64,000 nucleotides of DNA from Bacteroidales bacterium. Lineage in GTDB: Bacteria > Bacteroidota > Bacteroidia > Bacteroidales > VadinHA17. Shown here in pieces: positions 1-64,000 of this stretch (position 1 is its first letter; each line of letters begins with the position of its first letter). The position numbers and the translations under genes are program-made. The notes beneath the pieces are model-generated. The model did not search any database, had not been told where the DNA came from, and saw only the letters and a program-made list of their open reading frames with translations. The stretch spans positions 1-64,000 of the forward strand of contig JALONT010000015.1 of the NCBI GenBank assembly GCA_025454795.1, given 5' to 3'.

Positions 1-845
1 CTTACAAAATGGATTTTGTGATAGTTCCTTCTGCAACCGTCGTATTTTCTGATACGAGTGTTAACACTTTTATAAATGGCTGCTTCCAGTCCGTCCAATA
101 CCATGTTTGCAAGAGTAGGAGAGATGATACCACCTTGCGGGGTTCCTGCCTCTGTAGGAAAAAGTCTGTTATTGTCAATAAATCCGGCCTTTAGCCATTT
201 GGTGACAACTTGTTTGTCAATGAGGATATTATTGATAATCCATTCATGACTGATATTATTAAAACATCCTTTGATGTCACCCTCCAGTATCCATGTTGCG
301 CTGTCGTTTCTTGAGAGATGTATATAGCACCTTTCAACAGCATCATGGCAGTTTCTCTTACGGCGAAAGCCGTATGAAGAGTAGTCAGCGGTTGTCTCCG
401 ATACCGGTGTCTCCGATACCGGGTCGAGAGCAGAGAGGAAAAGAGCCTGCATAGCCCTGTCTTTCATTGTAGGTATTCCGAGGGGTCTTGTACCACCATG
501 TCTTTTTCTGATGTGAACCCTTCTCAGAGGTTTAACAATATATTCTTTTCTTGCTAACGATTTTGCGGCCAATAGTTTCAGCCTGGGGGATTTCCATAAC
601 ACCCCGTCAACGCCGGGAGTGTTCTTTCCTGAGTTTTCAGTAACTCTCTTAACAGCCAGTAATTTTGCTGCAAAAGAGTGCGTTAGTAACCATTGCAAGG
701 CACGAGCCTTGTTCCGGAGACCTTCGCTTATTGCCTTTGCAATACGTCTCTGCAATGATCGTACTCTCTTATACACTTTATCCCACGGAATGAGATTCCA
801 TGTAGTGATGAGAGTCTTAAGAGCACATCGTTTTGGACGATTCAT
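1..845 (-). CDS. ltrA: Group II intron reverse transcriptase/maturase (3' end off the window)
   Basis: The multifunctional intron-encoded protein splices the intron and copies it into DNA targets. The visible 281 codons start at an ATG at 845 and stay open to the edge. They contain the N-terminal RT-0 region (TPGVDGV), the KPLRRVHIRK...RPLGIPTMKDRA block, the SSYGFRRKRNCHDA block, and the EGDIKGCFNNI and GTPQGGIISPTLANMVLDG motifs (RT domains 2-4). The frame breaks off just before where the YADD catalytic motif should be. One oddity is a five-residue in-frame duplication (PVSETPVSET) directly before ADYSSYGFR. No disruption is seen in the visible part. Thumb, DNA-binding and possible endonuclease domains cannot be judged. 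Confidence 0.9.
   Translation of the reverse strand, partial: MNRPKRCALKTLITTWNLIPWDKVYKRVRSLQRRIAKAISEGLRNKARALQWLLTHSFAAKLLAVKRVTENSGKNTPGVDGVLWKSPRLKLLAAKSLARKEYIVKPLRRVHIRKRHGGTRPLGIPTMKDRAMQALFLSALDPVSETPVSETTADYSSYGFRRKRNCHDAVERCYIHLSRNDSATWILEGDIKGCFNNISHEWIINNILIDKQVVTKWLKAGFIDNNRLFPTEAGTPQGGIISPTLANMVLDGLEAAIYKSVNTRIRKYDGCRRNYHKIHFV
393..422. repeat. 15-bp tandem duplication inside the maturase gene
   Basis: The plus strand reads tgtctccgatac plus cgg twice in direct succession (393-407 and 408-422). It adds residues PVSET to the reverse transcriptase next to a conserved block without changing frame. Related proteins usually have a single copy of this stretch (family knowledge). Confidence 0.85.
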
Positions 846-1421
846 TTGCTTCCTCAAGCTAAAGTCTTACTACAGATTTCTTACAACAGAGCACCAGATA
901 AAATTCAGCCTGCTTTCACAGCGGGGCAAATTTAGAACCCCTATCTACCAAATTACATGATAGCCTTCGCTTTCTTTATCCTCCTTTACCTGCATGATAT
1001 TGTATCCCCGTCGCCGGAGACTTACCCCGAAAGGAACCATTCAGGCTTAACACGTTTCGCTTAAATAACAGGATGGGTTAGGTGCTGTCTACTACGCCGA
1101 AGGGTCAACGTCCAATGTATGAAATGCACAAAATTCATATCCTGCCCTTATACCTTTTTGGTCAAAGCGTAACAACAACTTTCGCTTTTTCGTTATGACG
1201 ACGCTTACAACAATTCACATATGTTCACCATACCATCCAAGCCAGCACCTTTCAGATGTTGTTACTGAAAGGGAACTTTGTCCCGGCAGCTTCACACCCG
1301 GGAATCACTCCCCACGCATGTGCCGGTAGGCTCAACTGATGGAACAGAAGGTTAACTCGTGTTGTAGAATGTTGTCATAATACATTGGTTAACAGTTATT
1401 TGAAGCGACTTCGTGTCGCAC
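846..1421 (-). ncRNA. Group II intron RNA, 5' domains (about domains I-III)
   Basis: This is the stretch between the intron 5' terminus at 1421 and the maturase start codon at 845. No convincing reading frame is present, and the sequence is rich in short inverted repeats (for example around 1270-1320 and 1150-1210). The assignment follows from position only; the domain I folds and exon-binding sites were not worked out. Confidence 0.7.
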
Positions 1422-1760
1422 AATTCATTAACACTAACGGCCCGCCGGTAGAATTAGTAGGCGTTGCTGAGCGTCTGGAGGCTGTGACCACAAAAGCTCT
1501 TCTGTTATGAGCAGGGTCCCGATACACAGCCGAAAGGAGCGAAGCATGGCGTGGTTTTTGCCGTCCGGGTACAAGTTTTATGAGCATCACGAGTGTCGCG
1601 GTACAATGTTTATAGTGAGCAGGTTATGAGTCATGGTACTGTTATTTTATTAACACTACTGGCGCGGTCGGCTTACAAATTTACCACTTTCCTGTCACGG
1701 AGGCAGGATTTGCAAAAACCATGACAAGCCTATTAATTTTTACCGGCGTTGTTAGCTGCT
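1422..1760. other. Non-coding flank of the intron with attC-like repeats
   Basis: The plus strand carries two related blocks beginning attaacacta, at 1427-1448 and 1649-1671, each followed by a GC-rich stretch (acggcccgccgg and ctggcgcggtcgg). AACGCC/GGCGTT motifs lie nearby at about 1460 and 1742. Read on the minus strand this resembles integron cassette recombination sites, next to which some group II introns insert. The resemblance is by eye; the canonical RYYYAAC/GTTRRRY cores do not match perfectly. No gene is seen here. Confidence 0.35.
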
Positions 1761-1764
1761 GGGC

Positions 1765-1905
1765 TATTTTAAAACTGTATTGACCACAATCGGCAGGATT
1801 AAATTGACCATCTAAGGCCGGGGTTAAGTGCTTGTTATTTAATTTAATACGATAATCTCAGTTTAACTGGCCAAATGTGGTCAAGACGTCCGGCTTTTGC
1901 ATTGA
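1765..1905. repeat. Solo ends resembling IS21-family termini
   Basis: Minus-strand reading of 1770-1830 gives GGTCAATTTAATCCTGCCG followed by ATTGTGGTCAAT, a tandem GGTCAATTT/GTGGTCAA pattern known from ends of Bacteroidota IS21-like elements. A facing end lies at 1865-1901 (GTGGTCAAG...CCGGCTTTTGCA) and is matched 22 of 25 bases by 3616-3640. No istA/istB genes are present, so these are relics at most. Confidence 0.4.
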
Positions 1906-2171
1906 GATCGTTTTTCTTTTTTAGCCATTATAAATTCAAAAACATTTTCAGGTACTATTGACTTGAAAATTTGATGCTTTCTTTTATGTAATTGGAATTC
2001 ATATTTTTCAATTAAAGATAGGTACCTAGTTGCATTATATATTGTAATTGCTGAAAGCCATTCATAAAATTTGTATCTAGGTATTCCTTGACTCAAGGCG
2101 AGTCTTAAATCGTCTTCATCAAAAATATCTGGATAAATATCCTTCCAGGTCTTTATTTGACAGATACTCAA
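1881..2171 (-). CDS. Small hypothetical protein (96 aa)
   Basis: I do not recognise this protein. The frame opens at a TTG at 2171, with an in-frame stop about 18 bases upstream at 2187-2189, so there is no room for a much longer protein; an AGG lies 5' of the start. The product is soluble-looking and charged, with an aromatic core (FYEWLSAITIYNATRYL) and a basic C-terminus. The last residues are encoded inside the solo IS-like end at 1877-1901, so the true C-terminus may have been replaced by an insertion. It lies between the attC-like region and the ferredoxin-type gene and could be a cassette gene. A chance frame is possible. Confidence 0.4.
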   Translation of the reverse strand: MSICQIKTWKDIYPDIFDEDDLRLALSQGIPRYKFYEWLSAITIYNATRYLSLIEKYEFQLHKRKHQIFKSIVPENVFEFIMAKKEKRSQCKSRTS

Positions 2172-2263
2172 ACCTGCTTTAAATAATTATTTCAACCTCC
2201 AATTTACGATAACAATAAAAAACTCTAAATTTGATTGCATCTTTATAAGAATCAACATCAGCT

Positions 2264-3553
2264 ATGGCCCATCATAATACGATTAAGTACAATAGCTATA
2301 CGAAACTGACCAACAGATTGAATCTTCTTCCACAGGGAGCTTTACCTTCTGATCTGCTTTTTGAAATACTGAAGATCCTTTTCTCAGAAAGGGAAGCAGA
2401 GCTTGTTTCATCATTGCCGATAAAACCTTTTAATGCCAAAAAAGCTGCAGCAATCTGGAAGATCAGTGTACCGGATACAAAGAATATATTGAATGACCTG
2501 GCTGACAGAGGACTGCTGATTGATGCCTGTGAGAATGACGACGTGCTTTATTCCATGCCGCCTCCGATGGCAGGCTTTTTTGAATTTTCCCTGATGAGAT
2601 ACAGGAATGATATTGATCAGCAGACTCTTTCAGAGCTCTTTTATCAGTACATGAATATTGAGGAAGACTTTATTAAAAACCTCTTTACCACAGGTAAGAC
2701 CCAGCTGGGAAGGGTATACGTTAACGAAGAGGTTCTCTCAAATGAGAATGCTCTTCATGTGCTTGACTATGAGAGAGCATCGGAGGTAATGAAAACTGCT
2801 GATTCGATAGGAATCGGAATCTGTTATTGCAGGCACAAGATGGAACACCTGGGAAAAAACTGTGATGCTCCCATGGATATCTGCATGACATTTAACAAAA
2901 GCGCAGATTCACTGACGCGTCATGGAATTGCAAGAAGGGTTGATGTTGCTGAAGGGATAGATCTTTTGCAGAAAGCAAGGGATAATAACCTGGTGCAGTT
3001 TGGCGAAAACGTACAGGAAAAAGTGAACTTCATCTGCAACTGCTGTGGATGCTGCTGTGAAGCACTGATAGCTGCAAGGAAATTCGGATTTCTCAATCCC
3101 GTCCATACGACTAACTTTTTTCCGTTTATCGATGAAGATAATTGCAACGGCTGCGGAAAATGTGTTGCATTATGTCCGGTAGAAGCTATGACACTTGTAT
3201 CGTCTAACGATCCCGGCTTGCCAAACAGGAAAAAAGCAAAGCTACAGCAGGAGATCTGTCTTGGTTGCGCTGTCTGTCTTACTGGTTGTGATAAAAAGGC
3301 CCTTGAGCTTCGTTCACGCAAGGAACGTGTGATCACACCGGTTAATTCAGTTCATAGGGTTGTAATAATGGCAATTGAGAGGGGCAAGCTTCAGAATCTT
3401 ATATTCGACAGGCAGGTTATGTTCAGCCACAGAGCGATGGCGGCTGTATTGGGAGTGATCCTTAAGTTGCCACCTCTGAAACAGGCTCTCGCAAGCGAGC
3501 AATTCAAATCACGATATCTTATTTCGTTGATCAGAAGACAGAAATATTCGTGA
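2264..3553 (+). CDS. 4Fe-4S ferredoxin-type protein with N-terminal winged-helix-like region
   Basis: A 429-residue soluble protein. Residues ~20-100 look like a winged helix (AKKAAAIWKIS...TKNILNDLADRGLL). Residues ~190-215 carry a cysteine cluster (CYCRHKMEHLGKNC...DIC). A very dense cluster, CNCCGCCC, follows at ~258-265, and then two ferredoxin motifs at ~290-350: CNGCGKCVALCP and CLGCAVCLTGC. The second ferredoxin motif lacks the usual proline after its last Cys. The family is known in anaerobes as a 4Fe-4S dicluster or HTH-ferredoxin protein of unknown substrate; electron transfer or redox sensing is an inference. It starts at an ATG, stands alone upstream of the mazG-like gene, and has no signal peptide or membrane segment. 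Confidence 0.85.
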   Translation: MAHHNTIKYNSYTKLTNRLNLLPQGALPSDLLFEILKILFSEREAELVSSLPIKPFNAKKAAAIWKISVPDTKNILNDLADRGLLIDACENDDVLYSMPPPMAGFFEFSLMRYRNDIDQQTLSELFYQYMNIEEDFIKNLFTTGKTQLGRVYVNEEVLSNENALHVLDYERASEVMKTADSIGIGICYCRHKMEHLGKNCDAPMDICMTFNKSADSLTRHGIARRVDVAEGIDLLQKARDNNLVQFGENVQEKVNFICNCCGCCCEALIAARKFGFLNPVHTTNFFPFIDEDNCNGCGKCVALCPVEAMTLVSSNDPGLPNRKKAKLQQEICLGCAVCLTGCDKKALELRSRKERVITPVNSVHRVVIMAIERGKLQNLIFDRQVMFSHRAMAAVLGVILKLPPLKQALASEQFKSRYLISLIRRQKYS

Positions 3554-3584
3554 CCCTGAGAGTGACAAGTGGCATTTAATTCCG

Positions 3585-3640
3585 GACAGGAATGATCAAT
3601 TTACTCCGGCGAAGAGTGGTCAAGCCCCCCGGCTTTTGCA
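3585..3640 (+). repeat. Second copy of the IS21-like solo end
   Basis: The plus strand has GATCAATTTACTCCGGCG, then GTGGTCAAG...CCGGCTTTTGCA at 3616-3640, matching 1877-1901 at 22 of 25 positions. The two copies lie in the same orientation and bracket the 1.9-3.6 kb segment. Confidence 0.45.
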
Positions 3641-3765
3641 ACTTGCATAGAAAAAATACTTCTGACTGGGAGAATAACTTTCCCGGTTTTCGTTTTCCAT
3701 TGCTCCAAACTCGCACTATACTATATCCACAATTTCACTACCTTAGTGTTACCAATATTAGACTA

Positions 3766-4104
3766 ATGAATGATATTCAATTACTTATTGATGAACTTGT
3801 TAAATTCCGTGATGCCCGGCACTGGGAACAGTTTCATAACACCAAGGATCTTGCATTGGCCATATCCATTGAGGCAGCAGAGCTGAATGAACTCTTTCTC
3901 TGGAAAACAACCGGGGAATCGGAGCAGGTTGATAAAAACAAGCTTAAGGAAGAGCTGGCTGATGTGCTTGCATTTACCCTGCTGCTTGCCGGGAAACATG
4001 GCTTTGATGTAAAGGAGATCGTTCTTGAAAAGATCAGGAAGAATAATGAGAAATACCCGGTGGATAAATCTAAAGGAACTGCGAAAAAATACAACGAACT
4101 ATAA
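3766..4104 (+). CDS. MazG-like nucleotide pyrophosphohydrolase
   Basis: A 112-residue all-alpha NTP-PPase of the MazG-like type, which hydrolyses (d)NTPs to monophosphate and pyrophosphate. The metal-binding pattern is visible: EAAEL (ExxE) at ~36-40 and EELADVLA (ExxxD) at ~63-70. A frame upstream extends to 3592, but its extra 58 residues are not MazG-like and run through an IS-like end, so the ATG at 3766 is chosen; the protein then begins NDIQLLIDELVKFRDAR, typical of the family. The next gene starts 4 bases after the stop, so the two are almost certainly cotranscribed. Pairing with a DUF2075 nuclease/helicase suggests a defence or nucleic-acid-stress role (inference). Confidence 0.85.
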   Translation: MNDIQLLIDELVKFRDARHWEQFHNTKDLALAISIEAAELNELFLWKTTGESEQVDKNKLKEELADVLAFTLLLAGKHGFDVKEIVLEKIRKNNEKYPVDKSKGTAKKYNEL

Positions 4105-4107
4105 CCA

Positions 4108-5988
4108 ATGCTGATCTACCAGGCACCTTCCGACAGATTTATTGATGATGTCAGAGAGAATACGATTTCTGATATCATGTCGGAAAATTATAAGGCAAGG
4201 CTTGGTAAATATCCGGGAGTCCCCGAATTTGTGTCATGGCAGAACAGCCTCTCGAGGGTAAGGGATCTGCTGGAACTTGGTAAAATACACGACACTTTTG
4301 TTGCACTTGAATATGAAGTACCATATAACCAGAGCCGCCTCGATTGCCTGCTTTTCGGAAAAGGTGCAAACAACATTTCAAATGTTATCCTCATTGAACT
4401 CAAACAGTGGTCGAATGTAAAGGCAATGGCAGAAGAAGGTAACTTTGTAGAAACATATACCGGAGGCAGGGAAAGGGTTGTCCCTCACCCTTCACAACAG
4501 GTAAAGGGATACCATAATTATATGCAGGGTTTTGTTGAAGAGTTTGAGAAAGAACCCACCCTCTCCCTTTTCAGCTGTGCCTATTGCCATAACTACTCCA
4601 GAACGGATGGGAAGGGTCTTCACAATCCGGTTTACAAAGATCTGATAGCAGAATTCCCACTCTTTACTAAAGAAGACACAAAGTTACTTGGGATCCGGAT
4701 CAGAGAACTGCTTGAAAATGGTTCCGGGTTTGAGATATTCAACCGTTTTATGCAGAGTCGGCTGCATCCTTCAAAGAAACTTCTTGAAAACGTGCACAAG
4801 ATCATTAAGAATGATGTTGTGTTCTCGCTGCTCAACGAACAGTTGGTTGCCAAGAACCTTATCCGGGCAAGGTGCAGGATGTCGGCAAAGAAAAATGAAA
4901 AATCGGTTATTATAGTTCATGGCTGACCAGGGACAGGAAAATCGGTTATCGCTTTAAATATTCTTGCAGAGGAAGCATTAAAGAAAAAGAATGTTTTGTA
5001 TGGCTGTAAATCAAAACCTTTCACATCCGGATTGCAGAAACTTGTTGGGAGAGGCGGTGAAATAATGTTCTCAAATCTCTTTCGTTTCATTCCCAGCAGG
5101 ACAAAGGAAAATGAATTTGATATACTTCTTATTGATGAAGCTCACAGGATAGAAAAGAACAGCAATCATCAATATACGAAGCCAGAAGACAGGACAGATA
5201 TGCCACAGATGGAGCAGCTGGTCAGGTGCGCAAAAACTACTGTATTCTTCATCGATGACAGGCAGAATGTTCGTTCATCAGAGGTTGGAAGTTCTGATCT
5301 TATAAGAGAGGCTGCTTTGAAATACACCGCTGAAATTCATGAGGTTACGCTTGAAACCCAGTACAGGTGCATGGGTTCGAATGATTACCTGTTATGGATT
5401 GAATCGGTTCTCGGATATTCTAATGAAGAGAGAATTTTCAGGAAGGATGACCAGTTTGACTTCAGAATTTTTTCTTCACCGCAGGAGATAATGGATATCC
5501 TTAATGAAAAGGAGAAAGAAAAGCCGAATTCTGCAAGGATGGTTGCCGGTTTCTGCTGGCCATGGAGCAATAAAACAGACAGTAACGGGGAACTTGTTAA
5601 AGATGTGAAGATCGGGGATTTTGCAATGCCCTGGGAGACACACGAAAAGATAACCTCAATACCAAAAGGTTATGTCAGGTGGTATGAATGGGCATATCGC
5701 CCGGAAGGAATTAAACAGGTGGGGTGTATTTACACTGCCCAGGGATTTGAATTCGATTATATAGGGGTGATAATTGGTAATGATCTGTGTGTGGATGTAT
5801 CTTCCGGAAGATTAGGGGCAGATATAAGCGCTACCAAAGACCCGATGCTGAGAAGAAGCATAGATAATTTCGAAAAGCATGTTAAGAACATTTACAGGAC
5901 ACTTCTTACAAGGGGAATGAAAGGGTGCTATGTTTATTTTACTGATAAGCACACTGAAGAGTATTTCAGGGAGAGGATGGAGAATTAA
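4108..5988 (+). pseudogene. PD-(D/E)XK nuclease plus DUF2075 (schlafen-group) helicase, interrupted by one TGA in Walker A
   Basis: One reading frame spans 4108-5988 with a single internal stop, TGA at 4924-4926. Upstream, residues ~75-110 show a PD-(D/E)XK nuclease pattern (RLDCLLF...VILIELKQW). Downstream is a DUF2075 superfamily helicase: the stop sits inside IIVHG(stop)PGTGKS, where the family has a second Gly in the P-loop, so one G-to-T change of GGA would explain it. Further motifs are intact: DILLIDEAHRI (Walker B), FFIDDRQNV (motif III-like), ETQYRC, and YTAQGFEFDYIGVIIG near the end. No frameshift is seen on either side. Either the gene is recently inactivated, it is a sequencing error, or the halves are made separately (no good start is seen before an in-frame TTG about 5 codons upstream of residue YGCKSK). 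It is coupled to the MazG-like gene. Confidence 0.85.
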
Positions 5989-6079
5989 AAATTTGATTAC
6001 TCAGGTTGATAAAATTATCCAGCACTGATTTTTTCTTTTCTGGCTTTTTAACCGAATTCAGTATACAATATTGTCGATT

Positions 6080-6260
6080 CCTGGTGGCACCACTTAAAAC
6101 AGAGCGAGAGTGAGAGCGAGTTGTGAGACGAGCGAACACTCTCGATCTGTTTTCTCTAATCTCACTCTCACTCTGTCTTTTCCAGATAGATCAACGTCTT
6201 GCGGGTTTTTGTTTTGATGGGGGTGACGGATTCGATGATGGATTTTGTAACGCGCACGTT
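6080..6260. repeat. Hairpin repeat family, copy 1
   Basis: The element starts CCTGGTGGCACCAC and has a long stem (aaaacagagcgagagtg at 6096-6112 pairing with cactctcgatctgtttt at 6137-6153). A second stem remnant with AGATCAACGTCTT and a T-rich tail follows, ending in GATGGATTTTGTAA. It matches 7268-7452 and 33590-33757. The rest of the gap up to 6588 shows no gene. Confidence 0.8.
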
Positions 6261-6588
6261 ATCAAGCAATTAGACAAGATTTTCAGATCATTTATGCCTT
6301 TTGGCGGGCTTTTTGTCAATTTTTATTATAAATATGTCTTTTCCTGATAGCAATTCAATTGATTCAAAATAGTTGGCTTGTTCTTGCTTTAATCTATCTC
6401 CTTCCCCTTTTACTTCACAAAAGAACCAATCTGTCTTGTCCTTATTGTAGCAGAATAAATCTGGGCATTAAGAGCGTTTTTCTTTTTTAGACGTTTATAG
6501 GTATTGGGGATGATAATCCGTGAAAGTGTGCGACCATAAAATGCTGCAAGTCGCACTACTGCAAGACCGTTCAAATTAAATCTTAACT

Positions 6589-7215
6589 TTGTCCCACCTG
6601 AAAGCAATTGATGTGAAACTCCGGACCAAAGCACTTCTGTACAACATCTTTATAGATCCCCTGATCTCGGGATTAAGGAGTGCTGTTACAGAAAAGGCAG
6701 GCAACCCGGACAGAGTGATCGACATTGCCTGCGGCACAGGTTCTCTGGCTATTGCCCTTGCAAGCCGATCCGGTCATGTAACGGGAATAGACCTCGACGT
6801 GGAGCTTATCAATTTTGCTTCTGAAAGGGCTGGCATTAAAGGAGTCAATAACATTAAATTCGAGGTACATGATGCCTCAGACCTTTCTCGTTACAGGGAT
6901 AAGGAATTCGACATTGCCGTCACTTCAATGGCTATCCACCAGTTTGAAGAAGAGCTGGCAGTGAAGATCCTCGTGGAGATGAAGCGGATAGCTGCAAGGG
7001 TTATAATTAGCGATTACAATTATCCCATGTTGAGGGGCTTCTCGCGTTCAGTGGCATACAGCATTGAGAGGATGGCAAAGGGCGACCACACCCGGAATTT
7101 CATGAATTACATGTCGCGGGGAGGGATCAGATATTTTACAGTTGCTGCAGGACTTACGGTCATGTCTACGGTAATAAGGGGTAATGGAGTGTTTGTAATG
7201 GTGGTGTGTGAGTGA
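6589..7215 (+). CDS. Class I SAM-dependent methyltransferase
   Basis: A Rossmann-type methyltransferase of about 208 residues. Motif I is VIDIACGTGSLAIAL (~44-58); the acidic residue binding the ribose is in VTGIDLD (~66-72); motif IV region DIAVTSMAIHQF lies at ~107-118. The substrate is unknown; the closest visual similarity is to UbiE/Methyltransf_11 proteins. No ATG exists upstream of motif I in this frame: an in-frame stop lies at 6577-6579, so translation must begin at TTG 6589 or GTG 6613. The N-terminus nevertheless looks complete (LYNIFIDPLI is typical before motif I). It sits between two copies of the hairpin repeat, with no operon partner. Confidence 0.75.
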   Translation: MSHLKAIDVKLRTKALLYNIFIDPLISGLRSAVTEKAGNPDRVIDIACGTGSLAIALASRSGHVTGIDLDVELINFASERAGIKGVNNIKFEVHDASDLSRYRDKEFDIAVTSMAIHQFEEELAVKILVEMKRIAARVIISDYNYPMLRGFSRSVAYSIERMAKGDHTRNFMNYMSRGGIRYFTVAAGLTVMSTVIRGNGVFVMVVCE

Positions 7216-7267
7216 AGAGTACACGATTTCATTGTTCAGTAAAGTTTTCAATAATCAACGGCCTATT

Positions 7268-7452
7268 CCTGGTGGCACCACACAAAACAGAGCGAGAGTG
7301 AGGGCGAGTCTTGAGACAAGCGAACACTCTCGTTCTGTTTTCTCAATACTCACTCTCACACTCACACAAACAAACCCGTAAGATAAACGTCTTACGGGTT
7401 TTTGTTTTTAATGGGGTGTCGGAATCGGTGATGGATTTTGTAATCTGCAAAT
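7268..7452. repeat. Hairpin repeat family, copy 2 (best conserved)
   Basis: It starts CCTGGTGGCACCAC. A 17-bp stem (7284-7300 with 7325-7341) has one non-Watson-Crick position. A second hairpin, AACCCGTAAG (7373-7382) with CTTACGGGTT (7391-7400), is followed by tttgttttt and looks like an intrinsic terminator. The tail is GATGGATTTTGTAATCTGCA. The 3' boundary is inferred from the match to the other copies. Confidence 0.8.
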
Positions 7453-7534
7453 ATTCAATCTGATACAGTTAATTTGTCAGGTACTAGGCAATTTTTCTTG
7501 ATAGGTTATATTTAAATAAATTGGAAATTTGTAG

Positions 7535-8601
7535 TTAGGAAAATTAAGTGATACCTTAATCGGAGTTCATAATCATGATAACAGGAATTATCCCTTAATA
7601 CATGGTGAAGCAGATATTGCAGCCTTAGTGTTTTCTGATAACCTTGGATTATTCAAAGGCGGAGAACTATATGTTCAGGCAATGGGGATATTTGGCAGTC
7701 AGGCCTCAGCAAACTTTACCGGCGACCAGCAGGTTTTCAGTAATATTGAAAGTGATCCGGGGATCTTTCTATATCAATGTTATTATAAACAGACCTTCAA
7801 CAAGTTAATTGTCAAGCTGGGTCAGCTTGATATGAATGCCGACTACCTTGTAAGTTCATGGGCCGCACCTATGGTTAACAGTTCATTCGGTGTTATTCCC
7901 ACAATTTCCCTTAATATGCCTGCTTCAATATTTGCATTTCTTTCCCCTGGGTCTCCTTTAAATATCTGCTTTCCAAACAGCTTACTGTTCAAACAGCATT
8001 TTTTGACAGGGATCCCGGCAATTATGAGACTAATCCTCATAACTTAACCTGGCATCTGGGCAGGGATGATGGTTGGTTTAACATTTCTGAGCTGCATTAC
8101 AAAACAAAAAGTGACCTGAAACGCTGAAGATACAAAACCGCGATATACTATCACAGTAAGAGTACCGCGGAAACTGAGAATCCGGAATCTTCAAAATCGA
8201 GCTTTGGCTTTTATGTCATGGGAGATCAGCAGCTGACATTTGAGAAGAACACTATCGAGAATGGGTTGAGCATGTTTTTCCAGTTATCATACAGTCTGAC
8301 TCCACAAAATATGATAAGAAGATACTCTTCGTTCGGTTTAATGTACAGGGGAATATTCCCGCGTATGTATGAAGATGAATTTACTGTTTCGGTTGCTTCA
8401 GTGAGATTAGGAAGTGACTTTTTGGAATCCAACCCCGATTTCTATGATAATGAAACTGCAATAGAGATTACCCATAAAAAATACCTCACTTCATCAATAA
8501 TTATTCAGCCTGATTTTCAATATATTATCCAGCCGGGCGCGAACAAACTATATAATGGGAATGTGACTGTAGGATTATTGAGAACCATTTTATCATTTTA
8601 A
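7535..8601 (+). pseudogene. Carbohydrate-porin-like (OprB type) outer membrane protein, broken
   Basis: The translated pieces read like an outer-membrane carbohydrate porin: GGELYVQAMGIFG, a YYKQTFNKLIVKLGQLDMNADY strand pair, then NSSFGVIPTISLNMPASIF. Three lesions are seen. The 5' end is missing: the frame opens after a TAG at 7532-7534 with no ATG and no signal peptide. A frameshift near 7935-7945 (in tttctttcccc) moves the homologous frame to PWVSFKYLLSKQL. A TGA at 8125-8127 then interrupts DLKR(stop)RYKTAIYYHS. The last piece ends in a strand finishing with Phe (LRTILSF), as expected for a barrel C-terminus. Copy 2 of the hairpin repeat lies directly upstream. Family assignment is tentative; the broken state is clear. 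Confidence 0.75.
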
Positions 8602-8714
8602 TAGAATGGATCTGGCGGATAATGTGAAAGGCAGGTAAATTGTTACTTACTCAACCTGAGAAACTGAATTCAGGAAACTTGAATCTATTGTGATTTCAGG
8701 GATTGAAATAAAAT

Positions 8715-9605
8715 TTACTTCTCAACAAGTTTATAAGCCACTATGTTTTTCTTATTAAACGTCGGTACAAGTAACATATTCAGTTCAGGAATATATGCTA
8801 TATCTGCGCTGTTGATCTGTTCTGCTTTTTTATTTAGCAATGAAACTTTAGTATAATCAGGGTTTATTAGGAATATCTCCCCAAACCAGTCTGTAACAAT
8901 ATAGTAACCCGGAATACCAGTATATGCTATTCCATCCCCTTTATTAATTCCATCTGTTAAAACTGTTTTGGCCTTTGTTTTAATATCGTACGAGGTAAAA
9001 TCCATACTTCCCATTGAAGCAACAAGAATCCTTTCTCCATCTGCGAGCAGACCATTCGGTGCATTCAGTCCCACTGTTAACCAGTTGGTAATATGTCCAT
9101 TGGAGTATTTATATATTCTATTCGCATCGGAATCGGAGATATATAGATTTTTCTCCGGATCGGATGTTATATCATTTATCATTTTGACGCTGTCAATGAG
9201 GATTTTCCTGATAATTAATCCTCTGTTAATATCCATCAAGACTAGCTCATCGACATCGGCGGCATAAAGTGTATCTCCAATAATAGCCATCCCTTTAGGA
9301 GAACTGAGTCCTTCAATCCAGCGCAGATTCAGAATCTTACCATCTGTTCCGAGAATAGAAATAAAACCATTTCCATCTTTCATTCGTGGTTCATAATTCA
9401 GATCAGAAACATATAGCACATTACGGACTTTATCATAAATTACCGATTCAGGGATTAAAAATACAGAATCGGTACTCCATAACTCCATAAGCTCAAATTG
9501 TTTGAAGGGTGGGGTGGTGGTTTTGCCTGCAGATTTCCTGTTACCCTGGTTACATGAAACAGAAACTAAAAGGATGATGCTGAGGATAAATGCTATCTTC
9601 TTCAT
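8715..9605 (-). CDS. SMP-30/gluconolactonase-like beta-propeller lipoprotein
   Basis: A 296-residue protein with a lipoprotein signal: MKKIAFILSIILLVSVSC, Cys at 18. After a short linker come repeated blades of the SMP-30/NHL type: PESVIYDKVRNVLYVSDLNY, SPKGMAIIGDTLYAADVDEL, INDITSDPEKNLYISDSDANRIYKY, APNGLLADGERILVASMG, NKGDGIAYTG, and a closing strand ending VAYKLVEK. In the family such proteins are periplasm-facing sugar-lactone hydrolases or just binding propellers; catalytic activity cannot be inferred. The gene is monocistronic, and the last ~280 bases upstream (to 9889) hold no other gene, only a short match to the GGCACCACA start of the hairpin repeat near 9711. Confidence 0.75.
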   Translation of the reverse strand: MKKIAFILSIILLVSVSCNQGNRKSAGKTTTPPFKQFELMELWSTDSVFLIPESVIYDKVRNVLYVSDLNYEPRMKDGNGFISILGTDGKILNLRWIEGLSSPKGMAIIGDTLYAADVDELVLMDINRGLIIRKILIDSVKMINDITSDPEKNLYISDSDANRIYKYSNGHITNWLTVGLNAPNGLLADGERILVASMGSMDFTSYDIKTKAKTVLTDGINKGDGIAYTGIPGYYIVTDWFGEIFLINPDYTKVSLLNKKAEQINSADIAYIPELNMLLVPTFNKKNIVAYKLVEK

Positions 9606-9889
9606 AATACAGACTTTATTATTAGTTTTTGCAAAATAATAAAACTTGTGTGGATATACAAATATAAATAATGTCCCATTATAAATTGTTTACAATCATG
9701 TGGGGCCCATGGCACCACAACCTTCAAACGCAGACCGCTGTAAAATCAATGAATTACAGCGATCTTTAAATTTCTTGTTGACGCTTTTGGTGCTGGATTT
9801 TTCAACGAATCCATTATCAGGCACTTACAGGTATGTTTCTGAGTTTATTGAATAAAGATGATTTGAATTATTAAACGTGGCACTTAATT

Positions 9890-10282
9890 CTATCTGTATA
9901 TTTTAATTATCGCTACCAATAGTCCACCTGTAATATATGCGATAATCCACCAAGTATAGGCAATTCTGGAATATAGATGTAGTTGACGGCTTACATTCTT
10001 CTCAGGGCCCTCTTTCAAGTAATGCCTGAAAAGCAGAAATGTATCTGTAAACATCCCAAGAAGCGAAGAATAACCGATGAATCCATGAAATGTTAACATT
10101 CCGCTGCTTGAACCAATTATCATAAAAATAGTTGCTGTAATATCGAGTGTGATACCAATCGTGTAAAAAAATAATACCTTGAAAGTTACAAGTTGTCTTT
10201 GTTTTTCTTTTGTAAATCCGATGGAATAAAACACCAGAGCTATGGTCACAACAGCAGAACCTATCATTGAGGCAGTTTTCAT
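9890..10282 (-). CDS. HsmA-like (TIGR03987-type) four-helix membrane protein
   Basis: A 130-residue polytopic protein with four hydrophobic helices at ~4-23, 33-57, 62-88 and 105-126. The short loops carry conserved-looking His and charged residues (FTKEKQRQL, LTFHGFIGYSSL, FRHYL, LHLYSRIAYTWWI). The order and spacing resemble the HsmA/TIGR03987 family, whose function is poorly known. No partner gene is coupled to it; the heme-receptor operon ends 138 bases upstream on the same strand. The family assignment is by eye and moderate; that it is an integral membrane protein is clear. Confidence 0.65.
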   Translation of the reverse strand: MKTASMIGSAVVTIALVFYSIGFTKEKQRQLVTFKVLFFYTIGITLDITATIFMIIGSSSGMLTFHGFIGYSSLLGMFTDTFLLFRHYLKEGPEKNVSRQLHLYSRIAYTWWIIAYITGGLLVAIIKIYR

Positions 10283-10420
10283 TTATATTTATTTTATTTT
10301 ATCAATCTGATTAAAAGGTAAAAATTTTTAATTGAAAAAATCTTGCATTTTGTTTTTTTAATTCCTTTCAACAAAATTTAATCGGATGTATCCTGTTGTT
10401 GAAAGAGATGCGATAAGCCA

Positions 10421-12517
10421 TTACCTGATTTTCCCGAAATCGATATTTAAACCAATAAAAAAACTTCTCCCGGGGGAAATAAAATCTATGTTTTGCGGGA
10501 TGGTCACATTGAATATATTATCAAGTCCCGTTGAAAGTCGTAGCCATTTATATTCTTGAGAAACCGTGAAACGCCAGGAACTGTAGGGCCGGTCACGGAA
10601 AGTCCCTTCAGTTGTTATTTCATAGAACTTTTCTCCCATAAGTTTGCAATAGATCTGAGCTGAGAAAGAAAAATTCTTTTTTCTGAAATTATAATCTGCA
10701 GCAATATTCCCCGAATGTTTAGTTGTACCATATAATTGAAGACCTGTCTGATTATCGTGAGAATGGACATAACTGTAACCTGTACTTAGCAAAAGCCCGG
10801 CGCAAACTTTTTGTTTAGATAAAAGATCTATACCATAAACAGAAGCACTTGCGACATTCTGATATTGACGTGTCAACTGGATTGAATCGGGCAACCAGCG
10901 ATCAGAAATCATATTAGTCAGGGCATTCCGGTAAACTGTAACTGATGAATTGTTCCATGATTTTAAAAATTCTACAGACCCTGAGATATATCCGGATGAT
11001 TCCGGTTTTAACTGTTTATTCCCTATTATATACCATTCCCCGAAATGATCAAAATTCATGTATAATTCTTTTAATGCAGGGGAACGGAAACCGGTTCCGA
11101 CTGATGTCCTGAAGTTCAAGAATCCCTGTTTGAACAAAACTGAGATTTTTGGAGCCGCATTTAATCCATAGCTACTGTGGTGGCTTGCCCTAATTCCTGC
11201 TACTATGTTCCATCTCTCTCCAAGACGAAGATCTTCCTGGACGTAAAGCACCTCTTCTCCTTCACCTTTGAGACCCCCTTCATTTCTTATTGAAAAAAGA
11301 CTTTCATAATTATATTCCAGCCCTGCAATTAAATTGTTTTTATCTGAAATAAGAAAATTTCCCTGAGTTCTCAGGGTATGAATGATATCATAAGATACCC
11401 TATCCTTTTTATTATTAAGTAGTTCAAGGACGTTAAATGTATTATAACTATCGCGGTAATATGAAAAATCGATAGAATGTTTTCCAAGATAATATTGTCC
11501 TTTTATTCCGGCATTCAAATCCTGATACAAATCGTGAGCCGGACGGGCACTCACGTTTCCCCTCTCGAACTGATAATATCCTAAATAAGGAACAAGTGAA
11601 AGCCGAGAACCCGGAGTTATTTCGAATTTCTGATTAATACTGAAGGAAGCATAAGGATTTTGTGTCCAGTCATGTGGACTTTCCGGAGTGATGTCGTATC
11701 CGTCAGTACGACTGTAATTTAAACTCGTCCTGGATCCGATAGTTCCTTTCTTTAAACTAATACTGCCCCCGGAGAACAATTCATTGTACTTTGAATATCG
11801 TGAATATAATTTCCCGTCAAAAGATTCGGTAATTTTTTTAGTTATGATATTAATAACACCCCCTATTGCATTTGAACCATACAGAGAAGAGGAAGCTCCT
11901 TTGATTACTTCAATTCTATCAATGTTCTCCATGTTGAGCATTGAATAATCTATATCACCGTTAACTTCCCCTGCAATCCTTTCACCATCGACAAGAAACA
12001 AGACATACTTAGCATCCATTCCCTGCATGGTTATTGAAGTCCTTGTTCCAAACTGGCTTACATCAAGGCCCGGTACCGTATTTTGTAATGCATTGGTTAT
12101 ATTAACGATACCCAAATTGAGCATCTGACGGGCATTGATAACTTGTGTTATGACTGGAACGTTTTTCAATGTTTTTTCTGATCTTGTTCCTGTAACGACG
12201 ACCTCGTTCAAATTAATATTAGATTCCTTTAGTATGAAATCGACATAACTTTCTCCTTTCGGAATGGTAATTGTATTTTCTTGTGTCTCATATCCAAGGA
12301 GTGATACACGTAATGTATATGTTCCCGGATTTATTTTATTAAAATAATAAAATCCTTTATTATCCGTAATTGTCCCCAGTGTAGTACCTTCTATTACTAT
12401 TGTTGCACCTGAAACTGAAATGCTGTCAATTCCGGTAACATGACCTGATATTCTGGCTTCCTGAGAATAAATGATACCAGAAAATAATAGAAAATAAAAA
12501 AACAAGAATTGTTTCAT
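10421..12517 (-). CDS. TonB-dependent receptor, probable heme receptor (HmuR-like)
   Basis: An outer-membrane receptor of about 698 residues. The ATG at 12517 is chosen over 12559 because it begins a clean signal peptide (MKQFLFFYFLLFSGIIYSQE). Then come a carboxypeptidase-regulatory-like domain (~20-105), a plug (VVVTGTRSEKTLKNVPVITQVI ... GSSSLYGSNAIGGVINIITKK), and a beta-barrel ending SFFIGLNIDFGKIR with no truncation. Its gene follows hmuY by 79 bases in the same direction, which is the known hmuYR order for hemin or heme-protein uptake. Substrate is inferred from that neighbour. Confidence 0.8.
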   Translation of the reverse strand: MKQFLFFYFLLFSGIIYSQEARISGHVTGIDSISVSGATIVIEGTTLGTITDNKGFYYFNKINPGTYTLRVSLLGYETQENTITIPKGESYVDFILKESNINLNEVVVTGTRSEKTLKNVPVITQVINARQMLNLGIVNITNALQNTVPGLDVSQFGTRTSITMQGMDAKYVLFLVDGERIAGEVNGDIDYSMLNMENIDRIEVIKGASSSLYGSNAIGGVINIITKKITESFDGKLYSRYSKYNELFSGGSISLKKGTIGSRTSLNYSRTDGYDITPESPHDWTQNPYASFSINQKFEITPGSRLSLVPYLGYYQFERGNVSARPAHDLYQDLNAGIKGQYYLGKHSIDFSYYRDSYNTFNVLELLNNKKDRVSYDIIHTLRTQGNFLISDKNNLIAGLEYNYESLFSIRNEGGLKGEGEEVLYVQEDLRLGERWNIVAGIRASHHSSYGLNAAPKISVLFKQGFLNFRTSVGTGFRSPALKELYMNFDHFGEWYIIGNKQLKPESSGYISGSVEFLKSWNNSSVTVYRNALTNMISDRWLPDSIQLTRQYQNVASASVYGIDLLSKQKVCAGLLLSTGYSYVHSHDNQTGLQLYGTTKHSGNIAADYNFRKKNFSFSAQIYCKLMGEKFYEITTEGTFRDRPYSSWRFTVSQEYKWLRLSTGLDNIFNVTIPQNIDFISPGRSFFIGLNIDFGKIR

Positions 12518-12596
12518 AAAGCAGGCAGCATCTTGTTTCCCGGTGAGTATCCCTAACATTTTTAAGTCAGCCGGTAAATCCGCTGGTTTTCATAAT

Positions 12597-13190
12597 TTAT
12601 TCCAGTCTTTTTGATCCGTCCGCTTGATATTTGTACTGAAAAGTAACGTACCCTGATAGATTGGTGGTACTGTAATAACTTTTGAACCATACTTTTGCAT
12701 ATTTCCCATCAGCAGTTTTGACTATATATATGTCATCGGAAGGTACAATTTGTGTGCCCTGTGTCGCCAGTTCAATTGTGAACCATGAGTATAACCTGGG
12801 GTTAATGACGTAGGTTGCGTACCCTTGCTGTATTGCAATTTCAATGGATTTATCAGCAACAAAAGTTGTTGTATCCGGAACTTCTCTTAATGCATCAAAC
12901 CCGGTTTGCCCTTTCAGGTAAGAGCTTGCTGCACTGCCCATACCGTTACCTGATTCTCCGCCGTTGGTTTTGATCCGGTACCGTTGGAATGCAAGATCCC
13001 ATTCGGTGGAACTGAGAGGATCCGATACAGAGATTGTATCATTTTTTGAGAAGCTGAAATATTTCCATGTGGTTGAGCTGGTGGATTTGATCTCAAAAGT
13101 CTGTGATTGAATTGCCGGTTTGGTATCCTCCTTTTTACATCCAATTAATAATCCAATTACAAATGGTAATAAATAAACTATTGTTTTCAT
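12597..13190 (-). CDS. hmuY: HmuY-family heme-binding lipoprotein
   Basis: A 197-residue lipoprotein with a short signal MKTIVYLLPFVIGLLIGC and Cys at 18. The HmuY fold is recognisable from STTWKYFSFSKNDTISV, then STEWDLAFQRYRIKTNGGES, and the late KYAKVWFKSYYS...GYVTFQYKYQADGS. HmuY proteins bind heme at the cell surface and pass it to the TonB receptor. The heme-ligating residues vary in the family and cannot be assigned by eye. It is first in a two-gene operon with the receptor. A candidate -7 promoter box lies 21 bases upstream of the start, and a divergently unrelated AraC gene lies further upstream on the same strand. Confidence 0.85.
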   Translation of the reverse strand: MKTIVYLLPFVIGLLIGCKKEDTKPAIQSQTFEIKSTSSTTWKYFSFSKNDTISVSDPLSSTEWDLAFQRYRIKTNGGESGNGMGSAASSYLKGQTGFDALREVPDTTTFVADKSIEIAIQQGYATYVINPRLYSWFTIELATQGTQIVPSDDIYIVKTADGKYAKVWFKSYYSTTNLSGYVTFQYKYQADGSKRLE

Positions 13191-13210
13191 AATCTATGTG
13201 ATTTTTTATG

Positions 13211-13218
13211 CAAAAGTA
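13211..13218 (-). promoter_or_regulatory. Candidate hmuY -7 promoter element
   Basis: The minus strand reads TACTTTTG, matching the Bacteroidota TAnnTTTG box, about 21 bases before the hmuY start codon. No good TTTG -33 element was found at the expected distance. Confidence 0.45.
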
Positions 13219-13257
13219 AAATCACATGATTGTAGAAGATGGTAAAATTCGGAGTAT

Positions 13258-14163
13258 CTATGGTACTAATTTTTTATGAATATCTCTGAACCTTTTAGGG
13301 GTAAGGCCAGTCTGTTTTTTAAAAACCTTATTAAAATAGGAATTATCATCAAAATTCAACTTATAGGAAATCTCTGAAACTGAGAGTTCCGTTGACAGAA
13401 GGAGTCTCCTGGCTTCCTGCATTAGCCTGGCTATCAGTATTTTCTTCAATCCGCAATTGAAATGTCTGTGACAAGCATCATTTAATTGCTTTTCTGAGAC
13501 ATTAAAGGCCGAAGTATAAAAACCGATATGATGTTCTCTGATAAAATAAGAATCTACGAGACGGGATAATTCATGGATTAATACACTGTCGCCCTCATTC
13601 GGTTTCTCTGATTTTGCACCATAATACTCTGAAAGCCGTAAAAGCATGATATTCAACAGAGAACGTATTATTATCTGAGAATTATTTAAAGAAGTGTAAT
13701 TTTTGTATTCCTGATCAATGGTTTTTATTATTCCATGAACCTGCCTAAATTCACTTCGAGATAAATTTATGCACGGATTACATATATTCCCCGCTATCTG
13801 TGAGGTACAGGAAAATATATTTAACAAACGTATAAAACTAAACTCCGCTACATAAAAATCTTGGCAAAAGAAGAAAATAATACCTTCCATTTCTTCAAGA
13901 CCTTCAAATGAATGCGATTCGTTTGGGGCTATAAGACAGATGGTCTGCGGTTGAACTTTATATGAATTATTATTCACCCTGATGATACTATTTCCTCCAG
14001 TAAATAATATGACAGTATAAAAATCGTGATAATGTTCTTTTTTGATAAAAGGATAAAGGCTTAAATAGCGATTAAAAGTGTTGTAATAAATACCATTTAC
14101 TTTAATATCCCGTAAGAAACTAAAGTGGAAAAATGATTTTTCAATATGGTGATATTGTACCAA
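13258..14163 (-). CDS. AraC-family transcriptional regulator
   Basis: The C-terminal ~100 residues hold the double HTH: LMQEARRLLLSTELSVSEIS, then KLNFDDNSYFNKVFKKQTGLTPKRFR. The N-terminal part resembles a cupin-like sensor (EHYHDFYTVILFTGGNSIIRVNN...LIAPNESHSF). The open frame extends to an ATG at 14217, but a TATTTTTG promoter-like box lies at about 14179-14186 (minus), inside that extension; TTG at 14163 (VQYHHIEKSFFHFSF) fits family N-termini better. It is placed between the hmu pair and a BtuB-like receptor, so it may control either; the effector is unknown. Confidence 0.8.
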   Translation of the reverse strand: MVQYHHIEKSFFHFSFLRDIKVNGIYYNTFNRYLSLYPFIKKEHYHDFYTVILFTGGNSIIRVNNNSYKVQPQTICLIAPNESHSFEGLEEMEGIIFFFCQDFYVAEFSFIRLLNIFSCTSQIAGNICNPCINLSRSEFRQVHGIIKTIDQEYKNYTSLNNSQIIIRSLLNIMLLRLSEYYGAKSEKPNEGDSVLIHELSRLVDSYFIREHHIGFYTSAFNVSEKQLNDACHRHFNCGLKKILIARLMQEARRLLLSTELSVSEISYKLNFDDNSYFNKVFKKQTGLTPKRFRDIHKKLVP

Positions 14164-14273
14164 GATTAATTTTATTAGGGCAAAAATACAAAAAGTATTA
14201 AATGTATATATGTACAAAGCTTTCAGAAATAAAGTGAAGAATGGTAATATTTGTTGAAAGGCTACAAATTAAA

Positions 14274-16133
14274 TCAGGGTTTTCCTTTTAGAGAGAACTT
14301 ATATGTTGCTCCAGCTTTAACCCACCTTCCCGGAAGTGTAACATAATTTGCCTCTCTATATTCAACATTAAAAATATTAGAAAGATCAATATATATGCTG
14401 AATTTTTGAGAGTACCATCCCATTCTGCTGTCGACAACAGTATAATCTTTCATATTAACCCTGTCAATGTATCTGAAATTCACTGATTGATAAATATTCC
14501 GGTAATATCTCAGTTCAAAACTCATAGCTGCCTGATTTCTAAGATTCTCCAGAGTAAACTTCGAAAAGAGAGGCAGGTCACCCCCCACCCTTGAGTGGAT
14601 AAAAGTGTAGCTTAAATCGAAGCTATGAATGATGATATCCTTGATTCCAATCAATTTCCCAGGTTGAATATTTAAATTAATATCCATCCCATTCATTTTA
14701 ACTTCACCGATATTTTCTGGTTTCCATCTGTCATTTACATTCTCTTTTGATCTGTCAATAAGGTTAAAGTTATTTCTGAAAAAATAACTTAATTGACCTG
14801 TAAATCCATTGATCCTCACCGTTTTCAGTCCTGCTTCATATGAAAATGCATACTCTGGTTGTAGATCCGGATTACTGCTGTTCACAGGATCTTCATAATA
14901 CAAATCGGTGTATGTTGGTACTCTGTAGGTATATCCGCTGCTTATAAAAGCTATCAATGATGGATTAAGTGAATAACCTATATCAATACCTGGAAGTAAA
15001 TTGTTTTCAAAATCAGAAAAGACATTAACCTGGATACCCGGTATAATATTCATATTCCCCTTCAATAAGGGAATTCGATGTTCAATAAAAATAGTGGCGG
15101 CTTTTCTATTTCTGTTTCCCAACCGGTTGCTGGTTATCCATGGTATGTTCAAATCAAGGCCCATCCCTGTTACTCCAAGTGAGCTTTCAAAGGAGAGATT
15201 TAAATCTATTCCGACAATATTGTTAATATGGAGATTTCTATAAAAGGAAGGGTCGTTTCTTATAAAAAGATACTCATCTCTGTTTCGGCGCCAGTAGAGA
15301 CGGTTATTTAATTTCATTGTGGGATTTTTCAAACAGGGTTTGAAGCTGATTGCAACAAGACTAGTCTGAACAGATTCATATTGGTCCTTATTGTCAGGGC
15401 TGGAATAAAATCCATTGGCACCGAATTTTCTATTGCAATATCCACTTAACAGATTGATCATCCCTGATCCGGTTTTAATCTCCGATTGGTAAAAGATATT
15501 AGTGATTCTATAATCGGTATTATACTTATAGCCAGATGATTTACCGTCGTGAACTGAGAGGTAGTTCTTTATATTGTTTCCTGAAAGTGAAGCAGAAAAA
15601 TTTCCGCCTGCAAGCCCAAAGTCTCCTGCAATCAATTGCAGCTGGATGTATTTATCATCGGGATTTTTTGTAATAATATTGATTGCACCTGCAAATGCGT
15701 TCTGCCCGAATACTCTTGCAGAAGGACCCTTATACACCACGATATGGTCAACATTTGAGATATCAACGGGTAGGTTAAGTGAAAAATGCCCGGTTTGAGG
15801 ATCATTTATCTTTATCCCATTAATGAGTATTAGAACCTGGTCAAATGAACTACCTCTTATACTGACATCGCTTTGAACTCCATTACTGCCTCTCTGTCGC
15901 ATATCAATTCCTGCAATATAATGAATGAGGTCTGCAATACTCTGAACCGGCAGGTGATTTATCTGCTCTAGATCAATTACTACTATGCTTGAAGGCTTTT
16001 GCGATAAGGGCAGCTGGATTCTATTCTCATAGATCATTACTTCCGGAATATTCACTACAGGAATACTTTCATTTTGGGCAAATATTACTGCAGGGGGAAC
16101 GGCTATTATTAGAAACAGGAAAAGAAACCTCAT
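14274..16133 (-). CDS. TonB-dependent receptor (BtuB-like)
   Basis: A 619-residue outer-membrane receptor with signal peptide (cleavage near VIFAQ, residue ~20). There is no carboxypeptidase-like domain; the plug follows at once (KPSSIVVIDLEQINHLPVQSI...GIDMRQRG...VSIRGSSFDQVLILINGIKINDPQTGH), as in BtuB-type small receptors. The barrel runs to an intact end, RWVKAGATYKFSLKGKP. No cobalamin riboswitch is seen in the 200 bases upstream, so a B12 substrate is only a guess by length and plug style. The gene stands alone between the AraC gene and the sigma factor. Confidence 0.75.
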   Translation of the reverse strand: MRFLFLFLIIAVPPAVIFAQNESIPVVNIPEVMIYENRIQLPLSQKPSSIVVIDLEQINHLPVQSIADLIHYIAGIDMRQRGSNGVQSDVSIRGSSFDQVLILINGIKINDPQTGHFSLNLPVDISNVDHIVVYKGPSARVFGQNAFAGAINIITKNPDDKYIQLQLIAGDFGLAGGNFSASLSGNNIKNYLSVHDGKSSGYKYNTDYRITNIFYQSEIKTGSGMINLLSGYCNRKFGANGFYSSPDNKDQYESVQTSLVAISFKPCLKNPTMKLNNRLYWRRNRDEYLFIRNDPSFYRNLHINNIVGIDLNLSFESSLGVTGMGLDLNIPWITSNRLGNRNRKAATIFIEHRIPLLKGNMNIIPGIQVNVFSDFENNLLPGIDIGYSLNPSLIAFISSGYTYRVPTYTDLYYEDPVNSSNPDLQPEYAFSYEAGLKTVRINGFTGQLSYFFRNNFNLIDRSKENVNDRWKPENIGEVKMNGMDINLNIQPGKLIGIKDIIIHSFDLSYTFIHSRVGGDLPLFSKFTLENLRNQAAMSFELRYYRNIYQSVNFRYIDRVNMKDYTVVDSRMGWYSQKFSIYIDLSNIFNVEYREANYVTLPGRWVKAGATYKFSLKGKP

Positions 16134-16334
16134 ACTAATTCCATCAAATACAATTTCTATTTACACTGAAAATATCACATTCTTTTCTTTAAATTCATTA
16201 TTTGGATGAGATTAAGCACCATTCTTCTGGAGAAAACTTTCCTTTTATTTTTCTAAGTTCCAGATTAAATATTCAAATCTGTTTTATCAAATTTGTCTAG
16301 TCAATTAAGTTGGCTAAAAGATTTGCAAAATAAG

Positions 16335-17198
16335 TTATCCCAGGTAGGTCTTTAATTCTCTACTTATCATAGTATGTTGTAATTTTTCGATCGCCCGGGC
16401 TTTGATTTGTCTTATCCTTTCTCTTGTCAGATTAAATTCCTCACCAATTTCCGTGAGTGAGTGCGTGTTTTTGCCGTTTAATCCGAAAAGGAATCTGATA
16501 ATATCAGCTTCTATTGGGGTCAATTTATTAAGAGCCCTTTCAATTTCTTTTCTTAGTGAATCCAATAGTAATTCTTTATCAGGGCTTGAAAAATCTTCGT
16601 TTAATAAAACATCATACATGTTATCTTCTTCACCCTGTACAAGCGGGGCATCCAATGAAATATACTGCCCAGCGTTTTTTATTGCTGCTGTCACATCAGT
16701 AGGAGTTAGCTCTATTGCATGTGTAATCTCAAGGATAGTTGGTTCTCTTTCGTACTTTTGTTCCAGTTCAAAAAGGATTTTTTTTATTTTATAGATATGA
16801 CTGATTCTGTGTAGAGGGAGCCGTACAATTCTGGACTGTTTAGCCAGTGCGTAAATAATACCTTGCCTGATCCACCAAACGGCGTAGCATATAAACTTAA
16901 AGCCCCTCGTTTCGTCAAATCGTTGTGCTGCTTCGATCAAACCAAGATTTCCCTCATTGATCAAATCCAAAATACTCAAGCCCCTGTTCTGATACTGCTT
17001 AGCAACAGATATAACAAATCTGAGATTTGCATTTATCAAACTATCCCGTGCCTTCAGGTCCCCCTTATGTATCCTTCTGGCAAGATCAACCTCTTCTTCT
17101 GCAGTAATCAGCTTAATCTTAGCTATTTCATGCATGTATTTATCCATGGATGAGTTCTCCCTGTTGGTAACCTGCTTGGTGATTTTCAATTGCCGCAT
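16335..17198 (-). CDS. RNA polymerase sigma factor, RpoD/SigA-type, diverged
   Basis: A 287-residue sigma-70 group protein. The start [25 protein letters not shown] matches Bacteroidota RpoD. Region 2 is clear ([46 protein letters not shown], then AVWWIRQGI), region 3 is weaker, and region 4 ends [28 protein letters not shown]. Compared with the usual housekeeping RpoD, the region after WWIRQ ([35 protein letters not shown]) and region 3 are divergent, so this may be an alternative group 2-like factor rather than the primary one. It is monocistronic. Confidence 0.85.
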
Positions 17199-17305
17199 TT
17201 AAAGGGAAGTTTGGGCTTATTAATTATACTTAAAAGACATTCTTAAGGTACCTCTTATTATGGGGGAAATTCATTTCCCTTAGGGCCCTCTGTTTTTAAA
17301 AATAA

Positions 17306-18043
17306 TCAAGAATATTTTTTGTATATATAGTTTACATATTCAGAGGCTTTCACGCAAGCCTCTTTCAACGATAATCCATCACCGAGATAACAGGTCAAAG
17401 CTGTCGAAAAAGTACAACCCGTGCCATGAGAATATTTTAAAGTCAATCTTTCTTTTTCAAAGTTAACTACCTTATTTTTACTAATAAGAGCTTCATTTAT
17501 TGTATTACTTTCATAATGGCTCCCCTTCATATAAATACAGCAATTATATTGTTTTGCAAGTTTCAAGGCTGCTTCAATGCCTTGTTCAAAATTTAATATC
17601 TCTTTTCCTGTCAATAATGATAACTCATCTTTATTAGGCGTTATAATATTGACATGAGATAATAATTTTTCCTTAAATAATTTTATCGATCCATGGTTGA
17701 TGAATGCTTTTCCGTGTGTAGGTGAAAAGACCGTATCAAGAACAATATTTTTTAGTTCAAATTTTTTAAATATCGATGAGATTACTTGAATATTCTCTTC
17801 ACTGCAAACAGCACCAATCTTACAGGCATTAATATTGAATGAATTAATATTCATTTCAATTTGTTGTGATAAAATATTGGCGGGAATAGGATATATAGAA
17901 TCTAATTTCATGAAATTTTGGACGGTGATCCCTGTTATGGCTGATAATCCCCAATAGCCCATGCTTTCAGCCACTTTTAAATCTTGCTGAATTCCGGCTC
18001 CACCGCTATTGTCAGATGCTGCAATAGTTAAATAATACTTCAT
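17306..18043 (-). CDS. thiD: Hydroxymethylpyrimidine/phosphomethylpyrimidine kinase
   Basis: It phosphorylates HMP to HMP-P and HMP-PP for thiamine synthesis in the cytoplasm. The 245 residues show the ribokinase-like HMP kinase pattern: TIAASDNSGGAGIQQDLK at the start (substrate binding), ITGITVQN, ITPNKDELSLLTG, MKGSHYE, and the C-terminal anion-hole/catalytic motif SHGTGCTFSTAL. It is the last gene of the thi operon; its start overlaps the stop of thiC by 4 bases (ATGA type), so translation is probably coupled. Confidence 0.93.
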   Translation of the reverse strand: MKYYLTIAASDNSGGAGIQQDLKVAESMGYWGLSAITGITVQNFMKLDSIYPIPANILSQQIEMNINSFNINACKIGAVCSEENIQVISSIFKKFELKNIVLDTVFSPTHGKAFINHGSIKLFKEKLLSHVNIITPNKDELSLLTGKEILNFEQGIEAALKLAKQYNCCIYMKGSHYESNTINEALISKNKVVNFEKERLTLKYSHGTGCTFSTALTCYLGDGLSLKEACVKASEYVNYIYKKYS

Positions 18044-19311
18044 AGCCCCCTATCTATCTTAATTGCGCAAAGATATCCGCACATTGTGCAATAATCTTCA
18101 GTGGCGCTTTCCGAATTTTGTCTTCTGATTCGTGCCAGTTCAGGATTAATGGCGTATTTAAACATTTCTTCCCAATCTAATTCTCTTCTGGCTCGAGACA
18201 TGGCATAATCAAGTTCTCGTGATCCTTTTATTTTTTTGACAATATCGCCGCTGTGGGCAGCTATCTTACTGGCCATCACACCTTCTTTGACATCATCAAA
18301 CGTTGGTATACAGATATGTTCTGCCGGAGTAACATAACAAAGGAAATCAGCTCCATATGCTGCTGCTATTGCACCACCGATAGCTCCGACAATATGATCG
18401 TAACCAGGAGCTATATCGGTGGTAAGAGGACCAAGTACATAAAAGGGAGCATCATTACAAATCCTTTTCATAAGCTTCACATTCATTTCGATTTGATCAA
18501 GCGGTACATGCCCTGGTCCTTCAACAATCACCTGGACACCGTGCTTATGAGCCCTTTCAACCAGTTCTCCTATTATCAAAAGCTCTGCTATCTGTCCTCT
18601 ATCGCTGGCGTCATTGCCAGCCCCCGGACGTAACCCATCGCCCAAACTGATCGTTACATCATATTTTTCACAAATATTAAGTATTCTATCAAACTGTTTA
18701 TATAATGGATTTTCGGATTTGTTTTCCATCATCCATCTTTTTATTAACGAACCGCCCCGGCTGACGATGCCTGCGACACGTTCGTCATTCTGCAAAAAAG
18801 ATAAGGAAGTTTTTGTAACGCCACAATGCAAGGTCATGAAGTCAACACCCATCTTTGCCTGATCCTCAATCTCGGAGAACAAGCTATTGGGATTCATATC
18901 AGCTATTTTTTTATTTTCCCTGATTAACTCGGTCATTACAGGGTAGATTGGGACGGTACCTATAATTACCGGTGAATGTTCGATAATTGATTTCAATATT
19001 TGTCTTAAATTTCCACCAGTTGATAAATCCATTACGGTGTCAGCACCATATTTGACAGCTACTTGTAATTTACTTAACTCTTCTTCAGGATTACAGTGTT
19101 TTGGAGAGGTGCCAATGTTGGCATTTACTTTGGTCTTAAGACCGTTGCCAATGCCTATGGCTTCAAAAGTATGATGGATATTTTTAGGGATTACTATTCG
19201 ACCATATGCAACCTCATTACAAATCCATTCCGGATCGCAATTTTCATATTGCGCAACTTCGCACATCTCTTTGGTTATAATACCCTTAAGTGCTTGCTGT
19301 AGCTGTGTCAT
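18040..19311 (-). CDS. thiC: Phosphomethylpyrimidine synthase
   Basis: This radical-SAM enzyme converts AIR to HMP-P. At 423 residues it is the short form lacking the long N-terminal domain of E. coli ThiC. Recognisable blocks are NIGTSPKHCNPEEE, YGADTVMDLSTGGN, PVYPVM-like TVPIYPV, LSLGDGLRPG, EGPGHVPLDQI, FYVLGPLTTDIAPGYDHI. The C-terminal cluster motif reads CTMCGYLC, spacing C-x2-C-x3-C, one residue shorter than the textbook CX2CX4C; I believe this is a variant of the short anaerobe type, but have not checked. It follows thiE by 4 bases. Confidence 0.93.
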   Translation of the reverse strand: MTQLQQALKGIITKEMCEVAQYENCDPEWICNEVAYGRIVIPKNIHHTFEAIGIGNGLKTKVNANIGTSPKHCNPEEELSKLQVAVKYGADTVMDLSTGGNLRQILKSIIEHSPVIIGTVPIYPVMTELIRENKKIADMNPNSLFSEIEDQAKMGVDFMTLHCGVTKTSLSFLQNDERVAGIVSRGGSLIKRWMMENKSENPLYKQFDRILNICEKYDVTISLGDGLRPGAGNDASDRGQIAELLIIGELVERAHKHGVQVIVEGPGHVPLDQIEMNVKLMKRICNDAPFYVLGPLTTDIAPGYDHIVGAIGGAIAAAYGADFLCYVTPAEHICIPTFDDVKEGVMASKIAAHSGDIVKKIKGSRELDYAMSRARRELDWEEMFKYAINPELARIRRQNSESATEDYCTMCGYLCAIKIDRGL

Positions 19312-19315
19312 GGTT

Positions 19316-19927
19316 TTATTTATTAATAAGGGATTTAATTTCTTTTATCTTTTTATCCATATCTTCTGCTTGCATAAAATATCTCACCATTGCAATATTC
19401 TGCGCTCCTGTTTTTAGTACCGCCTCAATATTCTCAGGAAATATCCCTCCAATGGCAACAACGGGAACATTGGCAAAAGACAAAACCTCTTTGAGTTGAT
19501 CCGTTCCAACCACCTGATCAGGATTGGTCTTTGCTGTAGTTGGATAAATCGGCCCGAATCCAATATAATCAGGTTTCTTTTCCAATGCCTCTTTCGCTTG
19601 TTGAATAGAATGAGTAGATAAACCTATTTGTATATCATTCCCAACAATCTTCCTTGCATCCTCATAAGTTATATCATCCTGTCCGAGGTGTAAGCAATCC
19701 GCTTTACAGAAGACTGCAATATCAGGCCTGTCGTTAATGACTAGGTTTGTTTTGGAACCTTTAATAATCGATTTTAATTCTATTCCTATTTTTATGATTT
19801 CTCTGTCGCTAAGATGTTTTTCCCTCAGTTGTAGCATAGCTATCTCATTGTTTAAACAAATCTCAGCTATTATGGAATAAGGAAGCATAGGCTTGGTGAT
19901 TATGATATATAAGCCAAAATCTTTCAT
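19316..19927 (-). CDS. thiE: Thiamine-phosphate synthase
   Basis: It joins HMP-PP and thiazole phosphate to thiamine phosphate. A 203-residue TIM barrel with family signatures MLQLREKHLSDREI (~33-46), LVINDRPDIAVFCKADCLHLGQDDI (~79-103), GLSTHSIQQAKEA, DYIGFGPIYPTTAK (~133-146), and VVAIGGIFPENI. It lies third-to-last in the operon, 4 bases after thi4 and 4 bases before thiC. No odd features. Confidence 0.93.
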   Translation of the reverse strand: MKDFGLYIIITKPMLPYSIIAEICLNNEIAMLQLREKHLSDREIIKIGIELKSIIKGSKTNLVINDRPDIAVFCKADCLHLGQDDITYEDARKIVGNDIQIGLSTHSIQQAKEALEKKPDYIGFGPIYPTTAKTNPDQVVGTDQLKEVLSFANVPVVAIGGIFPENIEAVLKTGAQNIAMVRYFMQAEDMDKKIKEIKSLINK

Positions 19928-19931
19928 TCTT

Positions 19932-20699
19932 TTAATTTAAACTATTATGTATCAAGGCTGCGGCCTTTTTCCCTGAAAGCAACATTCCGCCGAAAATAGG
20001 TCCCATTCTGAAACTCCCGCTCACGCTGTTAGCTGCCATACCTGATACAAAAAGACCAGGGTATATTTCTTTGGTATTTTCGATAGTGGTTCTTTCTCCT
20101 TCTTCAACAGATAAAGAACGTTCACCTATCACCTCACCAGTTGAAGTATTCAGTTTGACATTATTTTTTCTGACAACAATGTTAGCAATCTCACAATCAT
20201 GGCCAGTACTTTCAAGAACGGTTTTAGCCATAATAATAAGAGGATCTACATGCAAGTGTTCTCTTTGAACTGGTGCCCAATTAACCACAATACCGCTCAC
20301 TTTCTCATTTTGAAAGACAACATCTTCAACTGAGACACAATTAAATATCACTACACCTGCCTTTGTCGCGTGATATATGAGAGAAGAAGTGGCTTGTACC
20401 GAATCAACCACGTAATGACTTTTCTCATAAGGCACATACGAAATATTAAATACTTCTAAAGTTGGCAAAGCTTCTTTCTGTACTATAATCTGGTTGAACA
20501 TCATAGCGCCACCCCACATACCTCCACCGGGTGCAAGCCGGCGTTCAAATAATGATACTTTTCTTCCAGCTTTAGCAAGATAATAGGCAGCAACTAATCC
20601 TGAAGGACCTCCACCAACAATAGCACAATCAACCGAAAGGTTGTCTTTTAATTTTTGAAAATAGGAATCGATGATCCCGAGTGACACTATCTTTTCCAT
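19932..20699 (-). CDS. thi4: Thi4-type sulfide-dependent thiazole synthase
   Basis: It makes the thiazole (ADT) from NAD and glycine in place of ThiG/ThiH/ThiS. FAD/NAD-fold: DCAIVGGGPSGLVAAYYLAKAG, then RRLAPGGGMWGGAMMFNQI, STGHD, and GMAANSVSGSFRMGPIFGGM. At the position where yeast Thi4 has its suicide Cys205 (CMDP) this protein has His (LHVDP), as in archaeal Thi4, which takes sulfur from free sulfide and turns over repeatedly. The ATG at 20699 is preferred to 20747 because the family start is close to EKIVSLGIIDSYF. First gene after the TPP riboswitch. Confidence 0.9.
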   Translation of the reverse strand: MEKIVSLGIIDSYFQKLKDNLSVDCAIVGGGPSGLVAAYYLAKAGRKVSLFERRLAPGGGMWGGAMMFNQIIVQKEALPTLEVFNISYVPYEKSHYVVDSVQATSSLIYHATKAGVVIFNCVSVEDVVFQNEKVSGIVVNWAPVQREHLHVDPLIIMAKTVLESTGHDCEIANIVVRKNNVKLNTSTGEVIGERSLSVEEGERTTIENTKEIYPGLFVSGMAANSVSGSFRMGPIFGGMLLSGKKAAALIHNSLN

Positions 20700-20764
20700 T
20701 TTTATCTGGATATATTTGGTTAAACCTATGATAGTATATAGAGGCAATATACCATCTGAAACAG

Positions 20765-20853
20765 TTTATCCTCATTTCCCTTCGCCGGCATTACCCGGAG
20801 CAGGTTCAATGGGTTTGATCTCAGCCTTTAATATTAAGGCACCCCTATTTAAG
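20765..20853 (-). promoter_or_regulatory. TPP riboswitch (THI element)
   Basis: The minus strand shows the THI-box sequence: GGGGTGCC, a variable P3 arm with AATATTAAAGG, GGCTGAGAT, CATTGAACCTG, CCGGGTAATGCCGGCG and AAGGGA. The order and spacing are those of the thiamine pyrophosphate aptamer. It ends about 65 bases before the thi4 start, consistent with control of translation initiation or a short expression platform; no strong terminator was seen between. Confidence 0.95.
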
Positions 20854-20859
20854 ATGTTA

Positions 20860-20867
20860 CAAAATTA
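20860..20867 (-). promoter_or_regulatory. Candidate thi operon -7 promoter element
   Basis: Minus strand TAATTTTG matches the Bacteroidota TAnnTTTG box and lies just upstream of the riboswitch, so the transcript would start at or near the aptamer 5' end. A -33 TTTG is not obvious. Confidence 0.5.
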
Positions 20868-21045
20868 ATAAAAAAAATCCACTTTGATAATTTTAATCTA
20901 ATCTTAAAATATCAGTCACTCATTTCTTATGCGATAATAATGATAAGTTTGTTTGAAACTAACTTGTTTAATCCAACAATTTAACAGATTTGTATCAGAT
21001 AAGATTAATCATTTTACAATTTATCTTCTCATATTTACTCTGATT

Positions 21046-22065
21046 CTATCTCATAAGGAACGAGAATTTGTCAACATTTTTCAAAGCAATCCCTGTTCCT
21101 CTTACAACTGCCAGCAAAGGATCCTCAGCTACATGGAAAGGCATATTTATTTTTTCAGTAAATCTCTGATCAAGTCCTCTGAGCAGGGCACTACCACCTA
21201 CCAGGTAGATTCCTCGCTGAACAATATCTGCATAAAGTTCAGGTGGTGTATTTTCAATAACTGAAAAGATCGCTGTTTCAATTTTTGAAATAGATTTATC
21301 CAGGCATTTGGCAATTTCCTGATAAGAGACTGGAATTTCAATGGCCGTTGCGGTTATAATATTAGATCCCATGACATTAAAATCCGGAGGTGGATTTGCC
21401 AATTCACAAAGTGCTGAACCAACCCCAATTTTAATCTTTTCAGCAGTACCTTCACCAATTTTAATATTGTGTTGGTGTCTCATATAAGCCTGGATATCAG
21501 ATGTAAAATCATCACCTGCGACTCTTAGAGACTGGTTGCAGACAATTCCTCCGAGAGCAATAACTGCAATTTCAGTGGTTCCTCCTCCAATGTCAACAAC
21601 CATGGTTCCATCCGGGGCATTCACATCAATACCTATTCCTATGGCGGCTGCCATAGATTCGTATATCATGTAAACATTTCTGCCACCAGCGTGTTCTGCT
21701 AAATTCCTGACAGCTCTTCTTTCAACTTCAGTACATCCTGACGGAATAGTGATTACTATTTTTAGCGAGAGAGTAAAAAGGAGGTTCCCTTTGTTGATAA
21801 TTTTTACCATCCGCTGTATCATTTGTTGGACAGCATCAAAGTTAGCAATTACACCATCTCTGAGAGGTTTGATTGTTGTAATGTTTTCATGTGTTTTACC
21901 AAGCATCTGGCGGGCTTTTTCACCTATTGCAATCATCTTGCCCGTCATTGTATTGATAGAAACAATAGTTGGCTCATTTACTACTACTCTGTCTTTATAA
22001 ATAATCCGTGTATTTGTTGTGCCAAGGTCAATCGCCAATTCCTGTTGAAAACAAAACAATCCCAT
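21046..22065 (-). CDS. mreB: Rod shape-determining protein MreB
   Basis: A 339-residue bacterial actin that directs sidewall peptidoglycan synthesis under the inner membrane. Motifs of the actin/HSP70 ATPase are visible: phosphate 1 LAIDLGTTNTRIIY, connect 1 AAAIGIGIDV, phosphate 2 GTMVVDIGGGTTEIAVIALGGIV, the EKIKIGVGSA block, and adenosine motif GIYLVGGSALLRGLDQ. It is full length. No mreC/mreD/pbp2 genes follow, so this is probably a separate paralog rather than the mre operon copy. Neighbours are unrelated (thi operon downstream). Confidence 0.9.
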   Translation of the reverse strand: MGLFCFQQELAIDLGTTNTRIIYKDRVVVNEPTIVSINTMTGKMIAIGEKARQMLGKTHENITTIKPLRDGVIANFDAVQQMIQRMVKIINKGNLLFTLSLKIVITIPSGCTEVERRAVRNLAEHAGGRNVYMIYESMAAAIGIGIDVNAPDGTMVVDIGGGTTEIAVIALGGIVCNQSLRVAGDDFTSDIQAYMRHQHNIKIGEGTAEKIKIGVGSALCELANPPPDFNVMGSNIITATAIEIPVSYQEIAKCLDKSISKIETAIFSVIENTPPELYADIVQRGIYLVGGSALLRGLDQRFTEKINMPFHVAEDPLLAVVRGTGIALKNVDKFSFLMR

Positions 22066-22624
22066 ATTTCATATGCTCATTAATAATAATTATTCTAAGA
22101 TTAAACTACTCTTAAATAAATTTTTTAGCAGAAAAGTCTTTGGAAAAATACTTTTCCTTCTCGTTGTTCTATCCCATCAGAATATGCTTCTTAATGTGTA
22201 AGTTTCAGTAATAAACTAAAAATCAGCATACTGATACTGGATCAACGGCAAATAAACTCAGGAAAATTACTATTGCTTTCTGGTTGTCTGCATTTGCCAT
22301 TGAAGGAACACCTCCAAAATGATTCGTAAGTATGAAGTTTAATAATTGATAAATATGCTCATCGTCTGATCTGATAAAACATTCTGAAATGATTGGAGGT
22401 TGTGAGTTATTACGATGGACAATGTCCATGTATAAAGACCAGTGTTAACCCTGCTTCATTCATTAAGAAGGCTCTAAAATGATAGTCTGGCCTTTCTCAG
22501 TTCCTTAATGAAATCCTGGCCTATTGTCTTCTGAATAAGCTTTGGTGAAATCCGGATTGAATCTTTAAGTCAATCACAAATAAAAAAGTGCTGTGTTATG
22601 TGAAAATTTTAATTACTTAGCAGC
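22066..22624. other. Intergenic region without recognisable gene
   Basis: About 560 AT-rich bases between mreB and the small membrane protein gene. One 68-codon frame at 22223-22429 (minus) has no family features or upstream signal and is taken as chance. No RNA gene or clear promoter was seen. Confidence 0.5.
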
Positions 22625-22924
22625 TTATATTTTTTCTGCTGTAGTGCTTTTGACCGTTAGTACTAAATCCACCATTATAATCAATAATGCAAACGAACCA
22701 AGAATGGCCGGGATAATATATATTTTTTCATATACCAATCCGCCAAACCAGTATCCAAAAACAGGTGAGCCCAGCCAGGCACCAATCCATCCAAAGATTA
22801 CTTTTGAAACAAATGAAACAATACCTGGCCTTATATAGAATTTAAGCGCATAATGCAGTACTGTTGAAACTACAGTACTTATTACCAGTAAAATTAAAAA
22901 ACTACCAAAATTCATTCCAATCAT
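22625..22924 (-). CDS. Small membrane protein, GlsB/YeaQ/YmgE-like
   Basis: A 99-residue protein with three hydrophobic segments (~7-25, 42-62, 68-90). The middle carries a glycine-rich stretch, VIFGWIGAWLGSPVFGYWFGGL, similar to the GxxGAxLG pattern of transglycosylase-associated (GlsB/YeaQ/YmgE) stress proteins. A strong ribosome-binding site, AAGGAGGGG, precedes the ATG by about 6 bases, unusual for this genome and supporting a real gene and this start. Monocistronic; function unknown beyond membrane location. Confidence 0.65.
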   Translation of the reverse strand: MIGMNFGSFLILLVISTVVSTVLHYALKFYIRPGIVSFVSKVIFGWIGAWLGSPVFGYWFGGLVYEKIYIIPAILGSFALLIIMVDLVLTVKSTTAEKI

Positions 22925-23013
22925 AGTGATCCCCTCCTTTTAAGTTTAATGTTAAATTATAACACAGCACTATTATCAAAAACTTATTTCTCGTCATCTC
23001 GAATTACTTAGGA

Positions 23014-23084
23014 CAACTTATTGATTAGTAAAATTAGTCAAATAAAATGCTGAATGCAAGTCATAAATGCAACTTATTGATTAG
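23014..23084. repeat. Short direct repeat pair
   Basis: The 15-mer caacttattgattag occurs at 23014-23028 and again at about 23070-23084, in the gap between the small membrane protein and the NMO-like gene. It could be a pair of regulator sites or simple drift. Confidence 0.5.
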
Positions 23085-23144
23085 CAAGTTAATTTAAGTT
23101 GATTAGGAACGAGATAGTCTATCTATGAGAAAAGATCTATCAGG

Positions 23145-24224
23145 TCAGCTATCAGGCTCTTTACTTTCTTTATACTCCTTTAGCAAAGATCGAAAGATCT
23201 CCTTTACTGATGATACTTTAGTTGCTCTGAAAGCATTACTTCCTGCAAAAGCAAAGCCATTTTCAAAATTCCCCTTAAGTGCATTAATAAGTGCAATGAT
23301 AATGCAATAAGGGCTCTTAGTAATGTCACAAGTCTTGATACATTTAAATGGACATTTTTTCGGCTGTTTTTTACCAGCTTTCACCTTTGTGAGGAAATTG
23401 CTTAAGATAGCTCGCCCAGGCATGCCAACAGGACTCTTGATTATTACAATATCTTTCTCATCAGCATCAATGTATGACTGTTTGAATGCAGGTGAAGCAT
23501 CACATTCATCTGTGGTTACGAATCTTGTTCCCATTTGAACACCGGATGCTCCCAGTTTCATTATGTTATTAATATCCTCACCTGTATAGATCCCCCCTGC
23601 TGCAATAAGCGGTATGGGTTTACCGTATTTTTCTTCAAAAGGCTTAAGTTCATTAACGATTTCCGGAACAAGCTTTTCAAGTGCATAATCATTATCCCCG
23701 ATTTGTTCCTCCTTAAAGCCCAGATGGCCTCCTGCCTTTGGTCCTTCAACAATAATAGCATCGGGTAGATAATCATAGTTAGCTTTCCACTTTTCACATA
23801 TTATCTTAGTCGCTCTGGCCGATGAAACGATAGGTACGAGCTTTGTAATACTGTCTTTCTTTAAAAAGGATGGCAAATCAAGTGGAAGTCCTGCACCTGC
23901 TATAATGATATCTACCTTTTCAGAGATGGAAGTCTTTATCATATCCGCAAAATTTGTCATGGCAACCAGAACGTTAACTCCAATGACACCAAGCGTTTTC
24001 TCCCTTACTTTGCGTATCTCTTCCTTAAGTCCGAGAATACTGGCCTCAAGGAAGTTTTCAGAAAATTCCTTGTATAAAAGTCCAAGCCCAGCACTTGAAA
24101 TTACCCCAATCCCGCCTTCATTTGCAACTGCGGCTGCCAGTCCGGAAAGCGAAATACCAACTCCCATTCCACCCTGAATGATCGGAACAGCAATTGAAAG
24201 ACTCCCAATTTTTAATGCCTTCAT
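23145..24224 (-). CDS. Nitronate monooxygenase-like flavoprotein
   Basis: A 359-residue FMN-binding TIM barrel of the NMO/2-nitropropane dioxygenase family (also related to FabK). Visible: VPIIQGGMGVGISLSGLAAAVANEGGIGVIS at the start, IIAGAGLPLDLP, DAIIVEGPKAGGHLG (FMN-site His), IPLIAAGGIYTGEDI, KLGASGVQMGTRFVTTDE. The C-terminal part contains a Cys-rich insert (KKCPFKCIKTCDITKSPYC) seen in anaerobe members. In anaerobes the true substrate is uncertain; FabK-like enoyl-ACP reduction is an alternative, but the Cys-rich tail argues against it. Monocistronic; it ends about 195 bases beyond trpA. Confidence 0.8.
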   Translation of the reverse strand: MKALKIGSLSIAVPIIQGGMGVGISLSGLAAAVANEGGIGVISSAGLGLLYKEFSENFLEASILGLKEEIRKVREKTLGVIGVNVLVAMTNFADMIKTSISEKVDIIIAGAGLPLDLPSFLKKDSITKLVPIVSSARATKIICEKWKANYDYLPDAIIVEGPKAGGHLGFKEEQIGDNDYALEKLVPEIVNELKPFEEKYGKPIPLIAAGGIYTGEDINNIMKLGASGVQMGTRFVTTDECDASPAFKQSYIDADEKDIVIIKSPVGMPGRAILSNFLTKVKAGKKQPKKCPFKCIKTCDITKSPYCIIIALINALKGNFENGFAFAGSNAFRATKVSSVKEIFRSLLKEYKESKEPDS

Positions 24225-24418
24225 TTCTTCTCTTTTAACATGATGAAAACTCTTTTATTTCACACTTGCGGGCATTTTCTCCAGGCAAGTTTACTTCTTT
24301 ATTAATAATCCTGATGTACTTCTTAATTCTTGCGGCTTCTTCAAAGCACTTACTGTAATATCCGGATTTAAAAATGAGTCTAACGATATATGAACTATAT
24401 TAAAGTCTGGTGTAATAT

Positions 24419-25192
24419 CTATCCCCTGATTTTTCTGATGAACTCATGAACATTCTCCGTTAGTGTACCATTTCCATCAAGTGCCCTGATAAATGAACTT
24501 CCAATTATTGCCCCGTTGGCAAAATTACAAGCCTGAACAAAAGTTTCATTATTTGAAATGCCAAATCCTATCAACCTTGGCGTTTTCAGGGAAAGATCAT
24601 TAACCTTTTCAAAATAGGTTATTTGTGATTCGTTAAAATTGTTTATTGCTCCGGTCGTGGCAGCGGTGGAAACCATATATAAAAATCCCTTCGAAATAGA
24701 ATCCAGGTAAGTAATCCGGTCATCAGGCGTTTGAGGCGAAATCAGGAAAATGTTATAGATATTATACTTTTCAAAAAATAGTTCATATGATAACCGGTAC
24801 TCCTCAACCGGGAGATCAGGAATAATGATTCCATCAATACCAGTTTTCTGGCATTTGTGCAGAAATTTTTCTACTCCAAATCTAAAAACCGGGTTTATAT
24901 ATCCCATAAGAATTAATGGAAGATCTGTTGTCTCGCGTACCCAGGCTAATTGTTTAAACAGTAGTTTTATGGTCATGCCATTAGAAAGAGCCTTTTCGTT
25001 GCTTCGTTGTATAACAGGTCCATCAGCAACCGGATCAGAAAAGGGCATCCCGATCTCAATCATATCCACACCTGCTTTATCCAACTCCTGAATCGTAGTA
25101 AGTGTGTCATTGAATGCCGGAAATCCAGCAGTAAAATAAATGGAAAGTATATTTTGTTTTTTAGATTGGAAAAGTTTATCTATGCGATTCAT
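24419..25192 (-). CDS. trpA: Tryptophan synthase alpha chain
   Basis: It cleaves indole-3-glycerol phosphate to indole and GAP. The 257-residue TIM barrel contains MIEIGMPFSDPVADGPVIQRSNEKAL (catalytic Glu near 47), GIDGIIIPDLPVEE (catalytic Asp), and LIGFGISN with a phosphate-binding GSSFIRAL near the end. Last gene of the trp operon, 12 bases after trpB. It has no visible defect. Confidence 0.95.
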   Translation of the reverse strand: MNRIDKLFQSKKQNILSIYFTAGFPAFNDTLTTIQELDKAGVDMIEIGMPFSDPVADGPVIQRSNEKALSNGMTIKLLFKQLAWVRETTDLPLILMGYINPVFRFGVEKFLHKCQKTGIDGIIIPDLPVEEYRLSYELFFEKYNIYNIFLISPQTPDDRITYLDSISKGFLYMVSTAATTGAINNFNESQITYFEKVNDLSLKTPRLIGFGISNNETFVQACNFANGAIIGSSFIRALDGNGTLTENVHEFIRKIRG

Positions 25193-25204
25193 TGAATTTA
25201 ATTT

Positions 25205-26389
25205 TTATGTGTTGGCTTCATGATAGGCCTGCATATCCTTATCTCCCCTGCCGGAGATGTTTACAACAACAATGTCGTTCTTTTTAAGATTTAGCTTGCC
25301 AATTGCTGCTAGCGCATGTGCTGATTCGAGGGCAGGAATTATTCCTTCGAGCCTGGTAATTTCATATGCAGCACTAAGAGCTTCTTCATCAGTGACATTC
25401 AAATAATCTGCTCTGCCCGTCCGTGCCAGCCATGCATGAATTGGACCTACTCCAGGATAATCGAGACCGGCAGAGATCGAATAAGGTTCTGTAATTTGTC
25501 CGTCTTCATTTTGCATAACCAGAGTTTTGCTGCCGTGTATGATTCCAATTTCACCCATGGCAATTGTAGCTGCTGTAAAGCCAGTATTTATTCCTTCACC
25601 AGCAGCCTCCACGCCTATCAGTCTGACGTTTTTTCTGTTAATATAATGATAAAAAATGCCGGCTGCATTACTTCCTCCTCCAACACATGCAAGAATATAT
25701 CCCGGGTCCTCTGTCCCTTCTGCTTCCCTGAGCTGAGTAAGCAATTCTTCGCTAATAACCGACTGAAACCGTGCTACAAGATCAGGATATGGATGTGGAC
25801 CGACAACGGAACCAATGATATAGAAAGTGTTTACAGGATTACATATCCAATCGCGTAAAGCTTCATTGGCAGCATCCTTGAGGGTTTTGTTACCGCTCCT
25901 TACAGGAACTACTTTAGCCCCAAGCATCTCCATCTTCTTTACGTTAGGTTCTTGTCTCACCATATCTATCTCACCCATGTAAACTACACAATCAAGACCC
26001 ATAAGAGCGCAAACAGTAGCCGTAGCCACTCCATGTTGTCCTGCACCTGTTTCAGCGATGATCCTGGTTTTCCCCATATTTCTTGCAAGTAAAATCTGAC
26101 CGATTGTATTGTTTATTTTATGGGAACCTGTATGGTTCAAATCCTCTCGTTTCAAATAGATCTTTGTACCATATTTATCACTCAGCCGGTTTGCAAGAAA
26201 TAAAGGGGATGGTCTCCCTGCATAGTTCTTTAGTAACCCTGAATATTCCTTTTGGAACTCATCAGATTCAATTATTTGGTGATAAACTGCCCTTAATGAT
26301 TCTACATTCAGCCTGAGCATTTCAGGTACGAATGCACCCCCAAATTCACCATAATAACCATTTTTATCAGCGGTAAATGTCTCGTTCAT
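25205..26389 (-). CDS. trpB: Tryptophan synthase beta chain
   Basis: A PLP enzyme that condenses indole with serine. 394 residues with [14 protein letters not shown] at the N-terminus, the PLP lysine in [17 protein letters not shown], the [10 protein letters not shown] phosphate loop, and [16 protein letters not shown]. It is the TrpB1 type that pairs with TrpA. Its start overlaps the stop of trpF by 4 bases, so translation is probably coupled. Confidence 0.96.
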
Positions 26390-27030
26390 AATGATCTGTT
26401 TTTATTACGAATGTCGTAAACAAATTTTTTCAGTTTTTTAACGTCTTTTAAACCCGCTATAACCTCAAACTTGCTGTTAAGGTCAATTCCATAAAATGCT
26501 GGATTGGTAATCTCCAGAATATTGTAAACGTCCTTGGGGCCAATACCTCCGCTAAGAAAAAACGGATGGCCCAATTCGTATTTATCAAGAATTTTCCAGT
26601 CGAATTTATATCCTGATCCGCCATATTTTGAGGTGGAAGCATCAAATAGAAAATATTTTGTATAAGGGATGTATTTAGCACATAATTTGAATCCAATATT
26701 GTCTTTAATGTTGAAAGATTTAATAACAAGAATACCTGCTTCACTTAGCTGATGACATGTTTCAGGGCTCTCATCTCCGTGCAACTGTACCAAATCGAGG
26801 GAGTATTTATGGATAGTTTCATTTATCTCATCAAAGCCGGTATTCACGAATACCCCTACTTTTTTAATTTCATGGTAAAAATTGGTAAAAATTTCAGGAT
26901 TTATTATTTTGGCAGCATAACGCGGAGAGTCTGGATAAAAGATGAATCCCATAAGGTCAGGTTTAAGATTTGCAACCTCAAGCATATTTTCCGATTCACG
27001 CATGCCACATATTTTTATCATTAAACTCAT
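26386..27030 (-). CDS. trpF: Phosphoribosylanthranilate isomerase
   Basis: 214 residues, TIM barrel. [10 protein letters not shown] holds the catalytic Cys; [24 protein letters not shown] and [13 protein letters not shown] are the other family blocks. A catalytic Asp is in YFLFDAST. It is a separate gene, not fused to trpC as in enterics. It overlaps trpC and trpB by 4 bases on each side. Confidence 0.94.
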
Positions 27031-27818
27031 TCCAGACTCTTTTTTAAATCCTTCATAAATTGTGCTGCAGTCTCTCCGGGACTTTTCGACCTCATAAATT
27101 TTCCACCGATCAGAAAGGCATTATACCCTGTAGTAAACAACTTTGTTACTTCTTTATATGTCTGGAAACCGCTTTCTGCAACCTTAAGGCAATTCTCAGG
27201 TAAACTTGAAAAAAGTTCTATGGAATGATTCATGTTAACCTCAAAAGTCTTAAGATTACGGTTGTTGACTCCTATAATCTTTATTTTATGACTCATCTTT
27301 TCCAGATCCTTCTCATCATGAATTTCAAAAAGAACTTCCATTCCAAGGTTTAAGGATAACTCGGTAAGAGCACCTACTTCTTTTTTACTTAAGACAGAAG
27401 CAATGAGCAAGATTGCGCTTGCCCCGATCGATTTTGATTCTACCACCTGGTACTCATCCACAATAAAATCCTTTCTTAAGAGAGGGATCTTAACAAAACT
27501 TGCCACATTCTGAAGGTCATGATCCGCTCCCCCGAAAAATTGCCTGTCGGTAAGAATTGACATAGCGGCAATTCCTGTTTCCTCATACACCCTCGCAACT
27601 TGCTCTATTTCAGCATTAATGTTGATCATACCATTTGATGGGGATTTTCTTTTAAACTCACCAATGATGGAGGGCCCTGGTTTTGTCAATGCGTCATGAA
27701 AAGAGGGCATTTCACGCTTAAAAAACGCCGAATCCTCAAATTTAATTACTGGCAGAAATTTCTTTTTACCTTCAAGTTCACTCCTTTTAAAAGCTATAAT
27801 TTTATCCAGCATATCCAT
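27027..27818 (-). CDS. trpC: Indole-3-glycerol phosphate synthase
   Basis: 263 residues. IIGEFKRKSPSNG holds the catalytic Lys, ILTDRQFFGGADHDL, LLRKDFIVDEYQV (second Lys), IIGVNNRNLKTFEV, and KVAESGFQT. Monofunctional. It starts 4 bases after trpD and overlaps trpF. Confidence 0.95.
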   Translation of the reverse strand: MDMLDKIIAFKRSELEGKKKFLPVIKFEDSAFFKREMPSFHDALTKPGPSIIGEFKRKSPSNGMININAEIEQVARVYEETGIAAMSILTDRQFFGGADHDLQNVASFVKIPLLRKDFIVDEYQVVESKSIGASAILLIASVLSKKEVGALTELSLNLGMEVLFEIHDEKDLEKMSHKIKIIGVNNRNLKTFEVNMNHSIELFSSLPENCLKVAESGFQTYKEVTKLFTTGYNAFLIGGKFMRSKSPGETAAQFMKDLKKSLE

Positions 27819-27822
27819 TTTC

Positions 27823-28812
27823 TTAAAGTTCTAAGAGTTTTTTTAATGCATATAATGCCTTACCTTCTTGTAATGAACTTTCTGCTATTTCAAAGCATTC
27901 CGGGATGCTTCTTCCGGGATGAAGCTTTCTCAGTGCCATCCCTGAATTAGCTATTACGACTGCCTTCTGTGCTTCAGAACCTTTACCTTCCAAAATATTT
28001 AAAAAGATTTTAACAGAATCTTCTACTGTTACTCCACCAAAAAGATCCTCATGAGTAAGTCTGGGTAAACCAACCTTTTCCGGAGAAAGAAGCTCTTCTT
28101 CATGATTAGATATCATTTTAAACTCACTGGTAAGCGAGATTTCATCGTACCCGTCCAATGAATACACAATTGTATAATTCTTATCGGTTTGCTGGTAAAT
28201 GTAATTGTAAAGTCTTGCTGTCTCCAGACTCCATACACCCACGAACTGGTTATGCGGGAATGACGGATTAACCATTGGACCCAGCATATTGAAAAAGGTT
28301 TTCACACTAAGCTCCCTCCTGATTGGAGCAACAGCTTTCATAGCCGGGTGAAATAAAGGTGCATGAAGGAAACAAATATTAGCCTTATCCAATTGCATCT
28401 TAAGGGTATCCCGGTTGTTTGTGAATTTATATCCCAGGAATTCCATTACATTGCTGGAACCGCAGGCTGACGAGACCCCGTAATTACCGTGTTTGGAGAC
28501 TTTGCCACCGGCTCCTGCAACAACAAACGACGACAGAGTAGAGATATTAAAAGTATTTTTCCCATCTCCACCTGTCCCGCATAAATCGATTGTTTCAAAT
28601 TCAGAAAGGTCTGTTACCAGACACAAATCCAGTAGAGCATCGCGAAAACCGGCCAGTTCATGAACAGTTATCATACGCATCATAAAAACCGTAAGAAATG
28701 ATGATACCTGTGAATTATTATATTCACCATTAGCAATTTCTTTCAATATTTTCCTTGCTTCTTCCCTTTCAAGGGTAAGGTGGGATGTTAATCTTTGGAG
28801 AATATCTTTCAT
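27823..28812 (-). CDS. trpD: Anthranilate phosphoribosyltransferase
   Basis: 329 residues, transferring phosphoribose from PRPP to anthranilate. The PRPP site is DLCGTGGDGKNTFNIST, followed by KVSKHGNYGVSSACGSSNVMEFLG, FLHAPLFHPAMKAVAPIRRELSVKTFFNMLGPMVNP, and VYSLDGYDEIS. Not fused to TrpG. It is separated from trpG by a 130-base gap, the only sizeable gap in the operon, in which no gene or clear terminator is seen. Confidence 0.95.
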   Translation of the reverse strand: MKDILQRLTSHLTLEREEARKILKEIANGEYNNSQVSSFLTVFMMRMITVHELAGFRDALLDLCLVTDLSEFETIDLCGTGGDGKNTFNISTLSSFVVAGAGGKVSKHGNYGVSSACGSSNVMEFLGYKFTNNRDTLKMQLDKANICFLHAPLFHPAMKAVAPIRRELSVKTFFNMLGPMVNPSFPHNQFVGVWSLETARLYNYIYQQTDKNYTIVYSLDGYDEISLTSEFKMISNHEEELLSPEKVGLPRLTHEDLFGGVTVEDSVKIFLNILEGKGSEAQKAVVIANSGMALRKLHPGRSIPECFEIAESSLQEGKALYALKKLLEL

Positions 28813-28942
28813 TTATTTTTTAAAGTATTAATAAGATAATTCTGAAATTGTTAATTACTGTAATTCATCGTAAGTTTCAGAGCTCATTTTTATATCATAC
28901 CTTTTTAATTATCTAATTGTTAAATTTTCAAATCCACTTAAC

Positions 28943-29512
28943 TTAAATATTCAACCAGTTAAGCAATATTTGTTTCCCGTACCCGGTAAGAACCGATTCA
29001 GGATGAAACTGGACTCCTTTAACATCGTAAGATAAGTGTGTTAAAGCCATAATCATTCCTTTATCATCCTTCGCTGTTATTTTGAGACCGGCAGGAAAGT
29101 TATTTTCATTGATAACCCATGAATGATATCTTCCGGCAGTAAAACTTATTGGAATTCCCCTGAAAATTCTTTCATTCTCATCCAGTACATTTATGTTAGT
29201 GGCCACCCCGTGAAACACCTGGTCAAGGTTAATCAGGCTTCCCCCAAAAACCTCTGCAATGGCCTGACATCCCAAACAAACTCCAAGAATGCTCTTTGTG
29301 GGAGCAAAATGTTCGATCATTTTTTTCGTTATCCCTGCCTGATCTGGAACTCCCGGTCCGGGAGAAATTACAATTTTGTCATATTTACCTATATCTTTCA
29401 GGTCGATCTCTTCATTCCTGTGGACATCCACAGATACCTTACTCAATTCTTTCAGAATATGCACCAGGTTGTATGTAAATGAATCATAATTGTCCAATAC
29501 CATTATTTTCAT
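28943..29512 (-). CDS. trpG: Anthranilate synthase glutamine amidotransferase subunit
   Basis: A class I glutaminase supplying ammonia to TrpE. 189 residues with the oxyanion PGPGVPDQAG, nucleophile Cys in LGVCLGCQAIAEVFGG, GRYHSWVI, and the His-Glu pair in VQFHPESVLT. It probably also serves PabB, since no separate pabA is present in the window (inference). It lies 19 bases after trpE. Confidence 0.95.
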   Translation of the reverse strand: MKIMVLDNYDSFTYNLVHILKELSKVSVDVHRNEEIDLKDIGKYDKIVISPGPGVPDQAGITKKMIEHFAPTKSILGVCLGCQAIAEVFGGSLINLDQVFHGVATNINVLDENERIFRGIPISFTAGRYHSWVINENNFPAGLKITAKDDKGMIMALTHLSYDVKGVQFHPESVLTGYGKQILLNWLNI

Positions 29513-29531
29513 TGTTGCCTGTTTTAATTTA

Positions 29532-30953
29532 TCATAACCGGGGAGCCATCGCGATAGCTGCTTTCAGGGCTCCAAGCTTATTATTTACCTCATTAAGTTC
29601 GTTTTCTTCAATAGAAGCAGCCACAATGCCAGCTCCTGCCTGATAATAGAGGTTATTGTTCCTGCTAAGGAATGAGCGGATCATGATTGCATGATTGATA
29701 TCGCCATTAAAACCTATATATCCTATGGCACCACCATAATATCCACGGTTTCGGTTCTCAAAACTGTCGATAAGCTCCATTGCCTTATATTTGGGGGCTC
29801 CGGAAAGGGTTCCTGCAGGAAATGAATCTCCAAAAACTTTTATAGGATTAAAACGCTCCTTAAGTTCGCCTGTCACTTCAGAAACCAGATGAATCACATG
29901 TGAATAAAACTGCACTTCCCGGTAAGTTTTTACAACTACATTATCCGAGTTCCGGCTGAGATCATTCCTTGCAAGATCTACCAGCATGACGTGCTCGGCA
30001 TTCTCTTTACTGTCATTGATAAGATCAATAGCTAATTGCCTGTCTTCTTCATCATTACCAGATCGTTTAAAGGTTCCGGCGATAGGATTAATCCTGGCTA
30101 CTCCATTCTCAATAACCAGTTGAGCCTCGGGAGAAGATCCGAAAAGTTTATATCCCCCGTAATCAAAATAAAACAGATAGGGAGAAGGATTAATATTCCT
30201 TAAAGTCCTGTACACATTAAACTCATCACCAATAAACTGTTGACTGTATTGCCTCGATAAAACTACCTGGATAACATCTCCCGAAAAGCAATGTTTTTTC
30301 CCTTTCCTGACCATATTTATATATTCCTTATCGGTAATATTTGAACTTTCATTATTCAGGGATTCAAACCGGAAAGCTCCAAGACTGCGGTTCCGCAAAA
30401 GGCTTTTAACCTCTTCATTCCTGCTTTCTTCGCCTTCGAGAAGATTTTCGACAAGAAAAATGCGGTTGTTAAAATGATTGATAGCTATAATATACCTGTA
30501 AAGTGAATAATGAATATCAGGGATATGGCAGTCTTCTCTTACTGTGTTATTAAAGTGTATGTTTTCGAAATATTTAACTGCATCATAAGTAGTATAACCA
30601 AACAATCCGTTAGCAGATAATCCAATCAGGTCGTTATTCATGTTGGTCTTAAACGACCTTAAAAATGTATTAAACGTATCTGGTAAAGTGAATTTATCTA
30701 CTATTCCGATTTGCTCCTTTTCACCACCAGGGTAAGTGATGTCTATTTTGTAATCATCTGCTTTAAATACCGCTATGACATCAAAGCATATGTAGCTCAT
30801 ACTATTACTATTGCCATGATAATCAGAGCTTTCCAGTAATATCGTATTAGGAAACTGATCCCTGATCTTAAGGTAAATAGTAACTGGCGTGATAATATCA
30901 GCGAGGCCTGGAGGAAAAGGATGTAAACTCGTAAACAGTTTTGTTTCTCTCAT
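29532..30953 (-). CDS. trpE: Anthranilate synthase component I
   Basis: It makes anthranilate from chorismate. 473 residues from the ATG at 30953 (MRETKLFTSLHPF); the 11 codons upstream overlap the leader and are not needed. The Trp feedback-binding motif LLES is present (TILLESSDYHG), along with NPIAGTFKRSGN, VDLARNDLSRN, GTLSGAPKYKAMELID and YYGGAIGYIGFNG. So both allosteric feedback and leader attenuation seem to act on this step. Confidence 0.95.
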   Translation of the reverse strand: MRETKLFTSLHPFPPGLADIITPVTIYLKIRDQFPNTILLESSDYHGNSNSMSYICFDVIAVFKADDYKIDITYPGGEKEQIGIVDKFTLPDTFNTFLRSFKTNMNNDLIGLSANGLFGYTTYDAVKYFENIHFNNTVREDCHIPDIHYSLYRYIIAINHFNNRIFLVENLLEGEESRNEEVKSLLRNRSLGAFRFESLNNESSNITDKEYINMVRKGKKHCFSGDVIQVVLSRQYSQQFIGDEFNVYRTLRNINPSPYLFYFDYGGYKLFGSSPEAQLVIENGVARINPIAGTFKRSGNDEEDRQLAIDLINDSKENAEHVMLVDLARNDLSRNSDNVVVKTYREVQFYSHVIHLVSEVTGELKERFNPIKVFGDSFPAGTLSGAPKYKAMELIDSFENRNRGYYGGAIGYIGFNGDINHAIMIRSFLSRNNNLYYQAGAGIVAASIEENELNEVNNKLGALKAAIAMAPRL

Positions 30954-30978
30954 ATTAAATTTATTTGATGCCTGGGTC

Positions 30979-31016
30979 AAAAACAAAACGACCTGCCGAG
31001 AGTTCGACAGGTCGTT
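30979..31016 (-). terminator. trp attenuator terminator
   Basis: On the minus strand AACGACCTG (31016-31008) pairs perfectly with CAGGTCGTT (30995-30987) across a 12-base loop, followed directly by TTTTGTTTTT. It ends about 25 bases before trpE. It is preceded by a second hairpin, ATCTTACC (31073-31066) with GGTAAGAT (31051-31044), that overlaps the end of the leader peptide. Confidence 0.9.
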
Positions 31017-31046
31017 GATATATCATTACAATATAGCAGTACTATC

Positions 31047-31106
31047 TTACCTCCCGTATGTTACCGGTAAGATTTGCCACCACCAATTGTTAACCAAAAG
31101 TCTCAT
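31047..31106 (-). CDS. trpL: trp leader peptide with three consecutive Trp codons
   Basis: A 19-codon frame reading MRLLVNNWWWQILPVTYGR, then TAA. Three TGG codons in a row lie just before the first leader hairpin and about 30 bases before the terminator stem, the arrangement of ribosome-mediated attenuation: a ribosome stalled for lack of charged tRNA-Trp would change the pairing and let transcription read into trpE. A promoter -7 box lies about 20 bases before its ATG. It is too short for ordinary gene finding. The mutually exclusive antiterminator pairing was not folded in detail. Confidence 0.9.
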   Translation of the reverse strand: MRLLVNNWWWQILPVTYGR

Positions 31107-31125
31107 TTCTGTGTTTTTCTGAAAG

Positions 31126-31133
31126 CAAAGGTA
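31126..31133 (-). promoter_or_regulatory. Candidate trp operon -7 promoter element
   Basis: Minus-strand TACCTTTG matches TAnnTTTG and lies 20 bases before the trpL start, so the RNA leader would be short. The -33 region is AT-rich without a clear TTTG. Confidence 0.55.
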
Positions 31134-31319
31134 AGGTTTTCTTAATAATATAAAAAATAAACTGAAATTTATTTACATTATCTAATGTCACTGATTAAAC
31201 ATCAACTCTCATGCCTTACTTTCAGTATGTGAGCAAAACATCATTTAATGATTAAATAATCTGAAGTTCTTTAATACAGAAATCCGATTTTATCTACCGC
31301 ATGCATAATCATAAACCTT

Positions 31320-31327
31320 TATCTTTG
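31320..31327 (+). promoter_or_regulatory. Candidate pabB -7 promoter element
   Basis: TATCTTTG, a perfect TAnnTTTG box, about 20 bases before the pabB ATG. This gives a divergent promoter pair with trp in the 30954-31347 gap. Confidence 0.55.
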
Positions 31328-31347
31328 CACCCTACAATACTTTTCAG

Positions 31348-32316
31348 ATGAACAAACTGGAGATGATAAAAAAGATGAACGAAGCCGGTAGAAGAGGAAA
31401 GGCGTTTGTTTTTGTAATTGATTTCGAAATGAAGGATTGTATTTTTAAGCCCTTGACAGCATTGGATAACAGTCTATTCTTTTGCTTGAATAACTTAATT
31501 CACTTACCTAAAAAAACTACTTCGCAAAAACCTTTTTATTTCAATAAAATCCCGGTAAGTTTTTCAGAATACAAGAAAGCGTTCAATACTGTGAGAGATA
31601 ATATTCAGCATGGTAACACTTATCTGACTAATCTCACTTTTCCTACCCTGTTACATACTGACTTGAGATTAGAAGATATTTTTATGCGTAGCACTTCACC
31701 CTATAAATTATTGGTTGCAAATAATTTTGTATGTTTTTCACCCGAATGTTTTGTAAAAATTGTGAACGGAGTAATAGCTTCCTTCCCGATGAAGGGGACA
31801 ATTGACTCTGCAATCCCTGATGCTGAGCGGTTGATTTTAAATGACATCAAAGAAACAGCAGAACATTATACTATTGTCGATTTGATACGTAACGATTTGA
31901 GCCAGGTGGCAAATGAAGTACAAGTAGAACAGTTTCGATATATTGACAAAATTTCTACCAATGGAAAAACTTTACTGCAAGTCAGTTCTGTTATAAAGGG
32001 ACAATTACCAGCAGACTATAACCAACGTCTTGGGGAAATTATTTTTTCGCTGCTTCCTGCAGGTTCCATTTCAGGCGCTCCCAAAAAATCCACCATTGAC
32101 CTTATCCGTAAAGTCGAAAGGGACAGCCGAAATTACTACACCGGCATTTTCGGGGTGTTTGATGGAGCAAATCTTGATAGTGCTGTTATGATACGATATA
32201 TTGAGAAAACATCACTAGGGCTCGTATTCCGCAGTGGTGGTGGTATAACCACGAATAGTAAAGCCGAAAGTGAATATCAAGAGTTAATCGATAAAGTGTA
32301 TGTCCCTTTTACTTGA
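31348..32316 (+). CDS. pabB: Aminodeoxychorismate synthase component I
   Basis: It converts chorismate plus ammonia to 4-amino-4-deoxychorismate for folate. 322 residues, short because the N-terminal Trp-binding half of TrpE is missing. The chorismate-binding core is clear: GNTYLTNLTFPT, FSPECFVKI, PMKGTIDS, VDLIRNDLSQVA, PAGSISGAPKKSTIDLIRKVE, YYTGIFGVFDG, RSGGGITTNS. There is no LLES feedback motif. It overlaps pabC by 17 bases. The amidotransferase partner is probably TrpG from the divergent operon. Confidence 0.92.
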   Translation: MNKLEMIKKMNEAGRRGKAFVFVIDFEMKDCIFKPLTALDNSLFFCLNNLIHLPKKTTSQKPFYFNKIPVSFSEYKKAFNTVRDNIQHGNTYLTNLTFPTLLHTDLRLEDIFMRSTSPYKLLVANNFVCFSPECFVKIVNGVIASFPMKGTIDSAIPDAERLILNDIKETAEHYTIVDLIRNDLSQVANEVQVEQFRYIDKISTNGKTLLQVSSVIKGQLPADYNQRLGEIIFSLLPAGSISGAPKKSTIDLIRKVERDSRNYYTGIFGVFDGANLDSAVMIRYIEKTSLGLVFRSGGGITTNSKAESEYQELIDKVYVPFT

Positions 32317-32896
32317 AACCATACAAATCCGCAGCGGTGTTCTGATAAATCCCCAATACCACCAACAGCGTATGCATACCAGTAGCCTTGCTCTTTTAGG
32401 AAAGAGGATAGACTTTGATTTATTAACTCTTCCAATTCCTAATGAGGCTCAAAAGGGCATTGTAAAATGCCGGATTCTTTACAAAAACAGGATTGAACTT
32501 ATTGAATTTAAACCTTATGTCCAAAAACAAATCCAATCACTTCAAATGGTCATTGACAATAATATATCATATTCACACAAGTTAGCTGACCGCTCTCAAA
32601 TTATTGCATTATTAAAACAAAAAGGTGAAGCAGACGATATTCTTATTGTGAAAAACGGGAGAATTACTGATACGAGTTTTGGAAATGTGGTCCTGTGCAA
32701 AGGCAATGAATATTATACTCCATCCAGTTTCTTACTAAATGGAACAAAAAGACAACAACTTCTTAATGATGGTTTTATCAAAGTGCAAGATATTTCCCCT
32801 GACGATTTATTTTGTATGGATAAACTTGTTATTATCAACGCAATGTTAGATTTAGATAGCGGCGTCGAGTTGAATATCTCTTCTGTTTTTTCGTAA
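32300..32896 (+). CDS. pabC: Aminodeoxychorismate lyase (class IV aminotransferase fold)
   Basis: It splits aminodeoxychorismate to p-aminobenzoate and pyruvate. 198 residues, shorter than most (about 270), but fold-type IV PLP blocks are present: RSGVLINPQYHQQRM, FKPYVQK, then DDILIVKNGRITDTSFGNVVL and FLLNGTKRQQLL. The PLP lysine candidate lies in the FKPY region. Bacteroidota have a compact family like this next to pabB, supporting the assignment. The start overlaps the end of pabB. Confidence 0.8.
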   Translation: MSLLLETIQIRSGVLINPQYHQQRMHTSSLALLGKRIDFDLLTLPIPNEAQKGIVKCRILYKNRIELIEFKPYVQKQIQSLQMVIDNNISYSHKLADRSQIIALLKQKGEADDILIVKNGRITDTSFGNVVLCKGNEYYTPSSFLLNGTKRQQLLNDGFIKVQDISPDDLFCMDKLVIINAMLDLDSGVELNISSVFS

Positions 32897-33589
32897 TCTT
32901 GCTGATAATGGCAGTAGTCTATAAGTTTATGAAATTTAGTAAATGCTTTTAAAAACTTGTGTTCTTATCATAACGGAAAATTATATTCACCTATTTTTCA
33001 TGCGTTTTAAGGTCAAGAAGCAACATAAACAGACCAATAAATGTGAGAACAAGTCAGATTACTCAGAACCAATGATTTACAGAATTTATTGTGAGGTGAG
33101 GTATCCGTATTAGTATTCTAATTCCAAATCCGGATTATCCCTATATTACAAATATTTTATCAAATTTCAAACACTTATAATTTACAAGAATTGAATCATC
33201 TAGTTATAAATCTGTCAACCGCAACCTGAATCTTCAAAATTATTGAACCATACTTGCTTACCTCTGACATAATATATCTTACTGATGATGACTTCTTCAG
33301 CAATTATTAATCCTTCATTCTCAGTTTTCATTAGAATTGACTTTATCTTATGAAAATAATATTCATTTCTTTAAGATCACAATTTGTGACCTTAATTTGT
33401 CTCATGCTGACGCTTTCGTTGACGCTTTTTACTTAAAATACATCCTTCTGAGGCTCTTAGAATCAACAAAATAACTGATCCTCTTAATGTTGGAAAGATT
33501 GTGTTTAGTGCTATTATTACTTTGATATATGGTTACACGAACCTCCATCTTATCGGCTAATCAGAACTACCAAAGAGACTATCAGAGGG
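32897..33589. other. Intergenic region without recognisable gene
   Basis: About 690 AT-rich bases between pabC and hairpin repeat copy 3. Stops are frequent in all frames, and no RNA gene is recognised. A short run near 33409-33430 repeats gacgctttcgttgacgcttt internally. Confidence 0.5.
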
Positions 33590-33757
33590 CTGGTGGCACC
33601 ACATAAAAAATAGCGAACACGATCGCTCTTTTTTCTCGCACTCGCACTCGCTCTCACACTTCTAATAATTCCTCCTAAACCCTTAGATCAACATCTTACG
33701 GGTTTTTGTTCTTATTAAGTTAACGGAATTGGAGACGGATTTTGCAGACTGCACGTA
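33590..33757. repeat. Hairpin repeat family, copy 3 (stem sequence changed)
   Basis: It begins CTGGTGGCACCAC like the others. The first stem is shorter (aaaaaatagcga at 33605-33616 with tcgctctttttt at 33623-33634), yet pairing is kept. The AGATCAACATCTTACGGG hairpin remnant, T-rich tail and GACGGATTTTGCAGACTGCA tail follow in order. Confidence 0.75.
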
Positions 33758-33863
33758 ATCTGTATGATACAAGAGTATTCGGAAGGCAGACTCTAATTCT
33801 GATCGGATCGAATTATAGGGAAGCCGACAGTTTCATGAGTTAGCCGCAGGCTTCAATTTTATC

Positions 33864-34736
33864 TCAGACAGCTTTTAATCGCCATGTGGCAAATATTTGT
33901 CCGGTATTTCTCATTTTAAACAATTGTCTGAGCGTCAAACTTCTTATCATATATTTAAACGAACTCATTTCAGAGTATTTTACTTTGGCTTCTTTATCAA
34001 TCACAAACCCCATGTCTTTGAAAAATATCTCTGCTTCTTTAAAACTCTCAAAACTATTGTCTTCAGTCTTCTGTTGATCATTGAACCCCTTTATTTCATC
34101 ATTGTATTTAAGTCCAAGTTTGGCTTCTTTGTTTTTCAGAACTATATCAGCGTTAATCCAGTAACCTCCCCGTTCAATTAACATATCATGGATAATTGAA
34201 CAAAGTTTTTCTTTTTCCTGTTTATTCACATACGTTAATAATCCTTCATTAACAATTGCAACCTCACCTTGAGGAAAATGACCAATTATTTCAAGAAAAT
34301 TATTTTTATCAAGAGCATTTAAAGGTAGAAACTCCAATTTTCCATTAGTATTTAACTCGTCTTTTTTTAAGTTGTTAATAAACTCCTTTTTAGTAGCTAT
34401 TACATCTGGTAAATCAGTATCTATATAATGCACTCCTTTTTGCTGAGCATACTCCAGGCTACGAAAAGAATACCCTGATGATAGTTCTAAAATATTTTTA
34501 ATTGTCAGATTATTTAAAAGCTCATTAATACTACAGTACCTTCTTTCCAGGCCGAGTGTACTTGCCCAAAAAGTAAAATCTCTCTTTTTAAAATCCGGAA
34601 CATATTTATCGGGATATTCCAGGAGCTCTGCCGCTTCCCTTGCAAAGGGAATATTTGTATGTCCTTTCAATAATATCATCCACTTAGCTGAAGGGCTGAT
34701 TGAAGAGAAGTCTCTGCTGGCGGTTATTTGTTCCAT
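33864..34736 (-). CDS. Methyltransferase of the leucine carboxyl methyltransferase (LCM) family
   Basis: A SAM-dependent O-methyltransferase of about 290 residues. The pattern FYARTS-like start is missing, but IKNILELSSGYSFRSLEYAQQKGVHYIDTDLPD is the LCM motif I region (with the acidic residue after a Tyr), and GEVAIVNEGLLTYVNKQEKEKL is the characteristic post-IV block (E-G-L-L-x-Y). The open frame reaches an ATG at 34805; MEQITASRDFSS at 34736 looks like the natural start. Small-molecule carboxyl or hydroxyl groups are typical substrates; none can be named. Alone, 91 bases after rsgA on the same strand. Confidence 0.75.
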   Translation of the reverse strand: MEQITASRDFSSISPSAKWMILLKGHTNIPFAREAAELLEYPDKYVPDFKKRDFTFWASTLGLERRYCSINELLNNLTIKNILELSSGYSFRSLEYAQQKGVHYIDTDLPDVIATKKEFINNLKKDELNTNGKLEFLPLNALDKNNFLEIIGHFPQGEVAIVNEGLLTYVNKQEKEKLCSIIHDMLIERGGYWINADIVLKNKEAKLGLKYNDEIKGFNDQQKTEDNSFESFKEAEIFFKDMGFVIDKEAKVKYSEMSSFKYMIRSLTLRQLFKMRNTGQIFATWRLKAV

Positions 34737-34895
34737 TATGAAGTAGTTTAAATTTAATAGTGAATTAAACAAATCTTGCTCATCATATTCTAACCTATAT
34801 GCCATTTCGGGAATGACAATTTTTTCGGGGGTAGTCGTGGCTGAGCCTGCACCGGGACAAGCCTAAGAATTATAACGTTCGTGTTATCCTTAGTA

Positions 34896-35954
34896 TTAAT
34901 ATTTTTTGTCTTTGTAATAGTTCTTTATCATCTTTCCGAACACTTTTTCTTTTTTGCGTTTTTCGGCAACAGTGGTCTGAAATCTTACTTGTTCTTTATG
35001 AATTTTCTGATAATTGTCATATGAATCTTTGTCAATAATCCCATTGTTGAGAGCTTCAATTACTGCACATCCGGTTTCATTAAGATGTTTACAGTCAGGA
35101 AATTTACAATTTAAGGAAATATCAGATATCTCCTGAAAAGTGGTTTTTGTCCCCTCAGAATTATCCGTCATTCCCAGTTCTTTCATACCCGGGGTGTCGA
35201 TTATTATACCGCCATTTTCCAGAACAAATAATTCACGATGGTCAGTAACATGTCTTCCTTTATTTGTGCTATGACTTATTTGTCCGGTTTTTAATATGTT
35301 CTTTTTTAACAAGTTATTGATCAAGGTTGATTTGCCAACTCCAGATGACCCTACGACGCAATATGTTTTACCTGCCTGTATAAAATCCAGTATCTGGTCA
35401 AGTCCTTTAAGAGTCGTGTTACTAAGCAGGATGTACTTTATCTTCTTGTCTCTTTTTTCAAGGTCGATGATTGCATCACGGATTTCTTTTTCTGTTGACA
35501 AATCAATCTTGCTAATAACCAGAACTGGTTCAATGTTAGCGGAATAACAGATTGTCATGTATCGTTCAAGTCTGTTGATATTGAAATTATTGTTTATTGC
35601 CTGAATAATAAAAGCCACATCAATATTAGTCGAGATAATTTGTATTTCGCCAAATTTGCCAACAGCTTGTCTTTCAAGGATTGATCTCCTTGGAAGTATT
35701 TTATGAATGATTGCCTGATCAGAGTCAAAGATTGTCAGTGTTACCCAGTCACCAACAGCAGGGAAGTCAGCTCGTGAGTTTGCTGAGAATCTCAGGTTAC
35801 CGGTAATCTCAGCTTCATATTCGTTATCACCATCAGAGACAACATATCTTTCCCGATGTTCCTGAGTTACCCTGCCGATTGAAAAATTTGAAAGTTCATT
35901 CTCTGTAAGGTATGTAAAGAGCTCGTTAGTAATGCCAAGGTCAGCGAGGTTCAT
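34896..35954 (-). CDS. rsgA: Ribosome small subunit-dependent GTPase A
   Basis: A 30S assembly GTPase. 352 residues: N-terminal OB domain (RYVVSDGDNEYEAEITGNLRF), then a circularly permuted GTPase with G4 VISKIDL before G1 VGSSGVGKSTLINNLL and G3 DTPGMKELG, and a C-terminal zinc knuckle CKFPDC-x-H-x5-C (CKHLNETGC). All key residues are present. No cotranscribed partner. Confidence 0.95.
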   Translation of the reverse strand: MNLADLGITNELFTYLTENELSNFSIGRVTQEHRERYVVSDGDNEYEAEITGNLRFSANSRADFPAVGDWVTLTIFDSDQAIIHKILPRRSILERQAVGKFGEIQIISTNIDVAFIIQAINNNFNINRLERYMTICYSANIEPVLVISKIDLSTEKEIRDAIIDLEKRDKKIKYILLSNTTLKGLDQILDFIQAGKTYCVVGSSGVGKSTLINNLLKKNILKTGQISHSTNKGRHVTDHRELFVLENGGIIIDTPGMKELGMTDNSEGTKTTFQEISDISLNCKFPDCKHLNETGCAVIEALNNGIIDKDSYDNYQKIHKEQVRFQTTVAEKRKKEKVFGKMIKNYYKDKKY

Positions 35955-36229
35955 TTCTTTGTAGTGTCGTTAAATATTAAGCCTGACTCCTTTACAAACC
36001 TGATTTTAAATATTATTACGCAATTGCCCCGTCAGTCACAATTGCATTTATTTTATGATCCGCAGAATTATATGCATTTACAAAGCTATTGCCTGACTTT
36101 TACTGCAATAAATCATATTAAAGTTATACATAAAAATTGAAATGGTATTAATATGATCATCGAAGATGCTACAAAGAGGGAAGGGTCGGAGTGACCTGGG
36201 AACCGGTCAGGTTTTAATTGTTCTCCGGC

Positions 36230-38308
36230 TTACTTTACAGAGTTCTGTTCCTTAGTCACTTTTAAATTCAGGCTCAGGAAATCATTCTTTCCGATCTTTA
36301 ATTCTTTTCCGGCTAAAGCATTCAGAATAAAATTTCCATTGAAGGCAGTATTTCTTTCAATTCCGTCAAAACCCTTATATTTTGATTCATAGAAAGAGGT
36401 AGTCAACAAAGCATAATAACCTTTGTCGAGGAATTTTTCAAGAGTCAGTTCTATTCCATAATTTTTTCCTGTTCCGGCATTAACAAGACTGTCAATAATC
36501 GGGAGCTGGTCAAAATAGCTGTCGCCAAAATTTAAGATTGAGTATGCCGGATTCCCCTTTTTTACGGGTATTTCGTATAAATGCTGAAAATATGTTTCAC
36601 ATTTCAAACGTAAATTTTGTGAAATGAGCCAATTGTAACCAATAACGGAATGGATGCTTTTTGAAAAGCCGAGTTTTTGATTTAAAGGATCATAATTGCC
36701 GGGATTTGCTTCACTCTCAACTATATAAAACATCCGTGGAACAAGCTGGCTGTGTAGTCCAAATCCAAAATTTATGGAATGTCCTGAATTAAAGCTCCAT
36801 TTTAATCCAATTCTGGGTTCAGCAGAATATGTATTGTTAAAAGTAAAAAGAAGAAAATGCATTCCGCTGTAAACAAGTAAATCATCAGTAAATTTATGTT
36901 GCCATTGAATATGAGATTTCAGGAGATGGTAATTTCCCTCCCGGTCCAGGGTTATATTAAAATCATTCTCTGATTTTATGCTGTCAGTAAATTGATATTT
37001 AAGCATCTGCATATTTATTCCGGCTTGAAAAATATTCTTGGGATTTAATTTATACCTGACTGTTGCAGAATAATTTATTCCTTTTTCACCAGATTTCTGA
37101 CGATAGTAAATTGAAGGTTCAGGAGATTGACGGGAAAAGGTATCTTCAGAAATATGACTCATAGTATATGAAAGAGAAATAATGTTTTCGATATTGACTT
37201 TGTTATTAATTATGAGTTTATGGATTAATCCAACAGAACCCATTCCTGTTCCATATGTGAAATTTTCTCCTTCCCCGTTTTTAAGTTCTGATGTGTCTTT
37301 TTTTGAATCAAATTTATTTACATAGCTATAACCGCCAATTCCTATTAATGAAAATTTTCCGATTTTTGTGTTTTTCGATGTTAATTTAAATGAGGCATCC
37401 TGGTAAAAGGGAATTGCATCAATTCCAACCTTAAAACCCATTGCATCAACAATAGCGAGTGTTGAGTATCTGTAACTGATAAGAAAAGAGGAACTGTTTC
37501 TAACTATTGGACCTTCTGCTCCGATCTCAAAGCCATTCATTCCAACCTGAGTTACAAATTCATATTTCAGAGTACTCCCGGAACGCATTTTCAGATCGAA
37601 AACCCCGCTCAACGCATTTCCGTATTCTGCCGGGAAAGCACCTGTAAAAAAATCCGAATTTGTAAGAAGGTTATTATTCAGGATACTTATCGGACCCCCG
37701 CTGGCACCAAAGGACGAAAAATGATTCGGATTTGGTATATCAATCCCGTCCAGCCTCCATAATACGCCCAAAGGTGAATTTCCCCGGATTACAATATCAT
37801 TCCGCTGATCGCATATTGTTGCAATTCCTGCAAAATTTGAAGCCATTCTTGCAGGATCCCCAATACTCCCGGAGTACCTTTCGGTCTCTTCTATCGAAAA
37901 AGTCCGGGCTGAAACTGTCGCATTCTTGTTTATTGATTCCTCTTTTTTCAGCTTGCTGGTTACAATTACTTCGTTTAATGCAGTTACTGATTCTTCGAGT
38001 TTTATATTAAAAACTGTTTCTTTGGAAGAAGTTATAAAAATATTTTCCCGGGAATAGGGCAAATATCCGATATAACTGGCTGAAATAGTCTGCCTTCCGA
38101 TCGGGACTTTTTCAATTCTAAAATTCCCCGCAGGATCTGTTATGGTACCCAATACGGGATTCGTTTTATTAATTATAATTGTCACTCCAACCAGGGGAGT
38201 TTCAGTTTGTGAATCGACAACTTTTCCTATAACGGTTTGAGTTAAATTTTGTGATAATAATCCCTGAGTTATTAAAACTGAAAGAATAATTATAATTGTT
38301 CTTTTCAT
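36230..38308 (-). pseudogene. TonB-dependent receptor, C-terminally truncated
   Basis: Signal peptide (MKRTIIIILSVLITQGLLSQN), a carboxypeptidase-regulatory-like domain (~24-108: VIGKVVDSQTETPLVGVTI), a plug (NEVIVTSKLKKEESINKNATVSARTFSIEETERYSGSIGDPARMA), then a long barrel. The product stops after FLSLNLKVT with KEQNSVK; relatives continue about 100 residues beyond this strand and end in an aromatic residue. At 692 residues it therefore seems to lack the last strands and would not be inserted by the Bam machinery. Whether a deletion or a nonsense change did it cannot be seen, since no downstream continuation was found in 36126-36229. It could still be a short variant. Confidence 0.6.
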
Positions 38309-38483
38309 TGCTCTTATCTATTTCAGGGAATAGAAAATCAATATTCTTATTCAGTCCGGTCTGAGGAAGCTAATTTCATCAATACCTGTTGTCTTTTTGT
38401 TGTAATATAATCGGATAATACTATCTTGTTTGTGTTCGAAGTATTTTTTACGACTAATTTAATAAAGTTAGGAAAAAAACAGG

Positions 38484-38520
38484 AAAAGTGTTCTAAAGGG
38501 CAATCGAATAAGAAGCCGTT
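38484..38520 (+). repeat. Direct repeat upstream of the REP transposase
   Basis: aaaagtgttctaaagggca and the following agaagccgtt are matched at 39565-39604 (gaaagtgttctaaagggca, then aaaagtcgttgtgcaac). The two copies flank the transposase element at about 230 and 185 bases. Confidence 0.6.
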
Positions 38521-38717
38521 GCTGCATCAGGAAACATTTTTATTGTAATATATATATAGCGTTATATAGTGAGTGTGGGAAAGACTGTCTAATCGACCTG
38601 TCAGGAAGCTTCATAATGACTCTTTGGGTGCTGACAGCTATCTCCTGTATTGTGCGAAAGGCACCCAAAATTAAATCAGACAAATTAAATCAAACATCTC
38701 CTGTGGATTTTTTATAA

Positions 38718-39383
38718 TCAATTACCGTTGGCTTCAGCCAACGGATTCCCAGGCATCACAATACAAAGGCTTTAGCCCAATTTGATTTAAAGAAATGAAC
38801 TCTGCCGAACAAAAAAATCAACTTGAGATTATATTTGTAATATAACCTAATATGTTTACCTTTAGTCTGTTAATTGCTGCTTCACTAATATTATGTCATA
38901 CATTAGAATCTGGATCCATTGTGTGTGGACAACAAAAGCCAGGATTCCATATTTGAGAGATCAGATAAGAGAAGACGTTATTTCACATATCCGTGAAAAT
39001 GCAAAATTGAAAGGTATTTATGTTGATCATATTAACGGTTATCATGAACATCTTCATGCTCTTATATCCTTAGGTGGCAAACAAAATACCTCTGACATAA
39101 TGCAAAAAATAAAAGGAGAAAGCTCTTTCTGGATCAACAAAAACAAATTGACCAGATTAAAATTTGAATGGCAAGATGATTTTTATTCAGTATCAATCGG
39201 AATGCCACAGCTAGATAATCTAAGAGAATATATCAGGAATCAGGTTCAGCATCATCAGAAAGTCTCTTTTCAAGAGGAATTAGATAAGATAATCGAAGAA
39301 TACAAATTGATAAAAATGAGGGACTAAAGTCCCGGAAAATACCGTGTTAGTGTGTCCCGTTGGCTTAAGCCAACGGTAATTGA
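38718..39383 (+). mobile_element. REP-associated transposase unit (RAYT) with flanking palindromes
   Basis: Left palindrome CCGTTGGCTTCAGCCAACGG (38725-38744) and right palindrome CCGTTGGCTTAAGCCAACGG (39357-39376); with outer TCAATTA/TAATTGA they form 27-base inverted termini with one mismatch. Minor hairpins (ggctttagcc near 38770 and gggactaaagtccc at 39320-39333) sit just inside. The layout fits a REP-flanked IS200-like single-strand transposon. Confidence 0.85.
38893..39327 (+). CDS. tnpA: IS200/REP-type Y1 transposase
   Basis: A 144-residue HUH single-strand transposase. Metal-binding His-hydrophobic-His is in GYHEHLHALISL (~56-67); the catalytic Tyr is in LREYIRNQVQHHQK (~113-126). 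The start SYIRIWIHCVWTTKARIPYL is typical of the IS200 family in Bacteroidota. The palindromes on both sides argue for a RAYT that acts on REP-like hairpins rather than a free IS200. The frame is intact; the stop lies in a small hairpin at 39320-39333. Confidence 0.9.
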   Translation: MSYIRIWIHCVWTTKARIPYLRDQIREDVISHIRENAKLKGIYVDHINGYHEHLHALISLGGKQNTSDIMQKIKGESSFWINKNKLTRLKFEWQDDFYSVSIGMPQLDNLREYIRNQVQHHQKVSFQEELDKIIEEYKLIKMRD

Positions 39384-39564
39384 AATTGATTAGCAGGGGG
39401 CCCTGTTGATGAAAACAGAACTTATATTACTGCTCCTTTTGTTGATAACATATTAAATTTGGTCAGAGATTGGTTGAGGCACCCGGATTTACGATATTTA
39501 AATCCTTAATTAATACATGTCAATGAGTTACACTAAACTGGAATTAAAAACCGCTCAAAACAAG

Positions 39565-39604
39565 GGAAAGTGTTCTAAAGGGCAGTGGAATTAAAAGTCG
39601 TTGT
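39565..39604 (+). repeat. Direct repeat downstream of the REP transposase
   Basis: Counterpart of 38484-38520 in the same orientation. The pair could be older duplicated sequence into which the transposase unit was inserted. Confidence 0.6.
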
Positions 39605-39646
39605 GCAACCGTTGTACCTATAATTGCATCTATAATATAAACCACA

Positions 39647-40105
39647 ATGAAAAGTATTAAAACAATAGTAATTCTATCAGTTATCTTCCTGATTTATTAT
39701 TTAATATCTTGTGCTAAAGACGATAATGAAAATAATGAAAAGAGCCTTATCTTATCAAAAACAGAAAAAGGAGGATGCTTTGTAAATACTCCGGATTATA
39801 GAAAGTCAGCAAAAGCAGATACTGTTTTTTTTAAAGTGACACGAGATTCTTTGTCAATGAATTTAGGACTAAATTACAACTGCTGTTCAAGACTGGCAGA
39901 TAGTATTGACATAAAAAACGACGTAATCACGGCATTTATAAAAGATACCTGCACAAACCTTTGTGTGTGCAGATGCGTATGTTATTTTACATTTGACTTT
40001 AAATTTGTGGGTTATACTCCGAAAACACTAATTTATATTATAAAATTGAAAAGGCATAATGAGAGTATTTATAATACAATTATGCAGGATACAATTCAAT
40101 ATTAA
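39647..40105 (+). CDS. Cysteine-rich lipoprotein of unknown function
   Basis: I do not recognise this family. 152 residues; signal IVILSVIFLIYYLISC with lipobox Cys at 22, then a polar linker (AKDDNENNEKS) and a domain with several paired cysteines (GGCFVNTPD, NYNCCSRL, DTCTNLCVCRCVCYFTF), which suggests disulfides in an exported domain. Start and frame are clear; the upstream 240 bases are AT-rich. It is probably anchored in the outer membrane or on the periplasmic face. Confidence 0.65.
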   Translation: MKSIKTIVILSVIFLIYYLISCAKDDNENNEKSLILSKTEKGGCFVNTPDYRKSAKADTVFFKVTRDSLSMNLGLNYNCCSRLADSIDIKNDVITAFIKDTCTNLCVCRCVCYFTFDFKFVGYTPKTLIYIIKLKRHNESIYNTIMQDTIQY

Positions 40106-40289
40106 TGAGTCTGTTAACAGCTTAGTATAATGTCCGGAAAACTATTACGAGTACAACTTTCATCGAGCTCTTTTAGTATTGTAATACATTTTAACCCCAG
40201 ACTGGCTGCTCGTAAAATCTGAATGAGTGCTTAATATCATCGGAATCTCTGGTCTTGTGAAATAAAACCAAGCCCATTATAATTCTTTA

Positions 40290-42926
40290 TCATTTATTCT
40301 TTTTATCTAAATAAAGGAATCCTCTCTGTTCAACCGAATTTACATTTAAATAAAGCTGTTCTTCATACTCAGGACCCGAAAAATCAATTACCCTCACAAC
40401 ATCCGACCATTTTAAAGCTTCAGGGAAAAGATCCTTAAGTTTATTGACACTATTATTCAGGAATTCTCTGTTAATTACATTATCGCTCTTTTCAGGATAT
40501 ATTGCCATATATAGAATATCAAGCTCGACCAGGTTATTAAAGAAATGTGTGCCTAATGATACATCTGGCACAAGACCCTCATGCATTTCTGCAATCTCAC
40601 ATAATACATTTACATTGCGGATATCTGCAAATCCAACCGGTACACCCAATGACGGGGTAGTTGATCCCCAGCGACCCGGCCCAAGAAGCATTATTGTCTT
40701 TAACTTTCTCCCATCAATATTAGCTATTCTGCCTATTAAAGAAGCAACTCCATACTTATCTTTTTCAGATAACTTACCATATACGGAAGACACTACGTAT
40801 ATAAGTGTATCTACCGGAGTATGTATGCTGGTGCCTATTATCGGGCCATGAGTCTTAAGTATAAGATTCTTTTCATGGAACTGAGGTTCTTTTATGGTAC
40901 CAACTGCTTTTTTTATCTGGTAAGGACGACACTGAAGCAGGTTTATCTTATAATTTCTATCATTAGAAAAGTTTACAGTGAATTCAATATCAACGGGATA
41001 ATTATATACCTCCTCCAGTGTCTTCAATATTTTCCCTATATCCTTTATAACTTCAGTCTCTGAAAAGAGCTTGTCGAATGTTAATATCCATGGAAACCAG
41101 TTTTTCAGGTTTCTCTCTTTGCTTAATTCTTCCATTACAATGTCTTTCGATACAAACAGTTTAATGGGAATTCCGGAAAGATTTAGTATGATATCCGAAA
41201 AGTATTCTGAGGTAAGTCTGTTTAATCTAAGGTCTAAGAGATCTACTTTCCTTTGTGCATATTTTCTAAGTTCGTAAAAACTGGCTTCAGGTCTTTTCCC
41301 GGGTTCATTAACAGCAACAATCCTTGTATAATCATCATCATTGCGATTAACTGCTCTTGTACCCAAACCGAAGACAAGTCTTAGAACACCAGCCTTCGGA
41401 TCGATACTCTTATCCCAGACATAAAGGTTATACGAAAAGCCTACTCCGGAGATCTGAGGCAAATAGTAATCACCGTACATCGCACCGGAAACACGTTGAA
41501 TAAGAAGAGCCATCTGTTCGTCTCTCTCAAGTAATCCTCTGTCATGACGATACAAAAGTGCCTCTGAATTCATTGTACTTGCATATACCTTTTTCACAGC
41601 ATTCGTAAAATTTTCGAGTCTTTTTTCAGGAGTTCCCTGATTTGCACAAAATACGCTTTCATATTTGCCTGAAAATGAATTTCCGTATGCATCTTCCAGG
41701 AGACTGCTGGAGCGTACGATTATTGGAGATTGACCGAAATAATTTAAAATCTCTCTGAATTGATCTTGTATATCTTCAGAAAAAGAGCCCGACAGGAGTC
41801 TATGGCGCGCTTCTTCGACACTATCAAATAAATCTTTGCTGTTCTTCTGCTTCCATCTTATCCACCAGCACTTACTTTTTATCAGGTATGAATAGAATAC
41901 ATCTGAACCTATATAGAAAGAGTCATGAGTCTCAAGTCTGCTCTTCCAGTAATCATTTTTTCCAAGAATGGCATGTGCCAGCAGCATCCCTACAGTTTTA
42001 CCACCGATCAATCCTGTTCCGATCATATGTTTACCGACACTTATAAGGTCCGATAGATCCAGATACTTACTGACGAGTTCAATGAGTTGTTCATCTCTTG
42101 TAACAGCCATTCGAATTAAACGTTGCCTGTATTCTTCATATTCCTCATCCTCAGGCCTGCCATTATCTATTTCTTTCTGAATTTCCTTCGCTTTTATAAA
42201 AACATGTTTCCATAGATCCTTCTGAGTCTCTGATAAATCAAGCCTTGGGTGGGGCACATCTCCCAGTATCCCGGCAATTTCAGAACTGCTTGTTATCGGA
42301 TTAAGATTACCGTTACTCCATTTATGAAGCATATACATTGTTTTTGAATGCCGCTTTTCGACTTTAAGGGGATGTATGTATATCTCTCCATGCTTTAAAT
42401 AATGATCTATTACTACCTGAGCTGTATCCTGAATAGCATTGAGTGTATAAATGGAATGCCGGTTTCTTAAAAGCGCAAAACATGCCACTGTATTATGAAC
42501 ATATAAGTATGGGCAGGTGAGCATAAAGAAGTTCCCAAGCATCCTGTCACTGTTCCAGTCCACAGCAAGCTCGGATAATGAATCAAAAACATAGAAAGCC
42601 CCTTCCCCGCTATTCTCAATAACTGTAAATATTTCCCCGAGAAAAGACTCAAAACCATTTTCCGGTTTCAACTGATATACAATGGCATTAACTCCATCCG
42701 GTATTACATCAGGATGGTCGGCAAAACGAAAGTAAACCAGTTTAATCCCTGATCTGTCAGCATATTTGCAAAAAGGATGAATATATCTGATGTAATCTTC
42801 GATATAATCCATCTGCCACACTATGTTGTCACCAATCCTGATCCCATGGATAACTTCATCCAGTTCAGCTATTCCTGTGCTCAATTTATCCCTGAATGGG
42901 CTGCCCTCAAAGACCGGATTTTCCAT
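40290..42926 (-). CDS. PEP-synthase-like protein with N-terminal KaiC/RecA-like domain
   Basis: A 878-residue soluble protein. Residues ~10-235 resemble a KaiC/RecA fold (LSTGIAELDEVIHGIRIGDNIVWQ...GAFYVFDSLSEL), but the Walker A lysine site is replaced by IGDNIVWQ, so ATP is probably not hydrolysed there. Residues ~300-720 look like the ATP-grasp domain of pyruvate phosphate dikinase/PEP synthase (GLIGGKTVGMLLA, PIIVRSSSLLEDAYGNSFSGKYESVFCANQG, DIEFTVNF). No swivelling His domain (TGGxxSHAA) and no PEP TIM barrel follow; instead the C-terminus has TIMLLGPGRWGSTTPSLGVPVGFADIRN. It belongs to a Bacteroidota family named PEP/pyruvate-binding domain protein; what it phosphorylates is unknown. 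Confidence 0.75.
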   Translation of the reverse strand: MENPVFEGSPFRDKLSTGIAELDEVIHGIRIGDNIVWQMDYIEDYIRYIHPFCKYADRSGIKLVYFRFADHPDVIPDGVNAIVYQLKPENGFESFLGEIFTVIENSGEGAFYVFDSLSELAVDWNSDRMLGNFFMLTCPYLYVHNTVACFALLRNRHSIYTLNAIQDTAQVVIDHYLKHGEIYIHPLKVEKRHSKTMYMLHKWSNGNLNPITSSSEIAGILGDVPHPRLDLSETQKDLWKHVFIKAKEIQKEIDNGRPEDEEYEEYRQRLIRMAVTRDEQLIELVSKYLDLSDLISVGKHMIGTGLIGGKTVGMLLAHAILGKNDYWKSRLETHDSFYIGSDVFYSYLIKSKCWWIRWKQKNSKDLFDSVEEARHRLLSGSFSEDIQDQFREILNYFGQSPIIVRSSSLLEDAYGNSFSGKYESVFCANQGTPEKRLENFTNAVKKVYASTMNSEALLYRHDRGLLERDEQMALLIQRVSGAMYGDYYLPQISGVGFSYNLYVWDKSIDPKAGVLRLVFGLGTRAVNRNDDDYTRIVAVNEPGKRPEASFYELRKYAQRKVDLLDLRLNRLTSEYFSDIILNLSGIPIKLFVSKDIVMEELSKERNLKNWFPWILTFDKLFSETEVIKDIGKILKTLEEVYNYPVDIEFTVNFSNDRNYKINLLQCRPYQIKKAVGTIKEPQFHEKNLILKTHGPIIGTSIHTPVDTLIYVVSSVYGKLSEKDKYGVASLIGRIANIDGRKLKTIMLLGPGRWGSTTPSLGVPVGFADIRNVNVLCEIAEMHEGLVPDVSLGTHFFNNLVELDILYMAIYPEKSDNVINREFLNNSVNKLKDLFPEALKWSDVVRVIDFSGPEYEEQLYLNVNSVEQRGFLYLDKKNK

Positions 42927-43079
42927 AATTAGTTTGCAGAGCTACTTTATTTGTATATTTAGATTTATTTAAACTAAGAGTGGCAATATATTAAATATTA
43001 TTTATATATTATATTAAAACAAATACAAATTGTAACTAAATGCTAATATAATATTGAATTTATTAATATTTAACACTAA

Positions 43080-43548
43080 TGCCCGGTTAAAGACTTTACT
43101 GAATCATATAAAACATTGGCTTATAACACATTAGATATGATCAGATTTTTTTACGATTTGAATTTTCTCCATGCGAAAATTTTTTATAGTCTGGCTCCAG
43201 GGATCAGGTATTTCTGAAAAACGGATGAGATCCCTCATTCATCAATCCTTTGCAAGCTCAGGATTGATTCATTCGGGATGACAACCGCAACCGGGAGAAA
43301 AGGGGAATGAAGCGGCGCGTTTTGCGCAAAAACTGGTGACGAAAATGTAAAGCCATCAAAACGCGCCTTTTCATTCCTCCAGTGACCCAAAGTGCACATG
43401 TCATCCCGAACGGAGCGGTAGCGCAGTGAGGGATCTTATCGGTTGAGCAGATAATTATACTCTTGTTATTGTTTTGACAGTTGTTTATCAGTCAGGATCT
43501 ATAACCTGATAAGCTCTCGTTTATCGATCTGGAATTCTTAACCGGGCA
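43080..43548. repeat. MITE-like element, copy 1
   Basis: Terminal inverted repeats TGCCCGGTTAA...TTAACCGGGCA enclose 469 bases that carry no gene but include inward palindromes (gatccctcattcatcaatcc..., tcatcccgaacggagcgg). An inverted, similar copy lies at 48781-49247. No clear target duplication; flanks ACTAATG and CAGCnGTGA are shared by both copies, so the true ends may lie slightly further out. Confidence 0.85.
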
Positions 43549-43613
43549 GCCGTGAATATTTAATAGTAATGAATAAATTTATCAATTTAGCTGAACTGGC
43601 ACCTGATAAAACT

Positions 43614-43961
43614 TTATATTGCTGCTCCTCCTCTCTCCCCTGTTCGTATTCTGATACATTCTTCAAGAGGCGTAATAAATATTTTACCGTCACCAACAGT
43701 ACCTGATCCGTTAGTACGTGCAGATTTAAGAATTGTTTCAATAGTTATGTCAACAAACGCCTCATTCACAGCTATTTCTATTTTAATCTTTGGAATCAGA
43801 TCTGGTATTACGATCTGACCCCTGTGCAGTTCCTCGATTCTCTGCTGCCCATGACCTGAGACACGGCTTACAGTGATTCTTTTAATGTCGGCTTCAATTA
43901 ATGCTGCGCGCACCTTATCAAGTTGAACTTCCCTGATTATTGCTGTTATTAGTTTCATCAT
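43614..43961 (-). CDS. glnK: P-II family nitrogen regulator (GlnK/GlnB-like)
   Basis: A trimeric signal protein that binds ATP/ADP and 2-oxoglutarate and blocks AmtB when nitrogen is plentiful. 115 residues with KLITAIIREVQLDKVRAAL, the T-loop GHGQQRIEELHRGQIVIPDLIPKIKIEI, and the C-terminal loop VGDGKIFITPLEECIRIRTGERGGAAI. The T-loop lacks the usual Tyr51 (ELHRG instead of ELYRG), so uridylylation is not possible. It is 23 bases after amtB, the classical amtB-glnK order reversed relative to glnK-amtB in enterics. Confidence 0.93.
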   Translation of the reverse strand: MMKLITAIIREVQLDKVRAALIEADIKRITVSRVSGHGQQRIEELHRGQIVIPDLIPKIKIEIAVNEAFVDITIETILKSARTNGSGTVGDGKIFITPLEECIRIRTGERGGAAI

Positions 43962-43984
43962 CTGATATTTTCAAATTAGTTTAA

Positions 43985-45316
43985 TTAACTAGGGTTAAGC
44001 ATTCCATAACCTCTTTCCCCGTGGTATGTTCTGTCAAGTCCCGCCATTTCATCATCTTCCAACGATTTGAACTTAATGAATTTGTTTAACGTGATAATTA
44101 TCACCAAAGTCACTACAGCTGCATAAACAATAGCTATGATTACAGCCAGTGCCTGAATTCCAAGCTGGTTCCAGATTGTCCAGGAACCACCTGCTAATGA
44201 AAGTGCATCAGACATCCAGGATGGCCGTATAAAAAAGACAAGAAGAATTGCTCCTGTAATACCTCCGACACCATGAATTCCGAAGGCATCGAGACTATCA
44301 TCATAACCGAACTTTGCTTTCAACTGTATTGACATATAACATGTTAAGGAGGCAATAAGACCAAGAGCAATTGCTCCATAAGGTTGTACCACACCCGCTG
44401 CAGGGGTGACAGCTACTAGTCCGGCCAGTACCCCGCTTGCAAAGCCAAGTGCAGTTGATTTACCCTGATGGAAACTTTCAATAATGATCCATGTCATTGC
44501 TCCGGATGCAGCTGCAACCTGGGTCGCAATAAGAGCCTGTGCTGTGCTCAAACCGGACGAGATACTGCTACCTGCGTTGAAACCAAACCAACCAACCCAG
44601 AGGAGACCTGCTCCAAGCATTGTGATGACAAGATTATTAGGACGTATTACCTGATATGGATAACCTCTTCGGGAACCAATAAATAATGCTGCTATAAGAC
44701 CACTTACTCCAGCCGAAATATGGACAACTGTTCCTCCTGCAAAGTCTATCGCCCCTTTTGGTCCGAGATTGAACAGGAAGCCGTCTGATGCCCATACCCA
44801 ATGACAAAGTGGATTATAGACCAACAAACTCCATAGCGCAATGAATATACAATATGCTTTAAAATTGACTCTTTCTGCAAATGCACCCGCAATAAGAGCC
44901 GGTGTAATAATTGCAAACTTGCACTGGAACATTGAAAAGACATATTCCGGGACACCTGCATCCAGAACATTTGAATCAATTCCTTTCAAAAAAAAGTAAT
45001 CATTATTCCATCCTATCCAGCCTCCTAAAATACTTTTTCCAAAACACATACTATATCCGACAATTACCCATAGAATGCTTATTATACCCATTGCCACAAA
45101 ACTGTGCATTATTGTCCCCAGAACATTTTTGCTTCTGACAAGTCCTCCGTAAAACATTGCCAGCCCCGGAATCATAAGTAATACCAGTGCAGTAGAAGTA
45201 AGCATCCATGCCGTTGCTCCTGAATCAATAATAGCTCCGTCTGAAGCAAACAGCCCTGTTATGCTGAGAATCAGAAACGACATTAATAACAGGATTCTTT
45301 TCCATCTTGTGTTCAT
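43985..45316 (-). CDS. amtB: Ammonium transporter
   Basis: A trimeric ammonium channel. 443 residues: signal peptide (ILLLMSFLILSITGLFA), then about 11 membrane helices. Signatures: ALVLLMIPGLAMFYGGLVRSKN, DFAGGTVVHISAGVSGLIAAL (first pore His), GWFGFNAGSS, DSLDAFGIHGVGGITGAIL (second pore His). The twin His and Phe gate regions are intact. It is first in the operon with glnK. Confidence 0.95.
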   Translation of the reverse strand: MNTRWKRILLLMSFLILSITGLFASDGAIIDSGATAWMLTSTALVLLMIPGLAMFYGGLVRSKNVLGTIMHSFVAMGIISILWVIVGYSMCFGKSILGGWIGWNNDYFFLKGIDSNVLDAGVPEYVFSMFQCKFAIITPALIAGAFAERVNFKAYCIFIALWSLLVYNPLCHWVWASDGFLFNLGPKGAIDFAGGTVVHISAGVSGLIAALFIGSRRGYPYQVIRPNNLVITMLGAGLLWVGWFGFNAGSSISSGLSTAQALIATQVAAASGAMTWIIIESFHQGKSTALGFASGVLAGLVAVTPAAGVVQPYGAIALGLIASLTCYMSIQLKAKFGYDDSLDAFGIHGVGGITGAILLVFFIRPSWMSDALSLAGGSWTIWNQLGIQALAVIIAIVYAAVVTLVIIITLNKFIKFKSLEDDEMAGLDRTYHGERGYGMLNPS

Positions 45317-45355
45317 AGTTATACCCTTTAAATTATAAATATTAGTTTGTCACGA

Positions 45356-45432
45356 CAAACATATGTGTTTTTATGGGTATAACAAATAAAATATGTGAAA
45401 TAAATTAATTATACCCCATAAATATAGGGGTA
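45356..45432 (-). promoter_or_regulatory. amtB promoter and candidate operator (GGGTATA boxes)
   Basis: On the minus strand TTTG (45386-45383), 19 bases, and TATGTTTG (45363-45356) match the Bacteroidota promoter. A GGGTATAAC sequence lies in the spacer (plus 45375-45383), and an inverted repeat TACCCC-9-GGGGTA lies at 45412-45432. Single ATACCC/ATACCCC boxes are at 45321 and 45473. The set looks like a regulator's binding array; the regulator is unknown. Confidence 0.55.
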
Positions 45433-45509
45433 AAAGTGAATAAATATATACTTTATTAACTATATACCCCCATTTTATATGAGGATATAGTAGTTTTATC
45501 TAAATCCAG

Positions 45510-45616
45510 ATGAGAATAACTATTAATGTAATTGTGATTAAAGTTATCAGACCAGACATTGATGTGGCCAGGATGTCGGGGGTTTGCTTCAGTAGCAGCG
45601 ATGAATAAAATATCAA
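45510..45616 (-). CDS. Possible small membrane peptide
   Basis: A 34-codon frame (TTG start overlapping the end of the isochorismatase gene) ends in a strongly hydrophobic stretch, GLITLITITLIVILIWI, after a polar linker KQTPDILATS. No family is recognised and there is no ATG near the proposed start; this may be chance in an AT-rich gap. Confidence 0.2.
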
Positions 45617-46269
45617 AATGCCAATTGTGCAGCTATAATATCGATGGTTGTCACGAAAGCAAATCCGAATGACAAATTCAACAAGCTTGCCAGATGCATT
45701 TCTTCATTAATGCTACCTGTGCCGTCAGCAAGGAAGAACACCCTGAAGTCTCTGTAATATGCATCCCGGGCAGTTGATTCACAACACAGGTTGGTCATTA
45801 GACCAGTAATTACCAGGTCCTCTATCTTTTGACATCGGAGTACTGTCTCCAGATCGGTATTATAAAATGCTGAGTAGCGATGTTTAAAAATTATTTTCTC
45901 GTTCGGGCGTGGTGCTATTTCTTCGTGCACCATACTTTCCGTACTTCCTTCAATACACATCCCTTCCCACCACCACTCCATATTGCCGGCATCTATACAA
46001 TCAGGATGGTGGACATGGCAGGTATAGATTACCGGGCGGTTAGCATCCCGAAAAGTTTGGATTAGCCGTTTCAGAGAGGGTAGAATTGCCATTCCACCAC
46101 ATGTATATGCTGGTGAAGCAGGATTCAGGAAGAACTTTTGCATATCTACAACGAGCAGTGCTGATTTCTCCGGATTAATCTGCATTTTATGCTTATTGAA
46201 AGGTAAAATCTTTTCAAGCCAGATTTTTGATTTTGGTTTAATTGTTTCTGGTGTCACATATGGTTCCAT
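45613..46269 (-). CDS. Isochorismatase-family cysteine hydrolase
   Basis: A 218-residue Rossmann-like hydrolase. The catalytic triad is visible: Asp in ALLVVDMQKFFL, Lys in IIFKHRYSAFYNTDL, and Cys in ITGLMTNLCCESTARDAYYRDF. Zn/substrate-side His residues in YTCHVHHPD. Substrates in the family are amides and isochorismate; no siderophore genes lie nearby, so an amidase/nicotinamidase-like role is more likely (inference). The ATG at 46269 is chosen because GGAGGATTATT precedes it; the frame extends upstream to 46332 without family similarity. Confidence 0.85.
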   Translation of the reverse strand: MEPYVTPETIKPKSKIWLEKILPFNKHKMQINPEKSALLVVDMQKFFLNPASPAYTCGGMAILPSLKRLIQTFRDANRPVIYTCHVHHPDCIDAGNMEWWWEGMCIEGSTESMVHEEIAPRPNEKIIFKHRYSAFYNTDLETVLRCQKIEDLVITGLMTNLCCESTARDAYYRDFRVFFLADGTGSINEEMHLASLLNLSFGFAFVTTIDIIAAQLAF

Positions 46270-46362
46270 TAATAATCCTCCATTGTTTTTGTGATTTTCC
46301 TGACTTGTTAAAAGTGCACATATACATGCCAAGCAAGTGGATAAAGCATTAGATTTCTCAGA

Positions 46363-46869
46363 TTATCGGAAACGGTCATAGTGGTTTATCATTTCCCCGA
46401 AAATTTCTAACGGAATAATGATAAACAAGCCTTCTGATTCAGTATATACAGCACCTGTTTCATCAAAAACTTTTCCCTTTGTTATTACTTTTTTCCCTTT
46501 CACCGATGAAATAAATGCTTCTACCGTAGTGATCATCCCGAGAGGAAGCATCTTCCGGTATTTTACTGCCAGCTTTGCGGCTACAACCGTATGCCCGGCA
46601 ATCCATGCGGATGCCCCCATTGCCTCATCAAGAACAGCAGCCATACTGCCACCATGTACATACCCGGGAGGCCCTTCTGTTGAAGGACCAAACCAGACTC
46701 GTGCTACAAATGAATTATCACTATTCTTTTTAAAATACCTGACCTTTATACGGTCATTACTTATGTCTCCGGTGATGAAAGCACGTCCGTTACCATATGA
46801 ATCGGAGATCTTTAGTTCTGACCATCCCATTTCGCCAGATAACTCCGGCATATTATTCATGTCCCTGCT
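46363..46869 (-). CDS. PaaI-type hotdog thioesterase
   Basis: A hotdog-fold acyl-CoA thioesterase of about 165-168 residues. The signature GPPGYVHGGSMAAVLDEAMGASAWIAG carries the HGG and catalytic Asp/Glu, followed by VAAKLAVKYRKMLPLGMITTVEAFI and KVFDETGAVYTESEGLFI. The open frame begins at 46905, but its first codons overlap the purple acid phosphatase remnant; ATG 46869, or the ones 4 and 7 codons on, are likelier starts. The join suggests its upstream region was replaced by a deletion. Confidence 0.8.
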   Translation of the reverse strand, partial: SRDMNNMPELSGEMGWSELKISDSYGNGRAFITGDISNDRIKVRYFKKNSDNSFVARVWFGPSTEGPPGYVHGGSMAAVLDEAMGASAWIAGHTVVAAKLAVKYRKMLPLGMITTVEAFISSVKGKKVITKGKVFDETGAVYTESEGLFIIIPLEIFGEMINHYDRFR

Positions 46870-47041
46870 CATAAGAAGCCGTATATCCCCATTTGATCTG
46901 GTCATCTGTTCCGGTACTCTGCCAGGAAACAGTTAATCCGTTTTTTGGATTCCCGGTTGAACCCCAATGGATATGCTGCTGACCTGATGACAGCTGTCCG
47001 ATCAGAAACAAGCCTGATAAAAATATATATAGTTTTTTCAT
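46853..47041 (-). pseudogene. Purple acid phosphatase N-terminal remnant
   Basis: A 62-codon frame with a signal peptide (MKKLYIFLSGLFLIGQLSSGQ) and the start of an N-terminal fibronectin-like domain (HIHWGSTGNPKNGLTVSWQST, then QIKWGYTASYEQG). Purple acid phosphatases continue for several hundred residues, but here a TAA follows GHE and the sequence joins the thioesterase start. Only the first domain survives, out of frame with the next gene. Confidence 0.6.
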
Positions 47042-47462
47042 TTAATATTGTTTATTGGTTACTTCTCAGGTCATGAATAAGTAAAACGATGATTGAAATT
47101 TTATTAAGTTCTTCATAAGGGTCTCTTCTGGATTTAAAATATTTCTCAGGATATGGAGCTTGTAAAGTTAGCAAAAAAACAAAGTCAGATTAATCCTGAC
47201 CCGGTGAATTGGAAAGAGGTCAGTTAAGGTAATAATCAAACATAAAAAACCCTGATATTTCTGTTAATGTGACAGATTAGATGCTATATTTACCACTGAC
47301 TGTAATATCAACATCAAGAATATTGGGGTAAGAATTTATTTCTGATTGTTTATATAGGCGGTTTACAATCAAACTATTACACTTCAAAACATTTCTGATA
47401 TTTTAAAGAGTATTATTTGAACAAGACAACATTTTATATTATCCGGACTAATAGAAATAAGT
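47042..47462. other. Intergenic region without recognisable gene
   Basis: About 420 AT-rich bases between the phosphatase remnant and the divergent methyltransferase gene. It should hold both promoters; no convincing TTTG/TAnnTTTG pair was seen, and no RNA gene. Confidence 0.45.
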
Positions 47463-48245
47463 ATGATAAAACGATTTTTAAAGAAAAATTTATCGCCGAA
47501 AACATTTGAAAAAGTACGCAGATCGGTATTTCCGATTCTAAACAGTGTCAATAATATAAGATCAATTGGTTTGAGCGATGATTTAGATAAGTTAGGGGAG
47601 ATCTATGAATCAGATAAGACTGGGCGTCACTTTTATACGCAACATTATCAGTTGCATTTCAACAGATTCAGAAATAGTGAAATTAAATTGCTTGAAATAG
47701 GCGTAGGAGGATATGAAAATCCAAAGTTGGGTGGAAATTCATTAAGAATGTGGAAGAAATACTTTCCTCTGGGGAAAATATATTCCATTGATATCTATGA
47801 TAAATCTTCACTCCAGGAGAATCGTATTAAAATATTTAAAGGGAGCCAGGTTGATAAGGATTTCCTGGAGAGTGTCACTCAGGAGACAGGAGGATTGGAT
47901 ATTATTATTGATGATGGCAGCCATATTAATGAACATGTTATTGAAACATTCAGGCTCTTATTCCCAAAATTGAATGAAGGAGGAATTTATGTTGTGGAAG
48001 ATACCCAGACCTCATACTGGCCATATTACTATGGAGGTGACAGCTATAATTTTGAGAAGCCTGATACTATTATGAATTACTTTAAGAAGTTAACCGACTG
48101 TCTTAATTATAAGGAATTCAGAAATCCATCCTATCAGCCGACTTATTATGATATGAACATTATTTCCATCCACTTCTATCATAATCTGATCTTTATCTAT
48201 AAAGGGAAAAACGAGGAAGAGTCAAGTAGCATAAAAACAGAGTGA
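47463..48245 (+). CDS. Class I SAM O-methyltransferase, MycE/demethylmacrocin type
   Basis: 260 residues. Family blocks are very clear: KLLEIGVGGYENPKLGGNSLRMWKKYFPLGKIYSIDIYDKS, GLDIIIDDGSHINEHVIETFRLLFPKLNEGGIYVVEDTQTSYW (metal and SAM residues DDGSH and ED). Known relatives methylate sugars in macrolides and cell-surface glycans. No glycosyltransferase or polyketide genes lie nearby, so the substrate is unknown. It is alone, followed by 100 GC-rich bases without a gene. Confidence 0.8.
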   Translation: MIKRFLKKNLSPKTFEKVRRSVFPILNSVNNIRSIGLSDDLDKLGEIYESDKTGRHFYTQHYQLHFNRFRNSEIKLLEIGVGGYENPKLGGNSLRMWKKYFPLGKIYSIDIYDKSSLQENRIKIFKGSQVDKDFLESVTQETGGLDIIIDDGSHINEHVIETFRLLFPKLNEGGIYVVEDTQTSYWPYYYGGDSYNFEKPDTIMNYFKKLTDCLNYKEFRNPSYQPTYYDMNIISIHFYHNLIFIYKGKNEEESSSIKTE

Positions 48246-48364
48246 AAGTATGAGCGAGACAAGGAGCACCACATAGCGGTGTAAACTCCGCGACGAAGAT
48301 CGGCAAAGCGGAAGCCGGCACTCTAAATTGAATCTGTTATGTCTGCTTAAAAATATTATAGAAA

Positions 48365-48718
48365 TCAGTTCTTATATTTATAGAACACAGCACGGCATCG
48401 ATAGCAATTGCTCTCATTATCAGGTTGACTTTCATTTGAAATATTTATAAAATCAGCATTTAAAGCGCATCCCTCTTTTCTTAAAATGACCATTGCATCT
48501 TCCTCACTGCAACTTTTAGAAAATCCGGAATCACTTAATTTGATTGTACCTATTTTAGTAGCTACCGAATCTGGTATAGTTTCAAACTTTTTAATCGTAA
48601 TATTACAATTAACATAAGAAGGACTATTAGTATCAACATTATACCTGATTCTCGAAATCTGGTGTTTACAATTCGTGAAAAACAGACATACAATTACAAA
48701 GAAAATTAACCTTTTCAT
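48365..48718 (-). CDS. Small lipoprotein of unknown function
   Basis: 117 residues; signal MKRLIFFVIVCLFFTNC with Cys at 17. The mature part has a strand-rich stretch (YVNCNITIKKFETIPDSVATKIGTIKLSD), then EEDAMVILRKEGCALNADFINIS (typical of small outer-membrane lipoproteins) and a Cys pair (CYRC). No family named with confidence. It lies just inside the second MITE-like element. Confidence 0.6.
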   Translation of the reverse strand: MKRLIFFVIVCLFFTNCKHQISRIRYNVDTNSPSYVNCNITIKKFETIPDSVATKIGTIKLSDSGFSKSCSEEDAMVILRKEGCALNADFINISNESQPDNESNCYRCRAVFYKYKN

Positions 48719-48780
48719 AAGATTGATTTATTAATTATTTCTTATTCAGATTTAAGATATTTATGTACAGATCTCACTGC

Positions 48781-49247
48781 TGTCCGGTTAGGAATCCCAG
48801 GTTGATAACCGAGAGCTTATCAGGTTATAGATACTGACTTTTAAATAACAGTGAAAACAATAACAAGAGTATAATTATCTGCTCAACCGATAAGATCCCT
48901 CACTGCGCTACCGCTCCGTTCGGGATGACATGTGCACTTTGGGTCATTGGCGGAATGAAGCGGTGCGTTTTGATGGCTTCACATTTTCGTCAACCGTTTT
49001 TGTGCAAAACGCGCCGCTTCATTCCCCTTTTCTCCCGGTTGCGGTTGTCATCCCGAATGAATCAATCCTGAGCTCGCGAAGGATTGATGAATGAGGGATC
49101 TCATCCGTTTTTCAGAAATACCTGATCCCCGGAGCCAGAGTATAAAAAATGTTATCAAGGAGCAAATTCAAATCTAAAAAAATATGATCATATTTAAGGC
49201 GTTATAAGTCAATGTTTTATATGATCCCGTAAAGTCTTAACCGGACA
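48781..49247. repeat. MITE-like element, copy 2 (inverted relative to copy 1)
   Basis: Terminal repeats TGTCCGGTTA...TTAACCGGACA enclose 467 bases. The middle matches the reverse complement of 43080-43548 over nearly its whole length, including the ccctcactgcgctaccgctcc and ggtgcgttttgatggctt stretches. No gene inside. Confidence 0.85.
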
Positions 49248-49307
49248 TTAGTTTATAGATCTATATAAGCAGTACCTTACTTTCATTACTCACAACTTGT
49301 ATATTTA

Positions 49308-49390
49308 CCTTGTAGATCAACGACATACAAGGAGTTTTAAATTCTTTGTTGACCGGATTAATGACAGGTTTTGTAAAATGCTGCAGATCA
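49308..49390. repeat. Hairpin repeat family, partial copy 4
   Basis: The second hairpin is kept in altered form, CCTTGTAGATCAACGACATACAAGG minus its outer bases (49308-49332), followed by tttgttgaccggatt and aggttttgtaaaatgctgcag, matching the 3' half of copies 1-3. The 5' GGTGGCACCAC part is missing. Confidence 0.5.
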
Positions 49391-49494
49391 TAAAGATGCA
49401 AACAATATTAGATTGATTAGTGCCTTTAAGTGATTCCCCGGGTTAACCTGTTCTATTTATATTCTTCGGGTATCTTTCTCAATTTTGTTGCCTG

Positions 49495-50715
49495 CTAAAA
49501 AGCAAAACCCATTTTCAAAATCTTATCTTCCTCATATGGTCTTGCTATAAATGTAAGACTGGATGGCTCTTCCGTTTTCATGAAGCCCATAGGAACAGTC
49601 AGGCACGGGTATTCAGCCACCGCTGCATAACCAGCATTCCGGTTACTTATTGAAAGAATAGCATCCAGATTATGTTCTGACATGAGTTTCTCAAAATAGT
49701 TGACACAAGCATTGTGCAATTTTAATTTTAACCGGGTCAAGTCTTCCTCACTGATCTTTTCTTTAAGGATGCCTGTGAATAGATTTTGTCCGTAGGGAAT
49801 TCTTATTAAGGAATCTTTATTATTGAAATCTACAATGTCTGAAACAGAGCGAAATATAACTTTGTCAGATGCATAGTTGTTCAGATAATGTGGCAGGTCA
49901 ACTTTCATGTCTGCACCAAGTATCTTACTGAAACTTTCAAAATTTATTTGTTCTGGTTCAAATTCAATAGTATCGCCCCCGATAGAAATTATTTTTTCAG
50001 TTGCTTGCTTATAAAGAGAATCATTTAAAAAGGCTTTGTTGATACCAAATCGTAATCCTTTAAGAGTTCCGGTTTTTAATTCTTCCAGGTATTTTTTATT
50101 CAGGGGATAATTACTGGTTTTAGGATCAGCATTGTCTGTACCGATCATCGCAGAGAGCAGAATCGCATTATCAACCAGGTTCCTGGTACTAGGACCAGGT
50201 GTGTCATATGTACCTGAAATCGGAACTATTCCACCCCTGCTAAGTAACCCGACAGTAGGTTTTAGTCCTGCAACGGAGTTCCTGCCAGAAGGTGAAAGAA
50301 TTGATCCCGATGTTTCTGTTCCTACTGCTGCTGCTGCATAGTTAGCAGCCATAGCTGCAGCACTTCCGGAACCGGAACCGCCTGTATCAAAAATTTTTCG
50401 ACCAGACGGATTAAGCGTTTGTCCTCCAACTGCACTATAACCGTTCGGACACTTCTGAGAAAGTAAGTTCGCCCATTCACTGAGGTTAGTCTTACCCAGT
50501 ATTATACCACCTTTTTCTTTTATTCTTTCTACAATAAATGCATCAGATGTATAATTATTTCTCAAGGCTACTGCACCTGCTGTTGTAGCCATGCCTTCCA
50601 CATTAATATTATCTTTTACCAGGATTGGTATGCCGTTGAGAGGATGGTCCGCAGCCGATTTATTCCTGTCTCTTTTCCACTCTTCATGGACAGCATCAGG
50701 ATTTGTGTATTCATT
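49495..50715 (-). pseudogene. Amidase, 5'-truncated
   Basis: An amidase-signature enzyme lacking its start. In the frame up to 50715 it reads NPDAVHEEWKRDRNKSA, then HPLNGIPILVKDNINVEGM (catalytic Lys), TLNPSGRKIFDTGGSGSGSAAAMAANYAAAAVGTETSGS (the Ser-rich signature with cis-Ser and nucleophile Ser). An in-frame TAA at 50716-50718 sits upstream and no start codon is found before the catalytic Lys. The rest to 49495 looks whole. The break falls at the join with the acyltransferase below. An internal start at the ATG of EGM would lose the catalytic Lys. Confidence 0.85.
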
Positions 50716-51290
50716 TTAATGAATTTTTCAGGATCATCTTCATGTTGCAGTGGGATTACCGGTAAAATGGTTATTTTATGATGATTATCCTTATCGCGGC
50801 ATATGTATGCAGGAATGATGGGGACTCCTGCTCTTTTTGCCAATAAAGCAGGTCCTGCAGGTGATGGCACATATTTATTAAAAAAGTTAATATAAATTCC
50901 GGCAGGATGGGACTGATAGTTCTGGATTAAGACAATTTTCCCTTCTTTCAGATTATCCATATATTCCAGACCTGTGGCGCTCGCCATTCGTAGAATTTTT
51001 TCTGCAGTGTATTTCCCATTGATAATATAAGCGAATTCAAAAAAACACTTCAAAATTTTTCTTAGTGACTCCCGTAAGATGGAATTCCTTTCCTTTTTTG
51101 TTTTTTCAGGGAAAACGATTTTTAAATTATCCAGAGCTATTTCCTTTCTTTTCCATTTGAATCGTGATCCTGCAAAGACAATAAATGTGCATAATGTATA
51201 GGAAAATTTCAAGGGGATAACTCTTGTCAGGAACAGTATGAATTTAACAAGATGAAATGGTATTTTGCCTGTAATATTTTTAAGTAACAT
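50710..51290 (-). pseudogene. LpxL-like lysophospholipid acyltransferase, internally deleted and 3'-truncated
   Basis: The frame starts at an ATG at 51290 and reads like a lipid A/lysophospholipid acyltransferase (VFPEKTKKERNSILRESLRKILKCFFEFA...). After GKIVL (about 50927) it jumps to IQNYQSHPAGIYINFFNKYVPSPAGPALLAKRAGVPIIPAY, which in relatives comes some 100 residues later; the HX4D catalytic block is missing. At about 50710 it runs into the amidase in another frame (MNTQIL, then unrelated residues). Two deletions in frame and at the end make it inactive. Confidence 0.75.
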
Positions 51291-51428
51291 AGCTACCTTG
51301 CATATCTTTGAGTTCCTGCTTATTATTTTTACCTTTTGAAGTTTTAACCTTAATTCTGTAATAAGTTGTTAATTTTATGAATTTAGCCATAAATACAATT
51401 GCAATAACAGTTTTTTAAAAATAATAAT

Positions 51429-51896
51429 ATGGCACAAGAAATAGAACGTAAATTTCTGGTTACAGGCGATTTCAAAAAAGATGCCTACAAACAAACACGA
51501 ATAACACAAGGTTACTTATCCTCAGTTCCTGAGCGGACAGTTCGTGTCAGAATTAAAGGAGCTCAGGGTTTTATAACTATTAAAGGAATTGGAAATGCAT
51601 CCGGCGCAAGCAGGTATGAGTGGGAAAAAGAAATCCCGGTCAGCGAGGTTGAAGCACTCCTGCAAATATGCGAGCCAGGGGTAATTGATAAAACCCGCTA
51701 CCAGGTAAAATCCGGAATCCATACTTTTGAAGTTGATGAATTCTATGGTGAGAACCAGGGTTTGGTGGTTGCTGAGGTAGAATTAGGTGCTGAAGGGGAA
51801 GCGTTTGTAAAACCAGCATGGATTGGCGAAGAGGTTACCGGCGATGCTAAGTATTACAACTCCATGTTGATGAAGAATCCTTATACCAAATGGTAA
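51429..51896 (+). CDS. CYTH domain protein (triphosphatase-like)
   Basis: 155 residues of the CYTH/triphosphate tunnel metalloenzyme family: the EIERKFLV start (ExExK), RVRIKGAQGFITIKG (Arg/Lys of the tunnel), YEWEKEIPVSEVEALL, IDKTRYQV, and FEVDEFYGENQGLVVAEVEL (metal Glu residues). Probably hydrolyses inorganic triphosphate, though an adenylate cyclase role (CyaB type) is possible. It overlaps the next gene by 7 bases. Intact. Confidence 0.9.
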   Translation: MAQEIERKFLVTGDFKKDAYKQTRITQGYLSSVPERTVRVRIKGAQGFITIKGIGNASGASRYEWEKEIPVSEVEALLQICEPGVIDKTRYQVKSGIHTFEVDEFYGENQGLVVAEVELGAEGEAFVKPAWIGEEVTGDAKYYNSMLMKNPYTKW

Positions 51897-53045
51897 ATAA
51901 AATGACAGACCAGATATTAGATCCTAAGGGGGACGAGCCTATCGATTTTCTTGATATGCGGAATTATCGTATCGAAAAGCTGCCAAAACGTAAGAAAGCA
52001 AAACTGGAGAAATGGCTAACTTATATTGGCCCTCCTCTAGCTGTCATTTCGTTTGTATTACTTGCGTACATATTGAAATTGCCATTTTTGCTACAGATAG
52101 ATCATTCCACTCTGACAGAAGAGGCAAAGGCAGTTTTCGATAAAATTGGAGCAGAGTCATTCTCAAGAATCAATGCAATTATGCTGGGTATTTTTGTGAC
52201 AGGATTAATTCTTTGGATAACAGAATCACTTCCAAACTATCTGACATCACTCATACTGATAGTTTCTCTTGTATTAACCGGGGTGCTTCCGGAAAGAAAG
52301 GCTTATGCCGAATTGGGACATCCTGTTATGTGGTTTAATATTATGTTGTTTGTCCTGGCAAGTATGCTGGTTACAACGGGTGTAGCCAAACGGTTTGCTT
52401 TATGGTATATTATAAAATTCGGGAAGAATGCGGGAACGATATTCTTAAGTTTCATGTTTATCAATATAGTTCTGTCAGCATTTATTTCAGCGACTACAGC
52501 CAAGGCGGCAATATTATTACCGGTTTTCATGGTTATCGCGGCAATCTATGGTGCCCGTGGAGGAGACCATCGCAATAATTTCGGTCGAAGTATATACACT
52601 GGGAGCTGGTTTTGCAGCTACCGATCTTCCTTCAATCAGCGTAAATGCTTTCTTCAATCATATTGGAATAGGTAATCATACTCCTTTTTGGGTTCTGTAT
52701 ATACTTCTTACCGGAGTTATGGTCTTAAGCGCCCTCCTGTTTGAATCAAAAACTATGAGGGCAATGATATTTGTACCTATAGCAATAGGTGTTGCAGGGA
52801 GGTTTGGTCTGAGCGTGATAAGTCTGGCCCTTCCCGTTGCTTTCATGGCAGAGCATGTTTATGTTTTGCCATTCAATAGTAAACCTGCGGCATTACTTTA
52901 TGAAACAGATCATTATAGTATTTCAGATACATTTAAGTTTGGAATTACCATGATGCTAATTGCATGGGTACTCATTATTCTCTTCGGAGAAACATGGTTT
53001 AAAGTATTAGGAATTACACCAAACGGAGTATTTGGCATTTTCTAA
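51890..53045 (+). pseudogene. SLC13/DASS-type anion transporter with frameshift and internal deletion
   Basis: The first part (to about 52560) encodes a polytopic transporter: KWLTYIGPPLAVISFVLLAYIL, SLPNYLTSLILIVSLVLTGVLPERKAYAELG, TTAKAAILLPVFMVIAAIYGARGGDHRNNFGR. Then the frame reads nonsense (SIYTGSWFCSY) and stops at 52675, while another frame carries on: ISVEVYTLGAGFAATDLPSISVNAFFNHIGIGNHTPFWVLYIL, FMAEHVYVLPFNSKPAALLYETDHYS. Total length of the two parts is about 390 against 480-500 in relatives, so a deletion with frameshift near 52560-52600 is likely. Confidence 0.8.
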
Positions 53046-53124
53046 GGTAGTTGAAATTAATTGCAATTTCGAATAAGCTGATGGAGCATACCTGGACTTG
53101 TTGAAAATTCGAGCTTAGCTGAAT

Positions 53125-54197
53125 TTGGAAGTATCTGATCTTCTGAAAAAAAAGCAATACAAAATGCTGATTAAGATATATAATGACATTGTCAATTTTC
53201 TGGGTTTTGCCCGGAATCTCAGAAAATTGCGTTCGAAAATTAACATCAGTATCGATTTACCGGAAATAATTGCCGAATTTCCGGATTCCCACCCCAGAGG
53301 GTTTATAAAAGAATTTAAGAAGCGAAGAACGACTATTGTCGAAACCTATTTAAAGATCACCAACAGCCTCGATTCAGCCAGTTGAAACCAAAGAATTCAT
53401 GCACTAAGTCTGTTAGCTGAACATATTATTTATTCACGTTACTTAAAAATGCCCCTTAATGCTGCAAGAGTACAGCTTACGCTGATGAAGGAAGTTGTTA
53501 AAAACCGCGATAGCAAACGTGTTCAGCTTGAATTGATGCGCGATTTTACAGTTTCTTCATTTGGACATCCAAGGACAATAAGATACTTCCTTAAAAAACT
53601 GGATATTATTGAGGTCCCGGAAACTGGTGAAGAGCTAAAAGATTTAAACATGGGTTGGGATTTTCATGTTCACGATAGCACCTCATATGGCCGTAAACTA
53701 CCAACCCGGCAATTAAATATTTTATCGTTATTCTGATTGGGTTTATCCCTGCTTATCTTACTGTCGGATTGGAATATGCACTTATATGGTTTGCCATTAC
53801 CGGTTCGCGAAATATGTTTGTCGATGTGATTTCAGGGAATGGTTTTAGACCGCGGGAGTGGCACTTAAACGACATCAATTGGACCAATTTTGCAATGCTT
53901 GACATGATTTATTTTGCAAAAGAAAGCACAAGGGCTAAGACCGCATTAAAAAAGCACATGATTCCACAACAAAGTCTGCCAGATAAATTAAGAGGCTCTT
54001 TAAAAAGGAAAAATGAACGGATTGCACCTAATGAATCGTATTTTGAACTCAAAAAACGGATCGATAGCCGGAATCGGTTTAATGAATTGATTGATTACAT
54101 AATAGAACACTACAATCAGGAACAACGGCTCTTCATGATTAAACTGGTATCAGAAAATTACTTTAAACTGCAAAAATGGCTCCAACGAATTGTCTGA
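53125..54197 (+). pseudogene. Remnants of a large Bacteroidota protein, several lesions
   Basis: Three pieces read as one gene. Piece 1 (53125-53385) ends in a TGA directly followed, in frame, by RIHALSLLAEHIIYSRYLKM and piece 2 (to 53736), which holds GWDFHVHDSTSYGRK, a PHP-like DFHVH motif. A frameshift near 53700-53720 leads into piece 3: YFIVILIGFIPAYLTVGLEYALIWFAITGSRNMFVDVISGNGFRPREWHLNDINWTNFA, a membrane segment, and a coiled charged tail to 54197. The pieces seem too short for the original, so internal deletions are likely. I do not recognise the parent with confidence; a PHP-like plus membrane-domain protein is suggested. Confidence 0.65.
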
Positions 54198-54369
54198 TAG
54201 TATATTAACAATTGTTTCTTACCATTCCACAATCACACAGTGTACCATGCCGGGGGGAAACAGGAACAACAGACAGGGAAAATCACATTCAGGGAAGGGG
54301 AATGTAATTATTAAGGTTAAAAAGAATAATTAAAAAAATTTGATTAAATTTCAGATCATATATCCTGAG

Positions 54370-54744
54370 ATGAAAGAGCTGAAAATTTCACCAACAAAGT
54401 ACTCACCTGAGGTCATGTTAAGCCCAAATGGCATGATCAGGATTAAAGGTCGGTCGATTCATGAGAATGTTGTCGAGTTTTTTGACCCTGTTGAAGCATG
54501 GATAGCTGAGTATCTTGAGGTTCCGGCTGAAATTACCCGCGTAGACATAAGCCTGGAATATTTCAACAGTGCCAGTGCAAAAGTATTTATACATCTTCTT
54601 GAACTTCTCAAGCAAGTCAGCTTAAAGAAAAAGAAATTCATTTTCAACTGGTATTATGCAGACGGGGATGAAGATATTCTTGAAAGAGGCGAATATTTTT
54701 CGTCAATTCTGGAGGTTCCCTTTAGCTTTATAAAGATAAGCTGA
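54370..54744 (+). CDS. siaC: SiaC-like (DUF1987) regulatory phosphoprotein
   Basis: 124 residues, STAS-like domain. Pattern of the SiaC/DUF1987 family: TKYSPEVMLSPNGMIRIKGRSIHENVVEFFDPVEAWIAEYLE, then DISLEYFNSASAKVFIHLLELLKQV (Ser/Thr site), INWYYADGDEDILERGEYFSSILEVPFSFI. In other bacteria SiaC is dephosphorylated/phosphorylated by SiaA/SiaB and controls a diguanylate cyclase; no such partners lie nearby. The ATG at 54370 is chosen; an earlier TTG at 54340 is possible. The gap to 55104 has no other gene. Confidence 0.8.
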   Translation: MKELKISPTKYSPEVMLSPNGMIRIKGRSIHENVVEFFDPVEAWIAEYLEVPAEITRVDISLEYFNSASAKVFIHLLELLKQVSLKKKKFIFNWYYADGDEDILERGEYFSSILEVPFSFIKIS

Positions 54745-55031
54745 TATTTTAAATTACAGGCTCTATAATGTACCCCGTTTCCATAGCTGGGTTTAATCAA
54801 AGTTAAGTTTGTTTATACAATTTTAACCACTGTCCTGAATTTTGGGGACATTAGATAACAATTCTTATTTTACGTGGTAATAATTCCAGCTGACTAACAT
54901 GTGATTATTTTTCGACCGGATTGGATCAATATTAATGCTATTGTCTGCGATGAGCTTATAAACTGCACTATTATAGGGAGATCCAAATCTGATATATATT
55001 AACAATTTTAGAATGCATTTTATTAATGCTG

Positions 55032-55061
55032 TTTGTTTTTGAACTTAATTAATTATATTTG
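55032..55061 (+). promoter_or_regulatory. Candidate promoter of the acyl ligase gene
   Basis: TTTG at 55032-55035, 18 bases, then TATATTTG at 55054-55061, both as in the Bacteroidota consensus; about 43 bases before the start codon. Confidence 0.6.
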
Positions 55062-55104
55062 ACCGCAAATATATTCACTGAGACCATAATTAATACATAT
55101 CATT

Positions 55105-56637
55105 ATGTTACTTCATCAGCAGTTTGTCCGTATGGCAAAGAAGCATGCCGGGAAATTGGCAGTTATTGATAAAACAACGGGGAAGAATGTAACTTATTCA
55201 AGGGCTTTGATAGGGTCACTGATCCTGAGCTCTAAATTTACAAAGTACGAAAAGGGATTTATTGGCATTATGATTCCTACCTCCGCAGGTTGTGCACTGG
55301 CAACAGTCGGAGCGCTGATGAGTGGCAGGATACCTGTGATGATAAACTATTCAACAGGTGCAGAGGCTAATGCAAAGTATGCCCAGAAAAAGTGCAAATT
55401 CAGAACAATAATTACCTCGAAAGCATTGCTTGAAAAAATCAATTGTCCGGTCATCGACGGAATGGTAATGATTGAGGATATTATGACAGGTGTTACAACT
55501 GGTGATAAGCTTAAAGCAGCTCTGAAGACAAAACTTCCTGTGGGTATGATCCTTAATACCATTCATAAAGGAAATGAAGATGACACCGTTGCAATCTTGT
55601 TTACAAGCGGAAGTGAGAAAGATCCCAAAGCAGTACAGCTTAGCCACCGCAATATTTCCTCTAATATTGAGAATTTTGGGAATTATGTTGATATAAGTGA
55701 GAATGATATATTGCTGGCAAACCTTGTATTCTTTCATATTTTCGGTTTGACAGTAAATCTCTGGGTATCTTTCTATTATGGCATGACCATGGTCTCCTCT
55801 GCCAATCCTCTGGATTTTCAGACTATCAGCACAATAGCACGTGATGAAAAGCCAACAATTATGGTCGGGACGCCCAGCTTTTTCTGGGGTTATCTTTCCA
55901 AGTCCGAACCCGGCGATTTTAAATCGCTGAGGCTGATGGTTGCCGGAGCTGATAAATGTCCCGATGCCCTTAGGGATGGATACATGAAAAAGCATGGGGT
56001 CACTTTGCTTGAGGGTTACGGAGCGACAGAAACATCTCCGGTCATATCGGTAAATTCCATTGAATTTAACAGGCCCGGAAGCACAGGTAAAGTTATTCCC
56101 AATGTAGAGGTAAAGATTGAAAGTTTTGAAACCGGCGAGATTTGCAAGATCAGGGAAGTTGGTAAGATACTTGTCAGGGGAGACCTGGTAATGAAAGGAT
56201 ATTATGATGATCCGGAGCTTACGGCTGAAGTATTGATCGACGGCTGGTATAATACCGGCGACATGGGCTATTTTGATGAAGACGGATATCTCTGGCATGC
56301 AGGACGTTTTAAAAGGTTTGCAAAGATCGGAGGGGAGATGGTCTCCCTGGTAAAGGTCGAGAATGTACTTGAAAAGTTTATCCCGGAGGGAGTATCCTGC
56401 TGCGTTGTTGAGATACCGGATGATAAAAAGGGATCATATATTGTGGCAACAACTTCCAAAGAGGTGCATAAAACAGAAATTCTCAGGAAGATGATGACTG
56501 AACTGCCGATTATTGCATTACCGAGACAGTTTATTGTTATAAATGAGTTGCCTATGATGAGCACAGGTAAGATAGATTTCCGGAGCGTAACAAGAATGGT
56601 ACAGGATATTATGAACGCTTCCGTTTCCGGGAAGTAG
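55105..56637 (+). CDS. AMP-dependent acyl-CoA/acyl-ACP synthetase
   Basis: An ANL-superfamily ligase of 510 residues that activates a carboxylic acid as adenylate. A3 ATP loop is ILFTSGSEKDPKAVQLSHRNI; A5 is GYGATETSPVISV; A7/A8 YNTGDMGYFDEDGYLWHAGR; A10 catalytic Lys in PMMSTGKIDFRS. The layout and length resemble the synthetase half of the Aas acyl-ACP synthetase and long-chain acyl ligases. No membrane segment. Substrate is probably a fatty acid. A promoter is seen upstream; the divergent dehydrogenase gene follows tail to tail. Confidence 0.85.
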   Translation: MLLHQQFVRMAKKHAGKLAVIDKTTGKNVTYSRALIGSLILSSKFTKYEKGFIGIMIPTSAGCALATVGALMSGRIPVMINYSTGAEANAKYAQKKCKFRTIITSKALLEKINCPVIDGMVMIEDIMTGVTTGDKLKAALKTKLPVGMILNTIHKGNEDDTVAILFTSGSEKDPKAVQLSHRNISSNIENFGNYVDISENDILLANLVFFHIFGLTVNLWVSFYYGMTMVSSANPLDFQTISTIARDEKPTIMVGTPSFFWGYLSKSEPGDFKSLRLMVAGADKCPDALRDGYMKKHGVTLLEGYGATETSPVISVNSIEFNRPGSTGKVIPNVEVKIESFETGEICKIREVGKILVRGDLVMKGYYDDPELTAEVLIDGWYNTGDMGYFDEDGYLWHAGRFKRFAKIGGEMVSLVKVENVLEKFIPEGVSCCVVEIPDDKKGSYIVATTSKEVHKTEILRKMMTELPIIALPRQFIVINELPMMSTGKIDFRSVTRMVQDIMNASVSGK

Positions 56638-56653
56638 AAAATAGTTATAAAAT

Positions 56654-57607
56654 TCAGTTAAGGCAATCTTCAACGCTCTTACCAGTAAGAAGATTAAATA
56701 AGTTAAGTGCTGCTCTCCGTTGAAGTTCTAAGGAAGCTTTATCAGAGTACCACGCATAATGTCCGGTGCAGATAACCCGCGGAAAATTAACCAGTTTGCT
56801 TTGCTTGTCAGTTAAGGGCTCATTTTCATATACATCTAATCCTGCACTATGGATTTTACCGGAATTCAGGGCATTTAGCAACGCCTCTTCACTAATAACT
56901 TCTCCCCGTGATGTATTAATTATTATGGGCCTTTTATTCATTAGTAAGAATCTTTCATCACTGAGTAAATGCTTCGTCTCATTTGTAAGGTTACAATGAA
57001 GACTGATCACATCCGATTTCTCCAGTAATTCAGCCAGATCAACCCGTTGTGCAGATAGCTGATTAAAATGACTTTCAGGTTTATAAGGATCGCAGGCAAG
57101 AACCTGATGAAAGAAGTGAGATGCTTTTCTGCAGAATTCGCTGCCTATTCTTCCTATGCCAAGGATCCCAAGGATTTTATCATGCAGCTCAATAATATCA
57201 GGAGCCGGAGGTGTCCCAAAAGCTTGAAGCAGTTGAGATTTGGTATTCCACATTGCACGTGAACATGATAACATTAAAGCTATCGCATGGTCAGAAACTG
57301 ACTGATTTGCATATCCCTGTACATTTGCCACTCTAATGCCATATTTGCTGCATGCTTCAATATCAATATTATCATAACCTACACCATAGCGGACAACTGC
57401 TTTAAGATTTTTCATTTCCGAAAGGAAAGCTTCATCAATTTTCGTATGCCTCACCAGAATACCTACAGCGTTTTTTACAAAAATTCTTTTTTCTGAAGGG
57501 GCTTTTTTAAAATCCGGATGGATTTTTAAGGTAAAACCATTTTTTTCAAAAAGTTCCTTCTCAAAGTCATATGATTTATATCCGGAATCTAAAATAACAA
57601 CCTCCAT
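56654..57607 (-). CDS. D-isomer-specific 2-hydroxyacid dehydrogenase (CtBP-like)
   Basis: 317 residues. N-terminal catalytic half, then the NAD Rossmann motif ILGIGRIGSEFCRKASHF, catalytic Arg in INTSRGEVI, Glu in VYENEPLTDK, and the active-site His in CTGHYAWYSDK. The pattern matches C-terminal-binding-protein type dehydrogenases (glyoxylate or hydroxyacid substrates). ATG 57607 (MEVVILDSGYKS) is chosen over 57643. Confidence 0.85.
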   Translation of the reverse strand: MEVVILDSGYKSYDFEKELFEKNGFTLKIHPDFKKAPSEKRIFVKNAVGILVRHTKIDEAFLSEMKNLKAVVRYGVGYDNIDIEACSKYGIRVANVQGYANQSVSDHAIALMLSCSRAMWNTKSQLLQAFGTPPAPDIIELHDKILGILGIGRIGSEFCRKASHFFHQVLACDPYKPESHFNQLSAQRVDLAELLEKSDVISLHCNLTNETKHLLSDERFLLMNKRPIIINTSRGEVISEEALLNALNSGKIHSAGLDVYENEPLTDKQSKLVNFPRVICTGHYAWYSDKASLELQRRAALNLFNLLTGKSVEDCLN

Positions 57608-57797
57608 ATTATTTTGTTTTATTGTTTTGTTTATTCTTATCAAATTAGCTACTATCTCGATGGCGAATTTAATTATTGAAGATCAGGAAAGTTAATTAAA
57701 TGGAAAAAACCTTTTTAATTAATTTAGAAGTCTAACAGATTTTAAAATCAAGTTTTTGAAATATGTTGTATGAAATCAGAACATAAAAAACCGAACC

Positions 57798-58862
57798 ATG
57801 AAAAAGAAAACTATCACTCGCAGAACTTTTTTGGGAACAGGTCTTGCTGCAGCATCTGTAGTGACCGCAGGAAGGTCTTTGGCACCTGAAGAAACGTATA
57901 AGCTAATCCCGGTAAAGAAAAACGATGAACATCCGTTTAACCCTGTAACGTATGGCGCTATGCCAACACGCTCGTTAGGGAAAACGGGTTATAAAGTGGG
58001 AGTACTAAGCCTGGGTGGCCAGGCTACCCTTGAAGTAAAGGGAAGGGAAGAAGAATCGGAAAAAATAATCAACCGGGCCATCGATTTGGGTATAAATTAT
58101 ATTGACACCGCTGCTTCATACGGTCAGGGAGTGAGCCAATTAAACATTGGGCGGGTAATGAAAACGCGACGCAGTGAAGTTTGGCTTTCAACCAAAACCG
58201 GCGATCGAACCTATGACGGATCAATGCGCCTGCTTGAGGAAAGTCTGACCAAACTTCAGACAGACCACCTGGACACATGGCAATTACACAATGTGCAGCG
58301 GCAGGATCAGGTAGACCTGATTTTTGCAGCTGACGGCGCCATTAAAGCCATGGAAAAAGCCAAAGCTGAAGGAATGGTCAGGAACATAGGTATAACCGGA
58401 CACTTCGAGCCGCTGGTTTTGCTGGAAGCCATAAAACGTTTCCCGTTCGATTCGATTTTAATGGCGGTAAATGCTGCCGATATTCACTACCTCAGTTTTA
58501 AAAACTACCTCCTGCCCGAAGCACAGAAACAGGGGATAGCCATAATAGGGATGAAAATTGCTACCCGCGGACGCATGCTTTCGTGCTGGACACCGCCACC
58601 ATTGGAAGAGCAAACCGATGTACGCCTGAGAACACCAAAACCGGGGACCATTTCAATAAAAGAAGCACTGACGTATAACATGAGCCTGCCGGTAAGCACA
58701 TCCATTATTGGTGTTGACAGTGTCGCACAAATTGAGGAAAACGTAAAAATCGCTTCCGGATTTTCACCGCTGAGTCAGGCTCAGATGGAAGAAATAGAAC
58801 TTAAAACGCTGCCCATTGTACGGCAGGGACTATATTTCCGACGTTGGGACATTGGTGTTTAA
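57798..58862 (+). CDS. Exported aldo/keto reductase with TAT signal
   Basis: 354 residues. A twin-arginine signal (TITRRTFLGTGLAAASVVTAG) then an aldo/keto reductase barrel: LGKTGYKVGVLSLGG, NYIDTAASYGQG (catalytic Asp, Tyr), LSTKTGD (Lys), WQLHNV (His), and a late STSIIGVDSVAQIEENV. Export by TAT implies a bound cofactor, NADP(H), and a periplasmic role. It is the rarer Cys/His-free exported form. Monocistronic. Confidence 0.88.
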   Translation: MKKKTITRRTFLGTGLAAASVVTAGRSLAPEETYKLIPVKKNDEHPFNPVTYGAMPTRSLGKTGYKVGVLSLGGQATLEVKGREEESEKIINRAIDLGINYIDTAASYGQGVSQLNIGRVMKTRRSEVWLSTKTGDRTYDGSMRLLEESLTKLQTDHLDTWQLHNVQRQDQVDLIFAADGAIKAMEKAKAEGMVRNIGITGHFEPLVLLEAIKRFPFDSILMAVNAADIHYLSFKNYLLPEAQKQGIAIIGMKIATRGRMLSCWTPPPLEEQTDVRLRTPKPGTISIKEALTYNMSLPVSTSIIGVDSVAQIEENVKIASGFSPLSQAQMEEIELKTLPIVRQGLYFRRWDIGV

Positions 58863-59054
58863 AGAACGATCAAATCTTTGATTATTTGGATTTTAAAGAG
58901 TGACTGATCTTGTAACATATATGTAATCAGGCAAATACAAAAGATAATTCGATTTTTTATTTCGTCATCAACTGGCATAACAAGCGGGATGATGTGATTA
59001 CAGCATTGTTCCGGTAATCTCATTATTAACCTGTGTCCTTACACTTTTTTTTAC

Positions 59055-59062
59055 TATCTTTG
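59055..59062 (+). promoter_or_regulatory. Candidate promoter element of the DEAD helicase gene
   Basis: TATCTTTG, a perfect TAnnTTTG box, about 38 bases before the start codon. Confidence 0.5.
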
Positions 59063-59100
59063 CCAATTCTTATGCAAAGATTAAAATCCACAAGACATAA

Positions 59101-60342
59101 ATGATATTCGATGATCTGGATCTGAATCCGGAATTACTGGAATCAATTGATTACATGGGCTTCAGTGAAGCTACGCCAATACAGGAAAAAGCTATTCCGG
59201 TCATCATGTCGGGCAGAGACTTGATTGCCTGTGCACAGACAGGTACCGGAAAAACAGCTGCTTTTCTGCTGCCCATAATGAACCATATATCAGAAAAACG
59301 ACCAAGCCATACTCACACTCTTATACTGGTTCCGACACGTGAGCTTGCCTTACAGATTGATCAGCAGATTCAGGGATTGGCTTACACATTGAACATTACA
59401 TCTTTAGCTGTTTACGGTGGTGGCGATGGTAACGGATGGGACCAGGAAAAAGCTGCCCTCTCGAAGGGGGCAGACATTATTGTTGCTACTCCAGGCAGGT
59501 TGATTTCACATCTTAATCAGGGCTATGTGAAATTCAACCAGATAGAAGTACTGGTTCTGGACGAAGCGGACAGGATGCTCGATATAGGATTTTATGACGA
59601 CATTATGCGGATAATTTCCTATGTGCCCAAAAAGCGACAGACTTTAATGTTCAGCGCTACCATGCCTCCGAAGATAAGGTCAATGTCGAAGCATATAATG
59701 AAAAATCCGGTGGAAATTGCTCTTGAAATGTCAAAGCCTCCTGAAGGTGTCATACAGGCTATCTACAAGTTAAGCGACAATCAGAAATTACCGCTGATAA
59801 ATAGTCTTATTGCCGACAATCCTGATTACCACAGCATATTGATATTCAGTTCGACTAAAAAAAAATTGAGTGAAATAGTGCGGGGACTGCGTTCAAAAAA
59901 TTATCTGGTTGAAGGCATTTCGTCCGACCTGGAACAGAAGGAGAGGGAAGAAATGCTGTTGAGGTTCAAATCCCGCAAAACCCGTGTACTGGTAGCAACC
60001 GATGTTTTAAGCCGTGGAATAGATATTAAGGATATTAATCTGGTAATAAATTTTGATGCCCCGTCAGATGCCGAGGATTATGTGCATCGTGTTGGTCGTA
60101 CGGCTCGCGCCGAAACAACAGGTGTCGCTGTTACGCTAGTCAACAAAGCAGATATGCCTAAAATGTATCGTATTGAAAAATTAATCGGGAACAAGATTTA
60201 TAATGCTCCGCTGCCTGCCTTTATAGCCGAGGGACATGATAAGAGACCTGCCCACCGTCCTTTCTTAACTAAATATGAAAAGGGTGGATTTAGACGGAAG
60301 TTTAACCAAAAAAGCAAAAGGCAGGGAGTACGGGATAATTAA
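59101..60342 (+). CDS. DEAD-box RNA helicase
   Basis: 413 residues with all motifs: Q GFSEATPIQEKA, I AQTGTGKTAA, Ia PTRELALQ, Ib TPGRL, II LDEADRM, III FSATMP, IV ILIFSSTKKK, V VLVATDVLSRGIDI, VI HRVGRTARA, and a short basic tail (RPFLTKYEKGGFRRKFNQKSKRQ). RhlE/DeaD-like without a long C-terminal domain. Role in ribosome assembly or mRNA decay. Confidence 0.93.
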   Translation: MIFDDLDLNPELLESIDYMGFSEATPIQEKAIPVIMSGRDLIACAQTGTGKTAAFLLPIMNHISEKRPSHTHTLILVPTRELALQIDQQIQGLAYTLNITSLAVYGGGDGNGWDQEKAALSKGADIIVATPGRLISHLNQGYVKFNQIEVLVLDEADRMLDIGFYDDIMRIISYVPKKRQTLMFSATMPPKIRSMSKHIMKNPVEIALEMSKPPEGVIQAIYKLSDNQKLPLINSLIADNPDYHSILIFSSTKKKLSEIVRGLRSKNYLVEGISSDLEQKEREEMLLRFKSRKTRVLVATDVLSRGIDIKDINLVINFDAPSDAEDYVHRVGRTARAETTGVAVTLVNKADMPKMYRIEKLIGNKIYNAPLPAFIAEGHDKRPAHRPFLTKYEKGGFRRKFNQKSKRQGVRDN

Positions 60343-60371
60343 AGAATCCGAAAGAATTAATGAAGGATTCT
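60343..60371 (+). terminator. Possible terminator after the DEAD helicase
   Basis: AGAATCC (60343-60349) pairs with GGATTCT (60365-60371) across a 15-base loop; the tail is only weakly T-rich. Confidence 0.35.
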
Positions 60372-60530
60372 GTAATTATCATAAGCTCTATCTGAAATTA
60401 AAATTTCCGGCAGGAGATTTTTGATTCTAAATACTGACCATTTTCATTTAAAAATAGTTTCGGGGCGATTCTAGATTTTAATGTATTTTTTCATTATAAG
60501 ATGAATTATTAAAAATAATGGGCATAAAGC

Positions 60531-60560
60531 TTTGATATATTAACATTATATCTATATTTG
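60531..60560 (+). promoter_or_regulatory. Candidate asnA promoter
   Basis: TTTG at 60531-60534, 18 bases, TATATTTG at 60553-60560, about 30 bases before the start codon: one of the best promoter matches in the window. Confidence 0.65.
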
Positions 60561-60589
60561 TCTTAATAAAATTAAGAAAAGAATTATTT

Positions 60590-61624
60590 ATGCTCCAAGA
60601 ATATCTTCAGACTAAAATTTCAACTTCCCTGGATCTATTAAAAACGGAAGAAGCGATTTTCTTTATAAAAGACACCTTCGGTAAACGGTTAAGCCGTACT
60701 TTGAACCTTGTAAATGTCTCAGCACCAATTGCTGTTCTGGACGGGACAGGAATTAATGATGATCTTAATGGTGTGGAAAAACCGATAAGTTTTTCGATAA
60801 AGGGTATAAAAGATCAGAATGCTGTTATAGTTCAATCCCTTGCAAAATGGAAACGTGTGCGCTTAAAAGAATTCAATTTTGAAGCCGGAAGAGGTTTATT
60901 GACTGATATGAGAGCAGTGCGGCCCGATGAGGTTTTAAGCCCTATACACTCAATATATGTTGACCAGTGGGACTGGGAAAAACACATTTTACCGGGGCAA
61001 AGAAATCTGAAGTTCCTGAAAAGGACGGTGGAATCTATTTATGAAGAGCTGAAAGCAACAGAAAGAGATTTATTTGAAAAGTATCCTGAATTTCCACCTG
61101 TACTGCCTGAAAAAATCTATTTCATTCATGCAGAAGAACTTTTAAAAGAATTTCCTGCCTTTACACCCAAACAACGTGAAGCAGAAATCGCACGTATATT
61201 TGGTGCAGTGTTTATAATAGGAATTGGTGCAAATCTGAGCAATGGGGAACCTCATGACGGGCGGGCTCCTGATTATGATGACTGGAGTACAATAAATGAA
61301 GATGGATATATTGGTCTGAATGGAGACATTATTTTGTGGAATCCGGTAATAGAAAGAGGCTTTGAGCTCTCTTCCATGGGTATACGTGTCAATGAAGAGT
61401 CAATGTTAAGACAACTGAAAATAAGAGGATGTTCTGACAGGAAGAAGCTGCTTTTTCACAGAATGCTGCTTAACAATGAACTGCCATTGAGTATCGGAGG
61501 TGGAATCGGGCAATCCAGAGTATGTATGTTTCTTCTTAAAAAAAGTCATATCGGAGAGGTGCAGTCAAGTATCTGGCCGGAATCAACTCGCGGACAATCA
61601 GAAAATGGATTGAACCTGTTATGA
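60590..61624 (+). CDS. asnA: Aspartate-ammonia ligase (ammonia-dependent asparagine synthetase)
   Basis: 344 residues, class II aaRS-like fold. Start LQTKISTSLDLLKTEEAIFFIKDTFGKRL, VSAPIAVLDGTGINDDLNGVEKPISF, KWKRVRL, YVDQWDWEKHI, LPLSIGGGIGQSRVCMFLL near the end: all AsnA signatures. It makes asparagine from aspartate, ammonia and ATP. Convergent with the DUF1846 gene, sharing a palindromic terminator. Confidence 0.96.
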   Translation: MLQEYLQTKISTSLDLLKTEEAIFFIKDTFGKRLSRTLNLVNVSAPIAVLDGTGINDDLNGVEKPISFSIKGIKDQNAVIVQSLAKWKRVRLKEFNFEAGRGLLTDMRAVRPDEVLSPIHSIYVDQWDWEKHILPGQRNLKFLKRTVESIYEELKATERDLFEKYPEFPPVLPEKIYFIHAEELLKEFPAFTPKQREAEIARIFGAVFIIGIGANLSNGEPHDGRAPDYDDWSTINEDGYIGLNGDIILWNPVIERGFELSSMGIRVNEESMLRQLKIRGCSDRKKLLFHRMLLNNELPLSIGGGIGQSRVCMFLLKKSHIGEVQSSIWPESTRGQSENGLNLL

Positions 61625-61631
61625 TTTTATC

Positions 61632-61649
61632 TTTTATCAGCTGATAAAA
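61632..61649. terminator. Bidirectional terminator candidate
   Basis: Perfect 18-base palindrome TTTTATCAGCTGATAAAA between the convergent asnA and DUF1846 genes, with T-rich flank after it on the plus strand (ggcttttact). It overlaps the DUF1846 stop. Confidence 0.5.
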
Positions 61650-63160
61650 AGGCTTTTACTGGAATATTCAGGATCGCAGGTCAGGTTTACACTTAATTTA
61701 CGCCATCCTGCTTCATCTCCCGGGGTAGGGATATGTGTCAGGTGTACTTCGCAGTTACGTAACAATTTCAGGTTTTCCAGTGCCATTTTAGCTGCCGGAT
61801 TAGATAAAGCGCTGATCCCAAGTACAATCAATGTCTCATCCACATCCAGGCTGACCATTTTGCCATTCAATATGTCTTTTTTCAGATGAGTTACCGAATC
61901 AATTATGTTTTCGGGTAATAGGTACATTTTATCTGGGAGTCCGGCCAGGTGTTTTGTAGCATTCAAAATCAGACTTGATGATGCATGTAATAATGGTGAG
62001 TTTTTGCCTGTAATAATTTCCCCGTCAGGCAGTTCAATAGCGGCTCCGCAATAGAATCCTGCATTACCTTTTCCGCATCTTTCAGCGTCTTTTGCAGCTT
62101 CTCTTGCAGGTAAAACCACCATGCGGTCTTCAGCTTTTGCCCCAATATTATTCATTATTACAGTAATCCGGTTGAGGGTCTCTTTTTCAACCAGTCCCAA
62201 AGCATATTCCACAGCACACCTGAAGTATCTCCTGATAATCTCCTGGTAAGATGCTTCTGTGATAATACTGTCATTCACAATGCCCGCACTTGCTCTGTTT
62301 ACTCCCATATCAGTCGGTGACTGGTACATAGACTCACCGCCTGTTATTTTTTCGATTATTCTTTTAACCAGATGAAAAGCTTCTATATCACGGTTATAAT
62401 TTACAGTCTTAACGTTATAGGCCTTTAAGTGATCTTCATCAATTAACACTCTGTCGTTCAAATCAACTGTGGCGGCTTCATAGGCAAGATTTACCATGTG
62501 ATCTACAGGCAGGTCCCAGATAGGAAATGTTTCAAATTTTGCATATCCTGCCTTAACTCCTTTCCTGTACTCATGGTAAAGATTGCACAGGCATGTGGCA
62601 AGCTTACCGCTGCCCGGCCCCGGCCCTGTCACAATTACAATAGGATTGGTAGTCCTTATGTACTCGTTTGTCCCATATCCATGATCACTTACAATAAGGT
62701 CAACATCAGTAGGATATCCTTTTGTGGGATAATGTAAATATACCTTGATCCCCCTTAACTCGAGCTTGTTCTTGAAGGCCTTTGCAGGCGATTGATTCTG
62801 AAAGCGTGTAATAACAACAGCTTTAATATCTATACCCCAGTCTCTGAAATCATCAATAGTCTTTAATGCATCAACATCGTATGTAATTCCAAAATCAGCC
62901 CTGACTTTTTTCCTTTCAATAGCTCCTGCATGAATACACAGGATTACATCAATCTTGTCTTTTAATATCTGCAAAAGCCTCATCTTAACGTTCGGATCAA
63001 ATCCCGGAAGTACTCTGGCTGCATGATAATCATATAAAATTTTACCCCCAAATTCCAGGTAAAGCTTATGGTTAAACCGGTTTACTCTTTCAAGAATAGA
63101 AGACGTCTGCTCTTTAAGGTATTTATCATTATCAAATCCGGTGTGATTTGTAACTCCCAT
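61637..63160 (-). CDS. DUF1846 family protein
   Basis: 507 residues. Conserved DUF1846 blocks: YLEFGGKILYDYHAARVLPGFDP, IVIVTGPGPGSGKLATCLCNLYHEY (P-loop-like), YQSPTDMGVNRASAGIVND, NPLL-like KNSPLLHASSSLILNA. Structures of the family are known, function is not; it resembles nucleotide-binding ligase-like proteins. Full length. The stop lies in the shared terminator with asnA. Confidence 0.9.
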   Translation of the reverse strand: MGVTNHTGFDNDKYLKEQTSSILERVNRFNHKLYLEFGGKILYDYHAARVLPGFDPNVKMRLLQILKDKIDVILCIHAGAIERKKVRADFGITYDVDALKTIDDFRDWGIDIKAVVITRFQNQSPAKAFKNKLELRGIKVYLHYPTKGYPTDVDLIVSDHGYGTNEYIRTTNPIVIVTGPGPGSGKLATCLCNLYHEYRKGVKAGYAKFETFPIWDLPVDHMVNLAYEAATVDLNDRVLIDEDHLKAYNVKTVNYNRDIEAFHLVKRIIEKITGGESMYQSPTDMGVNRASAGIVNDSIITEASYQEIIRRYFRCAVEYALGLVEKETLNRITVIMNNIGAKAEDRMVVLPAREAAKDAERCGKGNAGFYCGAAIELPDGEIITGKNSPLLHASSSLILNATKHLAGLPDKMYLLPENIIDSVTHLKKDILNGKMVSLDVDETLIVLGISALSNPAAKMALENLKLLRNCEVHLTHIPTPGDEAGWRKLSVNLTCDPEYSSKSLFIS

Positions 63161-63355
63161 TTTGCTCCTTTAGAATTTTTCTTTCAGAATTAATATCCTG
63201 ACTCCAATATTAGAAAAATTTTCGGTCCCTGATATTTCCGGCTGCATAATAAAAGAATAAAGTTGTCTGTTCCGCCTACCCGGAACCTCTTTAAGTCTGT
63301 CTCCACGCAAAGCGGGGCTCTGTCTTTTGAGTCGTGCCACAAAAGACTTACAGGC

Positions 63356-64000
63356 TTAATGAATTATGGGCAGGGGTTCCGATGGATTAAGTTCATAGCT
63401 GAATCCTTTTTCTGAAGCATTCATAATTAAGACTTTGAAGATAACAAGATTTGATAATATCGACACGGCTTTGTTTGGCGAAACCCGGGCAATTTTTCTG
63501 AACCTTGATAATGTAATTGATCCGTTTTTCCGCAGATAATCCAAGAGAGTATTTTCAGGCTTACCGAATTTTACCAGTACTCCGGATCCTTTTTCCTCTT
63601 TTCTCCAGACCTGAAGTAATACTTTATTAGCAACAAGGTTTTGATCATTATGTCTGAAGTATGATAACCATTTACCGTTTTCATCTTTAGCCTGATATGG
63701 TCTTTTATTTCCCTTAATCACCTGAACCTCCAATATTGTTTTTCCACCTGTCATATGTTGTTTTATGGAAAAAGTAATTTCAGGCCGGCAAAAAAGTTGT
63801 GCAGCTGTATCAACCATATAATATTCTTCATCAGATTCAATACCAGCTATACTGCCATTATCCCTCACTCCAATAAGTATTCTTCCTCCATTGCTGTTAG
63901 CAAAGGCAGTTAATGTCCTTGCAATCTTTTTGCTATCTGAAACACAGTACTTAAAGTCAAGCTTTTGATTTTCTCCCTCTGCAATTAACTTTTTCAGAAA
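63356..64000 (-). CDS. AlbA_2/Schlafen-type DNA-binding-domain protein (5' end off the window)
   Basis: The frame enters from the right edge (GENQKLDFKYCVSDSKKIARTLTAFANSNGGRILIGVRDNGSIAG), so a GTG-start reading of the short ORF is wrong. The first part is the AlbA_2 domain (Schlafen ssDNA/RNA-binding). The C-terminal ~70 residues look like a winged helix (LLDYLRKNGSITLSRFRKIARVSPNKAVSILSNLVIFKVL). Such proteins are common regulators. The 195 bases beyond its stop hold only a hairpin (GTCTTTTG at 63322-63329 with CAAAAGAC at 63340-63347). Confidence 0.8.
   Translation of the reverse strand, partial: FLKKLIAEGENQKLDFKYCVSDSKKIARTLTAFANSNGGRILIGVRDNGSIAGIESDEEYYMVDTAAQLFCRPEITFSIKQHMTGGKTILEVQVIKGNKRPYQAKDENGKWLSYFRHNDQNLVANKVLLQVWRKEEKGSGVLVKFGKPENTLLDYLRKNGSITLSRFRKIARVSPNKAVSILSNLVIFKVLIMNASEKGFSYELNPSEPLPIIH

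Follow-up and report, generated by a model that had tools for sequence, protein, structure and literature searches.

A candidate anti-phage pair of a MazG-like pyrophosphohydrolase and a nuclease-helicase, with an in-frame TGA in a Bacteroidales genome

Genes and motifs at the locus

The window (the whole stretch of Bacteroidales DNA analysed, 64,000 nucleotides) carries two adjoining genes on its forward strand. The upstream gene (3766–4104; ATG 3766, TAA 4102–4104) encodes a MazG-like all-alpha nucleotide pyrophosphohydrolase of 112 amino acids, for which a Pfam scan returned PF12643 (MazG-like; E 2.3e-20, 73 bits vs. a cut-off of 27). When PDB was searched with an alignment profile, the nearest solved relatives were 4qgp (7.9e-31) and dCTP pyrophosphatase 1 (3.8e-29). 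Enzymes of the MazG type bind metal through an acidic pattern of ExxE and ExxD, and the four metal-binding residues expected of MazG/dCTPP1-type enzymes are present in the window protein (E36, E39, E63, and D66, invariant in 13/13 aligned sequences). Judged by profile and residues, the protein is a predicted member of the dCTPP1-type NTP pyrophosphohydrolase family. NCBIfam gave no match above cut-off, and none of the PADLOC models matched this partner.

The second gene follows after 3 bases (4105–4107) and in the same frame, not after four bases as the original prediction had it. It occupies 4108–5988 on the forward strand, begins with ATG at 4108, comprises 626 codons (4108–5985) with one interruption, and ends at a normal stop (TAA 5986–5988). 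With the interrupting TGA read as tryptophan, residues 265–613 match PF09848, the SF1-type Schlafen group 3 helicase family (2.9e-81; 273.9 bits vs. a cut-off of 24). We take PF09848 to be the family formerly named DUF2075, and the MazG-like and DUF2075 identities first proposed for the two genes are both borne out. The Walker A or P-loop region lies at 4921–4944 (residues 272–279, HG-stop-PGTGKS) and the Walker B motif DEAH, invariant in the helicase alignment, at 5134–5145 (residues 343–346).

Ahead of the helicase domain lies an N-terminal PD-(D/E)XK-type nuclease region (4108–4860, forward strand). Nucleases of this type show the pattern D...ExK plus QxxxY, which is present in 24/24 aligned N-terminal regions, and five residues are invariant in all 24 homologues: D79 (4342–4344), E97 (4396–4398), K99 (4402–4404), Q131 (4498–4500), and Y135 (4510–4512). 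In the window protein, Pfam returned no nuclease family at E 0.001, and three of the nine relatives scanned gave sub-threshold NERD/PDDEXK_9 matches. A GIY-YIG nuclease takes the place of this region in L033 and L036, the two proteins scanned from a group of five more distant homologues (L033–L037). The helicase was modelled from 12 sequences with a mean pLDDT of 63.1 and low pLDDT in the nuclease part, which limits reliance on the model to the helicase core. Among the top Foldseek matches of this model in PDB are RecD2, SLFN11, IGHMBP2, UPF1, and Dna2.

Some relatives are longer. Twenty distinct frames from 19 genomes (L014, L019, L022, L085–L088, L093–L101, L103, L033, L036, and L037) run 157–202 residues beyond the helicase, and Peptidase_S24 was the Pfam family assigned there in six (L014, L019, L022, L087, L033, and L036) of the nine relatives scanned. 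LexA and UmuD cleave themselves by means of a Ser-Lys dyad at an Ala-Gly or Cys-Gly site. Among the long forms, 20/20 have the G-x-S-M serine and the lysine of such a dyad, and 19/20 have the Ala-Gly or Cys-Gly pair (absent in L095; the L085 site was read by eye). The window protein, whose last residue is 626, has no S24 domain.

The TGA at codon 273

The in-frame TGA (4924–4926, forward strand) is the sole internal stop across the 626 codons. Codon 273 is an x position of Walker A (GxxxxGK[ST]), and the stop comes right after the retained first glycine of the motif (272). All 14 of the nearest homologues found (13 loci, L016 among them being partial, plus G034) encode glycine here and lack internal stops. 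An uninterrupted Walker A motif is thus present in 14/14 relatives and absent in the window copy, whose nuclease motif residues, Walker B motif, and remaining frame are intact. On all these points the original prediction, which described a single 626-codon frame with one TGA in the P-loop, glycine in its relatives, and an otherwise clean frame, agrees with our data. The TGA cuts the product after residue 272 and leaves a nuclease region without the motor; barring a mistake in sequencing or assembly at this codon, no working protein is therefore expected from the window copy.

A codon-usage scan of the window returned four sites at which two coding-looking stretches (at least 60 codons) are joined in frame at a single stop. 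Besides the TGA at 4924, two are ordinary gene ends according to the ORF table, and the third, at 53383, lies in a decayed fragment. This fragment (53119–53720, ~205 codons) contains a TGA at 53383, and its relatives G045 and G052 have open frames of 924 and 935 codons; it is a decaying pseudogene, and gene decay therefore happens within this window. Across loci, the helicase is interrupted in 7/74 (the window, L035, L055, L091, L097, L115, and L122), many of these seven being from draft genomes in which interruptions could be errors. The breaks fall near codons 244 (L055), 300 (L091), 336 (L097), 546 (L035), and 598 (L115), and at several positions in L122. Those of the window, L055, L091, and L097 cluster near the nuclease-helicase junction and leave the nuclease part, but because this interval was picked after viewing the data, the cluster is a lead only and may be due to chance.

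A loss-of-function mutation of recent date or a mistake in assembly accounts best for the TGA. Both causes had been named in the original prediction and both fit, whereas the phase-variable or off state that it also offered finds no support: a single codon is changed, 0/14 relatives share the TGA, and no repeat tract is visible by eye at the site (the repeat tool omits runs of 1–3 base units). An assembly or sequencing error in an intact gene is a serious contender to which we give substantial, though minority, weight. The window is contig 79 of a draft assembly that totals 3,294,153 bases over 86 contigs, with a completeness of 99.11%. Compared to L010, dN is 0.036 before codon 273 and 0.055 after it, with dS values of 0.91 and 0.85, and the frame was therefore constrained until recently. 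Likewise in favour of an error are the universal glycine in the relatives and the 11 unique amino-acid changes of the window copy (stop included), vs. 18, 21, and 27 in L010, L011, and L012. Real loss gains from two radical changes, W253R and Y256C, within 20 codons upstream of the stop, as relaxed constraint gives, although local errors would give them too; it also gains from the seven interrupted loci, which suggest that loss may not be rare, even if many of these are likewise drafts. Very improbable, in our estimate, is readthrough or recoding of the TGA (e.g., as selenocysteine) that would yield full protein at a low level. Another residue at an x position would keep the Walker A consensus, the remaining frame is conserved, and UGA followed by C is a leaky stop context. 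Nevertheless, no tRNA-Sec match exceeded the cut-off in the 99.11%-complete draft genome, the eight sub-threshold matches are ordinary Ser, Leu, Tyr, and Phe tRNAs, the TGA is found in none of the 14 relatives, and TGA terminates ordinary genes of the window such as the Fe-S gene at 2264–3553. Selenocysteine was rejected on the tRNA-Sec result in the draft. Taken alone, the single TGA is of little weight; it marks one broken or mis-assembled copy.

Linkage, distribution, and surroundings of the pair

Using profiles of 14 helicases and 13 MazG-like proteins, we found the MazG-like gene directly upstream of the helicase (same strand, at most 154 bases) in 50/59 assessable loci of bacteria and archaea, and a recount from start codons again gave 50/59. 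The two genes are within 30 bases of each other or overlap in 45 of the 50 linked loci, with overlaps in 15 (14 of them by 4 bases). By set, linkage was found in 12/14 close relatives (window included), 10/12 loci of the phylum search, 6/7 from the phylum of G454, 16/17 from that of G455, and 6/9 from that of G456, where the other three have no MazG in 1.5 kb upstream. Three loci do not enter these counts: L016 and L102, for lack of usable upstream sequence or as a C-terminal fragment, and L097, which is a broken second copy in G1219 whose MazG gene is cut; frame-broken MazG genes in L105 and L115 and the L095 gene, cut by a contig end, were counted as present. Among the nine unlinked loci, MazG lies 4.4 kb upstream in G006, 20 kb upstream in G025, and 1.1 kb upstream in L026, in which one frame of 363 residues (413–1501), matching no Pfam family, separates it from the helicase. 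Linkage also holds with the GIY-YIG N-terminal form, and in the more distant L033–L037 MazG likewise lies next to the start of the helicase gene. Other genes were seen in upstream positions: an HNH-domain protein directly precedes the helicase of L027 (520–1467), a locus in which no MazG was found, and a protein with an MrcB N-terminal domain and a sub-threshold HNH match precedes MazG in L051 (3548–4612).

The linkage put forward in the original prediction, which had set scattered occurrence of the genes against it, thus holds at 50/59 assessable loci, yet MazG is directly upstream in 4/12 plasmid, phage, and IMG/VR loci fetched (of 21 matches). In this set, MazG is 2.8 kb downstream in L123, 2 kb upstream in L122, and 117 bases away on the other strand in L039; L125 has a weak partial match and four loci have none. 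Among 60 genomes (the window's included), the MazG-like profile matched in 5/5 genomes with the helicase vs. 3/55 without it. The latter three are G026, whose MazG is truncated and adjoins a weak helicase stub, and G044 and G055, with MazG beside an alanyl-tRNA synthetase and an AAA gene, respectively (neighbours read by eye). The two partners' protein distances were weakly correlated (r 0.20, 45 loci), with 0/5000 permutations as high.

The pair is patchy across bacteria and archaea, with few carriers in each group. In the phylum sample, the helicase was found in 12/394 other genomes (E 1e-30), five of them matching the C-terminal half only, and in the phyla of G454, G456, and G455 in 7/395, 10/387, and 17/279 other genomes, respectively (E 1e-60). 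Carriers include plasmids from Priestia to haloarchaea, a Microcystis phage record, and viral-contig records. Locus content turns over within the genus. G010 is 98% identical to the window over 1899–3580, where the match ends, and neither the MazG-like gene nor the helicase was found in G010; a search for an exact empty site returned none. In G006, the order is MazG, a 26-residue N-terminal helicase stub, 4.3 kb of other sequence, and the full helicase, and a weaker stub of 23 residues is present in G026. G025, with its distant MazG, carries a C-terminal stub with 88.7% DNA identity over 150 bases to the G034-type helicase, and G034 itself shares 87% identity with the window in MazG and 59% in the helicase.

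In the window, an Fe-S gene and a methyltransferase gene border the pair (ORFs read), with dispersed repeats nearby, and the pair's neighbours do not resemble a defence island (ORF list; PADLOC scan of 47 proteins). The dispersed intergenic repeat downstream of the pair (6083–6495, no strand assigned) has an 85% match at G010:C92:5668–6064, and its portion at 6188–6492 has a 90% match in G000:C85 (20618–20920), with partial copies in the window and in G000:C58. Copies of this repeat family at 6083–6495 and 7265–7458 flank the pair, and the repeat at 6083–6495 is a possible recombination substrate. The halves of a 61-base stretch (1869–1929) recur at 3608–3640 and 6465–6495, on either side of the pair, as if such a stretch had the pair inserted between its halves.

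Elsewhere, defence-type genes were found close to the pair. Beside the G006 copy are AIPR, a DUF4420 nuclease, and a Z1-like protein (the last by reading only), a full PDC-S41 gene (7.2e-286) overlaps the G034 helicase downstream, and type I restriction genes lie near the Priestia locus. In L025, the pair is directly followed by another helicase of its Pfam family, PDC-S41 (3944–6007), and weak tblastn similarity to this second helicase was found downstream in L022 (7809–8495) and L016 (1902–2192). PADLOC matched 137 families among 104 neighbour proteins from 15 hand-picked loci, and the 25 of these families listed include type I restriction, LmuA, MkoA, and Avs1a models; the control, 47 other window proteins from one genome, matched 17 families, many of them helicases by name. 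The neighbours thus come from 15 chosen loci and the control from one genome, and because the tally names families, not proteins, we do not claim enrichment.

Possible function and relation to known systems

The locus is probably a horizontally moving two-gene anti-phage unit that is broken in this genome. Considering sequence, we find a defence role of the pair plausible. It draws on the 50/59 linkage, the patchy distribution, the mobile records, the turnover of the locus, the defence neighbours, the relatives in PADLOC, the S24 dyad, and the Foldseek matches; counting against it are the surroundings in the window, the 4/12 linkage in the mobile set, MazG genes without a helicase, the r of 0.20, and the pLDDT of 63.1.

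Two other readings were weighed. A role for the pair in DNA repair or nucleotide-pool housekeeping, and not in defence, seems unlikely to us: MazG and dCTPP1 proteins are house-cleaning enzymes, the helicase is similar in fold to RecD2 and Dna2, and relatives carry an SOS-type S24 domain, but the patchy distribution, the mobile records, the turnover of genes at this site, and the homology to defence families are at odds with it. Improbable to a somewhat greater degree is that the genes adjoin merely as residents of variable islands and act separately. Such independence is suggested by the loci in which MazG is not directly upstream (9/59, three of them with MazG 1.1, 4.4, and 20 kb away, and 8/12 in the plasmid, phage, and IMG/VR set, three of them with MazG close by in another arrangement) and by helicases swapped beside a conserved MazG. 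It is opposed by the shared order and strand, the distances within 30 bases in 45/50 and overlaps in 15/50 linked loci, and the retention of the arrangement in distant phyla and with the GIY-YIG form.

If the pair is an anti-phage unit, the helicase would load on DNA intermediates of phage replication, and its ATP-driven movement may expose or activate the N-terminal nuclease. Replication intermediates would thereby trigger an attack on DNA, as is described for Nhi and Hachiman in passages of PMC12904381 and PMC12278908. The MazG-like partner would hydrolyse nucleoside triphosphates, by homology dCTP or modified dCTP, which could lower the pool for phage replication or clear modified phage precursors. 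In the long forms, RecA-ssDNA filaments would induce self-cutting of the S24 domain, so that the activity of these forms may be tied to DNA damage. More speculatively, the pair may belong to a modular, undescribed defence family of bacteria and archaea, in which a dCTP-pyrophosphatase-like MazG protein is joined to a Schlafen-group-3 helicase bearing either of two interchangeable nucleases (PD-(D/E)XK or GIY-YIG), often LexA/UmuD-gated, coupling an attack on DNA and the nucleotide pool to the RecA-ssDNA of phage replication; we hold this wider view only tentatively. A defence unit of this kind would join nucleotide-pool attack and nuclease-helicase attack on DNA, strategies that are usually apart, and its S24-bearing members would bear on SOS-controlled immunity via self-cleavage inside an effector.

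From the sequence comparisons, we think that the pair combines an anti-phage nuclease-helicase with a dCTP-pyrophosphatase-like protein, and that it is related to AbiO, Nhi, and PDC-S41 but belongs to none of them. In the open-access journal literature, searches for a MazG-like/helicase pair turned up no account of one. The helicase family itself is already known in this context: PF09848 is treated as an Abi marker, being among the Abi Pfams for mapping defence islands of E. coli in a section of PMC10121019, and the helicase domain recurs, with partial matches, in Nhi and AbiO.

Like the window protein, Nhi is a single chain of nuclease and helicase, and the PADLOC Nhi profile matches the window helicase at 1.2e-12; the best match, however, covers positions 198–376 of 470 and not the N-terminal part. 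According to passages of PMC12904381, Nhi senses phage SSB and nicks and unwinds DNA, and these passages mention no MazG partner or S24 domain. The AbiO profile matches the window helicase domain at 2.3e-11 over positions 178–372 of 468, whereas the protein described here is longer and has a MazG partner. As neither match is full-length, assignment to Nhi or AbiO was rejected. PDC-S41, a candidate system in PADLOC, matches the N-terminal and helicase parts of the window protein weakly (1.1e-14), and with 51.7 bits for the window vs. 947.8 bits for a true member it was set aside as a different family. Hachiman (HamAB) also combines a nuclease and a helicase, which sense DNA damage according to parts of PMC12278908, but in two chains and with a Ski2-like helicase, compared to one chain and a Schlafen-type helicase in the pair.

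The human group III Schlafen proteins share the helicase family with the window protein, which by sequence matched SLFN5 and SLFN11 in PDB weakly, in addition to the Foldseek match to SLFN11. They differ in the N-terminal half, which here is a PD-(D/E)XK-like or GIY-YIG nuclease; Pfam scans at E 0.001 for the window protein and at E 0.01 for nine relatives returned no Schlafen core (AlbA_2). DCTPP1/RS21-C6 is matched by the MazG-like protein over residues 13–112 at the profile E value given above, but here the protein is the operon partner of a nuclease-helicase, with dCTP activity predicted by homology. The pair also offers prokaryotic relatives for the helicase half of the human Schlafen proteins.
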